From Poseidonibacter lekithochrous (GTDB lineage: Bacteria; Campylobacterota; Campylobacteria; Campylobacterales; Arcobacteraceae), in assembly GCF_013283835.1 (NCBI RefSeq), contig NZ_CP054052.1, forward strand, positions 558,001-622,000: a DNA stretch of 64,000 nt, in the 5' to 3' direction. Position 1 is the stretch's first letter. The number at the start of each line of letters is the position of its first letter. The notes below the pieces were generated by a model. That model was not told the DNA's origin. It saw only the letters and a list, made by a program, of their open reading frames with translations, and ran no database searches. Shown here piece by piece: positions 1-64,000 of this stretch. A program made the position numbers and the translations under genes.

Positions 1-258
1 AACAGAAAAATCAAAAACCCAAAAATATATATAAGTATTGAACTAGTAGCTAATAAATCAATATTAAAAGTTATTGATAATGCAGGAGGAGTTAAAGAAG
101 AGAATTTAAATAGAGTCTTTGAATCATATTATAGTACTAAAAAAAGAGGTTCAGGAATAGGGCTTTACATGTCTCAACTTATAATACAATCACACTTTAA
201 TGGAGAGATAAAAGTACATAATGAAAAACAAGGTGCTTGTTTTTCAATAGAGGTATAA
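1..258 (+). CDS. Histidine kinase, C-terminal fragment (cut by window edge)
   Basis: An open frame runs from the first base to a TAA at 256-258, giving 85 residues of the C-terminal end of a GHKL ATPase domain. Visible motifs are the G1-type box around VIDNAGGV, the F-box-like FESYYSTK and the G2-type GSGIGLYMSQ, followed by the usual final strand. It would autophosphorylate a histidine in the missing part. The most likely partner is the OmpR-type regulator starting at 978, with one convergent gene between them. Only the catalytic end is visible, so the sensory input is unknown. Confidence 0.85.
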   Translation, partial: NRKIKNPKIYISIELVANKSILKVIDNAGGVKEENLNRVFESYYSTKKRGSGIGLYMSQLIIQSHFNGEIKVHNEKQGACFSIEV

Positions 259-267
259 ATAAAGCTA

Positions 268-882
268 TTAAGAAAAGCTATTTAGTATATTTTTATAAAT
301 ATTCTCTGTATTATAGTTGTATCTAAATATTGATTCTTTAAGATGTAAATAGAAATTGTTTTTATTAATTCCTCTAAATTTTCTCAGTCTATTATGAATA
401 AAACATTCAAAATGATTATCTGATTTAAAGTAGCCAGAAGTTATGTATGAATCAGAATCTTTATTATATAAAATACGAACACTATTAGCTTTTTTATGTT
501 GAATAAGACTATCTTTTATATTTTCATCTAAATAGATAGATAAATTAATAGGTAAAGCTGATTGTTCATTTAAAATGAAGATACCTTCACTGCTTTCTGT
601 ATAAAATATATTGTGATTATAAATATTAATATGTTTGATTTCAATATAGTTTTGCTTTAAAATATCTTTTATTACTTTATAGTCTAATAGTATATTATCT
701 TCATCTATTTTATTCCTAAATAGCTTATAGTAGTGGTTTATTGTTTGTCTACTATATCCTGATTCTTTGGCTGTTTGAATGGCTGTGAAATCATTACTAA
801 AGCATAAACATATTTTATTTATATTCTGACTATTAACTTTTGCATTTTTTATTTGTATTGTTGTAATTTCTGGATTCGACAT
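268..882 (-). CDS. IS1595-type transposase-derived HTH protein (probably inactive as a transposase)
   Basis: The 204-residue protein has an N-terminal helix-turn-helix (about residues 28-56) of the kind at the start of IS1595-family transposases, and a C-terminal block (about 156-192, including RLRKFRGI and LKESIFRYN) that resembles the end of their DDE domain. The middle lacks the DExxFGG and DGWxAY catalytic signatures expected there, and about three residues appear to be missing beside the final acidic position. I saw no terminal inverted repeats. It sits between a kinase end and its probable response regulator and is divergent from the latter, so a captured DNA-binding role is plausible. 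The start at 882 has no Shine-Dalgarno sequence, but a TATACT box lies six bases upstream. Family assignment is from memory of the family. Confidence 0.6.
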   Translation of the reverse strand: MSNPEITTIQIKNAKVNSQNINKICLCFSNDFTAIQTAKESGYSRQTINHYYKLFRNKIDEDNILLDYKVIKDILKQNYIEIKHINIYNHNIFYTESSEGIFILNEQSALPINLSIYLDENIKDSLIQHKKANSVRILYNKDSDSYITSGYFKSDNHFECFIHNRLRKFRGINKNNFYLHLKESIFRYNYNTENIYKNILNSFS

Positions 883-977
883 AATGTAAGTATAATAAAA
901 AAAAATGAGAAAAAAGTGAGCATAATAAAAATGATTCTCAAAATTGTATTTAAATAAAAAAAGAGTATAATTTACAA
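883..977. promoter_or_regulatory. Divergent promoter region with Fur-box-like element and two start-proximal -10 boxes
   Basis: This 95-bp gap separates the minus-strand HTH gene and the plus-strand regulator. On the plus strand TATAAT (966-971) is six bases before the ATG at 978. On the minus strand TATACT (889-894) is six bases before the ATG at 882. Neither start has a Shine-Dalgarno sequence, so both transcripts may be leaderless. A Fur-box-like stretch, TGATTCTCAAAATT, lies at 932-945. In reverse complement it contains TTTGAGAATCAT, the same word as in the box at 17444-17467. Iron control is inferred. Confidence 0.5.
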
Positions 978-1664
978 ATGTTAGAAGAAAAATATAGAAA
1001 TAGTAAAATCCTTTGCATTGAAGATGAAGATTTAATTAGAGAAAATCAAGTCTATTATTTAAAAAGATTATTTACAACGGTTTATGAAGCAAGCACTGTA
1101 AAAGAAGCTTTAGAGATCATTGAAAATAAAAAACCAGATATTGTTATAAGTGATATTGAAATTAATGATATGAATGGTTTAGATATGATTAGAACTATTA
1201 GGAAAAAAGATAAAAAAACTAAGTTTATAGTTTTAAGTGCTTATTCTACTAAAGAGTATCTTTTTGATGCAATTGATTTAGGCTTAGTAAAATATTTAAT
1301 AAAACCAATTGACCATGAAACTTTTTATCCTATATTACTTGAGTGTGCAAAAGAGATATATGAAGAGAAAAGTGAATTAATTACTTTTTGTGAGAATTTC
1401 AAGTTTGATATATTAAATAGTCAATTAATATATGAAGATAAAACAATAATACTTACTAAGTATGAAGCAGACTTTTTACACTTATTATATAAAAATAAAC
1501 CGAATGTAGTAAGGTATGATCAAATTCAAGATGAGGTATGGATAGACAATATTATGACTGATAGTTCTTTACGAACATTAGTTAGAAGTCTTAGAAAAAA
1601 ACTTCCAATTAATATTGTAAAAAATCTATCAAAAACAGGTTATAAGTTTAATATCGAAGAGTAG
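978..1664 (+). CDS. OmpR-family response regulator
   Basis: The 228 residues form a receiver domain (about 10-125) and a winged-helix DNA-binding domain (about 135-226). Receiver residues are complete: acidic pair E15/D16, phosphoacceptor D59 in VISDIEIND, S87 in VLSAYS and K109 before P110. The C-terminal part shows the trans_reg_C pattern, with SLRTLVRSLRKKL as recognition helix and the TGYKF wing. The probable kinase ends at 258. Directly downstream and convergent is the iron-uptake island, so it may respond to metal or envelope status, but no target can be proven here. It could be the factor binding the repeated CTTGTCATGA element found before the iron operons (inference). The transcript looks leaderless. 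Confidence 0.9.
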   Translation: MLEEKYRNSKILCIEDEDLIRENQVYYLKRLFTTVYEASTVKEALEIIENKKPDIVISDIEINDMNGLDMIRTIRKKDKKTKFIVLSAYSTKEYLFDAIDLGLVKYLIKPIDHETFYPILLECAKEIYEEKSELITFCENFKFDILNSQLIYEDKTIILTKYEADFLHLLYKNKPNVVRYDQIQDEVWIDNIMTDSSLRTLVRSLRKKLPINIVKNLSKTGYKFNIEE

Positions 1665-1666
1665 GG

Positions 1667-2167
1667 TTATCTTACTTTTTGTAACTCTTTCATTAGCAAA
1701 TTAGTATTTTTTATATTAACTAAAATAGTGATAAATAAAAGTACAAAAGCTAAAGCAATACTTACAATTAAAGCTAGGCTTAGTTGTTTAGATCCTTCTC
1801 TTGGCTCTGATAATTTAACTTCTTTATTTTGACTTCCCACTTTTGTAAAACCACCTTTTGGACTAGGACCCACTTCTATTATTTGATGTCCTGGACCACC
1901 ATCTAATACTATTTGATATGATTCCTTTGGAATGTCTATTGTTAATTCACTCTCTGTTGGTAAACGTTCTTTATATAAAAGCATACCATTCGCTAAAGCT
2001 TCAAGCCTAACTTGTGCTCCTGTAGCTACTTCTCCTGTATTAAATACACCTTCTACTGTAATAGTATTATCTTCATTATCAAATACATTCAAAAGTAATG
2101 AATGAGCAAAGATAACTTGCTGTAAAGATAGTAAAAATATAAAAGATATTAAAATTCTTTTATTCAT
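1667..2167 (-). CDS. Membrane-anchored periplasmic protein with N-terminal His, iron-island member
   Basis: 166 residues: a signal peptide ending ...VIFA, a mature chain starting HSLLLNVFDN, a beta-rich domain (about 22-105) and one C-terminal transmembrane helix (about 130-152) with a short basic cytoplasmic tail. Its periplasmic domain aligns with the 100-residue protein at 5128-5430: both have a His after the cleavage site, FDN(E/G)D.TIT.EG.F and a G.GH motif. It overlaps the upstream PepSY gene by four bases (ATGA) and is the last gene of that unit. The placement and the terminal His suggest periplasmic metal handling. The exact family is not recognised; it resembles small carrier-type proteins beside Co/Ni or Cu systems. 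Confidence 0.75.
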   Translation of the reverse strand: MNKRILISFIFLLSLQQVIFAHSLLLNVFDNEDNTITVEGVFNTGEVATGAQVRLEALANGMLLYKERLPTESELTIDIPKESYQIVLDGGPGHQIIEVGPSPKGGFTKVGSQNKEVKLSEPREGSKQLSLALIVSIALAFVLLFITILVNIKNTNLLMKELQKVR

Positions 2168-3741
2168 AATTGAGCCTTTGTAGTTTTTTTATTCCAAAAT
2201 AGTTTTGCTTCTTCTCTATTTTTTGGTAGTTTAAAAGAAACAAAAAGTAGTAAACAAGCAAAAATAAATAAAGCAATATCAACATTTAGTATGATATTCA
2301 TGTTCCCTTGGTATAAGTCTAGGGGAGTTAGTTTCATTACAACTCCATGTATAACTGGAGCAGATAAAAATAACACACCCCCTAAAAATAAAAACTCTTT
2401 TGCTGCTTGATAAGAGTTAATTCTATAAAAAGACCAAAGTAAAGTAAGAAGCCACATATTAAAAAATGCACCTTGTTGCCAAATAACTCTATCTTCTAAA
2501 TTCATTGGCAATAGCCATTGTAAATTGAATAATAAAGCAGTTGCTGGAATTACACCTATCATAATAGTAAGTGAGAGTTTTCCCATCCAGTGATAAAAGG
2601 GAATTTTTCCTTCGTATTTTTTTGCCTTTTTTTCTAACCATAACATTACGCCAGCTCCTATTGCAAAACAAGAAGAAAGCATAATTAGGGCTATAAATAA
2701 TCTAGTAAATATATCTACTCCAAATAAAAGATGTAAAAAATAAGTGGCATCAGAAACTAATACATTCCAGTGTCTATCCATAACTTTTACATTAGATATG
2801 ATATTTCCATTTACTGCATTTAAAGTAAGAGTAGGGCTATTATAAATACCGTTTAAAAATGGATAATAAGGATTATATCCTTCTAGTTTAACCCTAGCAC
2901 TTGAATCTTTCCAGTTAATAAGTATTAGTTTTTCAAGAGTAACATCTGGATTTATCTCTTGTGCTTTTTTTATTAGCTCACTAATAGGAAGCATTTTTAC
3001 TGTGTCATTTTTCTTTTGAATCTCTACATCTTTTGGAAGTAAAATTGGATTTGTAATCTTTTGAATCACATGTGTTTCACCCTTACTTGCTATATAGGTC
3101 ATAGGTCCTGAACCTGTATAACCTATACACATTAAAGCTCCTGTTAATGTGATTATTATAAAAGGAGGGAAAACCCATGTGAATATCTTTCTATGATATT
3201 TAGAAAATTTACTTTGTTGATTTTTACCTTTGTTTTTATATTTTAGAGTATTAACTAAAATTAATCCCCCAATAATTAAAAACATAACAGCAACAGCCAT
3301 AAAACCAAATATTGTATAACCAATATTTTCTAGTGGTCTACCATAATGCATTCCATTTAAAAATTTAGCAAGTTTTGATCTCTCCCCTTCATGGTCAAGT
3401 TTTAGCTCACTTCTTGGATCAAATACACTTGGTTCCATAAATCTATGAGAGATTTTTAATGTGGGATCATTTCTAAATCCAGGAAGAGTAATAATAATAT
3501 TATTTCTTGGATAATCTGGATCTGATATAACTGGATCAATCATTGCAGAATAATTTATTTTAGTAATATCAGCAGCTTGAAAGTGTCTTGATGGTTTTTC
3601 CCATACTTGAATATATGGAAGCATAATTGCAAAGACACCGAAAAATACTGCAATATACATTAAAAGTGAAAAAGTAATTCCAGTAGATACATGAATTCTT
3701 TGTAATCGTTGTTTAAAAAGTTTTGAATCGTTTGTAGACAT
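2164..3741 (-). CDS. PepSY-associated transmembrane protein (PiuB-like, putative ferric-siderophore reductase)
   Basis: 525 residues with four or more membrane helices: one near 17-43, one near 145-165, one near 190-212, then several after about residue 340. A large periplasmic PepSY-type region lies between helices. Family members sit in siderophore-uptake operons and are thought to reduce ferric complexes at the inner membrane. Conserved His residues occur around the helices (HYGR, HRKIFTW, HLLFG). It is preceded by a 101-residue membrane protein and overlaps the 166-residue protein by four bases, so the three form one unit. A second copy lies at 13319-14866 in the receptor operon. Confidence 0.8.
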   Translation of the reverse strand: MSTNDSKLFKQRLQRIHVSTGITFSLLMYIAVFFGVFAIMLPYIQVWEKPSRHFQAADITKINYSAMIDPVISDPDYPRNNIIITLPGFRNDPTLKISHRFMEPSVFDPRSELKLDHEGERSKLAKFLNGMHYGRPLENIGYTIFGFMAVAVMFLIIGGLILVNTLKYKNKGKNQQSKFSKYHRKIFTWVFPPFIIITLTGALMCIGYTGSGPMTYIASKGETHVIQKITNPILLPKDVEIQKKNDTVKMLPISELIKKAQEINPDVTLEKLILINWKDSSARVKLEGYNPYYPFLNGIYNSPTLTLNAVNGNIISNVKVMDRHWNVLVSDATYFLHLLFGVDIFTRLFIALIMLSSCFAIGAGVMLWLEKKAKKYEGKIPFYHWMGKLSLTIMIGVIPATALLFNLQWLLPMNLEDRVIWQQGAFFNMWLLTLLWSFYRINSYQAAKEFLFLGGVLFLSAPVIHGVVMKLTPLDLYQGNMNIILNVDIALFIFACLLLFVSFKLPKNREEAKLFWNKKTTKAQL

Positions 3742-3752
3742 AAGTTAGTTCT

Positions 3753-4058
3753 TTAAAATAAAATTAGTAAAAAAATAGAAAAAATTAATGAGGGAAGTAA
3801 AAAACGTAAAAGTGCTTTTAGTTTAGTAGGAGCTACTACAATCCATAATGCAAAGCAAGCCCAAATTAAAGTATTAAACATCAAAGGTATTATTATAGAT
3901 TCCCCCGCAGTTCCTGGGATTATAAATACTAAAAGAGTCATTCCTAGATATGCAGCTATTAAGCCACCAAAAATAGAAGATAAAACTCTAAATAGGCCTA
4001 TTTTTTTCCCACTTTCCTCAGGTGTTGAAAGTTGTTTATATATATTAGTTGTAAACAC
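3753..4058 (-). CDS. Small inner-membrane iron-uptake protein (DUF3649-like)
   Basis: 101 residues with about three hydrophobic helices and a short cytoplasmic start. It is a clear paralogue of the 98-residue protein at 14870-15166: both have a G.(F/I)R.S segment, an AYL.M helix, and a W..(Y/F)(A/G)LWI(V/I) helix followed by T-K-(L/F). Both copies stand directly before a PepSY membrane protein. Such small proteins are common partners of PiuB-like proteins and TonB receptors and probably assist siderophore iron transfer. It is the first gene of a unit whose promoter region (4059-4153) carries the shared iron-island pattern. Confidence 0.65.
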   Translation of the reverse strand: MFTTNIYKQLSTPEESGKKIGLFRVLSSIFGGLIAAYLGMTLLVFIIPGTAGESIIIPLMFNTLIWACFALWIVVAPTKLKALLRFLLPSLIFSIFLLILF

Positions 4059-4073
4059 TATTAAGACCTTTTA

Positions 4074-4094
4074 ATGATTTTGATTATTATAATT
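4074..4094 (-). promoter_or_regulatory. Fur-box-like element before the 101-residue/PepSY unit
   Basis: The reverse complement contains ATAATAATCAAAAT, a 14-base word also present in the box at 17347-17362. The element fits overlapping GATAAT-type hexamers recognised by Fur. It starts about 16 bp upstream of the start codon at 4058. Fur control is inferred; the fur gene is not in the window. Confidence 0.5.
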
Positions 4095-4128
4095 AAGTGT
4101 TATTGAAATTGTTCTTAACAAATTTTGA

Positions 4129-4138
4129 ACATGACAAG
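4129..4138 (-). promoter_or_regulatory. CTTGTCATG element, copy 1
   Basis: The reverse complement reads CTTGTCATGT, matching the element found before the other iron units. It lies about 45-50 bp upstream of the Fur-like box at 4074-4094. It overlaps the hairpin at 4133-4154, so this copy could partly be a by-product of that hairpin. Confidence 0.4.
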
Positions 4139-4154
4139 AAAGAGTTTTCTTGTC
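4133..4154 (-). terminator. Hairpin after the DUF4198 gene
   Basis: A perfect 9-bp stem (GACAAGAAA / TTTCTTGTC) with a four-base loop begins at the stop codon of the 274-residue gene. No clear T-run follows on the minus strand, so termination strength is uncertain. The stem overlaps the CTTGTCATG element. Confidence 0.5.
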
Positions 4155-4978
4155 TAGTTTATTTCTATAATAGGTTTTGCTTCTACCCAAATTAGGGCAT
4201 CTTGTTTTAGTTTTTTGCCTTTAAAAGTTTTACCTTTATTTAAATCTTGAGCAGAGAAAGCCCAAAATCCAGCTTTAGGAATAGTGAAGTTAAATTCTCC
4301 ATTTTTGTTTGCTTTTAGTGAAAGAGTTATGAAGACTTTATTTGGAGCTTTAATTTTGTCTTTTCCCATAGAGTTATTATTAATATCTACATCTCTATTT
4401 AAGTAAGTGATATCAACATTTGCATAAGGCACTGCTTTTCCTTGAGCTTTTACAATACCTGCAAAATTACTTCCTTCCCAAATAGCGTAGGGTTTAACTA
4501 AAGGTACAATCTCAGCTTCAAGTTTTAAATCATCAGACCAGTTTGTAGGAGCTGCTGCTACATTGATTATTGTTTTGACAATTTGTTGAATATAAATATC
4601 TTGATTCTCTTCATAAAAAGGAGCGGCTTTTAAAATCATAATGTGATCACCCATTTTTCTTGCTTTATATTTACTCTCATAAGCATGTCCTGAATTTACA
4701 TTTCCTTTAAATTGAATAGCTTTTAAAGTACTTTTTAAATCAGTTTTTTTCTTTTTATTAATCACATAAAATTCTTCTACTTCTAAAAACTCATTTGAGT
4801 CATGTTGTTTTCCCATATTTAAAGTATATTTATCTTCAAATGGGTGAGTAAATACCTGTCTTATTTGAATATATTTACCTTTTTCTAATGCTAAATTTGG
4901 AGTATATAACATTTGAAAGTGAGCATAAGTATTTGTTGTAATTAAAAATAAAATTGAAACTAATAGTAGTTTTTTCAT
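4154..4978 (-). CDS. DUF4198 (NikM-like) periplasmic protein
   Basis: 274 residues with a signal peptide ending ...NTYA, then mature HFQMLYTPN. The body matches the DUF4198 pattern: an early QVFTHPFED segment, a mid-chain domain ending in a linker, and a C-terminal beta-sandwich with GVFNFTIPKAGFWAF-type sequence. DUF4198 proteins accompany nickel, cobalt or iron importers and have a carrier-like or metal-delivery role in the periplasm. It follows feoA-feoB and the Cys-rich small protein at short spacing, so it is probably part of the Feo unit. Which metal it binds is not shown by the sequence. Confidence 0.75.
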   Translation of the reverse strand: MKKLLLVSILFLITTNTYAHFQMLYTPNLALEKGKYIQIRQVFTHPFEDKYTLNMGKQHDSNEFLEVEEFYVINKKKKTDLKSTLKAIQFKGNVNSGHAYESKYKARKMGDHIMILKAAPFYEENQDIYIQQIVKTIINVAAAPTNWSDDLKLEAEIVPLVKPYAIWEGSNFAGIVKAQGKAVPYANVDITYLNRDVDINNNSMGKDKIKAPNKVFITLSLKANKNGEFNFTIPKAGFWAFSAQDLNKGKTFKGKKLKQDALIWVEAKPIIEIN

Positions 4979-4987
4979 TAAAATCCT

Positions 4988-5128
4988 TTATATTTTTTTA
5001 TTGTTCTTATTATTAGAACCACATCCGCATGAACCACCACAAGAATTCTTTTTAAATAAAGATTTATAGATATAAAATACTGCAAGTGCAAAAATAATAA
5101 GTGTAAAGATTAATTCTTCAGTATTCAT
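4988..5128 (-). CDS. FeoB-associated Cys-rich small membrane protein
   Basis: A 46-residue frame begins MNTEELIFTLIIFALAVFYI and has one transmembrane helix (about 5-24), then a basic stretch and a cysteine cluster CGGSCGCG (about residues 30-37), then a charged tail KNNKK. It shares one base with the upstream gene (TAATG overlap). This is the architecture of the small FeoB-associated Cys-rich membrane proteins often encoded next to feoB. They are thought to help ferrous-iron transport or bind metal or Fe-S at the cytoplasmic face. The gene is too small for most gene finders and is easily missed. Confidence 0.8.
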   Translation of the reverse strand: MNTEELIFTLIIFALAVFYIYKSLFKKNSCGGSCGCGSNNKNNKKI

Positions 5129-5430
5129 TACTCTACTATGTCCTGACCTTTAATGCTAACAAGATGGCCTTTTCCTGCATCAAAATTTACATTATATTCT
5201 CCCTGTGGTTTTGTAAATGTAAATTCACTGTCTTCATTCATAAGACCTTCTGATACTTTTTTATCATTTTGTTTTATATACATAGCTACACCACTACCAC
5301 TAGCACCATCTGAGAAACCACCTTCACAAGTAATTGTTCCATCACCATTATCAAAACAAGTCATAACGGCTGTATGTGCACTTGCACTACTTACTAATAA
5401 AGCACTAACTAATAAAATTTTTTTAAACAT
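5128..5430 (-). CDS. Small periplasmic protein with N-terminal His, Feo unit
   Basis: 100 residues: a signal peptide ending ...SSASA, then HTAVMTCFDNGDGTITCEG. The mature domain is about 80 residues and has two cysteines (in MTCF and ITCEG) that could form a disulfide, plus a GKGH motif near the end. It is a short relative of the periplasmic part of the 166-residue protein at 1667-2167 but without a membrane anchor. It overlaps the end of feoB by eight bases and the Cys-rich protein by one, so the three are cotranscribed. A role in periplasmic ferrous-iron or other metal binding is inferred from position and the terminal His. Confidence 0.75.
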   Translation of the reverse strand: MFKKILLVSALLVSSASAHTAVMTCFDNGDGTITCEGGFSDGASGSGVAMYIKQNDKKVSEGLMNEDSEFTFTKPQGEYNVNFDAGKGHLVSIKGQDIVE

Positions 5431-7879
5431 AATTTTCCTTTTTGTAATTTGGGATTAAAGATAAAAGCATGGTAATACTTAATACAAAAATGTAGAAATA
5501 AACCATTGCTTCTACCCCTGAAAGATTCAAAAATGAACCAACTTGAAAGATAAATATTGCAGACAATAAACCTAAAACCATAGGATAAGATAAAGCAAAA
5601 AACATCCATTTATAAGAGTTTGTTTGTACCTTTATCATAATCATTGTTGCAATACATGGAGGCGTTAATGCCATGAAAATGATAATTGCAACTGCACCAA
5701 GTGGTGTATATGAGCTTGAACTTGCAATTGAGCTACTTCTTGGATCTTCTTTATTACTTTCATATAAAGCTCCAATAGTTGCTACAGAACTCTCCCTTGC
5801 GGCAAATGAACTTAAAAATGCAACATTGATTTTCCAATCAAAACCTGCATATTGAGTTAGGGGTACGAAAAATTTACCCATAGAACCTAAAGCAGAGTTT
5901 TCAACTTTTTCATCTTTTGTCTCTCTAAATAATGCTTTTCTAGTTTTTAGTAATTTCTTAAAAGCTCTATTTATCTTTTTGGCTTCTTTGTCTCTTTTTG
6001 GTTTTGTGAATAAAAAGAAATAAGGATTTATATCTTTATATTTAGAATCAATTTCTTTTGCTTTTTCTTTACTTGTTGTATTCATACGTTTACTTCTGTA
6101 TGTATTATAGAAATTAATAAAAGCTTTTAATTCGTCTTTTTCATCTAAGTGTGAATAGTATTTATTTGTTTGTATTTTTTTATAAAAAATACTTTGCATA
6201 TTTTTTGATTTATTATCTAATTCTTCTTTTTTCTCTTTTGAGATTCCCGGAAACTGAATTAAGACAAATAAGACTACAGCAACAGCTGCTACAATAGTTA
6301 CAATCTTTTTTAGGTATAACCAAATCTTATCAAATACTTTGATAAAAATACCTCGAAGAGTTGGAATATGATATGAAGGCAATTCCATAATAAAAGGAGT
6401 TGTTTCGTGTGCTTTAAGTACGGTAAGAGTTAATACCTTTGAGACAGAGAGTGCTACAAAAATAGTAACAGTAGATATTAAAAACATCATTAATGCCATA
6501 TCTGCTTGGAAAAAAGCGGCTAAAATTAATGTAAAGAATGGAATTTTAGCAAGACAATTCATAAGTGGAATTGTAAGCATAGTAGCCATTTGGGCTTTTT
6601 TATCATTCATTCCTTTTGTCGCCATAACTCCAGGAACTGCGCAACCTCCTGCAAAAATACCACTTAATACTAAAGGTAGAGTTGATTCTCCATGAAGTCC
6701 AAACTTGACAAATAATCTATCTAAAATAAAGGCCATTCTTGGCATATAACCTACATCTTCAAGTATTGCTAATAAAAAGAACAATATAAAAAATATAGGA
6801 AGATAGTTTAGTAAGGCATTTACACTATTCATCATCCAAATAGCAAACTGGGTTATATAGGGAATAGAATCAATATTCTCTTGTGGGAAAAATGAAACAA
6901 CAGTAGTTTTTAGCCAAGACAGTATTGGCCATGTAATAGTTGTAAGTTCATATCCATAAACAATTGATAATTGGTATAAAGTAAAAATAATTGAAGCTAG
7001 TATTGGAAGGGCTAAGTATTTATTTAAAACAATTGAATCAATTTTATCACTAAAAGTTCTTTCATTTTTTTTAGTATTTATGCTACATGCTTTTAGAAAT
7101 TCATCAGCTTTTTCATATCTTGTTTTTACAATATACTGTTCACATGAAATATTGAATTTTTCTTTGAACTCTTCTTTTAATTTCTCTAAATAATCTAAAA
7201 TTTGTTTTGCATTGTTAGAGTTTTGTTTAAGATATTCTATTATTTGAGCATCATTTTCAAAAAGTTTTACACTTATATAGTGTTTTGATAAAGTTAAACT
7301 CTTATTATCAATTAATTCTTTTATTAAATCAATATATTTTTGTAATTCTTTATAATGTAGAGCATTTGATATATGTGAAAGTTGACTTTTTTTAACTTCT
7401 ACAATTGATTCTTTTATTTCATCTAAACCTTGTTTTTTAGATGCAACTGTTTCAATAATTTTTGCATTTGTTAGTTTTTGTAATTTTTTTAAGTCAAATT
7501 CTAAACCATTTTGTTTTGCAACATCAATCATATTAAATGCAATTATCATTGGTTTATGCATATCTAAAAGTTGCATTGTAAGATATAGATTTCTTCTTAA
7601 ATTAGAAGCATCAACAGTATTAATTATAATATCTGTATCTTTATTTAATATATAATCTCTTGTGATTTTCTCTTCCACTGAGTATGATGAAAAAGAGTAT
7701 GTTCCTGGAAGATCAATAACTTCAATTTTTGATTCCTTGTAATTAAAAGAACCACTTTTTTTATCAATAGTAACACCTGGATAATTTGCAATATGTTGTT
7801 TTATATTAGTTAGCATATTAAATATTGTAGATTTACCACAGTTTGGCTGACCTACAAGAGCTACTTGTATATTATTCAT
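5423..7879 (-). CDS. feoB: Ferrous iron transport protein B
   Basis: 818 residues. The N-terminal G domain shows G1 GQPNCGKS (10-17), G2 T37, G3 DLPG (56-59) and G4 NMID (116-119), then a helical linker to about 280. The membrane domain (about 285-545 and 665-815) has the family's LEDVGYMPRMAF and GGCAVPG blocks, a SFAARES block and a GAVAIIIFMALTPPC helix. It imports Fe2+ across the inner membrane, gated by GTP. An unusually long, charged, Lys-rich stretch (about 546-660) interrupts the membrane domain, which makes the protein longer than most FeoB. It overlaps feoA by eight bases and is followed by the His-start and Cys-rich small proteins. Confidence 0.97.
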   Translation of the reverse strand: MNNIQVALVGQPNCGKSTIFNMLTNIKQHIANYPGVTIDKKSGSFNYKESKIEVIDLPGTYSFSSYSVEEKITRDYILNKDTDIIINTVDASNLRRNLYLTMQLLDMHKPMIIAFNMIDVAKQNGLEFDLKKLQKLTNAKIIETVASKKQGLDEIKESIVEVKKSQLSHISNALHYKELQKYIDLIKELIDNKSLTLSKHYISVKLFENDAQIIEYLKQNSNNAKQILDYLEKLKEEFKEKFNISCEQYIVKTRYEKADEFLKACSINTKKNERTFSDKIDSIVLNKYLALPILASIIFTLYQLSIVYGYELTTITWPILSWLKTTVVSFFPQENIDSIPYITQFAIWMMNSVNALLNYLPIFFILFFLLAILEDVGYMPRMAFILDRLFVKFGLHGESTLPLVLSGIFAGGCAVPGVMATKGMNDKKAQMATMLTIPLMNCLAKIPFFTLILAAFFQADMALMMFLISTVTIFVALSVSKVLTLTVLKAHETTPFIMELPSYHIPTLRGIFIKVFDKIWLYLKKIVTIVAAVAVVLFVLIQFPGISKEKKEELDNKSKNMQSIFYKKIQTNKYYSHLDEKDELKAFINFYNTYRSKRMNTTSKEKAKEIDSKYKDINPYFFLFTKPKRDKEAKKINRAFKKLLKTRKALFRETKDEKVENSALGSMGKFFVPLTQYAGFDWKINVAFLSSFAARESSVATIGALYESNKEDPRSSSIASSSSYTPLGAVAIIIFMALTPPCIATMIMIKVQTNSYKWMFFALSYPMVLGLLSAIFIFQVGSFLNLSGVEAMVYFYIFVLSITMLLSLIPNYKKENYV

Positions 7880-8096
7880 AAGTAACCTTAATACTTTTTG
7901 CTTCTTGTATTCGCAAACTTATATGATAAGCTAATACTTCAACTTCAATTGGATCACTTAATGGAGATTTTCTAATCATTTTAATTTTATTACCTTCAAT
8001 AAATCCCATATCATATAGTTTTTGAAGTAGCATTCCTTGTGCATTTATTTCTTTTATAATGGCAACTTTATTTGTTTGTATTTCATCTAATGTCAT
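7872..8096 (-). CDS. feoA: Ferrous iron transport protein A
   Basis: I place the start at the ATG of 8094-8096, giving 74 residues (MTLDEIQ...), because AAGGAT sits directly upstream and this length fits FeoA. A longer frame to 8165 would add a Tyr/Asn-rich, non-homologous leader and run into the promoter. The SH3-like fold pattern is visible: LYDMGFIEGNKIKMIRKSPLSDPIEVEV, then the final strand with ISLRIQEAKSIKV. FeoA binds the FeoB G domain and modulates transport. It overlaps feoB by eight bases. Confidence 0.93.
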   Translation of the reverse strand: MTLDEIQTNKVAIIKEINAQGMLLQKLYDMGFIEGNKIKMIRKSPLSDPIEVEVLAYHISLRIQEAKSIKVTYE

Positions 8097-8112
8097 TATA
8101 ATCCTTACGTTT

Positions 8113-8173
8113 TTGCTATTATAACTATAGTAATATAGATAATTAATATTATAATCATTAGTCATGACAAGCA
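8113..8173 (-). promoter_or_regulatory. feoAB promoter: CTTGTCATGA element, copy 2, with AT-rich Fur-like array
   Basis: The reverse complement of 8162-8171 reads TTGTCATGAC, preceded by GC, matching the element seen before the other iron units. Downstream in the gene direction, up to about 8113, is a run of degenerate ATAAT-type hexamers (TATAATATTAATTATCTATA region) that could serve as a relaxed Fur site. The box is less clear than those at 13187 and 17444. Confidence 0.45.
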
Positions 8174-8200
8174 GAATGAAAAAATGTTTTGATTTAGGAT

Positions 8201-8247
8201 AGTAAACCTAAGAAAGTAACTTGCAAAATTACTTTGATAGGTTTACT
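8201..8247. terminator. Long stem-loop between the TonB2 cluster and feoA
   Basis: The 19-base arms 8201-8219 and 8229-8247 pair at 17 of 19 positions around a 9-base loop. It lies upstream of feoA and downstream of the TPR gene. It is probably a transcriptional punctuation element, although the U-run is poor on either strand. Confidence 0.5.
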
Positions 8248-8258
8248 TGAACATGTGA

Positions 8259-8321
8259 AAAAACTCTTAGTACGTATATGAGGTTACTAATTGTAAAATC
8301 ATATACTTAGTAAAAGTTTTT
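8259..8321 (-). terminator. Probable terminator of the TonB2 cluster
   Basis: Arms 8259-8281 and 8299-8321 form an imperfect 23-base inverted repeat with an 8-bp perfect core (GTATATGA / TCATATAC). On the minus strand the stem is followed by GAGTTTTTT, a U-run suited to rho-independent termination just after the TPR gene stop at 8333. Confidence 0.6.
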
Positions 8322-8332
8322 ATACAAATAAT

Positions 8333-9502
8333 TTAGATTTTATAACCTAAATCATTTGCTAAGTTTTTTGCTCTTCTTTTTTCATATTTATTAGAAGCAG
8401 CTTTTTTTAGATATTTGATAGTTTGTTTTTTATTTTCTAACTCGAAAGAACTTAAGGCTAAGATAGTGTATCTTTGTCCATCATATCTTGTGTTCTTTGT
8501 AAATTTATAGTTTTTTAAAACAGTGATTGCATTTTTATAATCACTATTATTGAAATAAATATTTCCTAAAATCAGTTTATATTTATCTGTTTTAGCATAA
8601 ATAGATTTTGTTAATTTTGGTATAGATTCTTTATAGTTCTTAGCATTTAGAAAACAAGAAATTAAGATATTAAAATTCTTTTTATTATTCTCTATAATAT
8701 GTTTTGTAATTGAATCTTTCATAAGTAAACCAGCTTTATTATATAAATTATTTTGAAGTAAAATATTTACAAAATACATGATATTTTTTTTCTTACTTAC
8801 CACATCTTTTTTATATGCTAATTCCAAAGTAGCTAAAGATTTTTTATATCTTTTTGTAGTTTGATAAATAGATATTAATTGCATCCAATACTCTTCTTTT
8901 TGAGAATATCTTTTAACTAAATACTTTAATGTTCCTATTGCTTCATTGTAATCTTTTAGTTCGATATATGATGAATAAAGCATTCTATGCCAAGATTCAT
9001 TACTCTTTTTTTGAGTAATCACTTGTTTAATATAAGGGATAGAACTTTTATATTTTTCTGCGTAATAATAAGCTAATGCAATATTTTCTATTAAAGTAGA
9101 TTTTTTTATAACCTTACTATTTAATAGCTCTTTTGAATACTTAATACTTTTTGAATATAAAGATTGTGATAAATATATTTGAGATAAAGAGAATTTTATT
9201 TTCTCTAAGTCTTCTTGTTTTAATGCCTTTAATGAAAGTATATTTTCATAATATTTTGACACTTTTTTATATTGATCTTTAGCTATATAAATATTTGCTA
9301 AAGATTGATATGCATAGGACTTACTCATATCATTTAAATCAGAGTTTATAATAGGATTTAATATATTTAATGCTTTTGTATACTCTTTTTTATCAATATA
9401 TGTCTGAACTTTTTGAAGTTTTTTATATGTACTTTGTGAAATTGTAGTTTTTGCATTTAAAAAACTTGCAATTATTAAACAAACTAATAGAATTTTTCTC
9501 AT
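8333..9502 (-). CDS. TPR protein of a TonB2-type system
   Basis: 389 residues with a signal peptide (about 1-17, ending FLNA) and a helical body made of repeated TPR-like units from about residue 25 to the C-terminus. Typical spacing of A/Y/L residues is seen in segments such as AYQSLANIYIAKDQYKKVSKYY and LGNIYFNNSDYKNAITVLK. It is the last gene of a six-gene set matching the Vibrio TonB2 cluster order, where a TPR protein also follows tonB2. It probably acts in the periplasm as a scaffold for the TonB complex or the receptors. It overlaps tonB by four bases. Confidence 0.8.
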   Translation of the reverse strand: MRKILLVCLIIASFLNAKTTISQSTYKKLQKVQTYIDKKEYTKALNILNPIINSDLNDMSKSYAYQSLANIYIAKDQYKKVSKYYENILSLKALKQEDLEKIKFSLSQIYLSQSLYSKSIKYSKELLNSKVIKKSTLIENIALAYYYAEKYKSSIPYIKQVITQKKSNESWHRMLYSSYIELKDYNEAIGTLKYLVKRYSQKEEYWMQLISIYQTTKRYKKSLATLELAYKKDVVSKKKNIMYFVNILLQNNLYNKAGLLMKDSITKHIIENNKKNFNILISCFLNAKNYKESIPKLTKSIYAKTDKYKLILGNIYFNNSDYKNAITVLKNYKFTKNTRYDGQRYTILALSSFELENKKQTIKYLKKAASNKYEKRRAKNLANDLGYKI

Positions 9503-10113
9503 CTTGCCAACCTAAAATTAAATGTAATACTTGCTGTTCTCTCAAACTCATTTGGTTTGAATTTCCATTTCTTTATAGCTCTTATTGAGCTTTTTTCAAA
9601 TACGCCTTTTGGATTAGAATCTAATATTTTTACATTTGAAACTAAACCTTCTTTATCAATATCAAATGCCAATTGAACAGAACCTGCTTGCTTCTTCATT
9701 TTTGCACGTCTTGGGTATTTAGGATTAACTTTTTTTAGGGCTCTTAAAGAGTTTGCATCTAATAATCCACCCATTTCAACCTGTGCTCCACTTAGTGATG
9801 AAATTGCAGAAATATCAATATTTTTTGCCAATGCTTTAAAGGGTTTGATTTTTACATTTTGATTCACTTTTGGAGTTAAATTAGTTTTAACTATTTTAAT
9901 CTTTTTCACTGGTGGTTTTTTCACTGGTTCTTTTGGTTTAACTCTTTTTTTTCTTTCAATATTTGAATCATTTTTTTCTCGTAAATATACTAAAGGTCTA
10001 TTCTTACTCGATTCAGTAATATTACTAGCATTACTACTAGTCATTAAGTGCATACCAAAAAATAATCCTATACAAATACCAACTGATACTAATAATGCAA
10101 AAAATAGTCTCAT
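9499..10113 (-). CDS. tonB: TonB energy transducer
   Basis: 204 residues: an N-terminal membrane anchor (about 3-21), a short Pro/Lys-rich spacer (KPKEPVKKPPVKK, about 59-71) and a C-terminal TonB domain (about 125-204) with the YP motif in NPKYPRRAKMK and the signature AIKKWKFKP near the end. It transmits proton motive force from ExbB/ExbD to outer-membrane receptors such as the one at 15225-17306. The short spacer is typical of TonB2-type proteins rather than E. coli TonB. It sits one base from exbD and overlaps the TPR gene by four bases. Confidence 0.93.
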   Translation of the reverse strand: MRLFFALLVSVGICIGLFFGMHLMTSSNASNITESSKNRPLVYLREKNDSNIERKKRVKPKEPVKKPPVKKIKIVKTNLTPKVNQNVKIKPFKALAKNIDISAISSLSGAQVEMGGLLDANSLRALKKVNPKYPRRAKMKKQAGSVQLAFDIDKEGLVSNVKILDSNPKGVFEKSSIRAIKKWKFKPNEFERTASITFNFRLAR

Positions 10114-10114
10114 A

Positions 10115-10522
10115 CTAATTATCTCTTAATGTTGAAATAGAGATATTAAAAATCCCTGCTAATCTAATCTGATCCATTACTTGAACTAAAGTACCAGTCT
10201 TAGCTTCTGTATCTGATTGAATAACTACTGAACTTTGAGAATTAGAAGCTTTTAGTCTTTCTATATTGGCTCTTACAGATCTTACATCTACCATTCTTTT
10301 ATCAATCCATATTTCATTATTGTTTCTAATTGCAATAAGAATATTTGCTTTACTTTTTTGTTCTGCTGATTTTGCGCTTGGTCTATTTACTTCAATACCT
10401 GCTTCTTTTACAAATGATGTTGTAACAATGAAGAAAATTAGCATAATAAAAACTACATCAAGCATTGGTGTTAGGTTGATTTCTGTCTCTTCTTTGTGAG
10501 CTTTTTGTGAAAATCTTCTCAT
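10115..10522 (-). CDS. exbD: Biopolymer transport protein ExbD
   Basis: 135 residues with a short cytoplasmic start, one transmembrane helix (about 20-42) carrying the essential Asp (D22 in LTPMLDVVFIML) and a periplasmic domain of about 90 residues. With ExbB it forms the proton channel that energises TonB. It is directly adjacent to exbB (no gap) and one base from tonB, so translation is probably coupled. Confidence 0.95.
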   Translation of the reverse strand: MRRFSQKAHKEETEINLTPMLDVVFIMLIFFIVTTSFVKEAGIEVNRPSAKSAEQKSKANILIAIRNNNEIWIDKRMVDVRSVRANIERLKASNSQSSVVIQSDTEAKTGTLVQVMDQIRLAGIFNISISTLRDN

Positions 10523-11041
10523 TTATATTACCTTTGATAGTTCAAGTTCTAGTTTTTGTTTGTGATACTTTATTGATAACTCTAATCTTTTTTCAAAAAG
10601 TATTCCGCTTAGTGCTATAACCATCCCTGCCATTGTTGGAATAGTTGCCATAGAAACACCATTTGCCATTGATTTAACGTTATTACTTCCTGTTATTGCC
10701 ATAACATCAAATACTTCAATCATTCCAGTAACAGTTCCTAAAAGTCCTACTAGGGGACAAACAATGATTAGTGTTTTAATAAAATCAAGACCAGTTTTTA
10801 ATCTAATATTTGAGTCTTCAACTAAATATCTTTTTATCTCATCTTTAAATTTATTGTTTTTACTTACATTTTTAATATCTTCTAAAATGGCTTTTTTATG
10901 TTTTTTATACTCAAAGCTAATATAAATATATCGCTCAATTAATAATGTCCATAAAAAAATAGCAATGGCAAATACGATGTATAATACAAAGCCTCCTTTA
11001 TCAAAGAAGGCTAATAAATCATCTATATATAATTCAATCAT
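10523..11041 (-). CDS. exbB: MotA/TolQ/ExbB proton channel protein (ExbB2-type)
   Basis: 172 residues with a first helix at about 15-35 and two further helices containing the family pattern CPLVGLLGTVTGMIEVF and a GVSMATIPTMAGMVIA segment. It is short, as in the ExbB2 of TonB2 systems, with a conserved Pro/Gly-rich second helix. It partners the ExbD encoded next to it. The longer MotA/TolQ/ExbB-like protein upstream is the TtpC-type component, which explains the presence of two channel-like proteins in one operon. Confidence 0.93.
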   Translation of the reverse strand: MIELYIDDLLAFFDKGGFVLYIVFAIAIFLWTLLIERYIYISFEYKKHKKAILEDIKNVSKNNKFKDEIKRYLVEDSNIRLKTGLDFIKTLIIVCPLVGLLGTVTGMIEVFDVMAITGSNNVKSMANGVSMATIPTMAGMVIALSGILFEKRLELSIKYHKQKLELELSKVI

Positions 11042-11042
11042 T

Positions 11043-12356
11043 TTATTTCAACGTTTTTGCTAATAATCCAATACTTTGTTCTTCTAAAATAGATACTAAC
11101 TCTTCTGATTTAGATGAGATATATGTATATGCAAATAGAAGTGGTATTGCTGTAATAAGACCTAATACTGTTGTAATAAGAGCAGTTGAAATACCACCTG
11201 CCATTAATTTTGGATCCCCAGTACCAAATAAAGTAATTGCTTGGAAAGTTGCAATCATTCCTGTAACAGTTCCTAATAATCCAAGAAGTGGAGTAACAGC
11301 TGCTAGAAGTTTTACAAAACTTTGACCTTTTTTAATATTGTTTGTTTCTCTTAATATTGCTTCACCAATTTTAATTTCTAAGTCATTAATAGAATCATTT
11401 ACATTCTTATAGAAAATATCTGCAATTTTTCCTAATGAGTTATTTGTTTTTGGTTTATCTATATTTTTAATTTGAGATTTGATTTTGATAGATGAAATAT
11501 TTAATACAATCATTTTATAAAGTGCCACTAATAATCCAAGTCCACCTAAAGCTAAAATAACATATCCAACAATACCACCTTGATTTACTCTATCAAGAAT
11601 AGTTGGGTTGTTTTCAATCATTTCAAATAGAGTTCCTCTTGTAGGATCAACTGTAATATTTTCAATTGTATTTGATTTTTCAAAAGCTCTTGCATCTGAT
11701 AATACATTTGAGTTTGGTTGTACTGCTAATTCAACTAATGATTTCATATCATTTGAGTAAGTTAAATATTTTCCATTTGAAACTGCTGCAAATAATCCAA
11801 CTCTTGTAACTTCTTCATTAACTTTAACACCTGTATTTAAAATCACATTTGTTTCATATTGTGAAATATTTCCAGATTTGATAATTTCATCAAGCATTGA
11901 GTGCCAAAATAATGTAAGTTCTTCTAAGTTTGGAAGTTTCTTAGAGTTTGCGAACTTTGTAAAAATCTCTTCTTTTAAAGGATCTTGTGATGCTGTAAGA
12001 GAGTTTTGAAAGTTTGTTAAAAAATCAGATGATGATTGTCTTACACTTCCAAACATTTGTCCTAAACTTGCAGCTTTAGTACTTAGTTCAGTCTCTTTCT
12101 CTTCAAGTAAAAGTTCATTAGCATCAATAATTTTTTTAAGTTTTTCACTTTCTGCTTCTTCTTGGCTTAGAATCTTTTTACTTTTACTTAATAGTGTTGC
12201 TTGTTCATTTTTATTATCAATGAACTCTTGTAGTCTTTGTTTTTCAACTTGTAATTCTTTATTTGCATCATTTTTTACACTTTGAAGTAAACCCTCAAGA
12301 TTTAAAGAAAATGCTAAAGTTGAAGCAAGACATAGAGTTAATATATATTTAATCAT
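11043..12356 (-). CDS. TtpC-like protein (long MotA/TolQ/ExbB family, TonB2 system)
   Basis: 437 residues: a signal peptide (about 1-17), a long helical, coiled-coil-prone periplasmic region (about 20-250) and a C-terminal MotA/TolQ/ExbB domain (about 260-430) with LLAAVTPLLGLLGTVTGMIATFQ and GISTALITTVLGLITAIPLL. This is the layout of TtpC, which Vibrio TonB2 systems need in addition to ExbB2/ExbD2. It overlaps the upstream DUF3450-like gene by four bases and lies one base from exbB. Confidence 0.85.
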   Translation of the reverse strand: MIKYILTLCLASTLAFSLNLEGLLQSVKNDANKELQVEKQRLQEFIDNKNEQATLLSKSKKILSQEEAESEKLKKIIDANELLLEEKETELSTKAASLGQMFGSVRQSSSDFLTNFQNSLTASQDPLKEEIFTKFANSKKLPNLEELTLFWHSMLDEIIKSGNISQYETNVILNTGVKVNEEVTRVGLFAAVSNGKYLTYSNDMKSLVELAVQPNSNVLSDARAFEKSNTIENITVDPTRGTLFEMIENNPTILDRVNQGGIVGYVILALGGLGLLVALYKMIVLNISSIKIKSQIKNIDKPKTNNSLGKIADIFYKNVNDSINDLEIKIGEAILRETNNIKKGQSFVKLLAAVTPLLGLLGTVTGMIATFQAITLFGTGDPKLMAGGISTALITTVLGLITAIPLLFAYTYISSKSEELVSILEEQSIGLLAKTLK

Positions 12357-13102
12357 TTAGATTCCTTTTTAGCTAAGAATGGAAGGTTTAAGAAGTCAAC
12401 ATTTTGTTGTTTTTTAGCTATTTTTATTGCTTTTCTAATATTTGATTTAGATACACTATCTTCAATAATATCCCATGATTGAGTCTCTTTATTGTAGTAT
12501 CCGTACTCTTTTAAATCTAAGCTTTGATAATATAATGCAACTCTTCCAAGTCTTAAGAAATTATATGTTTTGTCATTGATTTTATCTTGGTATGCTTCAA
12601 TAGTTTTTGCATAATCATATTCAATTTTAAAGGCTTCAAGAATAATTCTGTATTTTTCATGTGTTTGAATATCAGCTTTATTTAATGTAGATTCTAATCT
12701 TTTTACTCTGTCTAATCTTTCAGTTAATAAAAATGGTGTATCTTGATTTACTAATGTCTCTAAAGATTTAATCATATTAATCATCAAGGGAAAGATATTT
12801 TTTTGAGTTTGCTCAATATCAATAATTTGTTGATCTAAACTTGCAATTTCAGTTTCTTGTGAACTAATGATTTTTCTTAATTGTTCGTTATAAGTTTTAG
12901 TACTTTTAATTGAACTATTAGTGTATTTATATTCATTTAGAAGACCTTCTCTAATATCCTCATTTTTATCTATTTTTCTTTGATAAGATTTTAATTGATT
13001 ATTAGTTTTTTCTATTACAGTTACAGATTTATCAATCTGATTTGCAAATAAAACCAATTGTAAACTTGCTAAAACAAACAATGTTTTATACATTTTTCTC
13101 AT
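12353..13102 (-). CDS. DUF3450-like periplasmic coiled-coil protein
   Basis: 249 residues: a signal peptide (about 1-20) and a long coiled coil (about 22-105), then a helical C-terminal part with LFPLMINMIKSLETLVNQDTPF-like and RLGRVALYYQSLD segments, both recognisable features of DUF3450. In Vibrio TonB2 clusters a DUF3450 protein is the first gene before ttpC, exactly as here. Its role is probably structural, in the periplasm. Start: AAAAGGA precedes the ATG at 13102. The promoter pattern lies about 85-145 bp upstream. Confidence 0.8.
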   Translation of the reverse strand: MRKMYKTLFVLASLQLVLFANQIDKSVTVIEKTNNQLKSYQRKIDKNEDIREGLLNEYKYTNSSIKSTKTYNEQLRKIISSQETEIASLDQQIIDIEQTQKNIFPLMINMIKSLETLVNQDTPFLLTERLDRVKRLESTLNKADIQTHEKYRIILEAFKIEYDYAKTIEAYQDKINDKTYNFLRLGRVALYYQSLDLKEYGYYNKETQSWDIIEDSVSKSNIRKAIKIAKKQQNVDFLNLPFLAKKESK

Positions 13103-13186
13103 TCTTTTCCTTTTGGTGTATCTATTGAAGTATTTTTGTGATTATAGTAATAATAAATGACAATAAAATCACATTTAACAATTATA

Positions 13187-13247
13187 AGAATCATAATCAA
13201 AATTAGATAAAAAAATACTTATGTATTCTTTTATCATGACAAGTAAA
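13187..13247 (-). promoter_or_regulatory. TonB2-cluster promoter: CTTGTCATGA copy 3 and Fur-like box
   Basis: The plus strand shows AGAATCATAATCAAAATTAG at 13187-13206 (Fur-like hexamers) and TCATGACAAG at 13234-13243, which reads CTTGTCATGA in the gene direction. The distance between the GAATCAT word and the TCATGACAAG word is 46 bp, the same as in the receptor promoter. Confidence 0.55.
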
Positions 13248-13280
13248 ATTAACTTATTTTAATTAGGGTTTTTATTCTGT

Positions 13281-13310
13281 GCTATATCAACTATTTTTTG
13301 TTGATATAGC
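13281..13310 (-). terminator. Hairpin after the receptor operon
   Basis: A perfect 11-bp stem (GCTATATCAAC / GTTGATATAGC) with an 8-base T-rich loop lies just beyond the stop of the PepSY gene at 13319. It probably ends the receptor operon before the TonB2-cluster promoter. Confidence 0.55.
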
Positions 13311-13318
13311 TTTAAATT

Positions 13319-14866
13319 TTATGAGTGTTTTATAAAGTATTTCTCGTTGAGTTTACTTGAGAATAATAAAAATAATAAGGCAACAAATATTAATACTAAA
13401 TCTGTAAAAAATATTTCTGTTAAGCCACTATAATAAGAGTTAAACAAGGTATAACCACTCATTATTCCATGTGATATAACTGCAACTATTAAAAGTAGGG
13501 CACTTAGTTTAAAACTATTTTTTGTAATTATAAATAAATCTTTTTTCATTAAAATATAAATAAAAAGTAAAAAATAAACTGCATAAAATAGTATCTCTTG
13601 AGTATTTTGTAATTTATCTAAAAAGTTAAAATACATATATTTTTTAGGTATTAGCCAAGTTGTTGCAAACAGTGTTGATGCACTTAAAAGTGAACCTAAC
13701 ATAATAGTAAAACTTAAAGGTTTGATTACTTTATATGAAAAACTATCTTTTTTACTTCTCTCTAGCCATAAAACCATAGCAAAGACTAATCCAATAAATA
13801 TTGTAAGACTAATTAGCCCAAATATAATTCTAGGAATATCAGAAAATGTTCTTAAATAGTGTAAGTAGAAAATAGAATCCAAAGTCTTTTCAGCAAATGT
13901 TCCTTGATCTGCTACTTTTTTATCTAGAACTTTTGCATTAATTCCATCTAAAACAACATAGGTTTCATTTCCAACTGAGCTAATAAAATAGTTATTAGGC
14001 TCATATCCAATAAATTTCACTTTGGCATTTGCATCATTGTAGTTATATACTTGCATTTCATAGAATGAAATATCATCAAACTGTTCTTTTGCTTTTGTAT
14101 ATAAAGTATTTAAGCTTAAGGATTTTACTTCTCTATTAGATTCTCTTACTTCTAAATCAGGATCAAATAAGATATTTCTATCTACTTTTAATATATTTGA
14201 TGTTTCTCCATTTGTTAAATAATTAGTAATAAGTGGTGAACTATATACTCCTAGATTAAACAATGCTCCTGTAATACCAAACATAAATACTAAAGGAAGT
14301 GTATATAAAAGAATAAGCCTATGATATTTAGCATACAAGCCTTTTACTGTTTTAGTTTTAGCATTTTTATAATGGTTTTTAATAACTAAATATAAACCAC
14401 TTAATGTTAAGAATACAACAGCCACAGACATGAAACCAAAAATAATTCTAAAAACTAAAGAATTAAAAATTCTACCAGTATGAATTTGATCAAATAATTT
14501 AGAAATAGTGAAGTTTTTAGGTTTTACTTTTTTACAAGTATGTGGATCTAAATAAAAATTAGGTCTATTTTTCACTCTAATTAAGTTATTAGCTTTTACC
14601 TCTTTAGCTGGAAAATTAAGTTTGATTAGATCCTTACTCATTTTCTTTCCATTCTCATCTATATATGTTCTTTTAGTGATTTGTTTAAAACATTTATCTA
14701 GATTAATATCTTCAATTTTTATTTTTGATATATGTTGTTTTGAGTCTTCCCAAAAATTAATATAAGGTTGGAATATTGTAAGAATCCCAAAGAATAGAGA
14801 AAGGAAGAAAAATAGGATGATATTAACACCTATTAATTTATGTATATTGAATAGTCTTTTTTTCAT
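13319..14866 (-). CDS. PepSY-associated transmembrane protein, second copy
   Basis: 515 residues. The layout is the same as the 525-residue protein at 2164-3741: a first helix (about 13-35), a periplasmic PepSY-type segment, paired helices (about 137-205), a second periplasmic region and a C-terminal helix bundle. Shared words include FGFMSVAVVFL / FGFMAVAVMFL and the K.AKYHR.I segment. It is a likely inner-membrane ferric-siderophore reductase working with the receptor encoded two genes upstream. It starts three bases after the stop of the 98-residue protein. Confidence 0.8.
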   Translation of the reverse strand: MKKRLFNIHKLIGVNIILFFFLSLFFGILTIFQPYINFWEDSKQHISKIKIEDINLDKCFKQITKRTYIDENGKKMSKDLIKLNFPAKEVKANNLIRVKNRPNFYLDPHTCKKVKPKNFTISKLFDQIHTGRIFNSLVFRIIFGFMSVAVVFLTLSGLYLVIKNHYKNAKTKTVKGLYAKYHRLILLYTLPLVFMFGITGALFNLGVYSSPLITNYLTNGETSNILKVDRNILFDPDLEVRESNREVKSLSLNTLYTKAKEQFDDISFYEMQVYNYNDANAKVKFIGYEPNNYFISSVGNETYVVLDGINAKVLDKKVADQGTFAEKTLDSIFYLHYLRTFSDIPRIIFGLISLTIFIGLVFAMVLWLERSKKDSFSYKVIKPLSFTIMLGSLLSASTLFATTWLIPKKYMYFNFLDKLQNTQEILFYAVYFLLFIYILMKKDLFIITKNSFKLSALLLIVAVISHGIMSGYTLFNSYYSGLTEIFFTDLVLIFVALLFLLFSSKLNEKYFIKHS

Positions 14867-14869
14867 TTT

Positions 14870-15166
14870 TTAGCCTAAAGTGTATGTGAGTATGTATAAA
14901 ACAATAAAGGGAATAATTGTTTTTAAAATAGCATTGAATTTTGTAATGGACATAATAATCCAAAGTCCATAAGCAGACCAAAAAAATGGCAGTAGAATAA
15001 TTCCAATTACAATATTTTCAAAGATAGTGTAATCTAGTTGTTTTGATATTAACATGATTGTTAAATATGCAAGTATCAAGGAGCCAATAATTCCAAAACT
15101 AAGCCTTATTGCTCCTAGTTTATTATTATTGTCTTTTATAAATATATTTTTTTTAATTTGATTCAT
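14870..15166 (-). CDS. Small inner-membrane iron-uptake protein (DUF3649-like), second copy
   Basis: 98 residues with three hydrophobic helices. It is a paralogue of the 101-residue protein at 3753-4058, and again the gene directly before a PepSY protein. It lies between the TonB-dependent receptor and the PepSY reductase, so it is probably part of the siderophore or haem iron route. No catalytic motif is visible. Confidence 0.65.
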   Translation of the reverse strand: MNQIKKNIFIKDNNNKLGAIRLSFGIIGSLILAYLTIMLISKQLDYTIFENIVIGIILLPFFWSAYGLWIIMSITKFNAILKTIIPFIVLYILTYTLG

Positions 15167-15202
15167 AACTTTCTAATTAAACCTTTTTGTTAAGATAAGA
15201 GA

Positions 15203-15219
15203 GCCTAGACTTGCTAGGC
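15203..15219 (-). terminator. Small hairpin between receptor and downstream genes
   Basis: A GCCTAG / CTAGGC stem of six base pairs with a five-base loop lies six bases beyond the receptor stop. It could act as a partial terminator or mRNA stabiliser that sets receptor expression above the downstream membrane genes. Confidence 0.35.
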
Positions 15220-15224
15220 ATCTT

Positions 15225-17306
15225 TTACCAGTAGTATTTGAAATTCAGACCAACTACTCTAGGATCTCCCATTTCGTATCTATCTGAACCATAGTTATTT
15301 AACATATAATCTTTGTCAAATAAATTGTTTACATATGCATATAAACCCCAATCATCTCTTTCATAACCAGCTTTCATATTTACAAGAGTGTATCCTTTGA
15401 TTTTTCTTTCATTGGCACTATCTCCAAATTGTGAACCTGTATAAGTTATATTACTTCCTAGGAAATATCCACTGTCATTTCTATATGTAGTTCCTACATT
15501 TGCTGTAAGGTTAGGAGTTTTAGTAAGTTCATTTCCACTTTTATCTTTGTATTCATCAAATTCTGATTTGATAATTCCAAGTGAACCAAATAAATCTACA
15601 TTATCACTAGCTTGGTATTTTGATTCTAGTTCAAGACCTTTCATAGTACTTTTTCCAGCATTTACAATATGAACATCAAAAGAACTTCCTGAAGTACCTT
15701 GTTCTGATACTTGTTGATCTTTAAATATTGTGTAGAAAACATTTGCATTAAAAGTTAATCTTTTATTTAACCATTGTGATCTAAATGATGCTTCATAGTT
15801 ATTTGTATATTCTGCATCAAAAGTATTAGCTTCTGCTTTTACTGGGTTTGTAGAAATTCCACCTGGTCTATAACCTTTTGAGTAAACAAGTCCCGTACTA
15901 ATATCATTAGACCATTTATAATTAAGACCTAATTTTGGTAAGAAATTTGTAGTATCAGTATTAGCTTGGATATTTCCATTTCCTAAAGTTGCAAGTCTTC
16001 CATCAATTACACTATTTGCTCCACCATGTGTTGATGTTCTTTGAGTACTAATATTGTTTTTATTATCTCTTTGATCTTTATCTAGTCTTGCTCCAAAAAT
16101 TAATGTTAAATTATCTGTAACATGATAATCTGTATTAAAAAATAGTGCAGTGTTTTTATAATCTTCTTTTAATTGTTGTTGATAAGCTAACTTAAGTCCT
16201 GTAAATAAGAAAGAAGCATCAACTTCTTTTGCATCTTGGTTATCTATTCCACTACCACTTGAGTGATATACCCCAATAATAGATTCAGACCTGTCACCTT
16301 TATATGTAAATCTTAACTCTTGATTTATACTGTCATTTTCTCTATCAATCTTAAGAACGGATTGTCCTGCTAAATAATCAAAGTCATTAAATCTATCAAA
16401 TTTCTCATCTGAAAAACCACTAAGAGATGTAAATGACCACTTATCATTTATATTATGATTAAGCTCAAGAGAGTGTGACTGGGCATCTGTATTGTAATAC
16501 CCATCTGTATTAAAAGCACTTTTTCTCTCATTTGGATTACCTGCAACTACATGGCTTCCCCAATCATCATACGTTAATTTACTAAGTGTTAATAAAGCAC
16601 TTGTTTCATCACTAATGTTATATAAAAGTTTTCCTCTTAAATTAGTAATTTCATTTTTATTAAATTTATCACCTCTAAAAGAATCATTTTTAATAAAACC
16701 ATCAGATTGGGTTCTATCAACAGATAATCTAAATGCTAAATCTTCAGTAATAGCTCCTGTTTGCATAGCAGATAATTGTTTTTTATTGTAAGAGCCATAT
16801 CCTACTTGAACTGCTCCATTTGCATCAAACTCTGGGTCTTTTGTTTTAAATACAACAGCACCAGCTAAAGAGTTTCTTCCTTGAATAGTTGATTGTGGTC
16901 CTTTTAATACTTCAACTTGTTGCATATCCCAAGTTGAGATTGCACCTTGTTTTGAAGCATTTGTTCCTTGAGATACCCCATCAACAGTAATATTAATAGT
17001 CTTAGGTCCTCCATATGAACCATAGGTTCCCGTTGCATTAATACCTCTAATACTAAAAGCATATTTTCCTGATCTATTTACATTTGTAGATTGTTCTACA
17101 ATGTCATATAAATCATTTAATTTACTATGATTTATAAATGAAGTTTCATCGAATACTTGTACACTTGTAGTTGTGTCTTGTAGCGATTTTTCAATTTTTT
17201 CACCAGTAATTGTAACTTCACCTAATTCATGTTTCTCATTGGCAAAAGCATTATTTATACTTAATAAACCAAGAAGACTTGCACATACAATTTTACTTAA
17301 TTTCAT
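15225..17306 (-). CDS. TonB-dependent outer-membrane receptor (siderophore-type)
   Basis: 693 residues: a signal peptide (about 1-22), a TonB-box region (HELGEVTITGEK, about 26-37), a plug domain (about 45-155, with SIRGINATGTYG and DGVSQG) and a long 22-strand-type beta barrel ending in an aromatic residue (FKYYW). It imports a ferric complex into the periplasm using TonB energy. The substrate cannot be told from sequence. It heads an operon with a small membrane protein and a PepSY reductase. AAAGGAA lies before the ATG. Two tandem copies of the iron-island promoter pattern precede it. Confidence 0.93.
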   Translation of the reverse strand: MKLSKIVCASLLGLLSINNAFANEKHELGEVTITGEKIEKSLQDTTTSVQVFDETSFINHSKLNDLYDIVEQSTNVNRSGKYAFSIRGINATGTYGSYGGPKTINITVDGVSQGTNASKQGAISTWDMQQVEVLKGPQSTIQGRNSLAGAVVFKTKDPEFDANGAVQVGYGSYNKKQLSAMQTGAITEDLAFRLSVDRTQSDGFIKNDSFRGDKFNKNEITNLRGKLLYNISDETSALLTLSKLTYDDWGSHVVAGNPNERKSAFNTDGYYNTDAQSHSLELNHNINDKWSFTSLSGFSDEKFDRFNDFDYLAGQSVLKIDRENDSINQELRFTYKGDRSESIIGVYHSSGSGIDNQDAKEVDASFLFTGLKLAYQQQLKEDYKNTALFFNTDYHVTDNLTLIFGARLDKDQRDNKNNISTQRTSTHGGANSVIDGRLATLGNGNIQANTDTTNFLPKLGLNYKWSNDISTGLVYSKGYRPGGISTNPVKAEANTFDAEYTNNYEASFRSQWLNKRLTFNANVFYTIFKDQQVSEQGTSGSSFDVHIVNAGKSTMKGLELESKYQASDNVDLFGSLGIIKSEFDEYKDKSGNELTKTPNLTANVGTTYRNDSGYFLGSNITYTGSQFGDSANERKIKGYTLVNMKAGYERDDWGLYAYVNNLFDKDYMLNNYGSDRYEMGDPRVVGLNFKYYW

Positions 17307-17341
17307 ATGTTATTCCTTTTTTACATACCTTGTGTTCTAAT

Positions 17342-17403
17342 AGTGAGAATAATAATCAAAATATATTTAAGTATATCTTTTCATACCCTTAATCAAGACA
17401 AGC
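17342..17403 (-). promoter_or_regulatory. Receptor promoter, proximal copy of the iron-island pattern
   Basis: GAGAATAATAATCAAAAT (17345-17362) is a Fur-like array. TCAAGACAAGCA (17393-17404) is a one-mismatch version of the TCATGACAAGCA word; in the gene direction it reads TGCTTGTCTTGA. The distance between the two words is 46 bp. It lies about 35-95 bp upstream of the receptor start codon. Confidence 0.5.
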
Positions 17404-17443
17404 AGTAAAGAGAAATTTTAAAGAATGATATTTACTGTTATTT

Positions 17444-17504
17444 TTGAGAATCATAATCAAAATAGAATAAATGTACTCTTTAGTAATTCTGTATCATGAC
17501 AAGC
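17444..17504 (-). promoter_or_regulatory. Receptor promoter, distal copy of the iron-island pattern
   Basis: TTGAGAATCATAATCAAAAT (17445-17464) is the clearest Fur-like array in the window. TCATGACAAGCA lies at 17493-17504, with 45 bp between the two words. This second copy sits 102 bp upstream of the first, suggesting a duplicated promoter. Confidence 0.55.
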
Positions 17505-17584
17505 AAAAAAGATATTGTGTATAAAAAAGCCTTCACATAGAAAAAATTAGATATAATTGCGAAAATTTTATATGAAAGATTAAA

Positions 17585-18823
17585 ATGATTGATGTAAGAG
17601 AACTACAAAAAGATTTTAAAAATATGGCAAATGCCCTTAAACGAAAAGGTGTTGACCAAGAAACTCTTGATAATTTAAATGCAATTTCTGAAAATGCAAA
17701 AGCAAAAAGACAAGAGATGGAAAATGTTACTGCTGAGCAAAAGATATTATCAAAAGAGTTTGGACGATATAAAAAAGAGGGACTTGATATTGCACCACTT
17801 CAAGCAAATATTAATGATCTTAAATCTAACAAACAAACTTTAGAAGATGAAGTTAGAGTTTTAGAAGAAGAACTTACTTCAATTGCTCTTGGTGTTCCAA
17901 ATATGGCTGATGCTAATGTTCCTGATGGTGCTGATGAAGATGAAAATGTTGTTTTAGAAACTATTGGTGAAAAAACTACTTTTGATTTTGAAGCAAAAGA
18001 ACACTGGGACTTAGATAATGGTTGGATTGACTTTGAAAAAGGTGTTAAATTAGCTAAATCTAGATTTGCAGCACTAAGAGGTGATGGAGCTAGAATGGAG
18101 AGAGCATTAATTAATTATATGCTTAACTTCAATAGAGAAAGAGGTTTTGAAGAGTGGTATGTTCCATTTATGGCAAACTCAAATGCACTTCAAGGAACTG
18201 GTCAATTACCAAAATTTGAAGATGATTTATTCAAAATTGAAGGTGAAGATTTATACCTTATTCCAACTGCAGAAGTATCACTTACAAATCTTATGAATGA
18301 TGAGATTTTAAAAGATGAAGAACTTCCAATGTTACTTACTTCTTATACTCCTTGTTTCAGAAAAGAAGCAGGTTCTGCTGGTAGAGATACTAGAGGATTA
18401 ATTAGACAACATCAATTTGATAAAGTTGAAATGGTTGCTATTACTAAACCAGAACAATCTGATGAAGTATTTGAAAAGATGGTAAATTGTGCAAGTGATT
18501 TATTAACTTCTTTAGGTTTACCACATCAAAAAGTTCAATTATGTACAGGTGATTTAGGTTTCTCTGCTGCAACAACAATTGACTTAGAAGTTTGGTTACC
18601 AGGTCAAAATAAATATAGAGAAATTTCTTCAATTTCTAATACAAGAGAATTCCAATCTAGACGTGCTAAAATCAGATATAAAGATGGAAAGAAAAATGTA
18701 TTAACTCATACATTAAATGGTTCATCATTAGCTGTTGGTAGAACGCTATTAGCTATTATGGAAAACTATCAAAATGAAGATGGAACTGTAAGAATTCCAG
18801 AAGTACTTAAAAAATATATGTAA
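17585..18823 (+). CDS. serS: Seryl-tRNA synthetase
   Basis: 412 residues. The N-terminal antiparallel coiled-coil arm (about 28-100) binds the long variable arm of tRNA-Ser. The class II catalytic core follows, with motif 2 in [21 protein letters not shown] and motif 3 near the end in [19 protein letters not shown]. It charges tRNA-Ser (and tRNA-Sec) with serine. It is a housekeeping gene flanking the iron island on the opposite strand. A TATAAT (17551-17556) followed by a short AT leader precedes the ATG. Confidence 0.98.
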
Positions 18824-18834
18824 TAAACTTAGGT

Positions 18835-18864
18835 AATAACTAACTTCTTTTGAAGCTAGTTATT
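18835..18864 (+). terminator. Hairpin after serS
   Basis: AATAACTA / TAGTTATT arms continue inward as ACTTC / GAAGC with one mismatch and a TTTT loop. It begins 12 bases after the serS stop. No long T-run follows. Confidence 0.4.
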
Positions 18865-18887
18865 TACTTAATTGCTTCCCTTAATTT

Positions 18888-19184
18888 TTATAAATAGCTA
18901 ATAGTATGATTTCTTTTTTTAAGGGTACTAGTTATTAATTCTTGTCTTGATTCTTTTAAAAATGATTTTATTTCATCTACTAATATCTTTTTTCTTTCAG
19001 AACTCATTCCTAATAATGAAATTATTATAGAACCTTCTTTTAAACTACTAATATCTAAATTTCTATAAGAAAAATGCTCTTTTGCTTTTTGTGCAAAAGG
19101 CGAATATATTTCAATATAATTATTAGATGCAAATGCTGGTAAGAATTCAAAACCAGAAATAATGTTTTTTTGATAATCTTTCAT
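18888..19184 (-). CDS. Hypothetical 98-residue protein with an AraC-type operator upstream
   Basis: I do not recognise a family. The protein is soluble and mixed helix/strand, with a middle EGSIIISLLGMSSERKKILVDEIKSFL that looks like a strand, loop and amphipathic helix. There is no signal peptide or membrane helix. AAGGAAA precedes the ATG. About 45 bp upstream of the start is a 38-bp element (19229-19266) shared with the promoter of the dehydrogenase gene at 21349, so it is probably controlled by the same AraC-type regulator encoded at 21541-22428. Confidence 0.6.
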   Translation of the reverse strand: MKDYQKNIISGFEFLPAFASNNYIEIYSPFAQKAKEHFSYRNLDISSLKEGSIIISLLGMSSERKKILVDEIKSFLKESRQELITSTLKKRNHTISYL

Positions 19185-19228
19185 TTGATTTCCTTTTCTT
19201 TTAATTATATTGAGTTTGTTTATTGAAT

Positions 19229-19266
19229 AAAAGTGATATATTGCGGAGTTTTTCCATCATTTGTGC
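19229..19266. promoter_or_regulatory. 38-bp putative AraC-type operator, copy 1
   Basis: It is ungapped and 33/38 identical to 21430-21467. Both begin AAAAGTGATAT and end TTCCATCATTTGTGC. Inside, a TTGCG word and a TTTGTGC word lie about 20 bp apart in direct orientation, the usual layout for an AraC-family dimer. Confidence 0.6.
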
Positions 19267-19288
19267 TATTGTTTTTATAGAAGAGAAT

Positions 19289-19315
19289 AACACTCTAAAT
19301 CAAATTTAGAGTGTT
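19289..19315 (-). terminator. Perfect hairpin after the royal-jelly-like gene
   Basis: A perfect 12-bp stem (AACACTCTAAAT / ATTTAGAGTGTT) with a three-base loop lies nine bases past the stop codon at 19324. It is probably a terminator for the minus-strand pair, although the downstream U-run is weak. Confidence 0.6.
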
Positions 19316-19323
19316 AATGTTTA

Positions 19324-20325
19324 TTAATTTATGGCTTTAATTTTTACTACTAAATAAGGTCCAACACCTTCTTCTTTTCCATTGTTTAAGGCTGCTGCTC
19401 TATTTAATTGATTTACTGTTGCATAAATATAACCATTTGCTGCAATTGTTAATCCATCTGCCCATGATTGACCCTTAGGAAGTTTTGCTAATATCTTATA
19501 TTCTTTTGAAGTAGTTAATCCTATAGCATCATTTTGAATATCAGTTATATATACATTACCTTTTGAATCTGCTGCTATTCCATCACTATATGTTTTTGTT
19601 CCATATTCTTTTATATTTTTAATTACATTTTTCTCATTATCAAAACTACTTGCTGGAATTCGATATATTTTTTTACCATGAAGTGCACCATAATAAACCC
19701 ATTTAAAAGTAGGATCAATGGCAATTGGGTTTAAAGCAAAACCACCTTCAAAATCAGGCATCATAGAACTATGTCCTTGGGCTATTCTTTTTGCTTTTCC
19801 CGTTATTGTATTAACTGTAATAAATGCAGGAGTAGGTGCACTTTTCAAATCACCTTGTGTCATATCTGCAATTATGATTCTATTTCTTTTTTCATCGAAT
19901 GCAAAATCTTGTAAGAAACTAGCAGGTGTTAATACTGCTTCTGGTAGTTTGATGATTTTTTTGAGTTTATTTTTTTTCGTATCCCATACAACAAATTTTT
20001 TATCGCCTAAATCTAAAATCCAAAGATTATCATTCTTATCAATTTTAATCCCAATTGCAGCTTTTATAATAGATTCTTTGCCTTTTGAGTATTTAGTATT
20101 AGGATATGCTATATTTGTTCCTATTGCACTTATTTCTAAGGCTTTTGTATTAGGGTGTAAAAGTGGTTGAACAGTTAAAAATATTCTTCCTTCTTTTGAA
20201 ATAGCAATATTTCCTGGTCTTTCATCTAATAGTGCAACAGTTTGCGCTATTTCTACTTTATTTGCAAATAGAGTAGTTGATAGGGTTATAAATAAACCTA
20301 TCATGTATTTATTGATTTTTATCAT
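19324..20325 (-). CDS. Exported beta-propeller protein, major royal jelly/SMP-30-like
   Basis: I start at the internal ATG (20323-20325), which has AAGGAAA upstream and gives a proper signal peptide (MIKINKYMIGLFITLSTTLFA); the longer frame overlaps the preceding gene. The mature chain of about 310 residues shows repeated propeller-blade patterns such as NLWILDLGDKKFVVWD, RNRIIIADMTQG and GNVYITDIQNDAIG. These resemble the royal-jelly/yellow and SMP-30/gluconolactonase families, which bind or hydrolyse small molecules. It is two bases downstream of the dehydrogenase gene and probably shares its promoter. The substrate is unknown. Confidence 0.7.
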   Translation of the reverse strand: MIKINKYMIGLFITLSTTLFANKVEIAQTVALLDERPGNIAISKEGRIFLTVQPLLHPNTKALEISAIGTNIAYPNTKYSKGKESIIKAAIGIKIDKNDNLWILDLGDKKFVVWDTKKNKLKKIIKLPEAVLTPASFLQDFAFDEKRNRIIIADMTQGDLKSAPTPAFITVNTITGKAKRIAQGHSSMMPDFEGGFALNPIAIDPTFKWVYYGALHGKKIYRIPASSFDNEKNVIKNIKEYGTKTYSDGIAADSKGNVYITDIQNDAIGLTTSKEYKILAKLPKGQSWADGLTIAANGYIYATVNQLNRAAALNNGKEEGVGPYLVVKIKAIN

Positions 20326-20326
20326 T

Positions 20327-21349
20327 TTATTTTCCTTGTTCTTTAAAGTCAATTGCAACTTTTCCTATAGTTTTGCCACTTTCAACTAAGCTATGTGCTT
20401 CTTTTATATTTTGAGCATTAAAACCTTCAATAGTATGTGTTAATGTAGTTTTGATTTTTCCTTCATCTATTAGTTCACTCATTGATTTTAAAATATTGTG
20501 TTGTTCTTGAATATCATCTGTTTTAAACATAGAACGAGTGAACATAAATTCCCAAACAAAAGTTGCTGATTTTGATTTAAGTACAGAAAAATCTAATGCT
20601 CCCTCAAACTCTACAATTGAACAAATTTTTCCCTGTGGAGTAATTAGCTCACCCATGGCATCCCAATGACCTTTTGTATCTGCTACATTAAAAATATAAT
20701 CAACACTTTGAAAACCTAATTCTTTAACAGAATTAACCAAATCTCTATGGTTTGCTACATAATGTGCACCCATTGATTTAACCCAAGATCTAGTCTCTTC
20801 TCTAGAGGCTGTTGAAATAATTTTTAGATTTGTTTTAGCTTTTGCAATCTGCGTAGCAATTGAACCAACACCTCCTGCACCACCTATTATAAGTATTGTT
20901 TTATTTTCTGTTGTATTTACATTTAATCTATCAAAAAGTGCTTCCCATGCTGTTAGAGAAGTTAGAGGAAATACTGCTGCTTGAACGTCAGTTAGTGTTG
21001 AAGGTGCAATGGCAACAATTCTTGAATCAACTACTTGATATTCACTATTTGAACCATTTCTTGTAATATCTCCTGCATAATATACTCTATCTCCAACTTT
21101 TAGATTTTGTACTTTTTCCCCAATACTTTCTATAATCCCAACAGCATCATATCCAAGGATTTTTGCTTCATCTAATACTATATTAACAGCAGCTTTTGCT
21201 CTAACTTTTGTATCAACTGGATTCATTGATACAGCATTTATTTTTACTACAATATCGTATTCTTGTGCTTGAGGTTTGTTTATCTCAAATTCAATCAAAC
21301 TATCATTATTATCTATTTTGTATGATGTTTTAAATCCTATCGCTTTCAT
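20327..21349 (-). CDS. Zinc-independent alcohol dehydrogenase/quinone oxidoreductase
   Basis: The preferred start is the internal ATG at 21347-21349 (MKAIGFK), preceded by AAAAGGAA, giving 340 residues. It is a medium-chain dehydrogenase with a GroES-like N-terminal half (about 25-125; VSMNPVDTKVR and GYDAVGIIESIG) and a Rossmann half with GGAGGVGSIATQIAK. The catalytic zinc ligands are absent, as in the NADPH:quinone reductase branch (ZADH type). It probably reduces quinones or activated alkenes with NADPH. It is divergent from the AraC/GyrI-like gene at 21541, with the second 38-bp operator between them. Confidence 0.88.
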   Translation of the reverse strand: MKAIGFKTSYKIDNNDSLIEFEINKPQAQEYDIVVKINAVSMNPVDTKVRAKAAVNIVLDEAKILGYDAVGIIESIGEKVQNLKVGDRVYYAGDITRNGSNSEYQVVDSRIVAIAPSTLTDVQAAVFPLTSLTAWEALFDRLNVNTTENKTILIIGGAGGVGSIATQIAKAKTNLKIISTASREETRSWVKSMGAHYVANHRDLVNSVKELGFQSVDYIFNVADTKGHWDAMGELITPQGKICSIVEFEGALDFSVLKSKSATFVWEFMFTRSMFKTDDIQEQHNILKSMSELIDEGKIKTTLTHTIEGFNAQNIKEAHSLVESGKTIGKVAIDFKEQGK

Positions 21350-21429
21350 TTTTTTTCCTTTTATTTTTATATTCAATAATATATTTTAATTTAAATATGT
21401 CTAAATTATATATAGTTATAGGCTTGAAA

Positions 21430-21467
21430 AAAAGTGATATTTTGCGAAAATATTCCATCATTTGTGC
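21430..21467. promoter_or_regulatory. 38-bp putative AraC-type operator, copy 2
   Basis: It is 33/38 identical to the element at 19229-19266 and sits in the divergent region between the dehydrogenase and AraC-type genes. TTTTGCGA and TTTGTGCGA half-sites repeat in the same orientation about 21 bp apart. It probably controls one or both genes. Confidence 0.6.
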
Positions 21468-21540
21468 GAAAACTTTCAATTATTTTTTGGATTATTATGT
21501 TTTAAGGTATATATTCTTCTTATAGGGTTAGAATATAAGT

Positions 21541-22428
21541 ATGAAGAAATCAATAACAAGTAAATCACATTTTGAACAAATAAATCTTGCTTTAGCCTAT
21601 GTACATAATAATTTTGGTGCAAATATTACAGCTGATGATTTAGCAAATGAGAGTGGATATTCTATATTTCATTTTCATAGAATATTTAAAGAGATAACAG
21701 GTGAAAGTGTAAATGATTATATTAGAAATACTAGATTAGAAAAAGCATCAAACTTATTGCTTTATAATCAACATAAAACAATTGAAATGATTGCAAAAGA
21801 TTCTGGTTTTTCTACTGGCACTGGATTTAGTGCAGCTTTTAAGAAAAAGTTCTCGATGACTCCTAAAGATTGGAGAAAGGGAGGTTATGAAGTAAAAGAT
21901 TCAACGTCTTCTTCAAATGGTATATCTATGATAGAAGTTGATGAAAATTTAAATATTGAAAATCCTAGAATAGTTTCTAATCAAAGTATTCCAATGATAT
22001 ATATGAGAACTTATGGTTATGAAGATGATATGAGTTTTGTTTGGAATCATATGCATGATTGGTGTGAAGAAATGGGCGTTTTAGATGAACCACATAAATA
22101 TGTAGGTTTATTTCATAATCATCCATCTTTTATTCCTTATAATAAAGCTAGATATTTAGCTTGTATTAAAACAGATAAAGATGTATTTCGTAGTGGTAAA
22201 GTAGGGCGTTGTAAAGTTAGTGAAGGAAAATTTGCTAAGTTTGAGTTTACTTGTACTCATTCTACCTTATATAAATTAATGCATTTAACTTACATGAAAT
22301 GGTTACCTTCTTCTGATTATGAAGTGAGAAACTTCCCTGCTTATGTAGAATATAAGAATCCTCGTAATCTTCTTAATAATGGAATTTTAGAAATAGATTT
22401 TTATATGCCAATACAATTAATTATGTAA
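21541..22428 (+). CDS. AraC-family regulator with GyrI-like effector domain
   Basis: 295 residues. The N-terminal double helix-turn-helix (about 12-112) shows DDLANESGYSIFHFHRIFKE and the second-helix pattern IAKDSGFSTGTGFSAAFKKKFSMTPKDWR. The C-terminal half (about 135-295) is a GyrI-like/effector-binding domain, with IPMIYMRTYGYED as the first strand and LVFHN-like blocks. Such proteins (Rob/SoxS-like plus GyrI) respond to small lipophilic molecules. Paralogue: 60285-61157. It is divergent from a quinone-reductase-like gene and probably self-regulates through 21430-21467. A perfect terminator follows. Confidence 0.9.
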   Translation: MKKSITSKSHFEQINLALAYVHNNFGANITADDLANESGYSIFHFHRIFKEITGESVNDYIRNTRLEKASNLLLYNQHKTIEMIAKDSGFSTGTGFSAAFKKKFSMTPKDWRKGGYEVKDSTSSSNGISMIEVDENLNIENPRIVSNQSIPMIYMRTYGYEDDMSFVWNHMHDWCEEMGVLDEPHKYVGLFHNHPSFIPYNKARYLACIKTDKDVFRSGKVGRCKVSEGKFAKFEFTCTHSTLYKLMHLTYMKWLPSSDYEVRNFPAYVEYKNPRNLLNNGILEIDFYMPIQLIM

Positions 22429-22450
22429 TATACAAAAGAGTAGATATAAA

Positions 22451-22483
22451 AAAAGGGAAGTTGTTCGCTCAACTTCCCTTTTT
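22451..22483 (+). terminator. Rho-independent terminator after the AraC/GyrI gene
   Basis: A perfect 13-bp stem (AAAAGGGAAGTTG / CAACTTCCCTTTT) with a six-base loop, followed by T residues. Because the stem is flanked by A and T runs, it can work in both directions. Confidence 0.9.
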
Positions 22484-23020
22484 CTTTCGCGCACTTAAAG
22501 TTTTATATAAAAATATTTTATAAATTGAATGCAAATAAAACTTATTTAAACAGAATAAAAATTTATGATTGTTTAATATTAGTGAGAATAAAAAAGAAGT
22601 TTCATCCTGAAAAAAATTGTTACAGCTACGTAATTTTTTTAACTAAGGAGAGATAATAGATAAAACTTCTTGTTTTATGAAAGAGAGTATAGCAGAAAAA
22701 TTTATAAAATGCTACTTTAATGCTACGTTTATAAAAAGAATTTTAAAATTTAGAGTTAATTAATGTAATTAAGGACAATTAATAAGCTACTAAATTACTA
22801 GTTTGCTACTTTATTATTAAAATCAAGCTATTTTTGATAGATTACTTAGTGGTAAAAATATTTTTTAGAAAATTACTTTTTATATTTAGTAGAGTAGTAG
22901 AAGTAAAAATAGAATTATTATTGAAATATTTCCCCCTTTTAGTTAAATAAAGAATAAAATTTATTAAATTATAATCTGATATAATAAATATAATTATAAA
23001 GTTATTGAAAGAGGAAAAAA
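22484..23020. other. 537-bp gene-poor AT-rich stretch
   Basis: No coding frame of convincing length or codon use is visible. The stretch holds a nested stem-loop (22594-22671), a repeated decamer TGCTACTTTA (22711-22720 and 22804-22813) and the promoter area of the lipase-like gene. Immediately upstream of that gene, GAAAGAGG is its ribosome binding site. Confidence 0.5.
22594..22671 (+). ncRNA. Candidate structured RNA (nested stem-loops)
   Basis: An outer pair AAGAAGTTT / AAACTTCTT (9 bp) closes an inner pair AAAAAAATT / AATTTTTTT, with extra pairing possible between TCCT and AGGA. The element lies in the only long gene-free area of the window. No known RNA family is recognised, and the A/T-rich inner stem could be chance. 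Confidence 0.25.
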
Positions 23021-24253
23021 GTGAGATATATAAAAATACTAAGTATTTTATTTTTAATATTGTTTTTATCAGGTTGTATTAACAACAGGAAAAATTTGAA
23101 GTTTGATCTTGCTGTAAATAAATATAATCAAAGTACCATTAAAGGTAATATATTAAAAAATCAAAAAAGTACAAAAAATATATATGTAATTTTGTATAAA
23201 CATATTAAGGGAAATGTAAAAAGTGAAACTAGTTATAAACTAATAGATTTTTCTTCTCATTCAAACTCTAATAAATTTGAATTCAATGTTACTGAAGGAA
23301 CGTATTTTTTATATGCTTGTCAAAATTTAGAAGTCTTAAAACAAAAACGTTTTGCTTATGAATATTACTCTAATTTAATAAAACTAAAAACAAATGAAAC
23401 TGTAAATTTAGATATCAAATTATCAAATGATGAGATAGAAGTATCAGATGATAATATATTAATTGCTTCTCTTGGTCAAAAAGGAATTTTTGATAAGTTT
23501 GGGGAAGTACGAGAGACAAAAATCGAAGATACTATTTTCGATAGAAAAAAAGCTATTATTGGTTTATGGAAGCCTTTAGAATTCTTCTCTAAGTATGGAG
23601 GAGGGTTATATTTATTAGATAAATTTAGTGAAGATAAAACACCAATTTTATTTGTTCATGGTATGAGTGGAACACCTAGGGATTTTGAATTTTTAATTAA
23701 AAGTTTAGATAAGACAAAATACTTGCCTATGGTTTATTTTTATCCTACTGGTATAAACCTAAACTATGCAGTTGATGGATTAAAGTACTCATTTGAAAAA
23801 TTAAGAAATAAGTATGAAATAAATGATATTAATATTATTGCTCATAGTATGGGTGGTTTAGTATCTAGAGGTTTTATTAATGTTTATGGAGATAAAATTG
23901 ATATAAAAAGTTTCTCAACTATTGCTACTCCTTGGAATGGTCAAAAGTTTGCAGAATATGGAAAAAATATCGTACCATCTTTTTCTAATATGGCACCAGG
24001 AAGTGCTTTTCAAACTAATATTTTAAATAAGAATTTACCAAAATCTTTGAACCATTATTTATTTTTTGCATATAAGGGTAAAAACTCTTTAATTCTTGAT
24101 AGTAGTAATGATGGAGTTATTTCATTAAGTAGTCAATTATTTGAAAAAGCACAAGAAAAAGCAGCTTTAGTATATGGTTTTAATGAGACCCATGTAAGTA
24201 TATTAAAATCAGAACTTTTAAGTCTGTATTTAAAAGAAATAATTAGTAAATAG
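23021..24253 (+). CDS. Lipase/esterase-like lipoprotein
   Basis: 410 residues starting at GTG with GAAAGAGG upstream. A signal with lipobox LFLSGC gives lipidation at C19. After a beta-rich N-terminal part (about 30-150), an alpha/beta-hydrolase domain shows the oxyanion-type HGMSG (213-217) and nucleophile elbow AHSMGG with S276. An Asp near NDGVI and the His in ETHVSI can complete the triad. It resembles envelope-anchored triacylglycerol lipases or PGAP1-like hydrolases. It is convergent with the 129-residue gene (two-base gap). The substrate is not predictable. Confidence 0.8.
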   Translation: MRYIKILSILFLILFLSGCINNRKNLKFDLAVNKYNQSTIKGNILKNQKSTKNIYVILYKHIKGNVKSETSYKLIDFSSHSNSNKFEFNVTEGTYFLYACQNLEVLKQKRFAYEYYSNLIKLKTNETVNLDIKLSNDEIEVSDDNILIASLGQKGIFDKFGEVRETKIEDTIFDRKKAIIGLWKPLEFFSKYGGGLYLLDKFSEDKTPILFVHGMSGTPRDFEFLIKSLDKTKYLPMVYFYPTGINLNYAVDGLKYSFEKLRNKYEINDINIIAHSMGGLVSRGFINVYGDKIDIKSFSTIATPWNGQKFAEYGKNIVPSFSNMAPGSAFQTNILNKNLPKSLNHYLFFAYKGKNSLILDSSNDGVISLSSQLFEKAQEKAALVYGFNETHVSILKSELLSLYLKEIISK

Positions 24254-24255
24254 CT

Positions 24256-24645
24256 TTATTTGACAAAGACTTTTGTATCAAAAAGTTTTTGTCCCACTCT
24301 AACTTCAAAATAACCTTTTTTTAAATTATAATGTTTAAATGTCATTTCTTGAGCAATTTTGATTTTGTTTCTATTATATATAGGTATAGACTTCATATAA
24401 TGCCCCTTAGAGCTTCCAATATTAACTTTAGGTGTTTGTCCTAGTAATTTTCCAAAAACAACGATTTTAGAGTAGCATGTGCCATTATAGTCATTTTTTG
24501 TTTTTCTAATATGTTGTACGTTTTCGCCATTACCTTGTTCGTCAAATACTCCAATTGCATAAGCAGCTGTTACTTTTGATGAGTAAGCAAAAAGTGAGAG
24601 GTTAAGTAGTAAGAATAAGATTAGTATATGTTTTATATTTTTCAT
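24256..24645 (-). CDS. Hypothetical exported protein
   Basis: 129 residues with a signal peptide (about 1-20, LNLSLFAYS). The mature part contains one Cys (TCYSK) and a GSSKGHYMKSIPIYNRNK segment; it is probably a small beta-rich periplasmic protein. I do not recognise the family. It lies 36 bases after napD on the same strand, so it may be transcribed with the nap operon by read-through, but it has no visible ribosome binding site of strength. Confidence 0.55.
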   Translation of the reverse strand: MKNIKHILILFLLLNLSLFAYSSKVTAAYAIGVFDEQGNGENVQHIRKTKNDYNGTCYSKIVVFGKLLGQTPKVNIGSSKGHYMKSIPIYNRNKIKIAQEMTFKHYNLKKGYFEVRVGQKLFDTKVFVK

Positions 24646-24681
24646 AAACTAATCTTACAATATTTTTGTGGAAGTTATGTG

Positions 24682-25074
24682 TTATTTATCTTTACCAGTT
24701 TTATCAAAAGTTCTTGCAAAACCTTCTAAATCTTTTTTCTTTAAATCTCCATTATAAACGATATCTCTTGGATCAACATCTTTATCATTTAATACTTTAG
24801 GAACAATTTCAGCGTTATCAAGTACTTCCATATGATCACTTAATTCGTCTTCACTATATGCCATTTGCATATCAGCACTTGCAACATGAGGAATATTTTC
24901 AACTACTTTTAGTTTCTTTAATTCTTCTTCTACACCAGCACCTTCAATAGTGATGATGATTCTTCCTTTTTCATCATGTAAATGGTAATCACATACATCA
25001 CAGTTTTTTAATGACTCAACAACTTCGTCTAAATATTTTGGTAAAGTTTGTACTACAATGCTAGAAATATTCAT
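24682..25074 (-). CDS. napD: NapD, chaperone for NapA export
   Basis: 130 residues. The N-terminal 85 match NapD: MNISSIVVQTLPKYLDEVVESL, then CDVCDYHLHDEKGRIIITIEG. A C-terminal extension of about 45 acidic residues is absent in enterobacterial NapD but is seen in epsilonproteobacteria. NapD binds the twin-arginine signal of NapA and prevents premature export. It is the last gene of the nap order A-G-H-B-F-L-D. AAGGA precedes the ATG. Confidence 0.93.
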   Translation of the reverse strand: MNISSIVVQTLPKYLDEVVESLKNCDVCDYHLHDEKGRIIITIEGAGVEEELKKLKVVENIPHVASADMQMAYSEDELSDHMEVLDNAEIVPKVLNDKDVDPRDIVYNGDLKKKDLEGFARTFDKTGKDK

Positions 25075-25090
25075 AATTTAATCCTTTAAT

Positions 25091-26047
25091 TTAATCAATT
25101 TTATAATAATTTATTTTTTTATGGTCACTTGCAACAAAAATCTCATTTTCACTAATAAATAAGATATTTGATAATGTTGCAGGGTTTTGCACTAGAGTGT
25201 GAAGGTCATGTTTGTCAACAGTATTAAATACTGTAACATCATTATTTTCATTACTTGCATAAGCTGCAAGCTTTCCACTAGGGCTTAATCCTGCACTATA
25301 TATTAAAAAAGAAGCTGTTTTATAATATACAGTACTATTATTCAAATGGTAAACAACAGATCTTCTATCTTGACCCGCTGTTATAATAACTCCATTTTTT
25401 GTATCTACTTGAAATACATTATCTAAGTTTTGATTTTCAAATGTTCTAATATCTTCTAATGTTCTAGAATTTAACATATGTAAATTTCCACTTTCATCGG
25501 CTATGATGATACTATTTTTATCTTCCGTCAAAATAAAATTTGAGAATTTTGAGTGGGTTATTTGTTTAATTTTTAATATCTTGTTTTCTACTAAATCAAA
25601 TGTATAAACTTCATTAGAAAGTAGGGCAAAAATAATTGTTTTTTCATCAATGAATTTTGCTTTTGCAATATACATCTTTTTTTTAGCAGAAATGATTTCT
25701 TTTAGCTGATTATTTGCATAAATATTAACAGCTCTTCCACCTTTTGCTCCCTGAGATAAGATTAGTGTTTTATCCCCTAAAACATCAACACTGTATATTT
25801 TAGAATCAATTATATCACCCATGAAATCTTTAATTTTTGGTAATACGATTGAGTTGATTTTTGTTTTTGTTTTTATATCAAAAATATCTACACTAGATGC
25901 AGCTGTAGCCGCATATAGTTTATTATCTGAATAAACTAAATCCGTAACTCCACCTTTTGCCATATAAGTAAAAGTTGGATTAATATCTTTTGCATTTAAA
26001 AGATTTAGAAGTAAAAGAATTGAAAAAACAAATTTAAACAGATTCAT
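25091..26047 (-). CDS. napL: NapL, periplasmic beta-propeller of the nap operon
   Basis: 318 residues: a signal peptide (about 1-19) and WD40/propeller-like repeats such as VTDLVYSDNKLYAATAASSVDIFD and SNFILTEDKNSIIIADESGNLHMLN. The assignment rests on its position between napF and napD, as in other epsilonproteobacterial operons. Its exact role in nitrate reduction is unclear in the known systems. AAGGA precedes the ATG. Confidence 0.85.
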   Translation of the reverse strand: MNLFKFVFSILLLLNLLNAKDINPTFTYMAKGGVTDLVYSDNKLYAATAASSVDIFDIKTKTKINSIVLPKIKDFMGDIIDSKIYSVDVLGDKTLILSQGAKGGRAVNIYANNQLKEIISAKKKMYIAKAKFIDEKTIIFALLSNEVYTFDLVENKILKIKQITHSKFSNFILTEDKNSIIIADESGNLHMLNSRTLEDIRTFENQNLDNVFQVDTKNGVIITAGQDRRSVVYHLNNSTVYYKTASFLIYSAGLSPSGKLAAYASNENNDVTVFNTVDKHDLHTLVQNPATLSNILFISENEIFVASDHKKINYYKID

Positions 26048-26065
26048 AAATATCCTTATTAGTGC

Positions 26066-26542
26066 TTATACTATTTTTATAGCATCTACTGGGCAAGTTT
26101 TAATACAGTAGCCACATGATGTACAACTATCTTGTATTTCTGGTCTAAACATAGCAATAAACTCAATTGCATCATCTAAACAAGGATCTTTACAAGAGAA
26201 ACACATTGTTTGATTCCATGATAAACATTTTAATACATCTATCTCTATTTTAGCATCTATATTTTTTTTATTTTCAAGTAATAAAACATCATGGGGACAT
26301 GCATTTGCACACTCATCACAATAAGTACAACCACTATTAGTAAAGTCTAATTTAGGAGTTTTATCTTCTTGCATGATTATGATATTTTCTTCACAAACTG
26401 TACTACATATTCCATCACATTCTATACAGTTAGTCAAAAAAACAGATTCGTCTTCAAAATATGGGGGTCTTATTATCTTCTCTTGCTTCTTTTCGTTTTT
26501 AACGGATGAAGCAAGAGAGCTAAATAGCTCTCTTCTTTTCAT
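26066..26542 (-). CDS. napF: NapF, ferredoxin-type protein
   Basis: The start is set at the ATG of 26540-26542 (MKRRELF); an in-frame TTG two codons upstream is less likely. It has several cysteine-rich blocks: CIECDGICSTVC, CTYCDECANACP, CLSWNQTMCFSCKDPC and CTSCGYCIKTCP, consistent with four [4Fe-4S] clusters in a cytoplasmic protein. NapF is thought to help NapA maturation or electron supply. The stop of napB is seven bases upstream, so translation is probably coupled. Confidence 0.93.
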   Translation of the reverse strand: MKRRELFSSLASSVKNEKKQEKIIRPPYFEDESVFLTNCIECDGICSTVCEENIIIMQEDKTPKLDFTNSGCTYCDECANACPHDVLLLENKKNIDAKIEIDVLKCLSWNQTMCFSCKDPCLDDAIEFIAMFRPEIQDSCTSCGYCIKTCPVDAIKIV

Positions 26543-26548
26543 AATCAA

Positions 26549-27151
26549 TTACTTTTTTAATGTATCTAAATCGTCTAGGATTACTTCATCCCAGCTTGAT
26601 TTGAATGCACCATTTTCTCTAGTATAAGCAGCTTCGAAATCATTTTCTACAGCTAATTTACCAGTACTTTGAGGAGCATGACATTGGCTACAATTGAATC
26701 TTGCACCCGCTAATTGTGAAATTGGTTTAACAGAAACTTCATTTTTCATGTTATCAACTGATTTAGTAAATGTTTTACCATCAAAGTTGTGTTTTGGTCT
26801 AAAGTCCATAAAGTGAGACTTTGGAATTGGAGTTGCTCCCATTGATGGTGCAACTGTTGGTTCGTGACACATAGTACATTGGTTGTTATCAATAGTAATT
26901 GGTAACATACCTTCAGTATCATGAGGAATCATTGGTGGCGCATCTTGGAATGCTCTAGCAATTTTCTTAGAACCACCTGCTGCATCTTTACTATATAGTG
27001 TTTTATCACCAGTTGTAGTAGATTCAGAATATAAATCTGTCTTTCTTAACCCTAAAGATTCTTCACTTACTGTTTTTGCTGCTGTAGCGCATCCAACAGT
27101 AAATACTGCTGCGATGGCTGCAATTGAAATTGTTAATTTACTGAACTTCAT
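26549..27151 (-). CDS. napB: NapB, di-haem cytochrome c subunit
   Basis: 200 residues: a signal peptide (about 1-24) and two haem-binding motifs, CTMCH and CSQCH, with distal His residues in SHFMDFRPKH. NapB takes electrons from NapG/H and passes them to NapA in the periplasm. It overlaps the napH end by 14 bases, with its ribosome binding site (AAGGAAA) inside napH. The signal contains VGCA, but the -3 residue (T) is poor for a lipobox, so a soluble periplasmic form is more likely. Confidence 0.95.
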   Translation of the reverse strand: MKFSKLTISIAAIAAVFTVGCATAAKTVSEESLGLRKTDLYSESTTTGDKTLYSKDAAGGSKKIARAFQDAPPMIPHDTEGMLPITIDNNQCTMCHEPTVAPSMGATPIPKSHFMDFRPKHNFDGKTFTKSVDNMKNEVSVKPISQLAGARFNCSQCHAPQSTGKLAVENDFEAAYTRENGAFKSSWDEVILDDLDTLKK

Positions 27152-27968
27152 TTTGTCTTTCCTTCTTTAAATTTTTTATTGAAAAATTAAGAGCATCATC
27201 ATCACAAACTTCTATACATCTTGCACAATTTGTACACTCAGCACCTAATACAGGTTTTGATTCTTTTGTAATCATTGAAAGAACTTGAACTTCCGGACAA
27301 ACTTCTTTACATTTCATACATTCTGTACAGTTATCAACATTATGATGAACTCTAATAAAACTAAACTTCCCTATTAGTGAATAAGCTCCACCAAGAGGAC
27401 ATATATGACCACACCAGCCATTTTTTAAAACAAACAAATCAAAAAGAAATATTACAAGTATTGCTGCCCAGCCAAAACCAAAGCCGAAAATAATACCTCT
27501 ATGAACCATAGAGATCGGCGATATTAACTCAAACGCTGCTACTCCCATTAAAAATGAGATAACTAAACTTATAACAATAACCCAGTATCTTATATTTCTA
27601 GAAGCTGGTTGCTTTTTTTGAACTTGATTAAAACCAAATTTTCTTCTTAGGTAGTTTGCTAAGTCCGTAATCATATTTACCGGACATACCCAAGAACAAA
27701 AAGCTCTTCCACCAACTGTCATATAAAACAAAACAATGATTAAAGCACCTAAAAGCACATCAAATGATAATACTGCACCTGTCGCAAATATTTGTAAAAC
27801 GGCATAAGGGTCACTTAAAGGTATAACACCCATAAGAAGAGACGAACTTAAGTTCCCCATTAATACGTTAATTCCATATATATTTGCTATTACATATAAA
27901 ACCATAATCGAAACTTGAACAATTCTTCTAGCAAGAAGGTATCTATATTTTGAAAAAAATGTTTTCAT
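27138..27968 (-). CDS. napH: NapH, membrane-bound quinol dehydrogenase subunit
   Basis: 276 residues with about four transmembrane helices (near 12-35, 60-90, 135-155 and 160-180), two CxxxCP motifs (FCSWVCPVN and CGHICPLG) and two ferredoxin-type clusters at the C-terminus (CTECMKCKEVCP and CTNCARCIEVC). It takes electrons from the quinol pool and hands them to NapG. It shares one base with napG (TAATG), which indicates coupled translation. Confidence 0.95.
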   Translation of the reverse strand: MKTFFSKYRYLLARRIVQVSIMVLYVIANIYGINVLMGNLSSSLLMGVIPLSDPYAVLQIFATGAVLSFDVLLGALIIVLFYMTVGGRAFCSWVCPVNMITDLANYLRRKFGFNQVQKKQPASRNIRYWVIVISLVISFLMGVAAFELISPISMVHRGIIFGFGFGWAAILVIFLFDLFVLKNGWCGHICPLGGAYSLIGKFSFIRVHHNVDNCTECMKCKEVCPEVQVLSMITKESKPVLGAECTNCARCIEVCDDDALNFSIKNLKKERQNEVQ

Positions 27969-28810
27969 TAGTATAAATCCTCCATTGAACTATTTAAAGA
28001 ATCCAGTGCAGACTTTTCATTAATACCAGTGATATTTTCTTCACTTGTTGCGTTTTCAAGTCTTTTCTCATCATTTTTATCCCAGCCCTTGATGTAATAA
28101 TCCCCAGCTCTGCCTTCGGCAACTTTTCTAGGAAGTACAAAAATTGCTGCTTTTTCTGTTACACAGGCTTGTTCACATAACCCACACCCTGTACATACAT
28201 CAGCATGAACAATAGGTTTTAAAAAGGCATGTTTACCTGTTCTAGGGTTCTTTGTGTACTCTACAGATATAGCTTCTCCTAAAAGTGGACAAGCTCTGTA
28301 ACAAGCATCACATTGAATACCCCAAAAAGCAATACAACTATTATCATCAACAACTGCAACACCCATATCGGCTTTGTTTATATCTAGCTCTTTTTTCTCA
28401 TTTTGCACAGATTTTATATCAAGTGCTCCAGTGGGACAAACCGGAACACAAGGAATATCTGGACACATATAACAAGGAGTGTCTCTTGGCTCGAAATAAG
28501 GAGTTCCAAGAGGTTTATTCTCACCTGGTTTGGCTAGCTTAAGTGTATCAAAGGGACAAGCTTCTACACAAATCCCACACTTAATACATGTTGCAAGAAA
28601 ATCTTCCTCATTCAGTGCAGCTGGAGGTCTTAGTATTAACTCAGTTGCTTTAACTTCATCAACATAGGCACTCCAAGTAAGTGCTCCTAAAACTGCTAGA
28701 CCTGTTGTTCTAGCAATCTTTAGGAAAAACTTTCTTCTGTCACTCATAGGTTCTTTTGCTTGCGCTTTCATTTTTGACTCTTTTTTACTTTGAGGATTAA
28801 TATTGCTCAA
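27968..28810 (-). CDS. napG: NapG, periplasmic ferredoxin subunit
   Basis: 280 residues starting at TTG, with AAGGAGGG ten bases upstream; an internal ATG (residue 14) has no comparable site. A twin-arginine signal is present (DRRKFFLK, about 25-32). Four [4Fe-4S] blocks follow: CIKCGICVEACP, CYMCPDIPCVPVCP, CIAFWGIQCDACYRACP and CTGCGLCEQAC. It forms the quinol-oxidising module with NapH. Confidence 0.94.
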   Translation of the reverse strand: MSNINPQSKKESKMKAQAKEPMSDRRKFFLKIARTTGLAVLGALTWSAYVDEVKATELILRPPAALNEEDFLATCIKCGICVEACPFDTLKLAKPGENKPLGTPYFEPRDTPCYMCPDIPCVPVCPTGALDIKSVQNEKKELDINKADMGVAVVDDNSCIAFWGIQCDACYRACPLLGEAISVEYTKNPRTGKHAFLKPIVHADVCTGCGLCEQACVTEKAAIFVLPRKVAEGRAGDYYIKGWDKNDEKRLENATSEENITGINEKSALDSLNSSMEDLY

Positions 28811-28829
28811 GACAATATACCCTCCTTAA

Positions 28830-31631
28830 TTATGCTTTATAAATTTTTACCGCACATTTTTTAAAGTCTGTTTGTTTTGACTGTGGACAAGTAGCATCTA
28901 AACAAACTTTGTTAATAAATACTTTCTCATCGAACCAAGGAACAAATACTAGTCCTCTAGAAGGTCTATTTCTACCTCTAGTTTCAACTCTAGCTTTAAC
29001 TTTTCCTCTTCTAGACTCAACCCAACATAAAGCACCTTGTTTAACATCATATTTCTTAGCATCTTCTGGATGCATGTAACATAATGCTTCTGGTACTGCT
29101 CTGTATAATTCTGGAACTCTCATAGTCATTGTTCCTGAATGCCAGTGCTCTAATACTCTACCTGTTGATAACCATACTGGGTAATCAGTATCTGGCATTT
29201 CTGGGTAATCCATATAAGGTCTAGCAAAGATTTTCGCTTTGTTTTTTAAAGATTTTTTGTTTTTATCTTTAATACCGTTTAAGTCACCTTGAGCTAATTT
29301 CTTAGCTAATTTACCATAGAATGCGAAGTCACTATCTGGACTTGCTTTTTTAGCATAAGGATCGTATTTAGTATTAAATCTCCATTGAGTTTCTTTACCA
29401 TCAACAACTGGCCATTTTAATCCTCTTACTTTGTGGTAAGTATCAAAGTCAGCTAAATCGTGTGCATGACCTCTTGTAAAGTCTGCATACTCTTCGAATA
29501 AGTATTTTTGAATAAAGAATCCGTATCCTTTAAATACTTTACCGTCAGAACCAACAACGTTTCTTGCATCACCAACACCATCAGTATTATCATATCCAGC
29601 TTGGATAGGATCATCTTGAGATATTTTGAATGCTTTAGCTCTATCATTTGCGAATAAAATGTCATACATAGTTGTATTTTCATCGTAACCCATTTTCTTA
29701 GCTTTAGCGATTACATCTGGAAGTTTTTTACCACCTCTTAATGTATATTCACCCCATACATCTTTAACAGTAAATCTTTTTGATAACTCAACCCATTGCC
29801 ACATATCTGACATTGAATCACCAACTGGTACAACTTGTTGTCTCCAGTGTTGAGTTCTTCTTTCAGCATTACCGTAAGCTCCCCATTTTTCATACATCAT
29901 TGCTGATGGTAAAATAAGGTCAGAAACTTTTGCAGAGATACCTGGGTACCCATCAGAAGTTACAATGAAGTTATCCATTTCTCTAGCTGCTTTAATCCAG
30001 TGAGATGCAGAAGCTGAATCTTGGTAAGGATTACAAACATTTACCCATGCAAATTTAATAACACCATCTTCAATATCTCTATGGATTTTCATGATGTGTT
30101 GGTTTCCAACTGGGTTAATAGTTCCGTTTGGAACTTGCCATGAATTTTCAACAATTTTTCTATGTTTACCATTTTTTACCATCATATCTGCTGGTAATCT
30201 ATGTGTAAATGTTCCAACTTCTCTAGCAGTACCACAAGCAGATGGTTGACCTGTTAATGAGAATGCTCCAGAACCTGGCTTAGCTTGTTTATTTAATAAG
30301 AAGTGAACGTTGTATGCTAATGTATTAACCCACGTACCTCTTGTATGTTGGTTCATACCCATAGTCCAGAAAGAAACTACTTTTCTTGATTTCTCAATAT
30401 ATAAGTCAGCCATTTCTTTGATTTTTTTCATGAAGTCCGCGTCAGATTCGTCAGGGTTACCTTTAGAAATTTGAGTTGTATATTCAGCTGTATATGGTTC
30501 TAATGCTTTTTTGTATTCTTCAAAAGAAATTTCCCAGTGTTTTAATCCAGCTGGCTTATTAACCATTACATCACCTTCTTTATAACCGTAAGGTGCTAAT
30601 GCAGGTGCTTCATCTTTAGAAACTACTTTTTCCATTTCTTTAGAAATAGTTTCCATTTCTTTATCAGTATATTTACCTTCAACAAGTGATTTCTCACCTT
30701 TTCTTCTCATACCGTAACCCATGTTTACTGGAGAAGCTGCGAATACGATATGTTCTTTAATGAACTTCCAATCAATCGCTTCAGGGTTGTTATATACAAT
30801 CTCTCTAGCAATATAGTTCCATAATGCTAAGTCAGAGTTTGGCTTGAAGATAATTTCGATATCAGCAATATCAGATGTTCTGTGTCTGTATGTTGATAAG
30901 TTAATGATTTTAACTTTTTTAGGATCAGATAGTTTTCTATCAGTAACTCTTGACCATAAAATAGGGTGCATTTCTGCCATGTTTGATCCCCAAGTTAAGA
31001 TAGTATCAGTTAACTCGATATCATCGTAACATCCAGAAGGCTCATCAACACCAAATGTTTGGTAGAAACCAACAACGGCAGATGCCATACAGTGTCTAGC
31101 ATTTGGATCGAATGCATTCGATCTGAATCCACCTTTCATCATCTTTTGAGCGGCATAACCTTCCATAACAGTATACTGTCCAGAACTGAATACACCAACA
31201 CCTTCAGGACCAGATGCCTTAAGTGCTTTTTTGATGTTAACTTCCATCTCATCAAATGCTCTTTCCCATGAAACAGGTGCAAAGTTACCTTTTTTATCAA
31301 ATTCACCTTTAGCATTAACTCTTAGTAATGGTTGCTTTAATCTATCTGCACCATACATGATTTTTGCATTAAAGTATCCCTTGATACAGTTAAGTCCTCT
31401 ATTTACAGGTGCTGCTGGATCCCCTTTTACTGCAACGATCTTACCATTTTTCGTTGCCATCATGATACCACATCCAGTACCACAGAATCTACAAGCTGCC
31501 TTGTCCCATCTCCAACCACCTTCGGCTGCGTTAGCTTTTGCCTCTAACTCACTTGGTACGTTCATACCAATAGCTGCTGCTGCTGATGCGGCTGCCGAGC
31601 TCTTTAGAAAATCTCTTCTTGAAAGCGACAT
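28830..31631 (-). CDS. napA: NapA, periplasmic nitrate reductase catalytic subunit
   Basis: 933 residues. A Tat signal is present (SRRDFLK at 4-10). The N-terminal [4Fe-4S] ligands are C47, C50, C54 and C82; the molybdenum ligand is C181 in ARHCMASAV. The bis-MGD cofactor domains follow ([51 protein letters not shown]). It reduces nitrate to nitrite in the periplasm. It is longer than the enterobacterial protein, as usual in epsilonproteobacteria. It is the first gene of napAGHBFLD, with AAGGAG before the ATG and a Crp/Fnr-type dyad upstream. Confidence 0.98.
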
Positions 31632-31701
31632 AACTTCTCCTTTTATATAAGTTTTATATGTTTTAACGAGAAAATTTTATCACTTAAAAAAGAATAATCA
31701 A

Positions 31702-31715
31702 TTGACTTGTGTCAA
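31702..31715. promoter_or_regulatory. Crp/Fnr-type dyad upstream of napA
   Basis: TTGACTTGTGTCAA is a perfect TTGAC-N4-GTCAA dyad, close to the Fnr consensus TTGAT-N4-ATCAA. It lies about 70 bp upstream of the napA start. The Crp-family regulator at 43431-44096 is one candidate binder. Which family member acts is inference. Confidence 0.6.
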
Positions 31716-31877
31716 GCGAGTTAAGTTTTAATTAAGACTAAAATTGTCCTATTTAGAAATACAATGTATAAAAATAATTTAAATTCGATAATAAAATAGC
31801 TTATTTTATGTTATAATTTATCCATAAAAAGGAGTTTTACAGGATTAAACGATAATTTTGTAAAAAATAATAACAAA

Positions 31878-32249
31878 ATGAACAAAGCATATTATTCATC
31901 AAAAACTTTATTTAATACACAAAAAAATACTTATTTAAATGAAATTAATGTAAATAATACATTCAATAATTTTTTCAAAAATACCTATGAAGATAATTTA
32001 AAAAGTGTTTTAGACATCTTGATTGAAAACAAAAAAGAAGCTCATTTAATGACTTTAGACATATTAAAAGAGAAAAATGTAGTAAATGAAGAATTAAATA
32101 AAATAAATTTACTAATTTTATTAGGTCAAAATAAACAAGCTCATCAACTTGAACTTACTAATAAAGATAAAAAGATATTTAAAGAGTACTCTCAAGTTTA
32201 TCAAAAAATTGAAAATAAATTAAATACTAATAGTAATAGAAACAATTAG
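31878..32249 (+). CDS. Hypothetical 123-residue protein
   Basis: Unrecognised. It is mostly helical, rich in Asn and Lys, with no signal or membrane helix. A segment near the middle, LDILIENKKEAHLMTLDILKEKNVV, looks amphipathic. It lies divergent from napA and 48 bases before the siroheme-synthesis gene, so it may share its transcript. The ribosome binding site is weak. It could be a regulator or adaptor of nitrate metabolism, but nothing in the sequence shows it. Confidence 0.5.
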   Translation: MNKAYYSSKTLFNTQKNTYLNEINVNNTFNNFFKNTYEDNLKSVLDILIENKKEAHLMTLDILKEKNVVNEELNKINLLILLGQNKQAHQLELTNKDKKIFKEYSQVYQKIENKLNTNSNRNN

Positions 32250-32297
32250 ATATATTTGTTTTGATATAATTTAGCAAATTTATATCAAGGACTTCTC

Positions 32298-32861
32298 GTG
32301 TCATATTTTCCTGCTTTTATTAACTTTGAAAATAAAAAAATATTAATTGTTGGTGCTGGAAAAATAGCATTTTCAAAATTAACTCACTTATTAGAATTCA
32401 GCTCTAATATTGCAGTCCTATCTAATGACTTTAATACTGAAATAGAAAATACAATAAAAGAAAATAATCTAGAAGCTTTAAAGAAAAATTATCAATCAAG
32501 TGATTTAGATGGATATGATATTGTAATTGCAGCCTTAGATAATATAGAAATCCAAAAACTAATTTATGAAGATTCAAGAAAACAAAACTGCTTATGTAAT
32601 TGTGTTGATTTACCTAAACTATGTGATTTTATATTTCCTGCTTATATTAAAAAAGGAGATTTAACAATTGCTATTTCTACAAATGGAAACTCACCTGCTG
32701 TTTCAAAACAATTAAGAATCTATTTAGAGAAACTAATTCCAAATTCAATAACAAACTTTTTAGAAGAGATGAAAGAGTATAGAAATACAATGCCAAAAGG
32801 TATTGAGAGAATGAAATTTTTAGAGCAAAAAGCAAAAAGTTATTTTTCTTCTTTAAAATAG
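32298..32861 (+). CDS. Precorrin-2 dehydrogenase/sirohydrochlorin ferrochelatase (CysG N-terminal type, Met8-like)
   Basis: 187 residues starting at GTG with AAGGA upstream. A Rossmann NAD-binding motif VGAGKIAFSKL (about 18-28) is followed by the dimerisation/ferrochelatase part with FPAYIKKGDLTIAISTNGNSPAVSKQLR. It oxidises precorrin-2 to sirohydrochlorin and inserts iron to make sirohaem. The methyltransferase half is encoded separately by cobA at 41620-42351. Sirohaem serves nitrite or sulfite reductases. TATAAT lies at 32264-32269. Confidence 0.9.
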   Translation: MSYFPAFINFENKKILIVGAGKIAFSKLTHLLEFSSNIAVLSNDFNTEIENTIKENNLEALKKNYQSSDLDGYDIVIAALDNIEIQKLIYEDSRKQNCLCNCVDLPKLCDFIFPAYIKKGDLTIAISTNGNSPAVSKQLRIYLEKLIPNSITNFLEEMKEYRNTMPKGIERMKFLEQKAKSYFSSLK

Positions 32862-32944
32862 AAAAAGAAGAGTTTTTTACTTAAAAAAATCACTAGATAT
32901 TTATTCCTTTTTGTATATAATCTTACTTTATAAAAAGGATTATT

Positions 32945-33571
32945 TTGGACTTTATTAACCTAGCTTTATTAGCTGTATTTATTCCCACTTTTTTTGTAGT
33001 TTCTATTACCCCTGGAATGTGTATGACTCTATCTCTTAGTATGGGCATGAGTATTGGATTGAGAAAAACACTTTATATGATGTATGGAGAATTAGTAGGA
33101 GTTGGACTTGTTGCAACTGCTTCTGTAATTGGTGTTGCTACTATTATGCTTAAGTATCCTAGTATTTTCTTAGTACTTAAATATGGTGGGGGAGCATATC
33201 TATTTTATCTTGGTATTCAAATGTGGTTATCACGTGGAAAAATGGCTTTAAATCTTGATGATTGCCAGTATAATATTTCAAAGAAAAACCTAATGATGCA
33301 AGGATTTATAACAGCTATTGCTAATCCAAAAGGTTGGGCATTTTTTATAGCATTACTTCCACCTTTTATTGATGATTCTTTACCTATGGGTTCTCAATTA
33401 ACAGTTTTAATTTTTATGATTTTACTTTTGGAGTTTACTTGTTTGATTATTTATGCAAGTGGTGGTAAGACTTTACGTAAGTTATTACAAAATAGCTCAA
33501 ACGTAAGATTAATAAATAAAATTGCAGGAACTTTAATGATGGGAATAGGGGTATGGTTAGCCTTTGGCTAA
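32945..33571 (+). CDS. LysE/RhtB-family amino-acid exporter
   Basis: 208 residues starting at TTG with AAAAGGA upstream. Six hydrophobic helices, with the family's first-helix end VVSITPGMCMTLSLSMGMSIGLRK and later AIANPKGWAFFIALLPPF. Members export amino acids or homoserine lactone-like compounds. The substrate is unknown. It is convergent with the Cache chemoreceptor gene, and the stop overlaps a terminator hairpin. Confidence 0.9.
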   Translation: MDFINLALLAVFIPTFFVVSITPGMCMTLSLSMGMSIGLRKTLYMMYGELVGVGLVATASVIGVATIMLKYPSIFLVLKYGGGAYLFYLGIQMWLSRGKMALNLDDCQYNISKKNLMMQGFITAIANPKGWAFFIALLPPFIDDSLPMGSQLTVLIFMILLLEFTCLIIYASGGKTLRKLLQNSSNVRLINKIAGTLMMGIGVWLAFG

Positions 33572-33581
33572 TTCCCCTATA
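33545..33581. terminator. Bidirectional hairpin at the LysE/chemoreceptor junction
   Basis: ATAGGGG / CCCCTAT and GGTTAGCC / GGCTAA arms pair around a TTT loop with a small bulge. The hairpin covers the last codons and stop of the exporter gene and is followed by GTTTTATTT. Confidence 0.5.
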
Positions 33582-33584
33582 GTT

Positions 33585-35822
33585 TTATTTCTTCCCTTTA
33601 AATTCACTCTTATTTACATTTTCAACAACAGCAATAGCGATATTATTTGTATCACTTGAAATTTCATTTGTTTGTTCTGCTACTTGAGCATTTTCTTGTG
33701 TAAATCTATCTAATCCATTAATTGTATCACTAATATGAATCATTACATTTGTTTGCTCTTTAGCTGCGTTTGCTACATCATTAATAATGTCATCTGTCTC
33801 TTTGATTTTATTTTCTAAATTCTCAAAACCATCAATCATACTAGAACTTATTTTTTTACCTTCACTTGTTTGTAGTGTTGCACTTTCAACTAACTCTTTT
33901 ATTTCTTTAGCAGCTTCAGCAGATCTACTTGCAAGATTACGAACTTCAGCTGCAACTACTGCAAAGCCTTTTCCAGCTTCTCCTGCAGTTGCTGCTTCAA
34001 CTGCTGCATTAAGTGATAAAATATTTGTTTGGAAGGCAATTTGATCAATTACTGCAATTGATTCATTAATTGTTTGAACCTTTTCATTTATCTCATCCAT
34101 AGATGTTACTGTTTGATTTGCAAGCTCTTTTCCATGGTTTGAAGACTCTTTTGTATTTGCAGATAAAGCAAACATACTTTGAGCTTTTTGGCTTGTCTGG
34201 TTAATATTTTCTGTAATTTGTGTAATTGAAGCAGCTACTTCTTCAAGTGATGCTGCTTGGTTTGTTGCATTTGAGCTTAAAATATTTACATTATTTGATA
34301 ATTGTGTTGCACTACTTTTTAATTGTAATCCATCATTTTGATTATCTACTAGAATTTCTGTAATAATATTATTCATATTATTAATTTCAGTTCCAATTTT
34401 TCCACATCTATTAATATCTAACTCTTTCGTAAAGTCTTTTTTTGCATACTGTTCTAAAACAGAACTAATTTCATTTATATCTTTACCTATAAAACTCTCT
34501 AAGTTTTCAAGCATATTATTAATAAGCTCTTTTAGTTCATTTAGAGATTGAGTACTACAAGTACTTTCAATTCTTTTCTCCAAGTGACCATGACTTACTT
34601 CATTTACAACTTCTTTTACATTTGAGATTAAACAATTATCTTCATTTAAATGAATTTTTATCTCTTCAATATTTTCATTAACTAGTTGTGCCATTTTTCC
34701 TATTTCATCATTGCTATTAACATCAATTTTTTCAGCACTATCTTTTGTTTTATTAAGATAATTAAAGAAGTCTAATAATCCATGTTGGAATCTATCTAAT
34801 GGATTTGAGATTACTTTATTGATTAAAAGATAAATAACACTTAATAAAATAAGAACTAGTATTACTGTTGCAATAATAAATACTTTTTGAACTTGCTCAG
34901 AGATTTTTAGAAACTCATCTTGATATGAACCTGCAACTATTGTCCAATTCCATTTTTTATAATTTGTAAAGGCTGCTACTTTTTCTGCAACTAAACCATT
35001 TTCATTGTAGTCATAGTGAATAACACCATTTTTCTTTTTAAGGATCTCTTCTATAAATAAATTATCATTTGCATCTTTTAGTTTAGAAATATTCTTACCT
35101 TCTAAGGATTTATGTAAAATAAGTTTACCTTTGTTATCTAGAATATAAATATATCCAGTATCTCCAATAACAACTTCTTTTAATTTCTTTTTTAAAGTCT
35201 CTAAACCTTTAGTAAAGTCATATCCAATATATAAAGCCCCAATAATTTCATCATTTTTAATAATAGGTGAATAAACAGACATATAACTTTTGTTTGCTAT
35301 TTCTTCAAGTCCTATGAATTTTTCTTTATTTTGAATATTTTTATATGTATTAGAAGATGGTTTAATAGTATCAAGTAAAATTCTTTCACCTTTTTCATCC
35401 ATAAGTGAAGAAGTAATTCTAATATATTCATCCCCATCTTTAACGTATACAGCAGATACTGCACCTGTTAATTCAGTAAAATGATCAACTGGTTGGAAGT
35501 TTTTATTTAATCTTGAAAATCCATCAAATAAAGCTAATGTTTCAACTCCATTTATTTTGACTTTTCTATTACCTTTTTTTCTAAGATTTAAAAAAGATTT
35601 TTCAAATACATTTAAAAGAATCATAGAGTTTTTTTCCAATGAATCATTATAAATCTGAGCTGTTTGATGATAATTATTTACTTGAATTTTTAAATTTGAT
35701 TCTAATTCTTTGATTAGATTTTTATTAATATTTGAAATCATAAATATTGTAAAAATTATCATTAAAACTAAAATTGTAATCCCTATTAAAATAGAGAATT
35801 TTTTATTAATACTGTTTACCAT
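33585..35822 (-). CDS. Methyl-accepting chemotaxis protein with Cache sensor
   Basis: 745 residues: helix 1 (about 9-30), a periplasmic Cache region (about 31-310) whose distal part has [19 protein letters not shown] and the [10 protein letters not shown] end typical of Cache_2, helix 2 (about 313-335), a HAMP-like region and a signalling domain with the tip [20 protein letters not shown]. There is no CheR-docking pentapeptide. It senses a small ligand and signals to CheA. Located beside the serine/amino-acid transport genes, it may sense an amino acid or organic acid (inference). AAGGA precedes the ATG. Confidence 0.92.
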
Positions 35823-35867
35823 AGTATTATCCTTAGTATAAAATTGTTTTGCTAGTTTTTTAAGAGA

Positions 35868-37226
35868 TTAACATTCAACGTAATGAACGGCAAGACCACC
35901 CATGGACGTTTCTTTATATTTATTTTGCATATCTTTGCCAGTGTCGTACATAGTTTTGATAACTGAATCTAATGAGACATAATGTTTACCATCTTCATTT
36001 ACTGCCATTCTAGCAGCATTTACAGCTTTCATAGCAGCCATTGCATTTCGCTCAATACAAGGTATTTGCACAAGTCCTGCAATTGGGTCACAAGTAAGTC
36101 CTAAATTATGTTCCATTCCAATTTCAGCAGCATTTTCTATTTGATTATTATTAGCACCCAAAAATGAAGCCATTCCCGCAGCAGCCATAGAACAAGCTAC
36201 TCCTACTTCTCCTTGGCATCCAACATCAGCACCCGAAATTGAGGCATTTTTTTGATATAAAAGCCCAATAGCTCCTGATGTTAATAAAAAGTCAATTACT
36301 ACATCATCATTGTTTTTATGATTTAAAAAGTTTATTATATAGTGTAAAACAGCAGGAATAATTCCAGAAGCTCCGTTTGTAGGAGCTGTTACAACTCTGC
36401 CTCCACAAGCATTTTCTTCATTTACAGCTAATGCATATAAATTTATCCAATCCACAATTGCTAATGGATCATTTGGAACTTTTGCTTTTAGTTTTTGATG
36501 AATATTAAAAGCACGTTTTGGAACTTTAAGTCCACCTGGTAAAATACCATCACTATTTAGTCCTTTTGAAACAGACTCTTTCATAACATCCCAAATCTCT
36601 AATAAATCTTTTTTTATATCTTCTTCATTTTTATAAGCTTTTTCATTCTCTAAAACAAGTTGTGCAATACTTAAATTATTTGTTTTTGCTTTTTCCAATA
36701 ACTCTTTTGCGCTAGAAAAATTATATGGAAGAGTTTTTTCATCTATTTTTTTAGAATTAATTTCATCTTCACTTATTACTTCTCCTCCACCAATTGAATA
36801 ATAAGTTTTAGAAAAAAGCTCAGTAGCATTTTTATAAATACTTAATTTAATTGCATTTGGATGAAAGGCTAGAGTTTTGTTTTGATATAAAATTAAATCC
36901 TCTTTATATGAGAATGTAATCTCTTTTTCATTAAATAGTTTTAGTAATGAAGAGTTTTTTATTTGATCTATTTTTTTTTGAATTGTATTTGTATCTACAG
37001 TTTTAGGTTCATTTCCCATTAGGCCTAATAAAACAGCACTATCACTATGATGTCCAATTCCTGTAGCTCCTAGTGAGCCAAATAACTCTACTTTGATTCT
37101 GTCAAGATTTGAAAAGTGATTTTGTTCTTTTATTAACTCTACAAACCTTTTTGCAATAAGCATTGGTCCTACGGTGTGTGAGCTTGAAGGCCCAACACCT
37201 ATTTTAAAAAGGTTAAAGATAGTCAT
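35868..37226 (-). CDS. sdaA: L-serine ammonia-lyase, iron-sulfur type
   Basis: 452 residues, single-chain. The beta-type half starts with [16 protein letters not shown]. The alpha-type half carries [20 protein letters not shown] and [19 protein letters not shown], with the cluster cysteines. It deaminates serine to pyruvate and is a main carbon entry in sugar-limited campylobacteria. It follows aapP by one base and so belongs to the same operon. Confidence 0.95.
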
Positions 37227-37227
37227 T

Positions 37228-37974
37228 TTAGTGATCTAAAATTTGTTGTAAGAATAGTTTTAATCTATCTGATTGAGGATTGTCAAAGAACTCATGAGGA
37301 GTATTTTCTTCTACAATTTGTCCTGCATCCATAAAGATAACTCTATCTGCTACTTTTTTTGCGAATCCCATTTCGTGAGTTACACAAACCATAGTAATCC
37401 CATCATTAGCAAGTTCTGTCATTACATCTAGAACTTCTCCAATCATTTCAGGATCTAGGGCTGCTGTTGGTTCATCAAATAACATAATATCTGGGTTTGA
37501 ACATAAACATCTTGCAATTGCAACTCTTTGTTGTTGACCTCCAGATAATTGATTTGGATACTTATCTGCTTGATCTGCAATTTTAACTCGTTCTAAATAG
37601 TGCATTGCAGTTTTAATTGCTTCTTTTCTAGGTTTCTTACCAACCCAAGTAGGAGCTAGAATTAAGTTTTCTAAGATTGAAAGGTGAGGGAATAGGTTAA
37701 AGTGTTGGAATACCATTCCAACATGTGTTCTAACCTCTCTAATTCTTTTTACATCTTCTGTTAATTCTAAACCATTAATAAGAATTTGACCTTCTTGGAA
37801 AGCTTCAAGTCTATTCATACATCTAATAGTTGTAGATTTTCCAGACCCAGAAGGTCCACAAATTACAACTCTTTCACCTTTTTTTACATTTAAGTTAACA
37901 TTTTTTAATACGTGAAAATCCCCGTACCATTTGTTAAGTTCTTTTAGTTGTATCATATATTCTAATTCGCTCAT
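37228..37974 (-). CDS. aapP: Amino-acid ABC transporter ATP-binding protein
   Basis: 248 residues: Walker [10 protein letters not shown], signature [13 protein letters not shown], Walker [13 protein letters not shown] and the H-loop VTHEMGFA. It powers the AapQM permease. AGGA precedes the ATG. The gene order J-Q-M-P followed by sdaA fits a general L-amino-acid importer with serine as a main substrate. Confidence 0.95.
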
Positions 37975-37999
37975 TTTGTAATCCTATAATTATTTTCTA

Positions 38000-39079
38000 T
38001 TATCTATGATTTGTATTAAATCTATTTTCAATTGACTTAGCATATTTAGACATACTAAAACAAATAACCCAATATATCATCGTTACGAAAACATAACCTT
38101 CTGTTTCAAATCCTAACCAGTTTGTATCACTATTTGTAAGTGTTACCATTGCAAGAACATCGAATAATCCAATAATTAAGATAAGCGTAGTATCTTTGAA
38201 TAATGAAATAAATGACCCAACAATATTTGGAATAGAAATTTTTAATGCTTGTGGTAAGATAACTAATCCCATCTTTTTCCAGTAAGTTAAACCTAAAGCA
38301 TCTGCTGCTTCATATTGACCTTTTGGAATAGCTTGTAATCCACCTCTAATAACTTCGGCGATATAAGCTGCTTGAAATAAAGTAATACCAATTAATGCTC
38401 TTAATAATTTATCAAAATCCATTCCTTCTGGGAAGAATAGAGGTAAAATTACTGATGCCATAAATAAAATAGTAATTAAAGGAACCCCTCTAATAAACTC
38501 AATATATATAACAGAGATTGTTTTGATAATTGGCATATGTGATTGTCTTCCTAGGGCAAAAATAATACCAATAGGAAATGATGCAATAATACCAACTGAT
38601 GCAACAATAATAGTAAGTAATAATCCACCCCATTTATCTGTTTCAACAACTTCTAATCCAAATCCACCTGCAACTAAAATATAAGTTATTACAGGGAAAG
38701 AAAGGATCATGAATGCTTTTACTTTAATATTATCAATCTTTTTAAAGGCAATAATATAAACTAAAAAGATAAATAGTGCTAAGTTTGGTCTCCAGTATAA
38801 TTCTTCTGGATAGAAACCATAAATAAATTGATTGAATTTTTCAAAAATGAAAATCCATCTAGCTCCATCTTTTGTAATCTCATCTTTTGTTCCACTCCAA
38901 GTAGCATCGAAAATCATCCAATCTAATAATGGTGGCATAACAAGATAAATAAAATAAAATGATACTAATGTTAAAACTGTACTAAGAATAGAATTAAATA
39001 AATTCTCTTTAGCCCAGTGGATAACACCTTTAGTATTTGAAGGAGCTGCTCTTGCTTCTAGTTTTTCATAAATAGCCAT
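38000..39079 (-). CDS. aapM: Amino-acid ABC transporter permease
   Basis: 359 residues, with about eight helices and the permease EAA-type loop near YEAADALGLTYWKKMGLVILPQALK. The C-terminal core (about 155-350) is the HisMQ-type domain. It forms the channel with AapQ. It overlaps aapQ by one base. Confidence 0.93.
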   Translation of the reverse strand: MAIYEKLEARAAPSNTKGVIHWAKENLFNSILSTVLTLVSFYFIYLVMPPLLDWMIFDATWSGTKDEITKDGARWIFIFEKFNQFIYGFYPEELYWRPNLALFIFLVYIIAFKKIDNIKVKAFMILSFPVITYILVAGGFGLEVVETDKWGGLLLTIIVASVGIIASFPIGIIFALGRQSHMPIIKTISVIYIEFIRGVPLITILFMASVILPLFFPEGMDFDKLLRALIGITLFQAAYIAEVIRGGLQAIPKGQYEAADALGLTYWKKMGLVILPQALKISIPNIVGSFISLFKDTTLILIIGLFDVLAMVTLTNSDTNWLGFETEGYVFVTMIYWVICFSMSKYAKSIENRFNTNHR

Positions 39080-40263
39080 TATCTCTCCTTTATTTGCATT
39101 TTTTTATTTGCGTAGTTCATTAGCACTGAAATAAGAATACTTAGTGTTAAATAAACAGCCATTGTCATTAAGATAATCTCAATTGCTTGTCCAACTTGAT
39201 TTAATGAAGTACCTGAGAAAATAGTTACTAACTCTGGATAACCAATAGCAGTTGCTAATGAGGAGTTTTTTACTAAGTTTAGGTATTGATTAATAACAGG
39301 TGGAATAATAACTCTTAATGCTTGTGGTAAAACAACTTTTTTAAGAATAATATAGTCTTTTAATCCTAATGCATGTGCTGCTTCTTTTTGACCTTTTGGA
39401 ACTGCTTCGATACCAGCTCTTACAGCTTCTGCGATATAAGTAGCTGTATAAATACTAAGTGCAAAAGATAAGGCTAATAATTCAGGGATTAAAGTCCAAC
39501 CACCTCTGAAGTTAAAACCTTTTAGTTGTGCATATTCTAATGTTGCAGGTGTACCACTTAGGAAATAAACTAATACAGGTGCTCCTATTAAAATTGCTAG
39601 AGAAGTTCCAAGTAGGGGAAACTCTTCTCCTGTTTCATCATGTCTTTTTTTGGCCCAATTTGATAGATAAACAACAGCTATAATACCTAGAATAAAAGCA
39701 ATAATAACTGCAATAAAACCACTCTCTAAAATAGGTTTAGGAATGTATAACCCACGATTATTGAAGAAAATAGAGTCAAAAAAAGAAATACTTTGTTTGG
39801 GACTTGGTAGTGCCGCTAAAACAACGTTGTACCAGAATAGAATTTGTAGTAAAATTGGTATATTTCTAAATGTCTCAACATAAACCATTGATAGTTTTGA
39901 AACCATCCAGTTTTTTGAAAGTCTTCCAACACCAACTAATAATCCAATAAGAGATGCAAAGATAATACCAATAACAGAAACTAAAATAGTGTTTAATAAA
40001 CCAACTATAAATACTTTTCCATGGCTATCTGCTTCATCATATGCAATTAAGGACTGTAAGATTCCAAATCCAGCTTCACTGCCTAAGAAATCGAAACCTG
40101 TGTTAATTCCACGTTTTTCAATATTTATAAACATATTATTTAAAACAAAATATGTGAATATGAATATCGATGCAAGCGCAATTATTTGATAAATAATGGC
40201 CCTGTTGTCGGGATTGTTATAAAACGCACTCGAAAACATTGAGGGCTTATTTTTTTTATTCAT
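39079..40263 (-). CDS. aapQ: Amino-acid ABC transporter permease
   Basis: 394 residues with several helices and the loop AAHALGLKDYIILKKVVLPQALRVIIPP. A long insert between the first helices is typical of AapQ. Partner of AapM. It is preceded by a stem-loop after aapJ, so its expression is probably lower than that of the binding protein. Confidence 0.93.
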   Translation of the reverse strand: MNKKNKPSMFSSAFYNNPDNRAIIYQIIALASIFIFTYFVLNNMFINIEKRGINTGFDFLGSEAGFGILQSLIAYDEADSHGKVFIVGLLNTILVSVIGIIFASLIGLLVGVGRLSKNWMVSKLSMVYVETFRNIPILLQILFWYNVVLAALPSPKQSISFFDSIFFNNRGLYIPKPILESGFIAVIIAFILGIIAVVYLSNWAKKRHDETGEEFPLLGTSLAILIGAPVLVYFLSGTPATLEYAQLKGFNFRGGWTLIPELLALSFALSIYTATYIAEAVRAGIEAVPKGQKEAAHALGLKDYIILKKVVLPQALRVIIPPVINQYLNLVKNSSLATAIGYPELVTIFSGTSLNQVGQAIEIILMTMAVYLTLSILISVLMNYANKKMQIKER

Positions 40264-40282
40264 TTTTATACCTTAATAAAAA

Positions 40283-40304
40283 AAAGGGGGATGATTCCCC
40301 CTTT
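40283..40304 (-). terminator. Partial terminator between aapJ and aapQ
   Basis: A 9-bp stem (AAAGGGGGA / TCCCCCTTT) with a four-base loop. On the minus strand it is followed by a run of T, the form of a rho-independent terminator. Its place inside the operon suggests attenuation that leaves an excess of binding protein. Confidence 0.75.
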
Positions 40305-40346
40305 CTGTAATAGAAACTAATATATATAAGTTATTAGATAAGTTGA

Positions 40347-41363
40347 TTATCTAATTGGTGCTCCGTATTGAATACCACCATCATTCCAAAGTTTGTTTAA
40401 ACCTCTTTCAATTTTTAAAGGAGAGTTAGCCCCAACATTTCTTTCAAATGATTCACCATAGTTTCCTACGTTTTTGATAATATTATATGCCCATTTTTTA
40501 TCTAAACCTAAGTTTTTACCAGATTCTCCAGATTCACCTAAGATTCTTTTGATTCCTGGGTTTTTACTTTTTAACATAGAATCTACATTTGCTTGAGTAA
40601 TTCCAAATTCTTCAGCATTTAATAATGCAATGTGAGTCCATTTAACAATATTAAACCATTTATCATCACCTTGTCTTACAACTGGTCCTAATGGTTCTTT
40701 TGAAATAATCTCAGGAAGTACTTTTACAGAACTAGGATCTTTTACTTTTAAAACTAAACCATAAAGTTGAGAAGCATCAGAAGTTACAACGTCACATCTA
40801 CCAGATTTGAATCCTTCAATAGTTTGACCAGATGTATCATAAGTAATTGGTTTATAAGTCATTTTATTAGCTTTGAAGTAATCAGTTAGATTAAGTTCAG
40901 TTGTTGTACCTGCTTGAATACAAACAGTTGCTCCATCTAATTCTTTTGCTGAATTTACACCAATATCTTTATTTACTAAGAAACCTTGACCGTCATAATA
41001 ATTTACACCAGCAAAGTTAAGACCTAATGAAGTATCTCTTGTGTTAGTCCAAGTAGTTGATCTTGATAATAAATCAATTTCACCACTTTGAAGTGCCGTA
41101 AATCTCTCTTTTGCAGTTAAAGAAACATATTTAACTTTTGATGCGTCACCAAATACAGCAGATGCAACAGCTTTACACATATCAACATCTAAGCCTTTCC
41201 ATTGACCACTTGAATCAGTTGCAGAAAAACCAGCAATACCTGTAGATACACCACAATTTAAAACACCTTTTTTCTTAACAGAATCTAATGTATCCGCAGC
41301 TGAAACACTCGCTAATAGGGCTACTGTTGCTATACTTAATGAAGCAGTTTTTAAAAATTTCAT
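40347..41363 (-). CDS. aapJ: Amino-acid ABC transporter substrate-binding protein
   Basis: 338 residues: a signal peptide (about 1-22) and a family-3 binding protein pattern with GVLNCGVSTGIAGFS, the GLDVDMCKAVASAVFG block and SRSTTWTNTRDTS, typical of AapJ. It captures amino acids in the periplasm for AapQMP. Its upstream region (41364-41619) carries the operon promoter. AAGGA is before the ATG. Confidence 0.95.
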   Translation of the reverse strand: MKFLKTASLSIATVALLASVSAADTLDSVKKKGVLNCGVSTGIAGFSATDSSGQWKGLDVDMCKAVASAVFGDASKVKYVSLTAKERFTALQSGEIDLLSRSTTWTNTRDTSLGLNFAGVNYYDGQGFLVNKDIGVNSAKELDGATVCIQAGTTTELNLTDYFKANKMTYKPITYDTSGQTIEGFKSGRCDVVTSDASQLYGLVLKVKDPSSVKVLPEIISKEPLGPVVRQGDDKWFNIVKWTHIALLNAEEFGITQANVDSMLKSKNPGIKRILGESGESGKNLGLDKKWAYNIIKNVGNYGESFERNVGANSPLKIERGLNKLWNDGGIQYGAPIR

Positions 41364-41619
41364 TTCTCGTCCTTAAAGTTTATTTTGTAAATTCTATATA
41401 ACTTTTAGCAATTAATTGAATTTAACTTGTAATTCAGTATATTAGTTAAATATAGCATTTGAGTAGCAATGCTGAATAAAATATAGACAATTTTGAAATT
41501 TTATTACTACTAATAATAGTAATAAGTATTAATTAGTAATGTAGTTATATATAGAGATGATAAATTATTGAGAAAAGGCGATTTTTAGGGGGTTTGCTAG
41601 ATTTGATGAAAAAAATGGT

Positions 41620-42351
41620 TTAATCAAACCATCTTAATTCATCTCTTAAATTTACAACTTCTCCAACAATTATAATTGCTGGACTTTGTGCTTCTTTAGA
41701 TTTTGAAACAATATCTTCTAATGTTCCACTTATAACTTTTTGATTTTTTGTAGTTCCATTTGAGATTATTGCACAGGGATAATCTTTTCTTTTTCCTACT
41801 TCTAAAAGTTTAGTAACAATAAGTTCTATATTATGTAGTCCCATTAAAAAAACAATTGTTTCGTCTTCAATAAATGAACTCCAATTAATATTAGCAATAT
41901 TGTCACTTGATTTTCTATGCCCAGTTACTACTCTAAATGAAGGAGTAATTCCTCTATTGGTTACAGGAATTCCTGCGTATGCTGGAACTGAGATTGCTGA
42001 AGTCACACCTGGGATAATTTCAAATTTTATATTTCTTTGTTTTAAATATAGTGCTTCTTCTCCACCTCGACCAAAAACAAAAGGATCTCCACCTTTTAGT
42101 CTTACAACATTTTCATACTTTAATGCGCACTGATAAATGATTTCATTTATTTCATCTTGAGGAACTCTATGATTTCCTTTTTCTTTTCCGACAAATATTA
42201 ATTCTGTATTTTCTTTTACTTCTTTTAAAATTTCTGGGTTTGCTAATCTATCGTAAATAATAACATCAGCATTTTGAACAAGTCTTAATGCTTTTACTGT
42301 CATTAATTCAATATCACCAGGTCCTGCACCTGTTAAATATACTTTTGACAT
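41620..42351 (-). CDS. cobA: Uroporphyrinogen-III C-methyltransferase
   Basis: 243 residues. The signatures are VYLTGAGPGDIELMTVKALR, LKGGDPFVFGRGGEEA and PGVTSAISVPAYAGIPVTNRG. It methylates uroporphyrinogen III twice to precorrin-2. Together with the dehydrogenase/ferrochelatase at 32298-32861 it makes sirohaem. It is a stand-alone gene. Confidence 0.95.
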   Translation of the reverse strand: MSKVYLTGAGPGDIELMTVKALRLVQNADVIIYDRLANPEILKEVKENTELIFVGKEKGNHRVPQDEINEIIYQCALKYENVVRLKGGDPFVFGRGGEEALYLKQRNIKFEIIPGVTSAISVPAYAGIPVTNRGITPSFRVVTGHRKSSDNIANINWSSFIEDETIVFLMGLHNIELIVTKLLEVGKRKDYPCAIISNGTTKNQKVISGTLEDIVSKSKEAQSPAIIIVGEVVNLRDELRWFD

Positions 42352-42456
42352 ACTTATTTATATTCCTTATAAAATTGTTTAAAAAAGATATAGTAGCATT
42401 GAATTTAGTATATTTATTATATCTGCTGATTAAAAAATAAACAGATATAAATAAAT

Positions 42457-43434
42457 TTAGTGGCTTTTACACGAGTTAAGTAAATTATCTAATTCACTTT
42501 TTAATTCTTGTAGTTTTTTTGTTGAGTTAATTAATTCTTCTTGTGATTCGATAACCATATCTTCACTTTTGTCTAATTGTTGTGAAATATCAGTTTTACT
42601 ATTAAGGTCATCAAGGATCTTATCAAATTCATCTGTAATCTCTTCAAGTTTAACAGAAGCATTTGTTGAGTACTCAACAGCTGAGTTTACTTTGTCAATA
42701 AAACAGTTTAATGTATCTGTTGCATCAACAATCTCTTTCTCCGCTTCAATTTTTATTGGTTCTATTGGTTCATTATCTGGATTTTGCGCAACTTTTTTTG
42801 AGAACTCAAAGAATTTTTTTGCATTCTCTTCCATTGCTTTTAACTCAGAGAAACTGTAGCCTAATAAAAAGATGATAATTAAAGCAAAGAAATATTGAAT
42901 ATATTTTAAATAATCAGTTTTTTGCTCAGTATGACTTGTGTACATTGTTACAAGATTATCAACTTCTTGTAAAAGATTGTTGTTTGTATTATAAATAGAA
43001 TCAACAATGTTTTTTAATTCTTTTTCATTAGACTCATTTTTATTTAATAGAATCTCTTTGAATTGATTGATATTTGAATAGAAGTTATTCCATAAAATTT
43101 CAACTTTAGAAATTTGTTTTCTAATATCATCTGTTGGAGCTTTTAAAATACCTATTAATTCATTACCTTCTCTTAGTGAGTTAAGGTTATAAATAAATTC
43201 AACAGTTGCATTATCTAACTCTGAAAAAGAGTGAGTATTATTGTGATATAAATAAAAGATATTTTTAGAAATCTTTTGAGTAAGCATTCTCTCTTTACCT
43301 GCTACATTTATTACTAAAGCATCTTTTTTATTTTTATTATTCAAATAAGTTGTTGTTGCTATTATCATCGTCATCAGAATAATAAAAAATACACCGATAA
43401 TTTTAATTTTATGACTTATTGTATTTGTTTTCAC
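42457..43434 (-). CDS. PilJ/NarX-type membrane sensor without an output domain
   Basis: 325 residues: helix 1 (11-29), a periplasmic region containing the P-box-like VAGKERMLTQKISK (44-57), helix 2 (179-196), then a cytoplasmic, acidic, coiled-coil-forming tail with no kinase, GGDEF or chemoreceptor tip. The periplasmic part resembles the nitrate-sensing PilJ/NarX type. It overlaps the Crp-family gene by four bases, so the two work together or are at least coexpressed. Function in nitrate or nitrite sensing is inference. Confidence 0.75.
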   Translation of the reverse strand: MKTNTISHKIKIIGVFFIILMTMIIATTTYLNNKNKKDALVINVAGKERMLTQKISKNIFYLYHNNTHSFSELDNATVEFIYNLNSLREGNELIGILKAPTDDIRKQISKVEILWNNFYSNINQFKEILLNKNESNEKELKNIVDSIYNTNNNLLQEVDNLVTMYTSHTEQKTDYLKYIQYFFALIIIFLLGYSFSELKAMEENAKKFFEFSKKVAQNPDNEPIEPIKIEAEKEIVDATDTLNCFIDKVNSAVEYSTNASVKLEEITDEFDKILDDLNSKTDISQQLDKSEDMVIESQEELINSTKKLQELKSELDNLLNSCKSH

Positions 43435-44096
43435 AGTCCTACTCCTTTAAAAACTGAAACTAAAGCATCTTTATTTGTGATACCTACTTCCCCATTTATT
43501 ACTTCAATTGTTCCTGATCTAGTTAATCTTTTTAAAACTCTTGATAGGGTTTCTGGTTGAATATGTAACATAAAAGAGACTTCTTGTCTTTTTAATTTGT
43601 TGAACATATCTAAGTCTTGATTTAGCATAAATGCAACTTTTGCAGTTGCGTCAAATACTAGTTCTCTATTTACAATACATTGTAATTGATGTGTTTTATC
43701 AAGTAAAATTTCCATTAATTCCATAGTAAGAATATTCTTTGATAAGAATTGTTCTTGAAATTTTTCGAAATCTATTGATAAAACTACTGAATCCTCAATA
43801 AATTCAGCATTAGAAAAACAGTAAATATCATTCTGTTTTATAGAAGATAGCTCTGAAATCATTGAATTTTTATAAATGTGATATAAGAAAATTTCGTTGT
43901 CAAACTTATCTACTTTGTAGATTTTGATCAAACCTTCTACTAAAAAAAGTATATTTTTAGTCACATCACTTTCATAGTATAAAATAGAGTTTTTTGGGTA
44001 CTTTATAACAGTTGAGATAGAAGCAATCATCTCTTTTTGTTCATCATCTAAACTATCAAAAAAACTTATTTTACTTATGGTCTCTTGTATGGGCAT
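43431..44096 (-). CDS. Crp/Fnr-family transcriptional regulator
   Basis: 221 residues: a cyclic-nucleotide-binding-like beta barrel (about 18-125), a dimerisation helix (about 120-140) and a winged helix-turn-helix with QPETLSRVLKRLTRSGTIEV as recognition helix. The N-terminal Fe-S cysteines of Fnr are missing, so it is not a classical oxygen sensor. Similar regulators control nitrate and nitrosative genes in epsilonproteobacteria. A dyad of its type lies before napA (31702-31715). It overlaps the PilJ-type sensor. Confidence 0.88.
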   Translation of the reverse strand: MPIQETISKISFFDSLDDEQKEMIASISTVIKYPKNSILYYESDVTKNILFLVEGLIKIYKVDKFDNEIFLYHIYKNSMISELSSIKQNDIYCFSNAEFIEDSVVLSIDFEKFQEQFLSKNILTMELMEILLDKTHQLQCIVNRELVFDATAKVAFMLNQDLDMFNKLKRQEVSFMLHIQPETLSRVLKRLTRSGTIEVINGEVGITNKDALVSVFKGVGL

Positions 44097-44109
44097 ACTA
44101 TACCTTCGT

Positions 44110-44130
44110 AATTGTTTTGTTTAAGCAATT
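44110..44130. promoter_or_regulatory. Inverted repeat in the Crp/TrpD2 divergent region
   Basis: AATTGTTT / AAGCAATT, matching at 7 of 8 positions around a five-base centre. It could be an operator for the Crp-family gene or its neighbour; no direct evidence. Confidence 0.3.
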
Positions 44131-44183
44131 CTATATTATCCTAGTGTAATTTTAAATTAAATGAATATTTTATAGGATAAAAA

Positions 44184-45101
44184 ATGAGTTTTAAAGAGTA
44201 TATTAAAGCAGTTGGAACAGGTCCAAAAGGTAATAGAGAATTAGAAAAAGAAGAGATTATTAATGCAATAGATTTAATTCTAAAAAGAGAGGTTAGTGAT
44301 GCACAAATTGGTGCTTTTCTAGTTGCTTGGAGAACTAAATTTGAATCAATTGGTGAATTAAGAGGAACAGTTGAATCTTTAAAAAGCCATATGACTACAA
44401 AAAAAATAGAAAATTCTATGGAACTTGGTTATTCTTTTGATGGAAGAGTTAAAAATCCTTTCCTTTTTCCTCTATATAGTGATATTTTAGAAAAGTTTTA
44501 TAAAAAGAATCATGATGTTGAAGAATTAAATCTTGTAATTTCAGGTGATTTACTTCAACCTGCAAAAAATGGTTTAACAATTAATGAAATTGTTGATTCT
44601 CTTGACCTAGGTCGATTTTTATTCCACTTTAATAGGATAGAATACCTAAATAAGTTAAGTAGTTTAACAGATTTAAGACATGAATTAGGATTAAGAACAG
44701 CTTTTAATACAGTTGAAAAACTTTTAAATCCAGGAATTAGTGATTATGGAGTTACAACAGCATTCCATAAACCTTATGTAAAAAAATACTTAGATATTTT
44801 TGGTCCTGATTTTAAAGAAGTAATTGTTGTTAAAGCTAGTGAAGGTAGTCCAGAAGTCTTTAAAGATGGTAAATATTGGAAAATGTTTGACGGTGAAATT
44901 GTTGAAACACCTTTTAGTTTAAAAGACTATGGTGTGACATATTCCAAAGATTTTGATAGAATTACTTTAGAAGAGGCTTTAAATATTGTTAAAAGCCCAG
45001 ATGATGAGATTTTAAATATTGCAAAATTTAATGTAGCGTTATATTTAGTGTTTGCAAATAGAGTAAAATCTTTAGATGAAGCTTGGGAAAGGTTAAATTA
45101 A
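44184..45101 (+). CDS. TrpD2/YbiB-like protein (anthranilate phosphoribosyltransferase family)
   Basis: 305 residues. The N-terminal helical part (about 1-65; LKREVSDAQIGAFLVAWRTK) and the C-terminal HELGLRTAFNTVEKLLNPG and VVKASEGSPEVF blocks match the TrpD fold. The phosphoribosyl-binding GTGGD loop is absent: the corresponding area reads FDGRVKNPFLFP. It is thus unlikely to be a TrpD. YbiB-type relatives bind nucleic acid. It is 60 bases before moaA on the same strand. AGGA precedes the ATG. Confidence 0.75.
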   Translation: MSFKEYIKAVGTGPKGNRELEKEEIINAIDLILKREVSDAQIGAFLVAWRTKFESIGELRGTVESLKSHMTTKKIENSMELGYSFDGRVKNPFLFPLYSDILEKFYKKNHDVEELNLVISGDLLQPAKNGLTINEIVDSLDLGRFLFHFNRIEYLNKLSSLTDLRHELGLRTAFNTVEKLLNPGISDYGVTTAFHKPYVKKYLDIFGPDFKEVIVVKASEGSPEVFKDGKYWKMFDGEIVETPFSLKDYGVTYSKDFDRITLEEALNIVKSPDDEILNIAKFNVALYLVFANRVKSLDEAWERLN

Positions 45102-45161
45102 TTTTACCTTTTTAAGCAAGTTTATAATATGCTTTTGGTCACAAAAGGCTAGGAATAGAAG

Positions 45162-46133
45162 ATGTTAATTGATGGATATGGAAGAAAAGTAGATTATTTA
45201 AGAGTATCAGTAACTGAGAGATGTAACTTCAGATGTCAGTACTGTATGCCTGAAAAACCTTTTTCATGGGTTCCAAAAGAGAACTTATTGTCGTACGAAG
45301 ACTTATTTAAGTTTATAAAAGTTGCTATTGATGAGGGAATTACGAAAGTAAGAATCACAGGTGGTGAACCATTATTAAGAGAAGGTCTTGATGAATTTAT
45401 CAAGATGATTTATGATTATAAAAATGATATAGATTTAGCTTTAACTACTAATGGATTCTTACTTCCTAAAGTTGCTCAGAAATTAAAAGACGCAGGTCTT
45501 AAAAGAATCAATGTTTCATTAGATTCAATGAAACCTGATGTTGCAGCAAAGATTGCTCAAAAGAATGTTTTAGAAACAGTTCTTAAAGGTATTCAAGCAG
45601 CAGATGATGCTGGGCTTAAAATAAAAATAAACTGTGTTCCAATTCAAGGAATAAATGATGGTGATCTTCTTGAAGTATTAGACTTCTGTAAAGATAAAGG
45701 TTATCCAATCAGATTTATTGAATTTATGGAAAATCAACATGCAAAAGATGGGGCTAAAGGTCTTAATTCTGATGCAATTAAAAAAATAGTTTCTCAAAAG
45801 TATGAGAAATTTGATGAAGTACCAAGAGATACTAGTTCACCTGCTCAATACTATGCGATTGAAGGTGGATATCAATTTGGTATTATAGAACCTCACAAAG
45901 ATGATTTCTGTGCGGCATGTAATAGAATTAGACTTACAGCTGAAGGATTTTTAATTCCTTGTTTATACTTTGAAGATGCAATGAGTATCAAAGATGCAGT
46001 AAGAGCTAATAAAGTAGATGAAGCAGCAGCAATCTTGAAAAAAGTATTAGAAACTAAACCAGAGAAAAATAAATGGTCTGATAAAGATGATAATGAAACA
46101 TCGACAAGAGCATTTTACGAAACTGGCGGATGA
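45162..46133 (+). CDS. moaA: GTP 3',8-cyclase MoaA
   Basis: 323 residues. The radical-SAM cluster ligands are C21, C25 and C28 (CNFRCQYC). The C-terminal second cluster is [18 protein letters not shown], and the terminal GG dipeptide is present. It makes cyclic GTP for molybdopterin synthesis, required by NapA. The start is preceded by AGGAAT. Confidence 0.97.
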
Positions 46134-46134
46134 T

Positions 46135-46161
46135 TTAGAAGAGCCTTTGTGGCTCTCCTAA
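46135..46161. terminator. Hairpin at the moaA/EAL junction
   Basis: The arms TTAGAAGAGCC / GGCTCTCCTAA pair at 10 of 11 positions around a five-base loop. The hairpin overlaps the last codons of the EAL gene and lies directly after moaA, so it can work in both directions. Confidence 0.55.
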
Positions 46162-48453
46162 ATGATAACCTTGAGAATAATCAATCCCTAAATCTTTAAT
46201 AGTTTGAAGAACTTCTTCATTTATTACAAACTCAGCAATTGTTTTAATTTTTTGTTTTTTTGCAAATACAATAATTGATTCAACAACATGCCTACTATAA
46301 TCATCTGTAACAATATTTTTAATTAATGAACCATCAATTTTTAGTATATCTGGTTGGAATTCTAATAATCTTTCGTAATTAGAATAACCACTTCCAAAAT
46401 CATCTATAGCAATTTTTACTTTACCTTCTAATTTACTTTTCAAAATAAAGTCTTTTACTAATTCAAAATCTTTAACTTCTTCATCTTCTAATAATTCAAA
46501 AGTAATTCTTCCTATGTGTTCTTTTTTTGTGATTAATTTAAGTAATTGTTTTCTTACATGTTTACTTTCAATATCAGAAGAAGAAAGATTAATTGTAATC
46601 TCTTTATCTGTATGTTTTAAAGCTTTAAATGAATTCTCAATTACTAGTTCTGTAATATCAGAATAGTATCCTGTTTTTTTAGCAATATTTAAAAATTGGA
46701 AAGGAGATACAATATTTCCATTTTTATCAATTAGTCTAATAAGAGATTCATATTTGTCTATTTCACCGGTTTTATTATTAATAATAGGTTGGAAGAAAGA
46801 TACAAAACTTCCTTCTTTTGCTAGGGCACTTTTGATCATACCAATATTTTTTAGTTTATTTCTAGCTTCTATTTGAGCTCTACTATGGAAATTTTTTGCA
46901 TTAATAATAGGTATTTTATACTTTAATCCATGTTGAATCCCTAAATACGCATCATCTAATATATGTGTATCTTCGTAAGCAAAACTAATGCAAATATCTA
47001 CATCATAATTAGTCTCTTTAAATGAAATACCAATTTGTTTAAATCTTTCAATAACTTCTTTTAGGATTTTTATTAATACTTTTTCATCATAAATTTCATT
47101 TTTAAGAAATGCAAATAAACCATTTGTTAGGTTATATACTTTTTTTTGATTAAAATTATGAGGGAAATAATTAAGAATTACTTGCTCAAATTCAAATTCA
47201 AAAGTATGCATTAATGTTTCAGAATAAAACTCTTTAAATAGATCATAATTAGCTATTTGTAAAAATATTAAAGTTGGTGTATTCACATAAGATAAATCTG
47301 CGATTAACTGTTTTTTTGGATTCATTACATCCGTAATATCATGTCTTATTCCAATAATCTCTTTTATATTTCCATTAATATCAATAATTGGAGAGATTGT
47401 TGCATCCACATAATAAGCAGTTCCATCTCTTTTTTTATTTTTTAAAATACCTTTGAATGTTTTATGAGCTTTTATTTTTCCCCACATATCTTCAAATATT
47501 TTTTTAGGCATATCTGGATGTCGTACAACCCTATGTGATTTTCCTAATAAGTATTCAAGTGAATAACCACTAATTTTACAAAATTTATCATTTGCTTCTT
47601 TTATAACCCCAGATGGATTAGTTTTACTAACCATATCACTATCATTTAATACTCTTTTGTACTCTTCTAACTCTTTTGCCTGAGAAGCTATTTTTGTAAG
47701 GTACTCACCTTGTTTTATATGTAAATCAGCTTTTAAAAGTATCTCTTCTGCTGAAAAAGGTTTTCTAATAAAATCAACGGCACCATGTTTTATTACGTGT
47801 GAATATTTCTGTTTATCTTCACTACTTGAAATTATAATAATAGGAATATCTTCTAGTTTAGGGTTGTTTTTGATTTTTTCTAATACTTCTATTCCAGATA
47901 AATTAGGCATTTCTAAATCTAATAAAATTAGATTTACTAAAGAACCTTTTTCTAAGTGTTCTATTCCTGCTATTCCATCTTTTGATTCAAAAATAGTATA
48001 GTTTTTCATTTCTAAAATATTTCGTATAGTTTTTCTTACAAAAGTAGAATCGTCAATGATTAATATATTTTTATTTTTATTATTTGATAAATCAATAATT
48101 AATTTATTAATATCTTTTATAAGGGTTTTCAGTGGGATATCTTTTGAGAAATAATCAACAACACCATGTTCAAAAAGATAGTTTCTTCGTTGAATATCTT
48201 GATTCCCAGATAAAACAATAATTTTTGGATGTTTTTCTTTTTGAGAAGAAAATTGTAAAATTAGTTCATCTCCTTCTCCATCTGGAAGGATCAAATCAAG
48301 TATTATATAGTCAATATTAGCATTCTCTTCAACTTTTTGAAGAGCTTCCTTTAATGTAAATGCTTGTAATATTTCGTAATCAGGATGTCGAAGTAAAGCA
48401 AATAACGTATTGTTATATGTCTTGGAATCTTCAACAATTAAGATTTTTGTCAT
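46135..48453 (-). CDS. Double-receiver PAS-EAL signalling protein
   Basis: 772 residues: two receiver domains (about 1-118, with DLILPDGEGD, and 125-245, with LLDLEMPNLSG), a PAS domain (about 262-375; SGYSLEYLLGKSHRVVRHPDMP), a degenerate GGDEF-like region without the GG(D/E)EF loop (about 380-535) and an EAL domain (about 545-772) with YESLIRL, IDDFGSGYSN, LKIDGSLI and QGYHLGEP. The EAL residues for c-di-GMP hydrolysis are largely intact. It is probably a phosphorylation-controlled phosphodiesterase. GAGG precedes the ATG. Confidence 0.9.
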   Translation of the reverse strand: MTKILIVEDSKTYNNTLFALLRHPDYEILQAFTLKEALQKVEENANIDYIILDLILPDGEGDELILQFSSQKEKHPKIIVLSGNQDIQRRNYLFEHGVVDYFSKDIPLKTLIKDINKLIIDLSNNKNKNILIIDDSTFVRKTIRNILEMKNYTIFESKDGIAGIEHLEKGSLVNLILLDLEMPNLSGIEVLEKIKNNPKLEDIPIIIISSSEDKQKYSHVIKHGAVDFIRKPFSAEEILLKADLHIKQGEYLTKIASQAKELEEYKRVLNDSDMVSKTNPSGVIKEANDKFCKISGYSLEYLLGKSHRVVRHPDMPKKIFEDMWGKIKAHKTFKGILKNKKRDGTAYYVDATISPIIDINGNIKEIIGIRHDITDVMNPKKQLIADLSYVNTPTLIFLQIANYDLFKEFYSETLMHTFEFEFEQVILNYFPHNFNQKKVYNLTNGLFAFLKNEIYDEKVLIKILKEVIERFKQIGISFKETNYDVDICISFAYEDTHILDDAYLGIQHGLKYKIPIINAKNFHSRAQIEARNKLKNIGMIKSALAKEGSFVSFFQPIINNKTGEIDKYESLIRLIDKNGNIVSPFQFLNIAKKTGYYSDITELVIENSFKALKHTDKEITINLSSSDIESKHVRKQLLKLITKKEHIGRITFELLEDEEVKDFELVKDFILKSKLEGKVKIAIDDFGSGYSNYERLLEFQPDILKIDGSLIKNIVTDDYSRHVVESIIVFAKKQKIKTIAEFVINEEVLQTIKDLGIDYSQGYHLGEPQRLF

Positions 48454-48519
48454 CGTCGCCTCAAAAAATAATATTATATAAGTTTATAATTATAACATAT
48501 ATTTTATAGATAAACAGTA

Positions 48520-49182
48520 TTAAATATATTTATCTATTATTTGTTTCTTTTCTTCTTTTTGTTTTTCATCCTGTTGTTTCTCAAAAACTTTAACACTTTC
48601 CTTTAGTAAAAGCTCTTGATGTGTTTTACTTGTCATTACAGAATTTAATGTCTCTAAATCTTCTTCTCTTCTATTTTGATTATTTACATTTTCATTAGTT
48701 GTTTCATTATTAGATCGTTGATCTTCTCTAAACTCTTTTGTAAAAAGATTTTTATCTAAAAGAATTAGAACACAATAAAGTTCTTCTTCTTCAATATTTT
48801 CATTGGCTTTTGTATTGTTATTTGATTTCATCCAATAAATCATAGTGATTAAATCATGGCAAGTATTTGAAATTAGATTTAACTCTTTTGCATAGGTGAT
48901 TAATTTGTATTCATTTACATTTAACCATCGCTCTTTTAGATTATGTGCATTTTGATTGTAGTTTTTTTCTTCATGTATTTTTTCTAAAAAATTGTTAATA
49001 CCAAAAAACTCTATACGTCTTTGAATATTAATAACTATAGTATTCCAAATAGCAAATAAACTATAAGAGTATTGCTCTAATTTAATAAGTTCAGCTACTT
49101 CTTTTATGGAATATATTTCACTTTCTTGAAGGCTAAATCTTGGATTTGATGGATTTGATAATAACTCTGGATATGTTGTCAT
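48520..49182 (-). CDS. Hypothetical protein
   Basis: The start is chosen at the internal ATG of 49180-49182, because AAGGAGG lies five bases before it; the longer frame would put this site inside the gene. About 220 residues, helical, with a Glu/Asn/Lys-rich C-terminal third (RREEDLETLNSVMTSK onward) likely to be coiled or disordered. No family is recognised. The gene lies between the EAL protein and the large chemoreceptor on the same strand, so a link to signalling is possible. Confidence 0.6.
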   Translation of the reverse strand: MTTYPELLSNPSNPRFSLQESEIYSIKEVAELIKLEQYSYSLFAIWNTIVINIQRRIEFFGINNFLEKIHEEKNYNQNAHNLKERWLNVNEYKLITYAKELNLISNTCHDLITMIYWMKSNNNTKANENIEEEELYCVLILLDKNLFTKEFREDQRSNNETTNENVNNQNRREEDLETLNSVMTSKTHQELLLKESVKVFEKQQDEKQKEEKKQIIDKYI

Positions 49183-49258
49183 TTTATCCTCCTTCATTCA
49201 TTATATAAATTATACTTAAAAATGTGAGAAATTATGTGCAATATCCAGAACTACAATA

Positions 49259-52200
49259 TTATTTACTTAAAATGCAATCTAAATTGTTAAATAAGTTAAT
49301 AGTGTTTTTTTCAATTATCTTAGCTATATTTTTCAACTCATCATTAGAATTGTTTTCTGAGTTTTTATTTATATACTCTTGAAGATTTTTATGTAAATTT
49401 TCTTGACTTGTTTTTAATTTTGGCCAATATGAATTTTTTGTATAATCTTGATTTTCTAATTCACTTTGTATTATCCATTTACCTAGATTGCTTTGATTAT
49501 ATTTTTCTATTTCCCAAGGATTAAAAGTATTAAGTTTTGCAAAATTATTATCTTTGAAATTAATGTAATCATTTTTAAATGTTGAAAGTTTTTGTAATAA
49601 ATCTAAATCTGAAACTTGATTTCTTATATCTTTATCTAAAATAGCTTTACTTGTAATATTCATAAGCCTTTGAGATAATAAAGAAACATCAGTTGATAAA
49701 TTATCAATAGAAGAGGCTGTTGAAGCATTTTCTTGTGTCGTTTTATCTAATGAATTAACTACATCATTAATTTGATACATACCACTTTCTTGTTCTTTAC
49801 TTGCTTGAGATACATTATGAATCATATCTTTTGTTTTAGATATTTTTTCATTTAGTTTTTCATAACCTTCAATCATTTGTGATGAGATTTGTTTTCCTGC
49901 ATTTGATTTAGATGAAGCATCTTCTACTAAAATTTTAATTTCGCTTGCCGCTTGTGCACTTCTTGAGGCTAAGTTTCTAACCTCTTGCGCTACAACTGCA
50001 AAACCTTTTCCTGCTTCTCCTGCTGTTGCTGCTTCCACTGCTGCGTTAAGTGATAATATATTTGTTTGGAATGCAATTTGATCAATAATTTCAATTGCTT
50101 CACTTATATTTATTACTTTTTTATTTATTTCATCCATTGCTGTAGATGTTTTTGAAGCTAAAGAATTTCCTTGTATTGCAGAATTATTTAATTCATTTGA
50201 TACCTCAGTCATAAGTAACACATTTTGATTATTACTTCTGATATTTTCTGTAATTTGCTCAATTGCAGCAGCTGTTTCTTCAAGTGATGCAGCTTGTTCA
50301 TTAGAAGCTGTTGATAAGTCTTGAGAAGAACTTGCTAATACATCTGTTGATGATTTTAATTCATTTCCTGCATTATCAATCATTGCCATTAATGAAGATA
50401 CATTTCTACCTAATAATTTTGATGATGTGTAAAGTGAACCAATATCTCCACATAATTCTTGTGTTTGAGACTCTTCTAAATCATATTTGAAATTATTAGA
50501 AGCATAGTTATCTAAGATTGTGTTTATACTATCAAGTCTATCTTTTGTATTTATAAGCATATCATTTATGTTTTTTCTTAAAGCCTCAACTTCTTTTGTT
50601 GCACCTTCTTGTTTGATGGTATAACAGAAGAAACCATTAGAAACTTTTGACATAATATCATCGATTTCTTCAACTACAAGTCTATCTTTTTCTATGAAAT
50701 TTTGAGTTTTTATTATTTGCTCATTCATTTCACTTGTCATTTGTGAGAATTCATCACTCCCATTTACTTTTGAAATATCTATTTTGTCAGTTTCTCTTAC
50801 TGCATATTTAAAAAATGAACTAAGTCCTGTCTTGAAGTTTTGAAGTGAATTAAGAATTGTTTGCGTAATAACTCTAGAGATAAGTAAAATTATAATTAAG
50901 CCCAAAATTGTAAATGAGGCTGTTATATATAAACTATTAGAAGAATTGTCTTTTAATACTTTAATATCTTTTGTTATCTTCTTCGAAATAAAAGAATCAA
51001 TCTTATCTAGTTTTGCAATCTTTGTATTAAAATTTTTTATCCAAGAATTAATATCTATTCCAAAACCACCAATTGTATTAGTGTTTAGTGCTATATTTCT
51101 TAGCTTTTCAACTTCATCAAAAATCTCTTCTTTAATCTTTTTTTCATTTACTGTATCAGTATATAAACTAAGCATATCTTCTGTGGCATTTTTAAAGAAT
51201 ATATTCATATAGTTATTTTGTTCTGTGATTAGTTTTACAAATTCACTTTTTTGTTTATTTGTAAATCTGTTTTTTGAAAATGCATTAGCTCCAATTGCTC
51301 TCTCAATTCCAGCTCTCTCTTTTGCTAATAAAAAACCATAATAAGCTGTAATATCTTTATTCTCTTCTACTGTAGTAGCTCCATTAGAAATACTCCAAAA
51401 TGTAGTAAGCAAATTTTGGTTTATTGATGAAAAATATTTATTTGATTCATTTTCACTTATTGAAAGTTTAGAGATTTTAGCTCTTACATCTTCTAATTTA
51501 TCTAGTGTTTTAATAATAGATTTAATATCTTTTTTTACTTGTGTTGTAAGAAGATTTTTATCAATTGCTTTAATTGCATTATTAAGTTCTTTAATTCTAA
51601 AGTTTGTTTCAAATCTTTCATTTTTAAGCTTTTTAATAAACTTTGTACCATTACTTGCAATATATCCTGAACTAACTGCTATCTCTTTTTGTGTTGCATG
51701 TAATAAATCACTTATTCTTGTTGCAATTTCAAGTTTTTCAAAAAGTTTTAAATCATCAATTCTTAAGGAATAAGATAACTCACCTTCCATTTGTTTTAGA
51801 ATATTTATTTTTTTAGTTAAGGTATCAAACCAGTGAATAGAGTTTATATTAAATCCACCTAACTCTTTTGATTCAAGAAGTGTTTCTCTCATTTGTTTTA
51901 TATTAGTAATAGATTTATCATTTAAAGTCTTTTTTGTAAACTCTTTCATTTCTTTTGAAGCATATTGTAAATAATTACTTAGATATGAATTTTGTGAGGC
52001 GATAATATTGTTTAACTCAGATTGCATTCCTTTATGAAAGGCATCGTTTGTTATTGTATTCATACCAATAGCTTTTTCAATTGAAGCTTTTTCTTTTGCA
52101 TATAAAAAAGAAGAGTAGGCTGTTAACTCTTGTGATATTTTAATATTATTAGACTCTTTTGCTGTAAGAACAGTAATATCTAAAAGTTTATTGTTAAGCC

Positions 52201-52642
52201 TTGAATAATAAGCCATTGTTTCATCAATACTTATATTGGATGTTTTTATTTTTTGTCTATGTGTTTGTATTTCATTTAAAAAACTATTAATACTTTTTGT
52301 AGCTGAAAAAAGTTTATTTGAGTAGTTTTTATATTCAATACTTTTTAGAAAACTTTTATAAATATTTATTTGTTTATCTGTTTTCTTTATCTGTCTTAGC
52401 AGTTTTTCTTTATTACTTGAATAAGTACTTGCATATTCTCTTTCGTTTTGTGTCTCTTTTAATACATAAGAAATATTTTTGCTAAGCTGATTTAATGTAT
52501 CAATTTTATTCATGGTATCTACATTGTTATATGAATCATTTATTTTTATAAATGATAATATCATAAGGCCAATTATTGGAACAATTACTAATAAAAGTAA
52601 TTTATTCTTTATATTTATATTCTCTAAATTCAAAAGTTTCAT
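49259..52642 (-). CDS. Very large chemoreceptor with two NIT-like segments and a degenerate CZB tail
   Basis: 1127 residues. Helix 1 (about 13-29) is followed by a 550-residue periplasmic region with two NIT-like (nitrate/nitrite-sensing) copies, marked by [19 protein letters not shown] and [19 protein letters not shown], then helix 2 (about 573-592), HAMP-like segments and the signalling tip [20 protein letters not shown]. The tail (about 1020-1090) fits the zinc-binding CZB pattern, but the ligand positions are Y1026, S1051, Q1080 and H1084, so only the last is conserved. It probably senses nitrate or nitrite and signals to CheA. Confidence 0.85.
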
Positions 52643-52808
52643 CTATTATCCCTCTTCCCTTAATAGTGAGCTTAGTATAAAAAAAACTTGTGTAGATATT
52701 ATGTTAAAAAGAGCTTAAGCTTAATAAATTATTAAATATTACTTAGTGAGTTATTTATTATGTTTACTTTAATAAAACTGATTAATGAAACTTTAATGAA
52801 GCTTTAAA

Positions 52809-52838
52809 TATAATTCGCGTCCACTTCAAATGGAAGTG
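52809..52838 (+). promoter_or_regulatory. rpsO promoter and 5' leader hairpin
   Basis: TATAAT (52809-52814) is followed by a small hairpin CACTTC / GAAGTG (52822-52838) at the predicted 5' end of the mRNA. The ribosome binding site AGGAGG lies at 52859-52864. S15 autoregulates through leader structures in other bacteria. Confidence 0.45.
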
Positions 52839-52869
52839 AAAATTAACATATACCTATTAGGAGGTCAAG

Positions 52870-53142
52870 ATGGCTTTAGATCAGGATTTAAAATCAGAGA
52901 TTATAGCAAAGTTTGCAAAAAAAGATGGTGATACAGGTTCAGCGCAAGTTCAAATTGCAATTTTAACTGAGCAAGTTAAAGTTTTAACTGAGCACTTAAA
53001 AATCAACAAGAAAGATCACTCTTCAAGATTAGGTCTTTTAAAAATGGTTGGTAAAAGAAAAAGACTTTTAGCATACTTAAGAAGAACAAACTATACTGCA
53101 TTTACAGAATTAGTTGCTACTTTAGGTATTAGAGCTAAATAA
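52870..53142 (+). CDS. rpsO: 30S ribosomal protein S15
   Basis: 90 residues with the family's [15 protein letters not shown] and [24 protein letters not shown]. It binds 16S rRNA in the 30S platform. AGGAGG lies just upstream of the ATG. It is followed by a strong terminator. Confidence 0.98.
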
Positions 53143-53162
53143 TTTTTTAATAAATTATATTC

Positions 53163-53199
53163 AAAAAAGGGTCACAGTTTTCTGTGACCCTTTTTTTTT
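53163..53199 (+). terminator. Rho-independent terminator after rpsO
   Basis: A GGGTCACAG / CTGTGACCC stem, extended by A/T pairs, with a four-base loop and a long T-run. Confidence 0.95.
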
Positions 53200-53292
53200 A
53201 GTTTAAATAAAATTTCCTAATTCACTTACTTTATAACGAATCTTAATAATACTTCATGTAAAATACAAGTAATAAAATATATCAGGATATAA

Positions 53293-53694
53293 ATGTTATT
53301 AACAAAAAAGAGTGAATATGCACTACTTTCTTTGATTTCTATCGCTAGAAGCGACAATCCAAAGAATGTTGATGTACTATCAAGAGAGTTAAATATTTCA
53401 AAATCATTCCTTGCTAAGATAATGCAGAATCTAGCAAAACATGACTTAGTAGTTTCTCATCGAGGTGTAAATGGTGGATTTGCACTAAAAAAAGCATGGG
53501 ATGAAATTACTATTTTAGAAATAACTATAGCAGCAGAAGAAAAGCTACCATCAGTATTTGAATGTTCTCCTTCTCTTGGCGATTGTCCAAGTCAAAGAGC
53601 TGAGCTTTGTACTATCTGGCCTTTATTAAATAACTTACAAAACAGAATTAATGGTTTTTTAGAAGAACTTACACTAAAAGATATTAGTTCATGA
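53293..53694 (+). CDS. Rrf2-family regulator with three conserved cysteines
   Basis: 133 residues: an N-terminal winged helix-turn-helix (about 1-70; LSRELNISKSFLAKIMQNL) and C91, C98 and C106 in the pattern of IscR-type Fe-S-binding regulators (ECSPSLGDCPSQRAELC). It probably senses iron-sulfur status, nitric oxide or redox. Its stop overlaps the DHH gene by four bases. AGGA precedes the ATG. Confidence 0.88.
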   Translation: MLLTKKSEYALLSLISIARSDNPKNVDVLSRELNISKSFLAKIMQNLAKHDLVVSHRGVNGGFALKKAWDEITILEITIAAEEKLPSVFECSPSLGDCPSQRAELCTIWPLLNNLQNRINGFLEELTLKDISS

Positions 53695-54737
53695 CTTTAT
53701 TTCATATTTCACATACAGATTTAGATGGCTACGGTTGTCATCTGATCACAAAAGAATACTTTAAAGAAGGATTTTTCTTTAATGCTAATTATGGATTAGA
53801 AGTTAAATTAAGTATAAAAAAAGTATTAGAAAAAATTGAAGAGTTTAAAGATGAAGAAATTCTTTTTTTAATTTCTGATTTAAACTTAACTTTTCAAGAA
53901 TCAAAAGATTTAGATAAATCTATAAATGATTTAATTGAAAATGGTTTTAATATCAAATTACAAGTATTAGATCATCATGTAAGTGGACAAAAAAGTGCAG
54001 ATAAGTTCCATTGGTATTATTTAGATACTACAAGATGTGCTACAAAAATTGTTTATGATTATATGTTCGAAGAATACAATGGGTTTGAATTAGAAACAGA
54101 TCAATGGTTAAATCCTTTAGTAAATGCTATTAATGCAATTGATATTTGGTTAGATAATGAAGTGAAAAACTTTGAATTTGGAAAAGTATTATTAATGATG
54201 GTTTCTAAAGCTAGAGAAATTAATAATTCATTGTTCCCAAATTTAAATAGAGATTATAGAATTTATTTATTAAAACAATCAATTATGTATATTAATGAAA
54301 AAGATGGAAATATCAAATTAGATAATAATCTTCATTTTCTAAAAAAAGAGTTTTTAAGACTTGATGATAAAGATGATACTTTAGATAATCTAAGTGCTAA
54401 ATATTTAGTTAAGACTTTAGATGATGTAAAAGATGATCTTACTGTAACATACAAGGGTCACAAGGGTTTATTAACTTATACTTTAGGTTCTATCTCGATT
54501 CCTGCAAATGCATTCTTAAAAGCTAATCCCGATTATGATTTCTTTATTGATGTTGGAAGAAAAGGAAATGCATCTTTTAGAGCAGATGGAAAAGTTGATG
54601 TTTCTGTAATGGCAGCAAAACTAGCAAAAGGTGGAGGTCATGTAAATGCCTCTGGTGCTAAATTTGATGATTTCAAAGAAACTATTCACTACGAAGAAAT
54701 AAAAAATTACGTACAAAGAAAGCTAGATAAAATCTAG
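53691..54737 (+). CDS. DHH-family phosphoesterase
   Basis: 348 residues. The DHH motifs include HTDLDGYG (8-15) and LDHHVSG (about 98-104), with the C-terminal DHHA1 end GGGHVNASGAKF. It hydrolyses oligoribonucleotides, pAp or related phosphodiesters; the precise substrate is not told by sequence. Its ATG lies within the last codons of the Rrf2 gene, so both are coupled. Confidence 0.9.
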   Translation: MTLFHISHTDLDGYGCHLITKEYFKEGFFFNANYGLEVKLSIKKVLEKIEEFKDEEILFLISDLNLTFQESKDLDKSINDLIENGFNIKLQVLDHHVSGQKSADKFHWYYLDTTRCATKIVYDYMFEEYNGFELETDQWLNPLVNAINAIDIWLDNEVKNFEFGKVLLMMVSKAREINNSLFPNLNRDYRIYLLKQSIMYINEKDGNIKLDNNLHFLKKEFLRLDDKDDTLDNLSAKYLVKTLDDVKDDLTVTYKGHKGLLTYTLGSISIPANAFLKANPDYDFFIDVGRKGNASFRADGKVDVSVMAAKLAKGGGHVNASGAKFDDFKETIHYEEIKNYVQRKLDKI

Positions 54738-54888
54738 TTTTCTTTTCTCTTTTAAATACTTAACCTTATAATTATCTCCAAAGAACTACAAATTAGTTTA
54801 AAAAACAAATAAGAAATAAAATATTCCATAAGATTTGTGTGTTATAATATTTATTAATAACAAAAATAAATATGAAAAGGATATAAAA

Positions 54889-55317
54889 ATGGAGTGTGAA
54901 TTCCCAAGTGTAAATTCAAACAATGAAGAAATTATAGAGATATTTAAAAATACTAAAACAATTGCAATTGCAGGTCTTTCTCCTAATGAAGAGAAAGCTT
55001 CAAATAGAGTTGCAAAATACTTACAAAATGTGGGATTCAAAATTGTTCCAATTTACCCAAAAGAAGAAGTGATTCTAGGTGAAAAAGTATATAGAAGTCT
55101 AGAAGAAATTCCTTTTAAAATTGATATGGTTGATGTTTTTAGAAAACCAAATGCAATTGCAGCTGTTGTTGATGCTTGTATTGCAAGAGGAGATATTGAT
55201 ACGGTATGGACTCAATTAGGTTTAGTGAATAATGAAGCAGCTGCTAAAGCAGAAGAAGCTGGAATGAAAGTTGTACAAAACAAGTGTACAAAGATAGAAC
55301 ACGCAAACTTTTTTTAG
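54889..55317 (+). CDS. CoA-binding domain protein (YccU-like)
   Basis: The start at the ATG of 54889 is preferred (AAAAGGA upstream), giving 142 residues; the in-frame ATG at 54835 adds an unrelated leader. The Rossmann-type fold shows IAIAGLSPNEEKASNRVAKYLQ and VDVFRKPN, as in YccU/CoA-binding proteins. It binds CoA or a related nucleotide; its function is unclear. It is convergent with the kinase gene. Confidence 0.85.
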   Translation: MECEFPSVNSNNEEIIEIFKNTKTIAIAGLSPNEEKASNRVAKYLQNVGFKIVPIYPKEEVILGEKVYRSLEEIPFKIDMVDVFRKPNAIAAVVDACIARGDIDTVWTQLGLVNNEAAAKAEEAGMKVVQNKCTKIEHANFF

Positions 55318-55318
55318 T

Positions 55319-56617
55319 TTATAAATGCTTTAATTTAGATGATGGGTTGTTAAGTACTAATTTAGCAACGCATCCTAATTTGTTATCTTTCCTATTCTTT
55401 ATAGATATTTTTGCTCTCAGGGCATCCGCAGCGTTCTTAGCAAGGAATAATCCAAGACCAACACCACTTTGATTACCAAATCTTTTAAATGGTGCAAATA
55501 AATCGACATTTTCATCAATTCCAACACCTTCATCAGTTACTGTGATAATAATCTTCTCTTTAGTCTTTTTAAGTCTAATGGCAATTGATTTATCATCAGG
55601 AGTGAATTTAATAGCATTTTGTACAAAGTTTTGTAGGATTTGATTAAATAGTGTAATTTGAATTGATGTATTTAAAGTATTAACATTTGAGAAGAATGTA
55701 ATAATGATATTTTTTTGTGCACTTAACATTCTATAATCATTAGCTTTTTTCTTCATATATTCAACTAAATCTAAATCAATCATCTCTTCAAATTGCGCAC
55801 CTTCAGCACGACCAATATCAAGAATAGATGAAATCATTTTATTCATATCATCAATTTGTTTTACAGTTAGTTGAAGTGTTTCTTCATATACTTCTATTTC
55901 TCTTTTTTTTCGAAGAGTCACTTCATTTTTTAATTTCATTACAGCTAGAGGAGTTTTTAACTCGTGAGCAGCTCCTATGAATAACTCTTTTTTAAACTTA
56001 ACATATGTTTCAATTCTATTAGTAAGGGAGTTAATAGAATCAGATAACGAGTGAAACTCCATAGGTAAATCTTTTTTATCTATTTGAGTAAGAGATTTTT
56101 CATCCATATTTGATAATTTTTTATTGATCTGTAAAATAGGTTTTAATAATGACTTAGATACTACTAGTGAGTATATAAGCATAAGTAAAAAGCCAGGAAT
56201 AGCTAGAATAAATAAGTTTTTGAAAATTATTGAATATAATAATTCACGCTCAAAATTAATATTTCTTTTAATTTCTAAGAATTTTCTTTTCTCCAAATCA
56301 AATGGATATAAAAGTTTAATATAGAAATTGTTTTCTTTTTTATATGTAAAAAATTTATGTGCTTTTAATTTTGGATTATTTACTAAATCAATAGATACAT
56401 CATCATTTTGAATACTTTTGAAAGTATTAAAATTTATCTCTTTATTATAAGCTTGAGTATAAATCTTTTTAGCATCTTGTAGCATGTTTTTTTGGATGTT
56501 TTCGTAAATAGTACTTCTTGAGTACTCATAAAAAATAAATGAAAGTGTTATTATAAAAAGCGAAGTTGCTATTATAAGTTTAGTATAAAACTGTTTATAA
56601 ATGCTCTTCGCTTCCAT
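55319..56617 (-). CDS. Sensor histidine kinase beside the CosR/HsrA-like regulator
   Basis: 432 residues: helix 1 (about 12-30), a periplasmic loop of about 90 residues, helix 2 (about 128-150), a HAMP-like linker, the H-box AAHELKTPLAVMK, N-box QNFVQNAIKF, G1 DEGVGID and G2 GVGLGLFL. It starts 26 bases after the regulator stop, so the two are cotranscribed. In Helicobacter the orthologous regulator is an orphan; here it has a partner. Confidence 0.92.
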   Translation of the reverse strand: MEAKSIYKQFYTKLIIATSLFIITLSFIFYEYSRSTIYENIQKNMLQDAKKIYTQAYNKEINFNTFKSIQNDDVSIDLVNNPKLKAHKFFTYKKENNFYIKLLYPFDLEKRKFLEIKRNINFERELLYSIIFKNLFILAIPGFLLMLIYSLVVSKSLLKPILQINKKLSNMDEKSLTQIDKKDLPMEFHSLSDSINSLTNRIETYVKFKKELFIGAAHELKTPLAVMKLKNEVTLRKKREIEVYEETLQLTVKQIDDMNKMISSILDIGRAEGAQFEEMIDLDLVEYMKKKANDYRMLSAQKNIIITFFSNVNTLNTSIQITLFNQILQNFVQNAIKFTPDDKSIAIRLKKTKEKIIITVTDEGVGIDENVDLFAPFKRFGNQSGVGLGLFLAKNAADALRAKISIKNRKDNKLGCVAKLVLNNPSSKLKHL

Positions 56618-56643
56618 AATTCTAACCTAGTTAAGGAGTTTTG

Positions 56644-57330
56644 TTATTTTGTTTCTTCGTCTTTGTTATCAGGGTAACAGAATCTATAACCTCTTCTTCT
56701 AATTGTTTCAATAGTAGAGATATTTAATGGTTTATCCATTTTTTGTCTAATTTGGTTAATTGCAACTTCAATTACGTTTGGAGTTACTAATTCTGGTTCT
56801 TCCCAGATTGCGTCTAATAATTGCTCTTTAGATACAATTTGATCTCTGTGTCTTGCTAAGTGTGTTAAAACTTCAAAAGGTTTACCTTTTAATTCAATTT
56901 CTTCACCAGCATATTCAATTTTTTCTTCATCAGGATTGATTGATAATTCATCAATTTCAATTACATTTGTTCCACCGAATCTTAATCTAGCTTCAATTCT
57001 AGCTAATAAGATATCGAAATCAAATGGTTTTTTAATGAAATCGTCTGCACCAGATTTTAATGCTTCAATTTCAGATTCTTTATCATCTCTTGCTGATATG
57101 ATTACAACAGCAGTTCTTGAACTTCTGTTTTTAACCATTTTACATAACTCTAAGCCATCACCATCTGGTAACATCCAGTCTGTTAATACTAAGTCATAGT
57201 TTCTGATATCAATAAAGTATTCAGCATCTTTGTAGTTTTCTGCGGCATCTACTTGATATCCAAAATCAGTAAGACCTTCTTGCAGTGTTCTATTTAAAGT
57301 TATTTCGTCTTCAATTATTAAAATTCTCAT
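56644..57330 (-). CDS. cosR: CosR/HsrA-type response regulator with intact phosphoacceptor
   Basis: 228 residues. The C-terminal DNA-binding domain (about 125-222) contains GKPFEVLTHLARHRDQIVSK and TPNVIEVAINQIRQK, matching the HsrA (H. pylori) and CosR (C. jejuni) essential regulators as I remember them. The receiver has E7/D8, D51 in LVLTDWMLPDGDG, S79 and K101. HsrA lacks a functional phosphoacceptor, whereas this one has D51 and a kinase neighbour. It controls oxidative stress and central genes in its relatives. A TTTAAATTT-type dyad is upstream. Confidence 0.85.
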   Translation of the reverse strand: MRILIIEDEITLNRTLQEGLTDFGYQVDAAENYKDAEYFIDIRNYDLVLTDWMLPDGDGLELCKMVKNRSSRTAVVIISARDDKESEIEALKSGADDFIKKPFDFDILLARIEARLRFGGTNVIEIDELSINPDEEKIEYAGEEIELKGKPFEVLTHLARHRDQIVSKEQLLDAIWEEPELVTPNVIEVAINQIRQKMDKPLNISTIETIRRRGYRFCYPDNKDEETK

Positions 57331-57345
57331 ATATTTGGGTCCCTT

Positions 57346-57368
57346 AAATTTAAGTTAAGTTTAAATTT
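57346..57368. promoter_or_regulatory. Dyad upstream of the CosR-like gene
   Basis: AAATTTAA / TTAAATTT arms around a seven-base centre, 16 bases before the start codon. It could be a self-regulation site. Confidence 0.35.
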
Positions 57369-57531
57369 TGTCGGAATTGTACCATAAAAATTTACAAATT
57401 TAAAGGCTTTTTAAGGTAAATGTTGAAATTTCTTAAGAAAAGCTTGTTTCATGGCTTGAATGTTTTGGGTATTAATTGTTTATTAACTAAGAATGGTTAC
57501 AATATGCCCATATAAATAATTAAGGAATAAA

Positions 57532-58341
57532 ATGAAGAAGATAGTTTTAAGTGTTATAGCAACTCTAGCCTTAAGTACTGCTACATTAAGTGCTGCTGAT
57601 TATTATGCAACAGTAGACGGTGAAAAAATTACAAAGAATGATATCGCTGTAGTTTTACAAGATCCAAGAATTAATTTTGAAACATTACCAAAAAGTGCTC
57701 AAAAACAAGTTTTAGAGCAAATCATTAATAAGAAGCTTATTGCAAATCAAGCATTTAAAGATGGTGTTGAAAATGATAAAGATTATAAACAAGCACTAGC
57801 TAAAGTTAAACAAGACTTAGCATTCCAAGTATGGCAAAAGAATCAATTAGAAACATTAAAAATTTCTGAAAAAGAACAAAAAGAATTCTTTGATAAAAAT
57901 CAAGAAAAATTCCAAGTTCCTGCAAATTTAGAAGCTAGACATATTTTAGTAAAAACTGAAAAAGAAGCTAAAGCTTTAATTGCAAAACTTGATAAAGCAA
58001 AAAAGAAAGAAGATACATTTGTTGAATTAGCAAAAACTAAATCAGTTGGACCTACTGCACCTAAAGGTGGATATTTAGGTAAATTCCCAGCTAATCAAAT
58101 GGTTCCTGAATTCTCAAAAGCAGCTCAAGAATTAAAAAAGAATACTTACTCTAAAAAACCAGTAAAAACTCAATTTGGTTACCATGTAATCTTCTTAAAA
58201 GACAAAATTGCAGCTAAATCATTATCTTTTAATGAAGTTAAAGGTAATATTTCAAAAATGTTATTAGGTAATGCTTATAACAAAAAAGTTAAGCAAATCG
58301 CTGACGATTTAAGAAAAAAAGCTAAAATAGTTATTAAATAA
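57532..58341 (+). CDS. peb4: Peptidyl-prolyl isomerase, PEB4-like
   Basis: 269 residues: a signal peptide (about 1-21, LSAAD), a SurA-N-like helical part and a parvulin rotamase domain (about 130-235) with ARHILVKTEKEAKALI and FGYHVIFLKDK. It is a periplasmic chaperone for outer-membrane proteins. It is followed by fbaA, as in Campylobacter. AAGGA precedes the ATG. Confidence 0.93.
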   Translation: MKKIVLSVIATLALSTATLSAADYYATVDGEKITKNDIAVVLQDPRINFETLPKSAQKQVLEQIINKKLIANQAFKDGVENDKDYKQALAKVKQDLAFQVWQKNQLETLKISEKEQKEFFDKNQEKFQVPANLEARHILVKTEKEAKALIAKLDKAKKKEDTFVELAKTKSVGPTAPKGGYLGKFPANQMVPEFSKAAQELKKNTYSKKPVKTQFGYHVIFLKDKIAAKSLSFNEVKGNISKMLLGNAYNKKVKQIADDLRKKAKIVIK

Positions 58342-58360
58342 AAAATTCAAGGAGAACAAT

Positions 58361-59428
58361 TTGGGTGTATTAGATGTAGTAAAACCAGGAGTATTAACAG
58401 GTAGCGAAGCAAAAAAACTTTTTGCTTATGCTAAGGAGAACAAATTTGCAATTCCAGCAGTAAACGTAGTAGGAACAGATTCAGTAAATGCAATATTAGA
58501 ATCAGCAGCAAAAGTTAACTCTCCCGTTATTATTCAGTTTTCAAATGGTGGAGCTCAATTTTTCGCAGGAAAAGGTTTAAAAGTTGATAATGCAGCTATC
58601 TTAGGTGGAATCAGTGGTGCACAACATGTTCACACAATGGCTGAAGCTTATGGTATCCCTGTAATTTTACATACAGACCACGCTGCTAGAAAACTTTTAC
58701 CATGGATTGATGGATTATTAGATGCAGGTCGTTCTCACTTTGAAAAAACTGGAAGACCATTATATACTTCTCACATGTTAGACTTATCAGAAGAGTCTTT
58801 AGAAGAAAATATTGGTACATGTGTTGAATACTTCAAAACTATGAGTGAACTTGATATGATGATTGAAATCGAATTAGGAATTACTGGTGGAGAAGAAGAT
58901 GGTGTTGATAACACTGAAGTAGATAATGCTTTATTATATACACAACCAGAAGAAGTATGTTATGCATACGAGCAATTATCAGCTGTAAGTGAAAACTTCA
59001 CAATTGCTGCTTCATTTGGAAATGTTCATGGTGTTTATAAGCCAGGAAATGTTGTATTATCTCCAAAGATCTTAGATAATTCACAAAAATTCATTGCACA
59101 AAAACACAATGTAGAAGCAAAATCAGTTGATTTTGTATTCCATGGTGGTTCTGGTTCTGAGCTTTCAGAAATTAGAGAAGCTATTGAATATGGTGTAATT
59201 AAGATGAATATTGATACTGATACACAATGGTCTTTCTGGGATGGTGTAAGAGCGTATGAGTCTAAAAATAGAGATTACTTACAAGGTCAAATCGGAAACC
59301 CAGATGGTGAAGATAAGCCTAACAAGTCTTACTATGATCCAAGAAAATTCTTAAGAGCAGGGCAAGAATCAACAATTGCTAGATTAGAAGTTGCTTTTTC
59401 TGATTTATGTTCTTTAAATAAAAACTAA
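58361..59428 (+). CDS. fbaA: Fructose-bisphosphate aldolase, class II
   Basis: 355 residues starting at TTG with AAGGAG upstream. The Zn-ligand motif VILHTDHAARKL, the FHGGSGSE and MNIDTDTQW blocks and the length fit the FbaA (type A) branch. It cleaves fructose-1,6-bisphosphate and in this lineage mainly serves gluconeogenesis. Cotranscribed with peb4. Confidence 0.97.
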   Translation: MGVLDVVKPGVLTGSEAKKLFAYAKENKFAIPAVNVVGTDSVNAILESAAKVNSPVIIQFSNGGAQFFAGKGLKVDNAAILGGISGAQHVHTMAEAYGIPVILHTDHAARKLLPWIDGLLDAGRSHFEKTGRPLYTSHMLDLSEESLEENIGTCVEYFKTMSELDMMIEIELGITGGEEDGVDNTEVDNALLYTQPEEVCYAYEQLSAVSENFTIAASFGNVHGVYKPGNVVLSPKILDNSQKFIAQKHNVEAKSVDFVFHGGSGSELSEIREAIEYGVIKMNIDTDTQWSFWDGVRAYESKNRDYLQGQIGNPDGEDKPNKSYYDPRKFLRAGQESTIARLEVAFSDLCSLNKN

Positions 59429-59434
59429 TATAAG

Positions 59435-59460
59435 AATGGAAGCGTAAAGCTTTCATTTTT
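59435..59460 (+). terminator. Terminator after fbaA
   Basis: AATGGAAGC / GCTTTCATT with one G-T pair, a five-base loop and a following T-run. Confidence 0.8.
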
Positions 59461-59461
59461 A

Positions 59462-60151
59462 TTATTTAGATTTTCTCTTTTTGTTTCTTGTTTTAGAAAC
59501 TCTTTTCTCATTGATTTTAAAATTATATTGAATATACTTTTTTGTTAAAAATTCTGAACTACTATACATTTCATCTAACAAAGTTTTTACTTTCCAAACA
59601 TTAATATTATCACGTTTACAAAGTTTCTTTTTTATCTCTAAATTGTTCTTATTATAGATATCAATGATTTTTTCGAAAGGAAAGTCTTCAAGGAAAGGAT
59701 AGGTTGATAAAGACTTCCCGTATTCTTTTTTGTAGGAATATAGTAGACTGAATGCAAAAAGCTCTGGAATCCACTGAGAACCTGATGAAAGCTTAGTAGA
59801 AAATAGATTAGTTAAATATGTATAATATACTTTCATAGGTTCTAAGTTGCTTGCGATTTGTTTCATTAAAACAGATTGATTTTTATTCTTAAATATTTCA
59901 AACAATGTCTGCGTTGTTATAATATTATTATCAAGATATTTGTGGAGAGAACAAATGTGTTTTTCAATAAAATCTAATTCTTCTTGTTTTATCCCAACTA
60001 TCAATTCATTTGATTTATTAATAAAGTCTTTAGTATTGTACTCTTTTAGCAAATGATGTATTATCATTAGCAAAGTATCAAGTTTTAACTTTTTCAAATT
60101 TGTTGATTGTGATTGTTTTAACACAATATTGAATTGTCTGTTTTTTTCCAT
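59462..60151 (-). CDS. Hypothetical protein with basic C-terminus
   Basis: 229 residues. Helical in the first two thirds; the last 20 residues are strongly basic (KRVSKTRNKKRKSK), which may bind nucleic acid. No family is recognised. It is divergent from the AraC/GyrI-like gene at 60285, with a shared upstream region carrying a partial match to the 38-bp operator. Confidence 0.5.
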   Translation of the reverse strand: MEKNRQFNIVLKQSQSTNLKKLKLDTLLMIIHHLLKEYNTKDFINKSNELIVGIKQEELDFIEKHICSLHKYLDNNIITTQTLFEIFKNKNQSVLMKQIASNLEPMKVYYTYLTNLFSTKLSSGSQWIPELFAFSLLYSYKKEYGKSLSTYPFLEDFPFEKIIDIYNKNNLEIKKKLCKRDNINVWKVKTLLDEMYSSSEFLTKKYIQYNFKINEKRVSKTRNKKRKSK

Positions 60152-60186
60152 AACCGTTCCAAAACTATATAACTTTAAATCTGCAC

Positions 60187-60279
60187 ATATTGTAGAGTTT
60201 TTTTTCTTTTTATTCTTCCTTTTTATTGCTAAATAAATTGTTCATTAGTGCTTATTTTATATAAAATTAATGCTATAAT
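60187..60279. promoter_or_regulatory. Divergent region with partial AraC operator and start-proximal -10 box
   Basis: ATATTGTAGAGTTTTT (60187-60202) resembles the first half of the 38-bp operator at 19229. TTCATTAGTGC (60241-60251) resembles the second half. TGCTATAAT, with TATAAT at 60274-60279, lies five bases before the ATG at 60285, so the transcript is probably leaderless. Confidence 0.45.
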
Positions 60280-60284
60280 GCCAT

Positions 60285-61157
60285 ATGAAAAAAGAAACCC
60301 TACAAAAAAGAACTAAAATTGCCAATGATATTATGTATTATATTTATACACATATTGATACAAACATTGATATTGAGGACTTAAGTATCGACTTGGGTGT
60401 GAGTAAATTTCATATGCATAGAATTTTTAAAGATGCCTTTGGAAAGAATATATATGAAAGTGTAAAGTCTATTAGATTGCAAAAGGCTTCTAATCTTTTA
60501 TTAACTAATAAATACTCAACTATTTCTAATGTAGCGAACTTATGCGGTTATTCATCGCAATCATCTTTTATTAAAACATTTAAAGATAGATTTGATATGA
60601 CACCAAAACAGTGGAAAAATGGCGGATACAAAGAATATTCCCATAAGATTTTACAACAATCTGCTAAAGCCATGAGTTCAAAAGCAAATTTTGATATTAA
60701 ACCAACTATTGTTAAAATGCCAAAAATGAAGAGTTTTTATATTAGAAACCAAGGCTATAATATCTCAATTCAAGAAACATGGCAAAAGCTTCATGTATGG
60801 ACATTATCTAATGATATTAAAAACTATCAAGAGATTGCACTTTTTCATGATAATCCAACTATTACACCTTTAAATGAATGTCAATATATTGCTTGTGTAG
60901 TAACAGAAGATATAGAAGAAGTTAAAAGTGATAGATTACCTAACTTTTCCATCTCTGATGGGATATATGCAAAGTTTGATCTAAAAGGAAAACATGGGGA
61001 TGTTCTAAAACTTATTCACTGGGTTTATCATGAATGGCTTCCTAATAGTGAGTTTGAAACTAGCACAAAACCTTCCTATGCTATTTATCATAAAAACAAC
61101 TTTTTAAGTGAAGATAACGAATTTGAGTTAAGTTTTTATGTATCTGTAAAGTTTTAA
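60285..61157 (+). CDS. AraC-family regulator with GyrI-like effector domain, second copy
   Basis: 290 residues. The AraC-type double helix-turn-helix (about 12-112; EDLSIDLGVSKFHMHRIFKD and SSFIKTFKDRFDMTPKQWK) is followed by a GyrI-like domain with MKSFYIRNQGYN. It aligns along its whole length with the 295-residue regulator at 21541, including the HDNPTITP/HNHPSFIP block. No Shine-Dalgarno is visible. Confidence 0.9.
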   Translation: MKKETLQKRTKIANDIMYYIYTHIDTNIDIEDLSIDLGVSKFHMHRIFKDAFGKNIYESVKSIRLQKASNLLLTNKYSTISNVANLCGYSSQSSFIKTFKDRFDMTPKQWKNGGYKEYSHKILQQSAKAMSSKANFDIKPTIVKMPKMKSFYIRNQGYNISIQETWQKLHVWTLSNDIKNYQEIALFHDNPTITPLNECQYIACVVTEDIEEVKSDRLPNFSISDGIYAKFDLKGKHGDVLKLIHWVYHEWLPNSEFETSTKPSYAIYHKNNFLSEDNEFELSFYVSVKF

Positions 61158-61226
61158 AAAAATAGTCATAAAATATTACTTTATAACTAAAAAAAACGTA
61201 TAATATTATTACAAAAAGGAAAACAA

Positions 61227-62663
61227 ATGAATATAAAACTATCTTTAAAAAATATCAATAAAATAAAATCTGATATAGAACTTGTTTTTGTAAAAAACAT
61301 AAAAAAGCTTTCAAAAGTTGAACAAAAACTTTTAAATAAATTATCTTTTTCAACAAAGGCTTTTGATACATATTTTGATGCAAATACTAATAAGTTTTAT
61401 CTTGCTTGTGAAAAACAAAAAAACGAAGATTTAAAACTTGCTGTTTGTTCTGCAATTAGAGCTATTAAAAAACTAAATATCAAAAGTGTAAAATTATCAC
61501 TTGTTCAAAATGATAAAGAGTTAAAAATTCAAGATTTAGTAGAAGGTTTAGAGTTAGGTTTCTATGAATTCTCTAGATATAAATCAGATGAGAAAAAGAA
61601 AAAAGAACTTCAAATTATTCTTTGTGCTAAAAACTCAAATGTAGCTATTGCTAATTTAGAAAAAGAACTTCATAATGCAAGAAGTATAACTTCAAGTGTT
61701 AATATGGTTAGAAATATAGTAAATACTCCTCCAGAGGATTATTATCCAGAAGTAATGGCAGAAGATGCTTTAATGATTGCTAAGAACAATGACTTACAGT
61801 GTTTAGTTCACGGAGAAGAGTATTTATTAGAAAATGGAATGAATGCTATGTTTAATGTAGGACGAGCTTCTAGACATGAATCAAAACTTATCCACTTAAC
61901 ATATAAACCAAAAGAGCCAAAAGGTAAAATTGTATTAGTAGGAAAAGGTCTTACTTATGATTCAGGTGGACTTAGCTTAAAATCTGGTGCTGGTATGGTA
62001 TCAATGAAATGTGATAAAAGTGGTGGTTCAGCTGTTTTAGGTGTAATGAATACATTAAAAGACTTAGGATGTGAATATGAAGTTCATGGAATAGTTGGAG
62101 CTGTTGAGAATATGATAGGTGGTGATGCTTATAAACCTGATGATGTATTAAAAGCTAAAAATGGTAAAACTATTGAAGTTAGGAATACAGATGCAGAGGG
62201 TAGATTAGTTCTTGCAGATTGTTTATGTTATGCACAAGATGAAATAGAAAACATTGATTATATTTTTGATTATGCAACACTAACAGGAGCTTGTATTGTA
62301 GCACTTGGAAATCAAACAATTGGAACAATGGGACATAGTGATAAACTAAAAGCTAAAATGCAAAAAGCCTCTAATACTTCTGGGGAATTAATTGGATTAC
62401 TTCCATTTAATAGATATTTACCGCCAATGTTAAAAAGTGGAATTGCAGATATTGTAAACTCTACAACTTCGCGAGCTGCTGGGGCTATTACAGCTGGATT
62501 ATTCTTAGATAACTTTGTAAAAAAAGAGAATAAGAAAAAATGGTTACATTTAGATATTGCAGGTGCTGCTTATAGTGAAAGTCCATGGGGATATAATTCA
62601 TTTGGTGGAACAGGTGCAGGAGTTAGATTAACTCTTGATTTTATTAAGAATTTAAATAAATAG
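61227..62663 (+). CDS. pepA: Leucyl aminopeptidase (M17)
   Basis: 478 residues. The M17 catalytic signature NTDAEGRLVLAD is present, with KGLTYDSGGLSLK and the metal-binding K and D residues in the LVGKGLTYDSGG block. It cleaves N-terminal residues from peptides in the cytoplasm. TATAAT is upstream and AAAAGGA is before the ATG. Confidence 0.96.
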   Translation: MNIKLSLKNINKIKSDIELVFVKNIKKLSKVEQKLLNKLSFSTKAFDTYFDANTNKFYLACEKQKNEDLKLAVCSAIRAIKKLNIKSVKLSLVQNDKELKIQDLVEGLELGFYEFSRYKSDEKKKKELQIILCAKNSNVAIANLEKELHNARSITSSVNMVRNIVNTPPEDYYPEVMAEDALMIAKNNDLQCLVHGEEYLLENGMNAMFNVGRASRHESKLIHLTYKPKEPKGKIVLVGKGLTYDSGGLSLKSGAGMVSMKCDKSGGSAVLGVMNTLKDLGCEYEVHGIVGAVENMIGGDAYKPDDVLKAKNGKTIEVRNTDAEGRLVLADCLCYAQDEIENIDYIFDYATLTGACIVALGNQTIGTMGHSDKLKAKMQKASNTSGELIGLLPFNRYLPPMLKSGIADIVNSTTSRAAGAITAGLFLDNFVKKENKKKWLHLDIAGAAYSESPWGYNSFGGTGAGVRLTLDFIKNLNK

Positions 62664-62688
62664 TAGGTCTTGCCTACTATTTATTTTT
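62658..62688. terminator. Hairpin between pepA and the binding-protein gene
   Basis: AAATAGTAGG / CCTACTATTT with a five-base loop, overlapping the pepA stop and followed by T residues. It lies between convergent genes. Confidence 0.75.
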
Positions 62689-62691
62689 TAA

Positions 62692-63558
62692 TTAATTTTC
62701 TTGTAAAACAATAGGTTTTTCGTAAGATACATTGTATTTTTCAAAGATTTCTTTTAATAAACCTTTTTTATAATACTCTTCAATAAAACCTTCAAGTTCG
62801 TATCCTAAAGCTCTGAACTCATGACTAACTGCAATACCAATATCCCATTTTGATTTTACATAATCAATTTTTTTACTCATATAGTATTTATCTTGATTGT
62901 TTTTATAATCAAGAAAGTATTCAAGTTGTGATTTAAGTCCTGAAACAGCATTGATTTTTTTATCTTTTAAAGCATTACTAGCATCAAGTATTGATACATA
63001 ATGACGTACATTTGCTTTTAGTTTTCCTTGGAAAGAATAAGTAAAATGCGCATCAGGTAGAGTGTCTAACTCAACTCCAATTGTATTAAATTGAAATTGA
63101 GCTAGGCTATTAACTTCAGGTATTTTTTCTTTATCTGTAGCAATTACCCAACTTTCAGCATGATATGGTGCTTTCATAACTACTAATTCGTTAGATAATT
63201 CTCCAGTTGATTTATCTCTTTGCCTAATAAATTTATAATCAAATGGTACACGAAGCATAACATCTGCTTTAGTTTTATGGATAAGGTGACCTTTCCAAAT
63301 TACATTTCTTAAATCATCTTCTAAATTCTCATCAGAACCAGTCCAATACCACTTTGGTTTTACATTTAAAGATTTAGCTAGAAGTTTGCCCAACTCAATA
63401 TCTATACCCTTTGCAACACCATCTTCCATATATGAGTATGGAGGAAAGTTTTCATAGATTGCAATGATTATTTCATCTGAATCATGAATTTCTTCAAGTG
63501 ATCTTGCACTTAATGATGACAATAATAAAGTGATTAGAAATGCAATTTTAAAAAACAT
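62692..63558 (-). CDS. Family-3 solute-binding protein, MoxJ/XoxJ-like
   Basis: 288 residues: a signal peptide (about 1-18) and a bilobal binding protein, with IYENFPPYSYMEDGVAKGIDIELGKLLA and a lobe-2 segment NTIGVELDTLPDAHF. The WYWTGSDENLEDDLRNVIWKGH part is a marker of the periplasmic proteins encoded next to PQQ-dependent alcohol/methanol dehydrogenases (MoxJ/XoxJ). It lies three bases after the cytochrome gene, in the same unit. An ordinary amino-acid-binding protein is less likely. Confidence 0.7.
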   Translation of the reverse strand: MFFKIAFLITLLLSSLSARSLEEIHDSDEIIIAIYENFPPYSYMEDGVAKGIDIELGKLLAKSLNVKPKWYWTGSDENLEDDLRNVIWKGHLIHKTKADVMLRVPFDYKFIRQRDKSTGELSNELVVMKAPYHAESWVIATDKEKIPEVNSLAQFQFNTIGVELDTLPDAHFTYSFQGKLKANVRHYVSILDASNALKDKKINAVSGLKSQLEYFLDYKNNQDKYYMSKKIDYVKSKWDIGIAVSHEFRALGYELEGFIEEYYKKGLLKEIFEKYNVSYEKPIVLQEN

Positions 63559-63561
63559 ATC

Positions 63562-63978
63562 TTATAAATCATCCGTTGGTAATGTTTCAATCCATGATCT
63601 AATTGACCAAATAGCTTCAGGAGATAATACTTCTTTAAATGGAGGCATATATACATTTCCATTTCTTACTGCTCCATCTTTTACTTTATTAATAAAATAT
63701 TCATCAATATCATCATCAGCTGCATCAAGAGCTCTTAAATCAGGAGCAACACCACCTGAAATAGCACCTAATCCGTGACATCTAGCACAGTTTGTATTAT
63801 ATGCGCTTTTTCCAATTTCAATAGCTATAGCATTTTCTCTTAATGGATTAACAATTACATCATCTGCAATTTTTTCTAATCCTTTAGTTTCTACTGGTTG
63901 TGGATTAACATCTCCATGTGAAAATGCTAATGTTGTAACTGCTAATAGTGATAAAGCAATTTTATTTATACTCTTCAT
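63562..63978 (-). CDS. Cytochrome c, PedF-like
   Basis: 138 residues: a signal peptide (about 1-19), then HGDVNPQPVETKGL and one haem motif CARCH in NTNCARCHGLGAISGGVAPDL, with the Met ligand in NVYMPPFKEVLS. It matches the cytochrome c-550 PedF group, which accepts electrons from PQQ-dependent ethanol dehydrogenases. The gene starts 22 bases from the right edge, so the upstream neighbours are unseen. Confidence 0.8.
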   Translation of the reverse strand: MKSINKIALSLLAVTTLAFSHGDVNPQPVETKGLEKIADDVIVNPLRENAIAIEIGKSAYNTNCARCHGLGAISGGVAPDLRALDAADDDIDEYFINKVKDGAVRNGNVYMPPFKEVLSPEAIWSIRSWIETLPTDDL

Positions 63979-64000
63979 AGTCTCTTCCTTTTTCTTTTAT

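Follow-up and report, generated by a model that had tools for sequence, protein, structure and literature searches.

The C-terminal tail of the large chemoreceptor described here is most probably a CZB-type helical bundle that has lost its canonical zinc site and now acts as a zinc-independent clamp in a receptor with periplasmic input, a reading to which a probability of about 0.6 is given. The gene lies in a window of 64,000 nucleotides (the whole stretch of DNA analysed) of the genome of Poseidonibacter lekithochrous, which measures 3.57 Mb in one contig (code G000). Judged by its sequence, the tail would not be counted as a zinc-sensing CZB domain, but as a zinc-less variant of the known one.

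The large chemoreceptor announced by the earlier note is real, and the features of its gene are collected in Table 1. Having an MCP signalling domain and two transmembrane segments, the product is a methyl-accepting chemotaxis protein, and both NIT stretches are located between its two hydrophobic segments. Genome G009 contains an orthologue, 94% identical over the full length, with neighbours also found in the window (a histidine kinase, a 225-aa gene, an EAL gene and, named by eye, a moaA-like gene). The nearest relatives after this orthologue are two receptors, L014 and L015, 59% identical and with His, Cys, His and His at the four zinc ligand positions (HCHH, zinc-type). Together with L016-L020 they are zinc-type NIT-NIT-CZB receptors having the same architecture and aligning over nearly the full length with the receptor of the window, from which they differ in keeping the HCHH ligands. 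Among plasmid records, a single one (Aliarcobacter butzleri) carries a relative of the tail, 39.7% identical.

Table 1. Features of the chemoreceptor gene, in positions of the window
Feature	Position	Strand	Description
Membrane chemoreceptor gene, NIT-NIT-MCPsignal-CZB-type tail	49259..52642	-	1127 aa, ATG start, intact frame
First transmembrane segment	52535..52612	-	About aa 11-36, hydrophobic stretch within aa 8-38, hydropathy
NIT copy 1	51773..52459	-	aa 62-290; Pfam; R68 kept, K185/K190 replace two helix-5 Arg
NIT copy 2	50978..51709	-	aa 312-555; Pfam; I321 replaces helix-1 Arg, R443/R448 kept
Second transmembrane segment	50873..50935	-	About aa 570-590, hydrophobic stretch within aa 567-601, hydropathy
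MCP signalling domain	49739..50206	-	aa 813-968; Pfam PF00015, E 3.6e-36
Zinc-less CZB-type tail	49262..49648	-	aa 999-1127; profile homology and predicted fold
Y1026	49565..49567	-	First zinc-His position, TlpD H315
S1051	49490..49492	-	Zinc-Cys position, TlpD C340
Q1080	49403..49405	-	Second zinc-His position, TlpD H368
H1084	49391..49393	-	Single ligand position kept, TlpD H372

The earlier note had also proposed that the CZB fold remains in the tail, with a structure prediction against a CZB reference as the check, and both homology and predicted fold bear this out. A profile made exclusively of HCHH sequences (48 related tails) scores the tail at 149 bits, whereas none of 200 shuffled tails was matched. 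The model obtained with AlphaFold2 from an alignment of 30 tails, for a fragment of 157 residues, is a four-helix bundle with pLDDT 90 or more in 105 of the 157 residues, from about residue 50 onward. Its top match in the PDB is the CZB domain of DgcZ (3t9o; Foldseek probability 1.00, E 0.045), with Z 13.6 and rmsd 2.4 over 112 residues. Taken alone this fold match is modest, because middling Z values come easily to helical bundles, as with the runners-up LytS and the MID domain of DosC at Z 11-12, and because a sequence search of the PDB with the tail of a zinc-type relative gave nothing at E up to 10. The DosC MID domain (4ZVC, E. coli) is a similar four-helix bundle (Z 11.2) that aligns with the tail at 6% identity, and the likeness may be a mere common arrangement. 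Taken together, predicted fold and profile evidence firmly support the assignment of the tail as a CZB homologue.

This relationship escapes Pfam, since the CZB family (PF13682) has no match in the whole protein at E up to 1 or in the tail alone at E up to 5. In the alignment of 30 tails (A2) the tail is the single miss, with Pfam CZB found at E up to 1 in 29 of the 30, some of these matches being weak (the NTKH tail of L028 at E 0.012, below Pfam's cut-off). The motif CX(L/F)GXW(Y/L), given for CZB domains by Perkins et al. (2021; PMC8262984), is present only in altered form, as SNLGKWI, in which Cys has become Ser and the last place is Ile while the remainder is kept. The tail shares with the known CZB systems (DgcZ 3T9O and TlpD) the predicted fold, the placement behind the MCP domain as in TlpD, the xLGKW surroundings of the former Cys with its glycine (G1054), the anchor W1056 (TlpD W345) and D1025 (TlpD D314). 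It differs from them in that three of four zinc ligands are replaced and Pfam fails to recognise it; moreover, the receptor is a membrane protein with a NIT sensor, whereas TlpD is soluble.

The zinc ligands of TlpD are H315, C340, H368 and H372 (PMC12871147), and the residues that the earlier note had named at the corresponding positions of the tail are exact. A test for the 3His/1Cys zinc core finds Y, S, Q and H (YSQH), so that the loss of ligands claimed by the note also stands, three of four being gone. By plain pairwise alignment, H, C, H and H occupy these positions in 100 of 103 related tails, a set of 106 from which the tail itself and two NTKH rows had been removed beforehand. Residues 999-1127 contain one His (1084) and one Cys (1123); from this composition the canonical 3His/1Cys site cannot form, nor can a rearranged His/Cys site within one chain. 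Of the 26 non-ligand positions with at least 80% conservation among 147 HCHH tails, the tail retains 22, against one of the four ligands (Fisher p 0.031), and the four changes are conservative (V/I, F/Y, V/L, V/L); the same comparison gives p values not below 0.05 in three of the five YSQH and NTKH tails (0.069, 0.069 and 0.126). In 62 of the 147 HCHH tails the zinc Cys is preceded, at a distance of three residues, by another Cys (position 1048, CxxC), which is absent from all five YSQH and NTKH tails.

The first survey of relatives was drawn from query-similar tails among the matches listed, and its frequencies are therefore biased: of 152 distinct tails, 145 were HCHH, two YSQH, two NTKH, one TCHH and one HSHH, the remaining one being a cut copy of the tail under study (L008, YS--). 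Duplicates, tails lacking full coverage and this cut copy were dropped, and a third NTKH genome and one HSHY tail were added later. The most altered tails were missed, as became apparent from a search of the host genome with a profile of 30 tails. This search yields seven CZB-type tails, namely two HCHH, the YSQH tail of the window, one NTKH, one LSQQ (732-aa receptor), one YSTD (648-aa receptor) and one HSHH (300-aa PAS protein), and in four of the seven three or four ligands are lost. On these sequence comparisons, ligand loss is more widespread than the receptor of the window alone could reveal. The 300-aa PAS protein (L275, G000:C1:1439657-1440025) has a CZB-like bundle with three His, Ser in place of Cys and no LGKW, and adjoins CheA-like and receptor reading frames (neighbours named by eye).

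The NTKH receptor is found in the host genome (993 aa, C1:2923634), in G009 and in G011, which belongs to another genus; the tails of G000 and G009 are 58% and 57% identical, respectively, to that of G011. The YSQH and NTKH groups have lost the same three ligands and kept the last His. When 67 receptors were placed in one tree, the two YSQH rows grouped apart from the three NTKH rows; both groups had support 100 and lay among HCHH receptors. Furthermore, a tree built without the tail from 59 receptors in which NIT occurs together with a CZB-type tail has well-supported branches that force three separate losses, in YSQH, NTKH and HSHY; this set excludes 10 full-length receptors with the tail but without a NIT match (nine HCHH, one HSHH).

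Two further families are more strongly altered. In family C (LSQQ type), sampled as 30 + 20 loci among the matches listed, the first His, the Cys and the second His are absent from all 50 tails examined, the last His is present in 22, 13 have no His at all, and the motif C-x-[LMFIV]-G-x-W occurs in none of the 50; these tails come from 13 of the 20 genera searched. In family D (YSTD type) all four ligands are lost in nine of nine full tails (L313 gave none and L317 is cut). Each family forms one group, with support 98 and 100, respectively. The tails of both are probably derived from CZB, as judged by the profile, which gives 86.8 and 32.5 bits to the family C and D tails of the host genome, and by single-sequence searches: the family C tail matched a zinc-type tail at E 5.9e-23, and the family D tail matched the zinc-type tail of the host genome at E 4.2e-7. 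No Pfam CZB match is reported in the two host proteins. From its distribution the zinc-less family C looks old. In the family C receptor of the host genome (L274, G000:C1:1081517) a CxxCH motif precedes the membrane segment; with a weak Tll0287-like match (E 0.016) in addition, the protein is perhaps a haem-based sensor. When 138 rows were thinned by identity to a tree of 74 receptors, again built without the tails, seven changes of zinc state were counted on the best tree, at least five of them forced: four are losses of three or four ligands (YSQH, NTKH, C and D) and three are losses of one or two (HSHY, TCHH and HSHH).

The main rival to the clamp supposes that the former zinc pocket has been rebuilt for a new ligand, be it a small polar molecule, an anion or another metal, and that the tail is still a cytoplasmic sensor. 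This is judged unlikely, although polar residues serve as replacements, each lineage having its own set (Y-S-Q-H in two species, N-T-K-H in three genomes), the last His is retained in both lineages alike, and a halide lies near the zinc site in TlpD crystals (PMC12871147). In family C, however, L, I, V or A stands at the first position, with variation at the others, which argues against one common new ligand there.

Selection on the tail bears on a second alternative, according to which zinc control is gone and the tail is a drifting remnant in the course of being lost. Between the two YSQH species, dN/dS is 0.088 for the tail (132 codons) and 0.087 for the whole gene. Seven pairs of HCHH tails, two of which share a member, range from 0.040 to 0.149, and an eighth zinc-type pair of distant paralogues (L001/L002) reaches 0.277 at dS about 1, so that the control range is not tight. 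Since the value of the tail falls within the range of the seven closer pairs, the tail is, by this sequence measure, under purifying selection in the YSQH lineage; this value, together with a loss common to a second species, makes decay unlikely. In the NTKH lineage the tail has dN/dS 0.163 (G000 against G009), about five times that of its MA region, and 0.382 over the longer distance between G000 and G011, from which some relaxation of constraint is likely there. The figure of 0.163 for the closer NTKH pair and that of an HSHY/HCHH pair (0.193) are above seven of the eight zinc-type pairs and speak for drift, as does the occurrence of smaller losses (TCHH, HSHH, HSHY). Against it stand the intact frame of the gene and the retention of a zinc-less tail by family C in 13 genera, and drift is considered an improbable account.

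Continued zinc binding by the tail, with H1084 assisted by acidic residues, C1123, water or a partner subunit, is very improbable. Loss of one ligand need not abolish binding: in DgcZ zinc affinity is reported to be an order of magnitude higher with the Cys, and that of the C52A variant is used as a known value (PMC8262984). Three ligands are gone here, however, as against one in C52A, and the tail contains a single His and a single Cys.

A core that is kept, ligands that are shed and selection that continues make the zinc-independent clamp the simplest reading, the role itself being suggested by analogy with TlpD. In TlpD two CZB bundles straddle the coiled coil, whose movement accompanies a distorted zinc site; with zinc bound the receptor is taken to be kinase-on, and in its apo form kinase-off (PMC12871147). 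When the last 45 residues are removed from TlpD, its polar placement and chemotaxis are both lost (PMC13001251). The input to the receptor of the window is periplasmic, through two tandem NIT domains. By analogy with TlpD, the CZB-type bundle would pack on the membrane-proximal coiled coil, hold it in one geometry, aid assembly in a metal-free state and still contribute to signal relay, array packing or polar placement. In a 2026 preprint, zinc availability is proposed as a messenger of redox state for CZB receptors (PMC13370339); receptors in which the zinc site is absent should not read that messenger in the usual way. With such a clamp, the receptor of the window would be uncoupled from zinc/redox control and answer to periplasmic input alone, while other receptors of the same genome would retain such control.

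Concerning that input, Pfam PF08376 matches two stretches of the receptor above its cut-off (144.9 and 139.2 bits), and the kinship that the earlier note saw between the two copies is confirmed by 28% identity over 249 positions (blastp E 2e-26). A model of the NIT-NIT region (7 sequences, pTM 0.57) matches NasR (4AKK) with Z 32.8 over 257 residues. The match spans residues 1 to 527 of the model (m52df391c96af) with 257 aligned, a hint at packing of the final helix of copy 2 against copy 1. Unlike the NIT domain of NasR, that of the receptor is periplasmic and duplicated, with pocket arginines changed in each copy: copy 1 has R68/K185/K190 and copy 2 I321/R443/R448, so the arginines of the proposed nitrate pocket are complete in neither, each copy keeping the others. 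Of the 46 NIT copies in the data set, 40 have the helix-1 Arg and 39 have Arg at the position taken as NasR R176. In NasR, E175/R176 form the predicted nitrate pocket (PMC7496416), and we infer from the alignment and the Q-E-R order that K190 stands at R176. The nitrate or nitrite sensing implied by the earlier note finds no support in these residues, I321 and K190 having replaced Arg in copies 2 and 1; together with the result on PA4520 (PMC6381276), this makes nitrate an unsafe choice of ligand, and nitrate sensing by this receptor appears doubtful.

The NIT pattern is shared by L014 and L015 (with N for K185 and V for I321), whereas L016-L020 have the arginines in both copies. Since L014 and L015 keep their zinc ligands, the NIT change probably predates the zinc loss in this lineage. 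A link between the two traits was considered and rejected: among the first 31 receptors the R176 position was changed in 5 of 5 ligand-lost against 3 of 26 zinc-type receptors, but among 59 receptors the change, still present in 5 of 5 ligand-lost ones, was found also in 27 of 54 zinc-type ones, and there are three independent pairs, with the NIT trait differing in at most one, which gives no evidence of a link. In the host genome NIT also occurs at G000:C1:1291072 and 1353912, in a PAS-GGDEF cyclase-like and a histidine kinase-like protein, respectively (both named by eye).

As for the genomic setting, a 225-aa protein having no confident Pfam or NCBIfam match is encoded between the receptor and the EAL gene (48520-49197, minus strand), 61 bp downstream of the receptor, and its relatives are found in 19 of 104 genomes of the family. 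It was rejected as an operon partner: in G001, the single case examined, the relative sits about 15 kb from a CZB receptor on the same contig, and no tight partnership was seen. Further downstream lies a 772-aa protein with two receiver domains, PAS and EAL (46135-48453, minus strand), in an order kept in G009. A ribosomal protein S15-like gene, named by eye, is divergent from the receptor (52870-53196, plus strand) and is accompanied by a terminator-like hairpin at 53163-53196. A promoter scan gave 40 sites against 52.2 expected in shuffled sequences and was set aside.

CZB domains have been described as zinc/redox sensors with an essentially invariant cysteine, conserved at about 100% in the survey of Perkins et al. 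(2021; PMC8262984). The automated step of that survey accepted sequences with the 3His/1Cys core and left the rest to manual review, so the figure may be partly built in. Such a step would skip domains like the present one, which is also missed by Pfam; this is a blind spot, and in the literature searched, outside of which most subscription papers lie, no description of a zinc-less CZB was found. The changed use of a sensory module suggested by the earlier note is strengthened by the repeated and conserved ligand loss in relatives. Such loss, which appears long-standing in one group, suggests that the module probably does something other than zinc sensing. With natural zinc-less CZB bundles on otherwise intact receptors, what the bundle does structurally can be told apart from zinc sensing and its zinc-free function becomes testable; a suitable comparison is readily available in this receptor and its zinc-type sisters. 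More broadly, and at slightly less than even odds, zinc-less CZB bundles may be a standing class of chemoreceptor module in the bacterial family of the host, arisen by repeated and once ancient conversion and serving as a zinc-independent regulatory clamp or as a sensor for another signal, in which case the view of zinc as indispensable would rest partly on searches that required the core.
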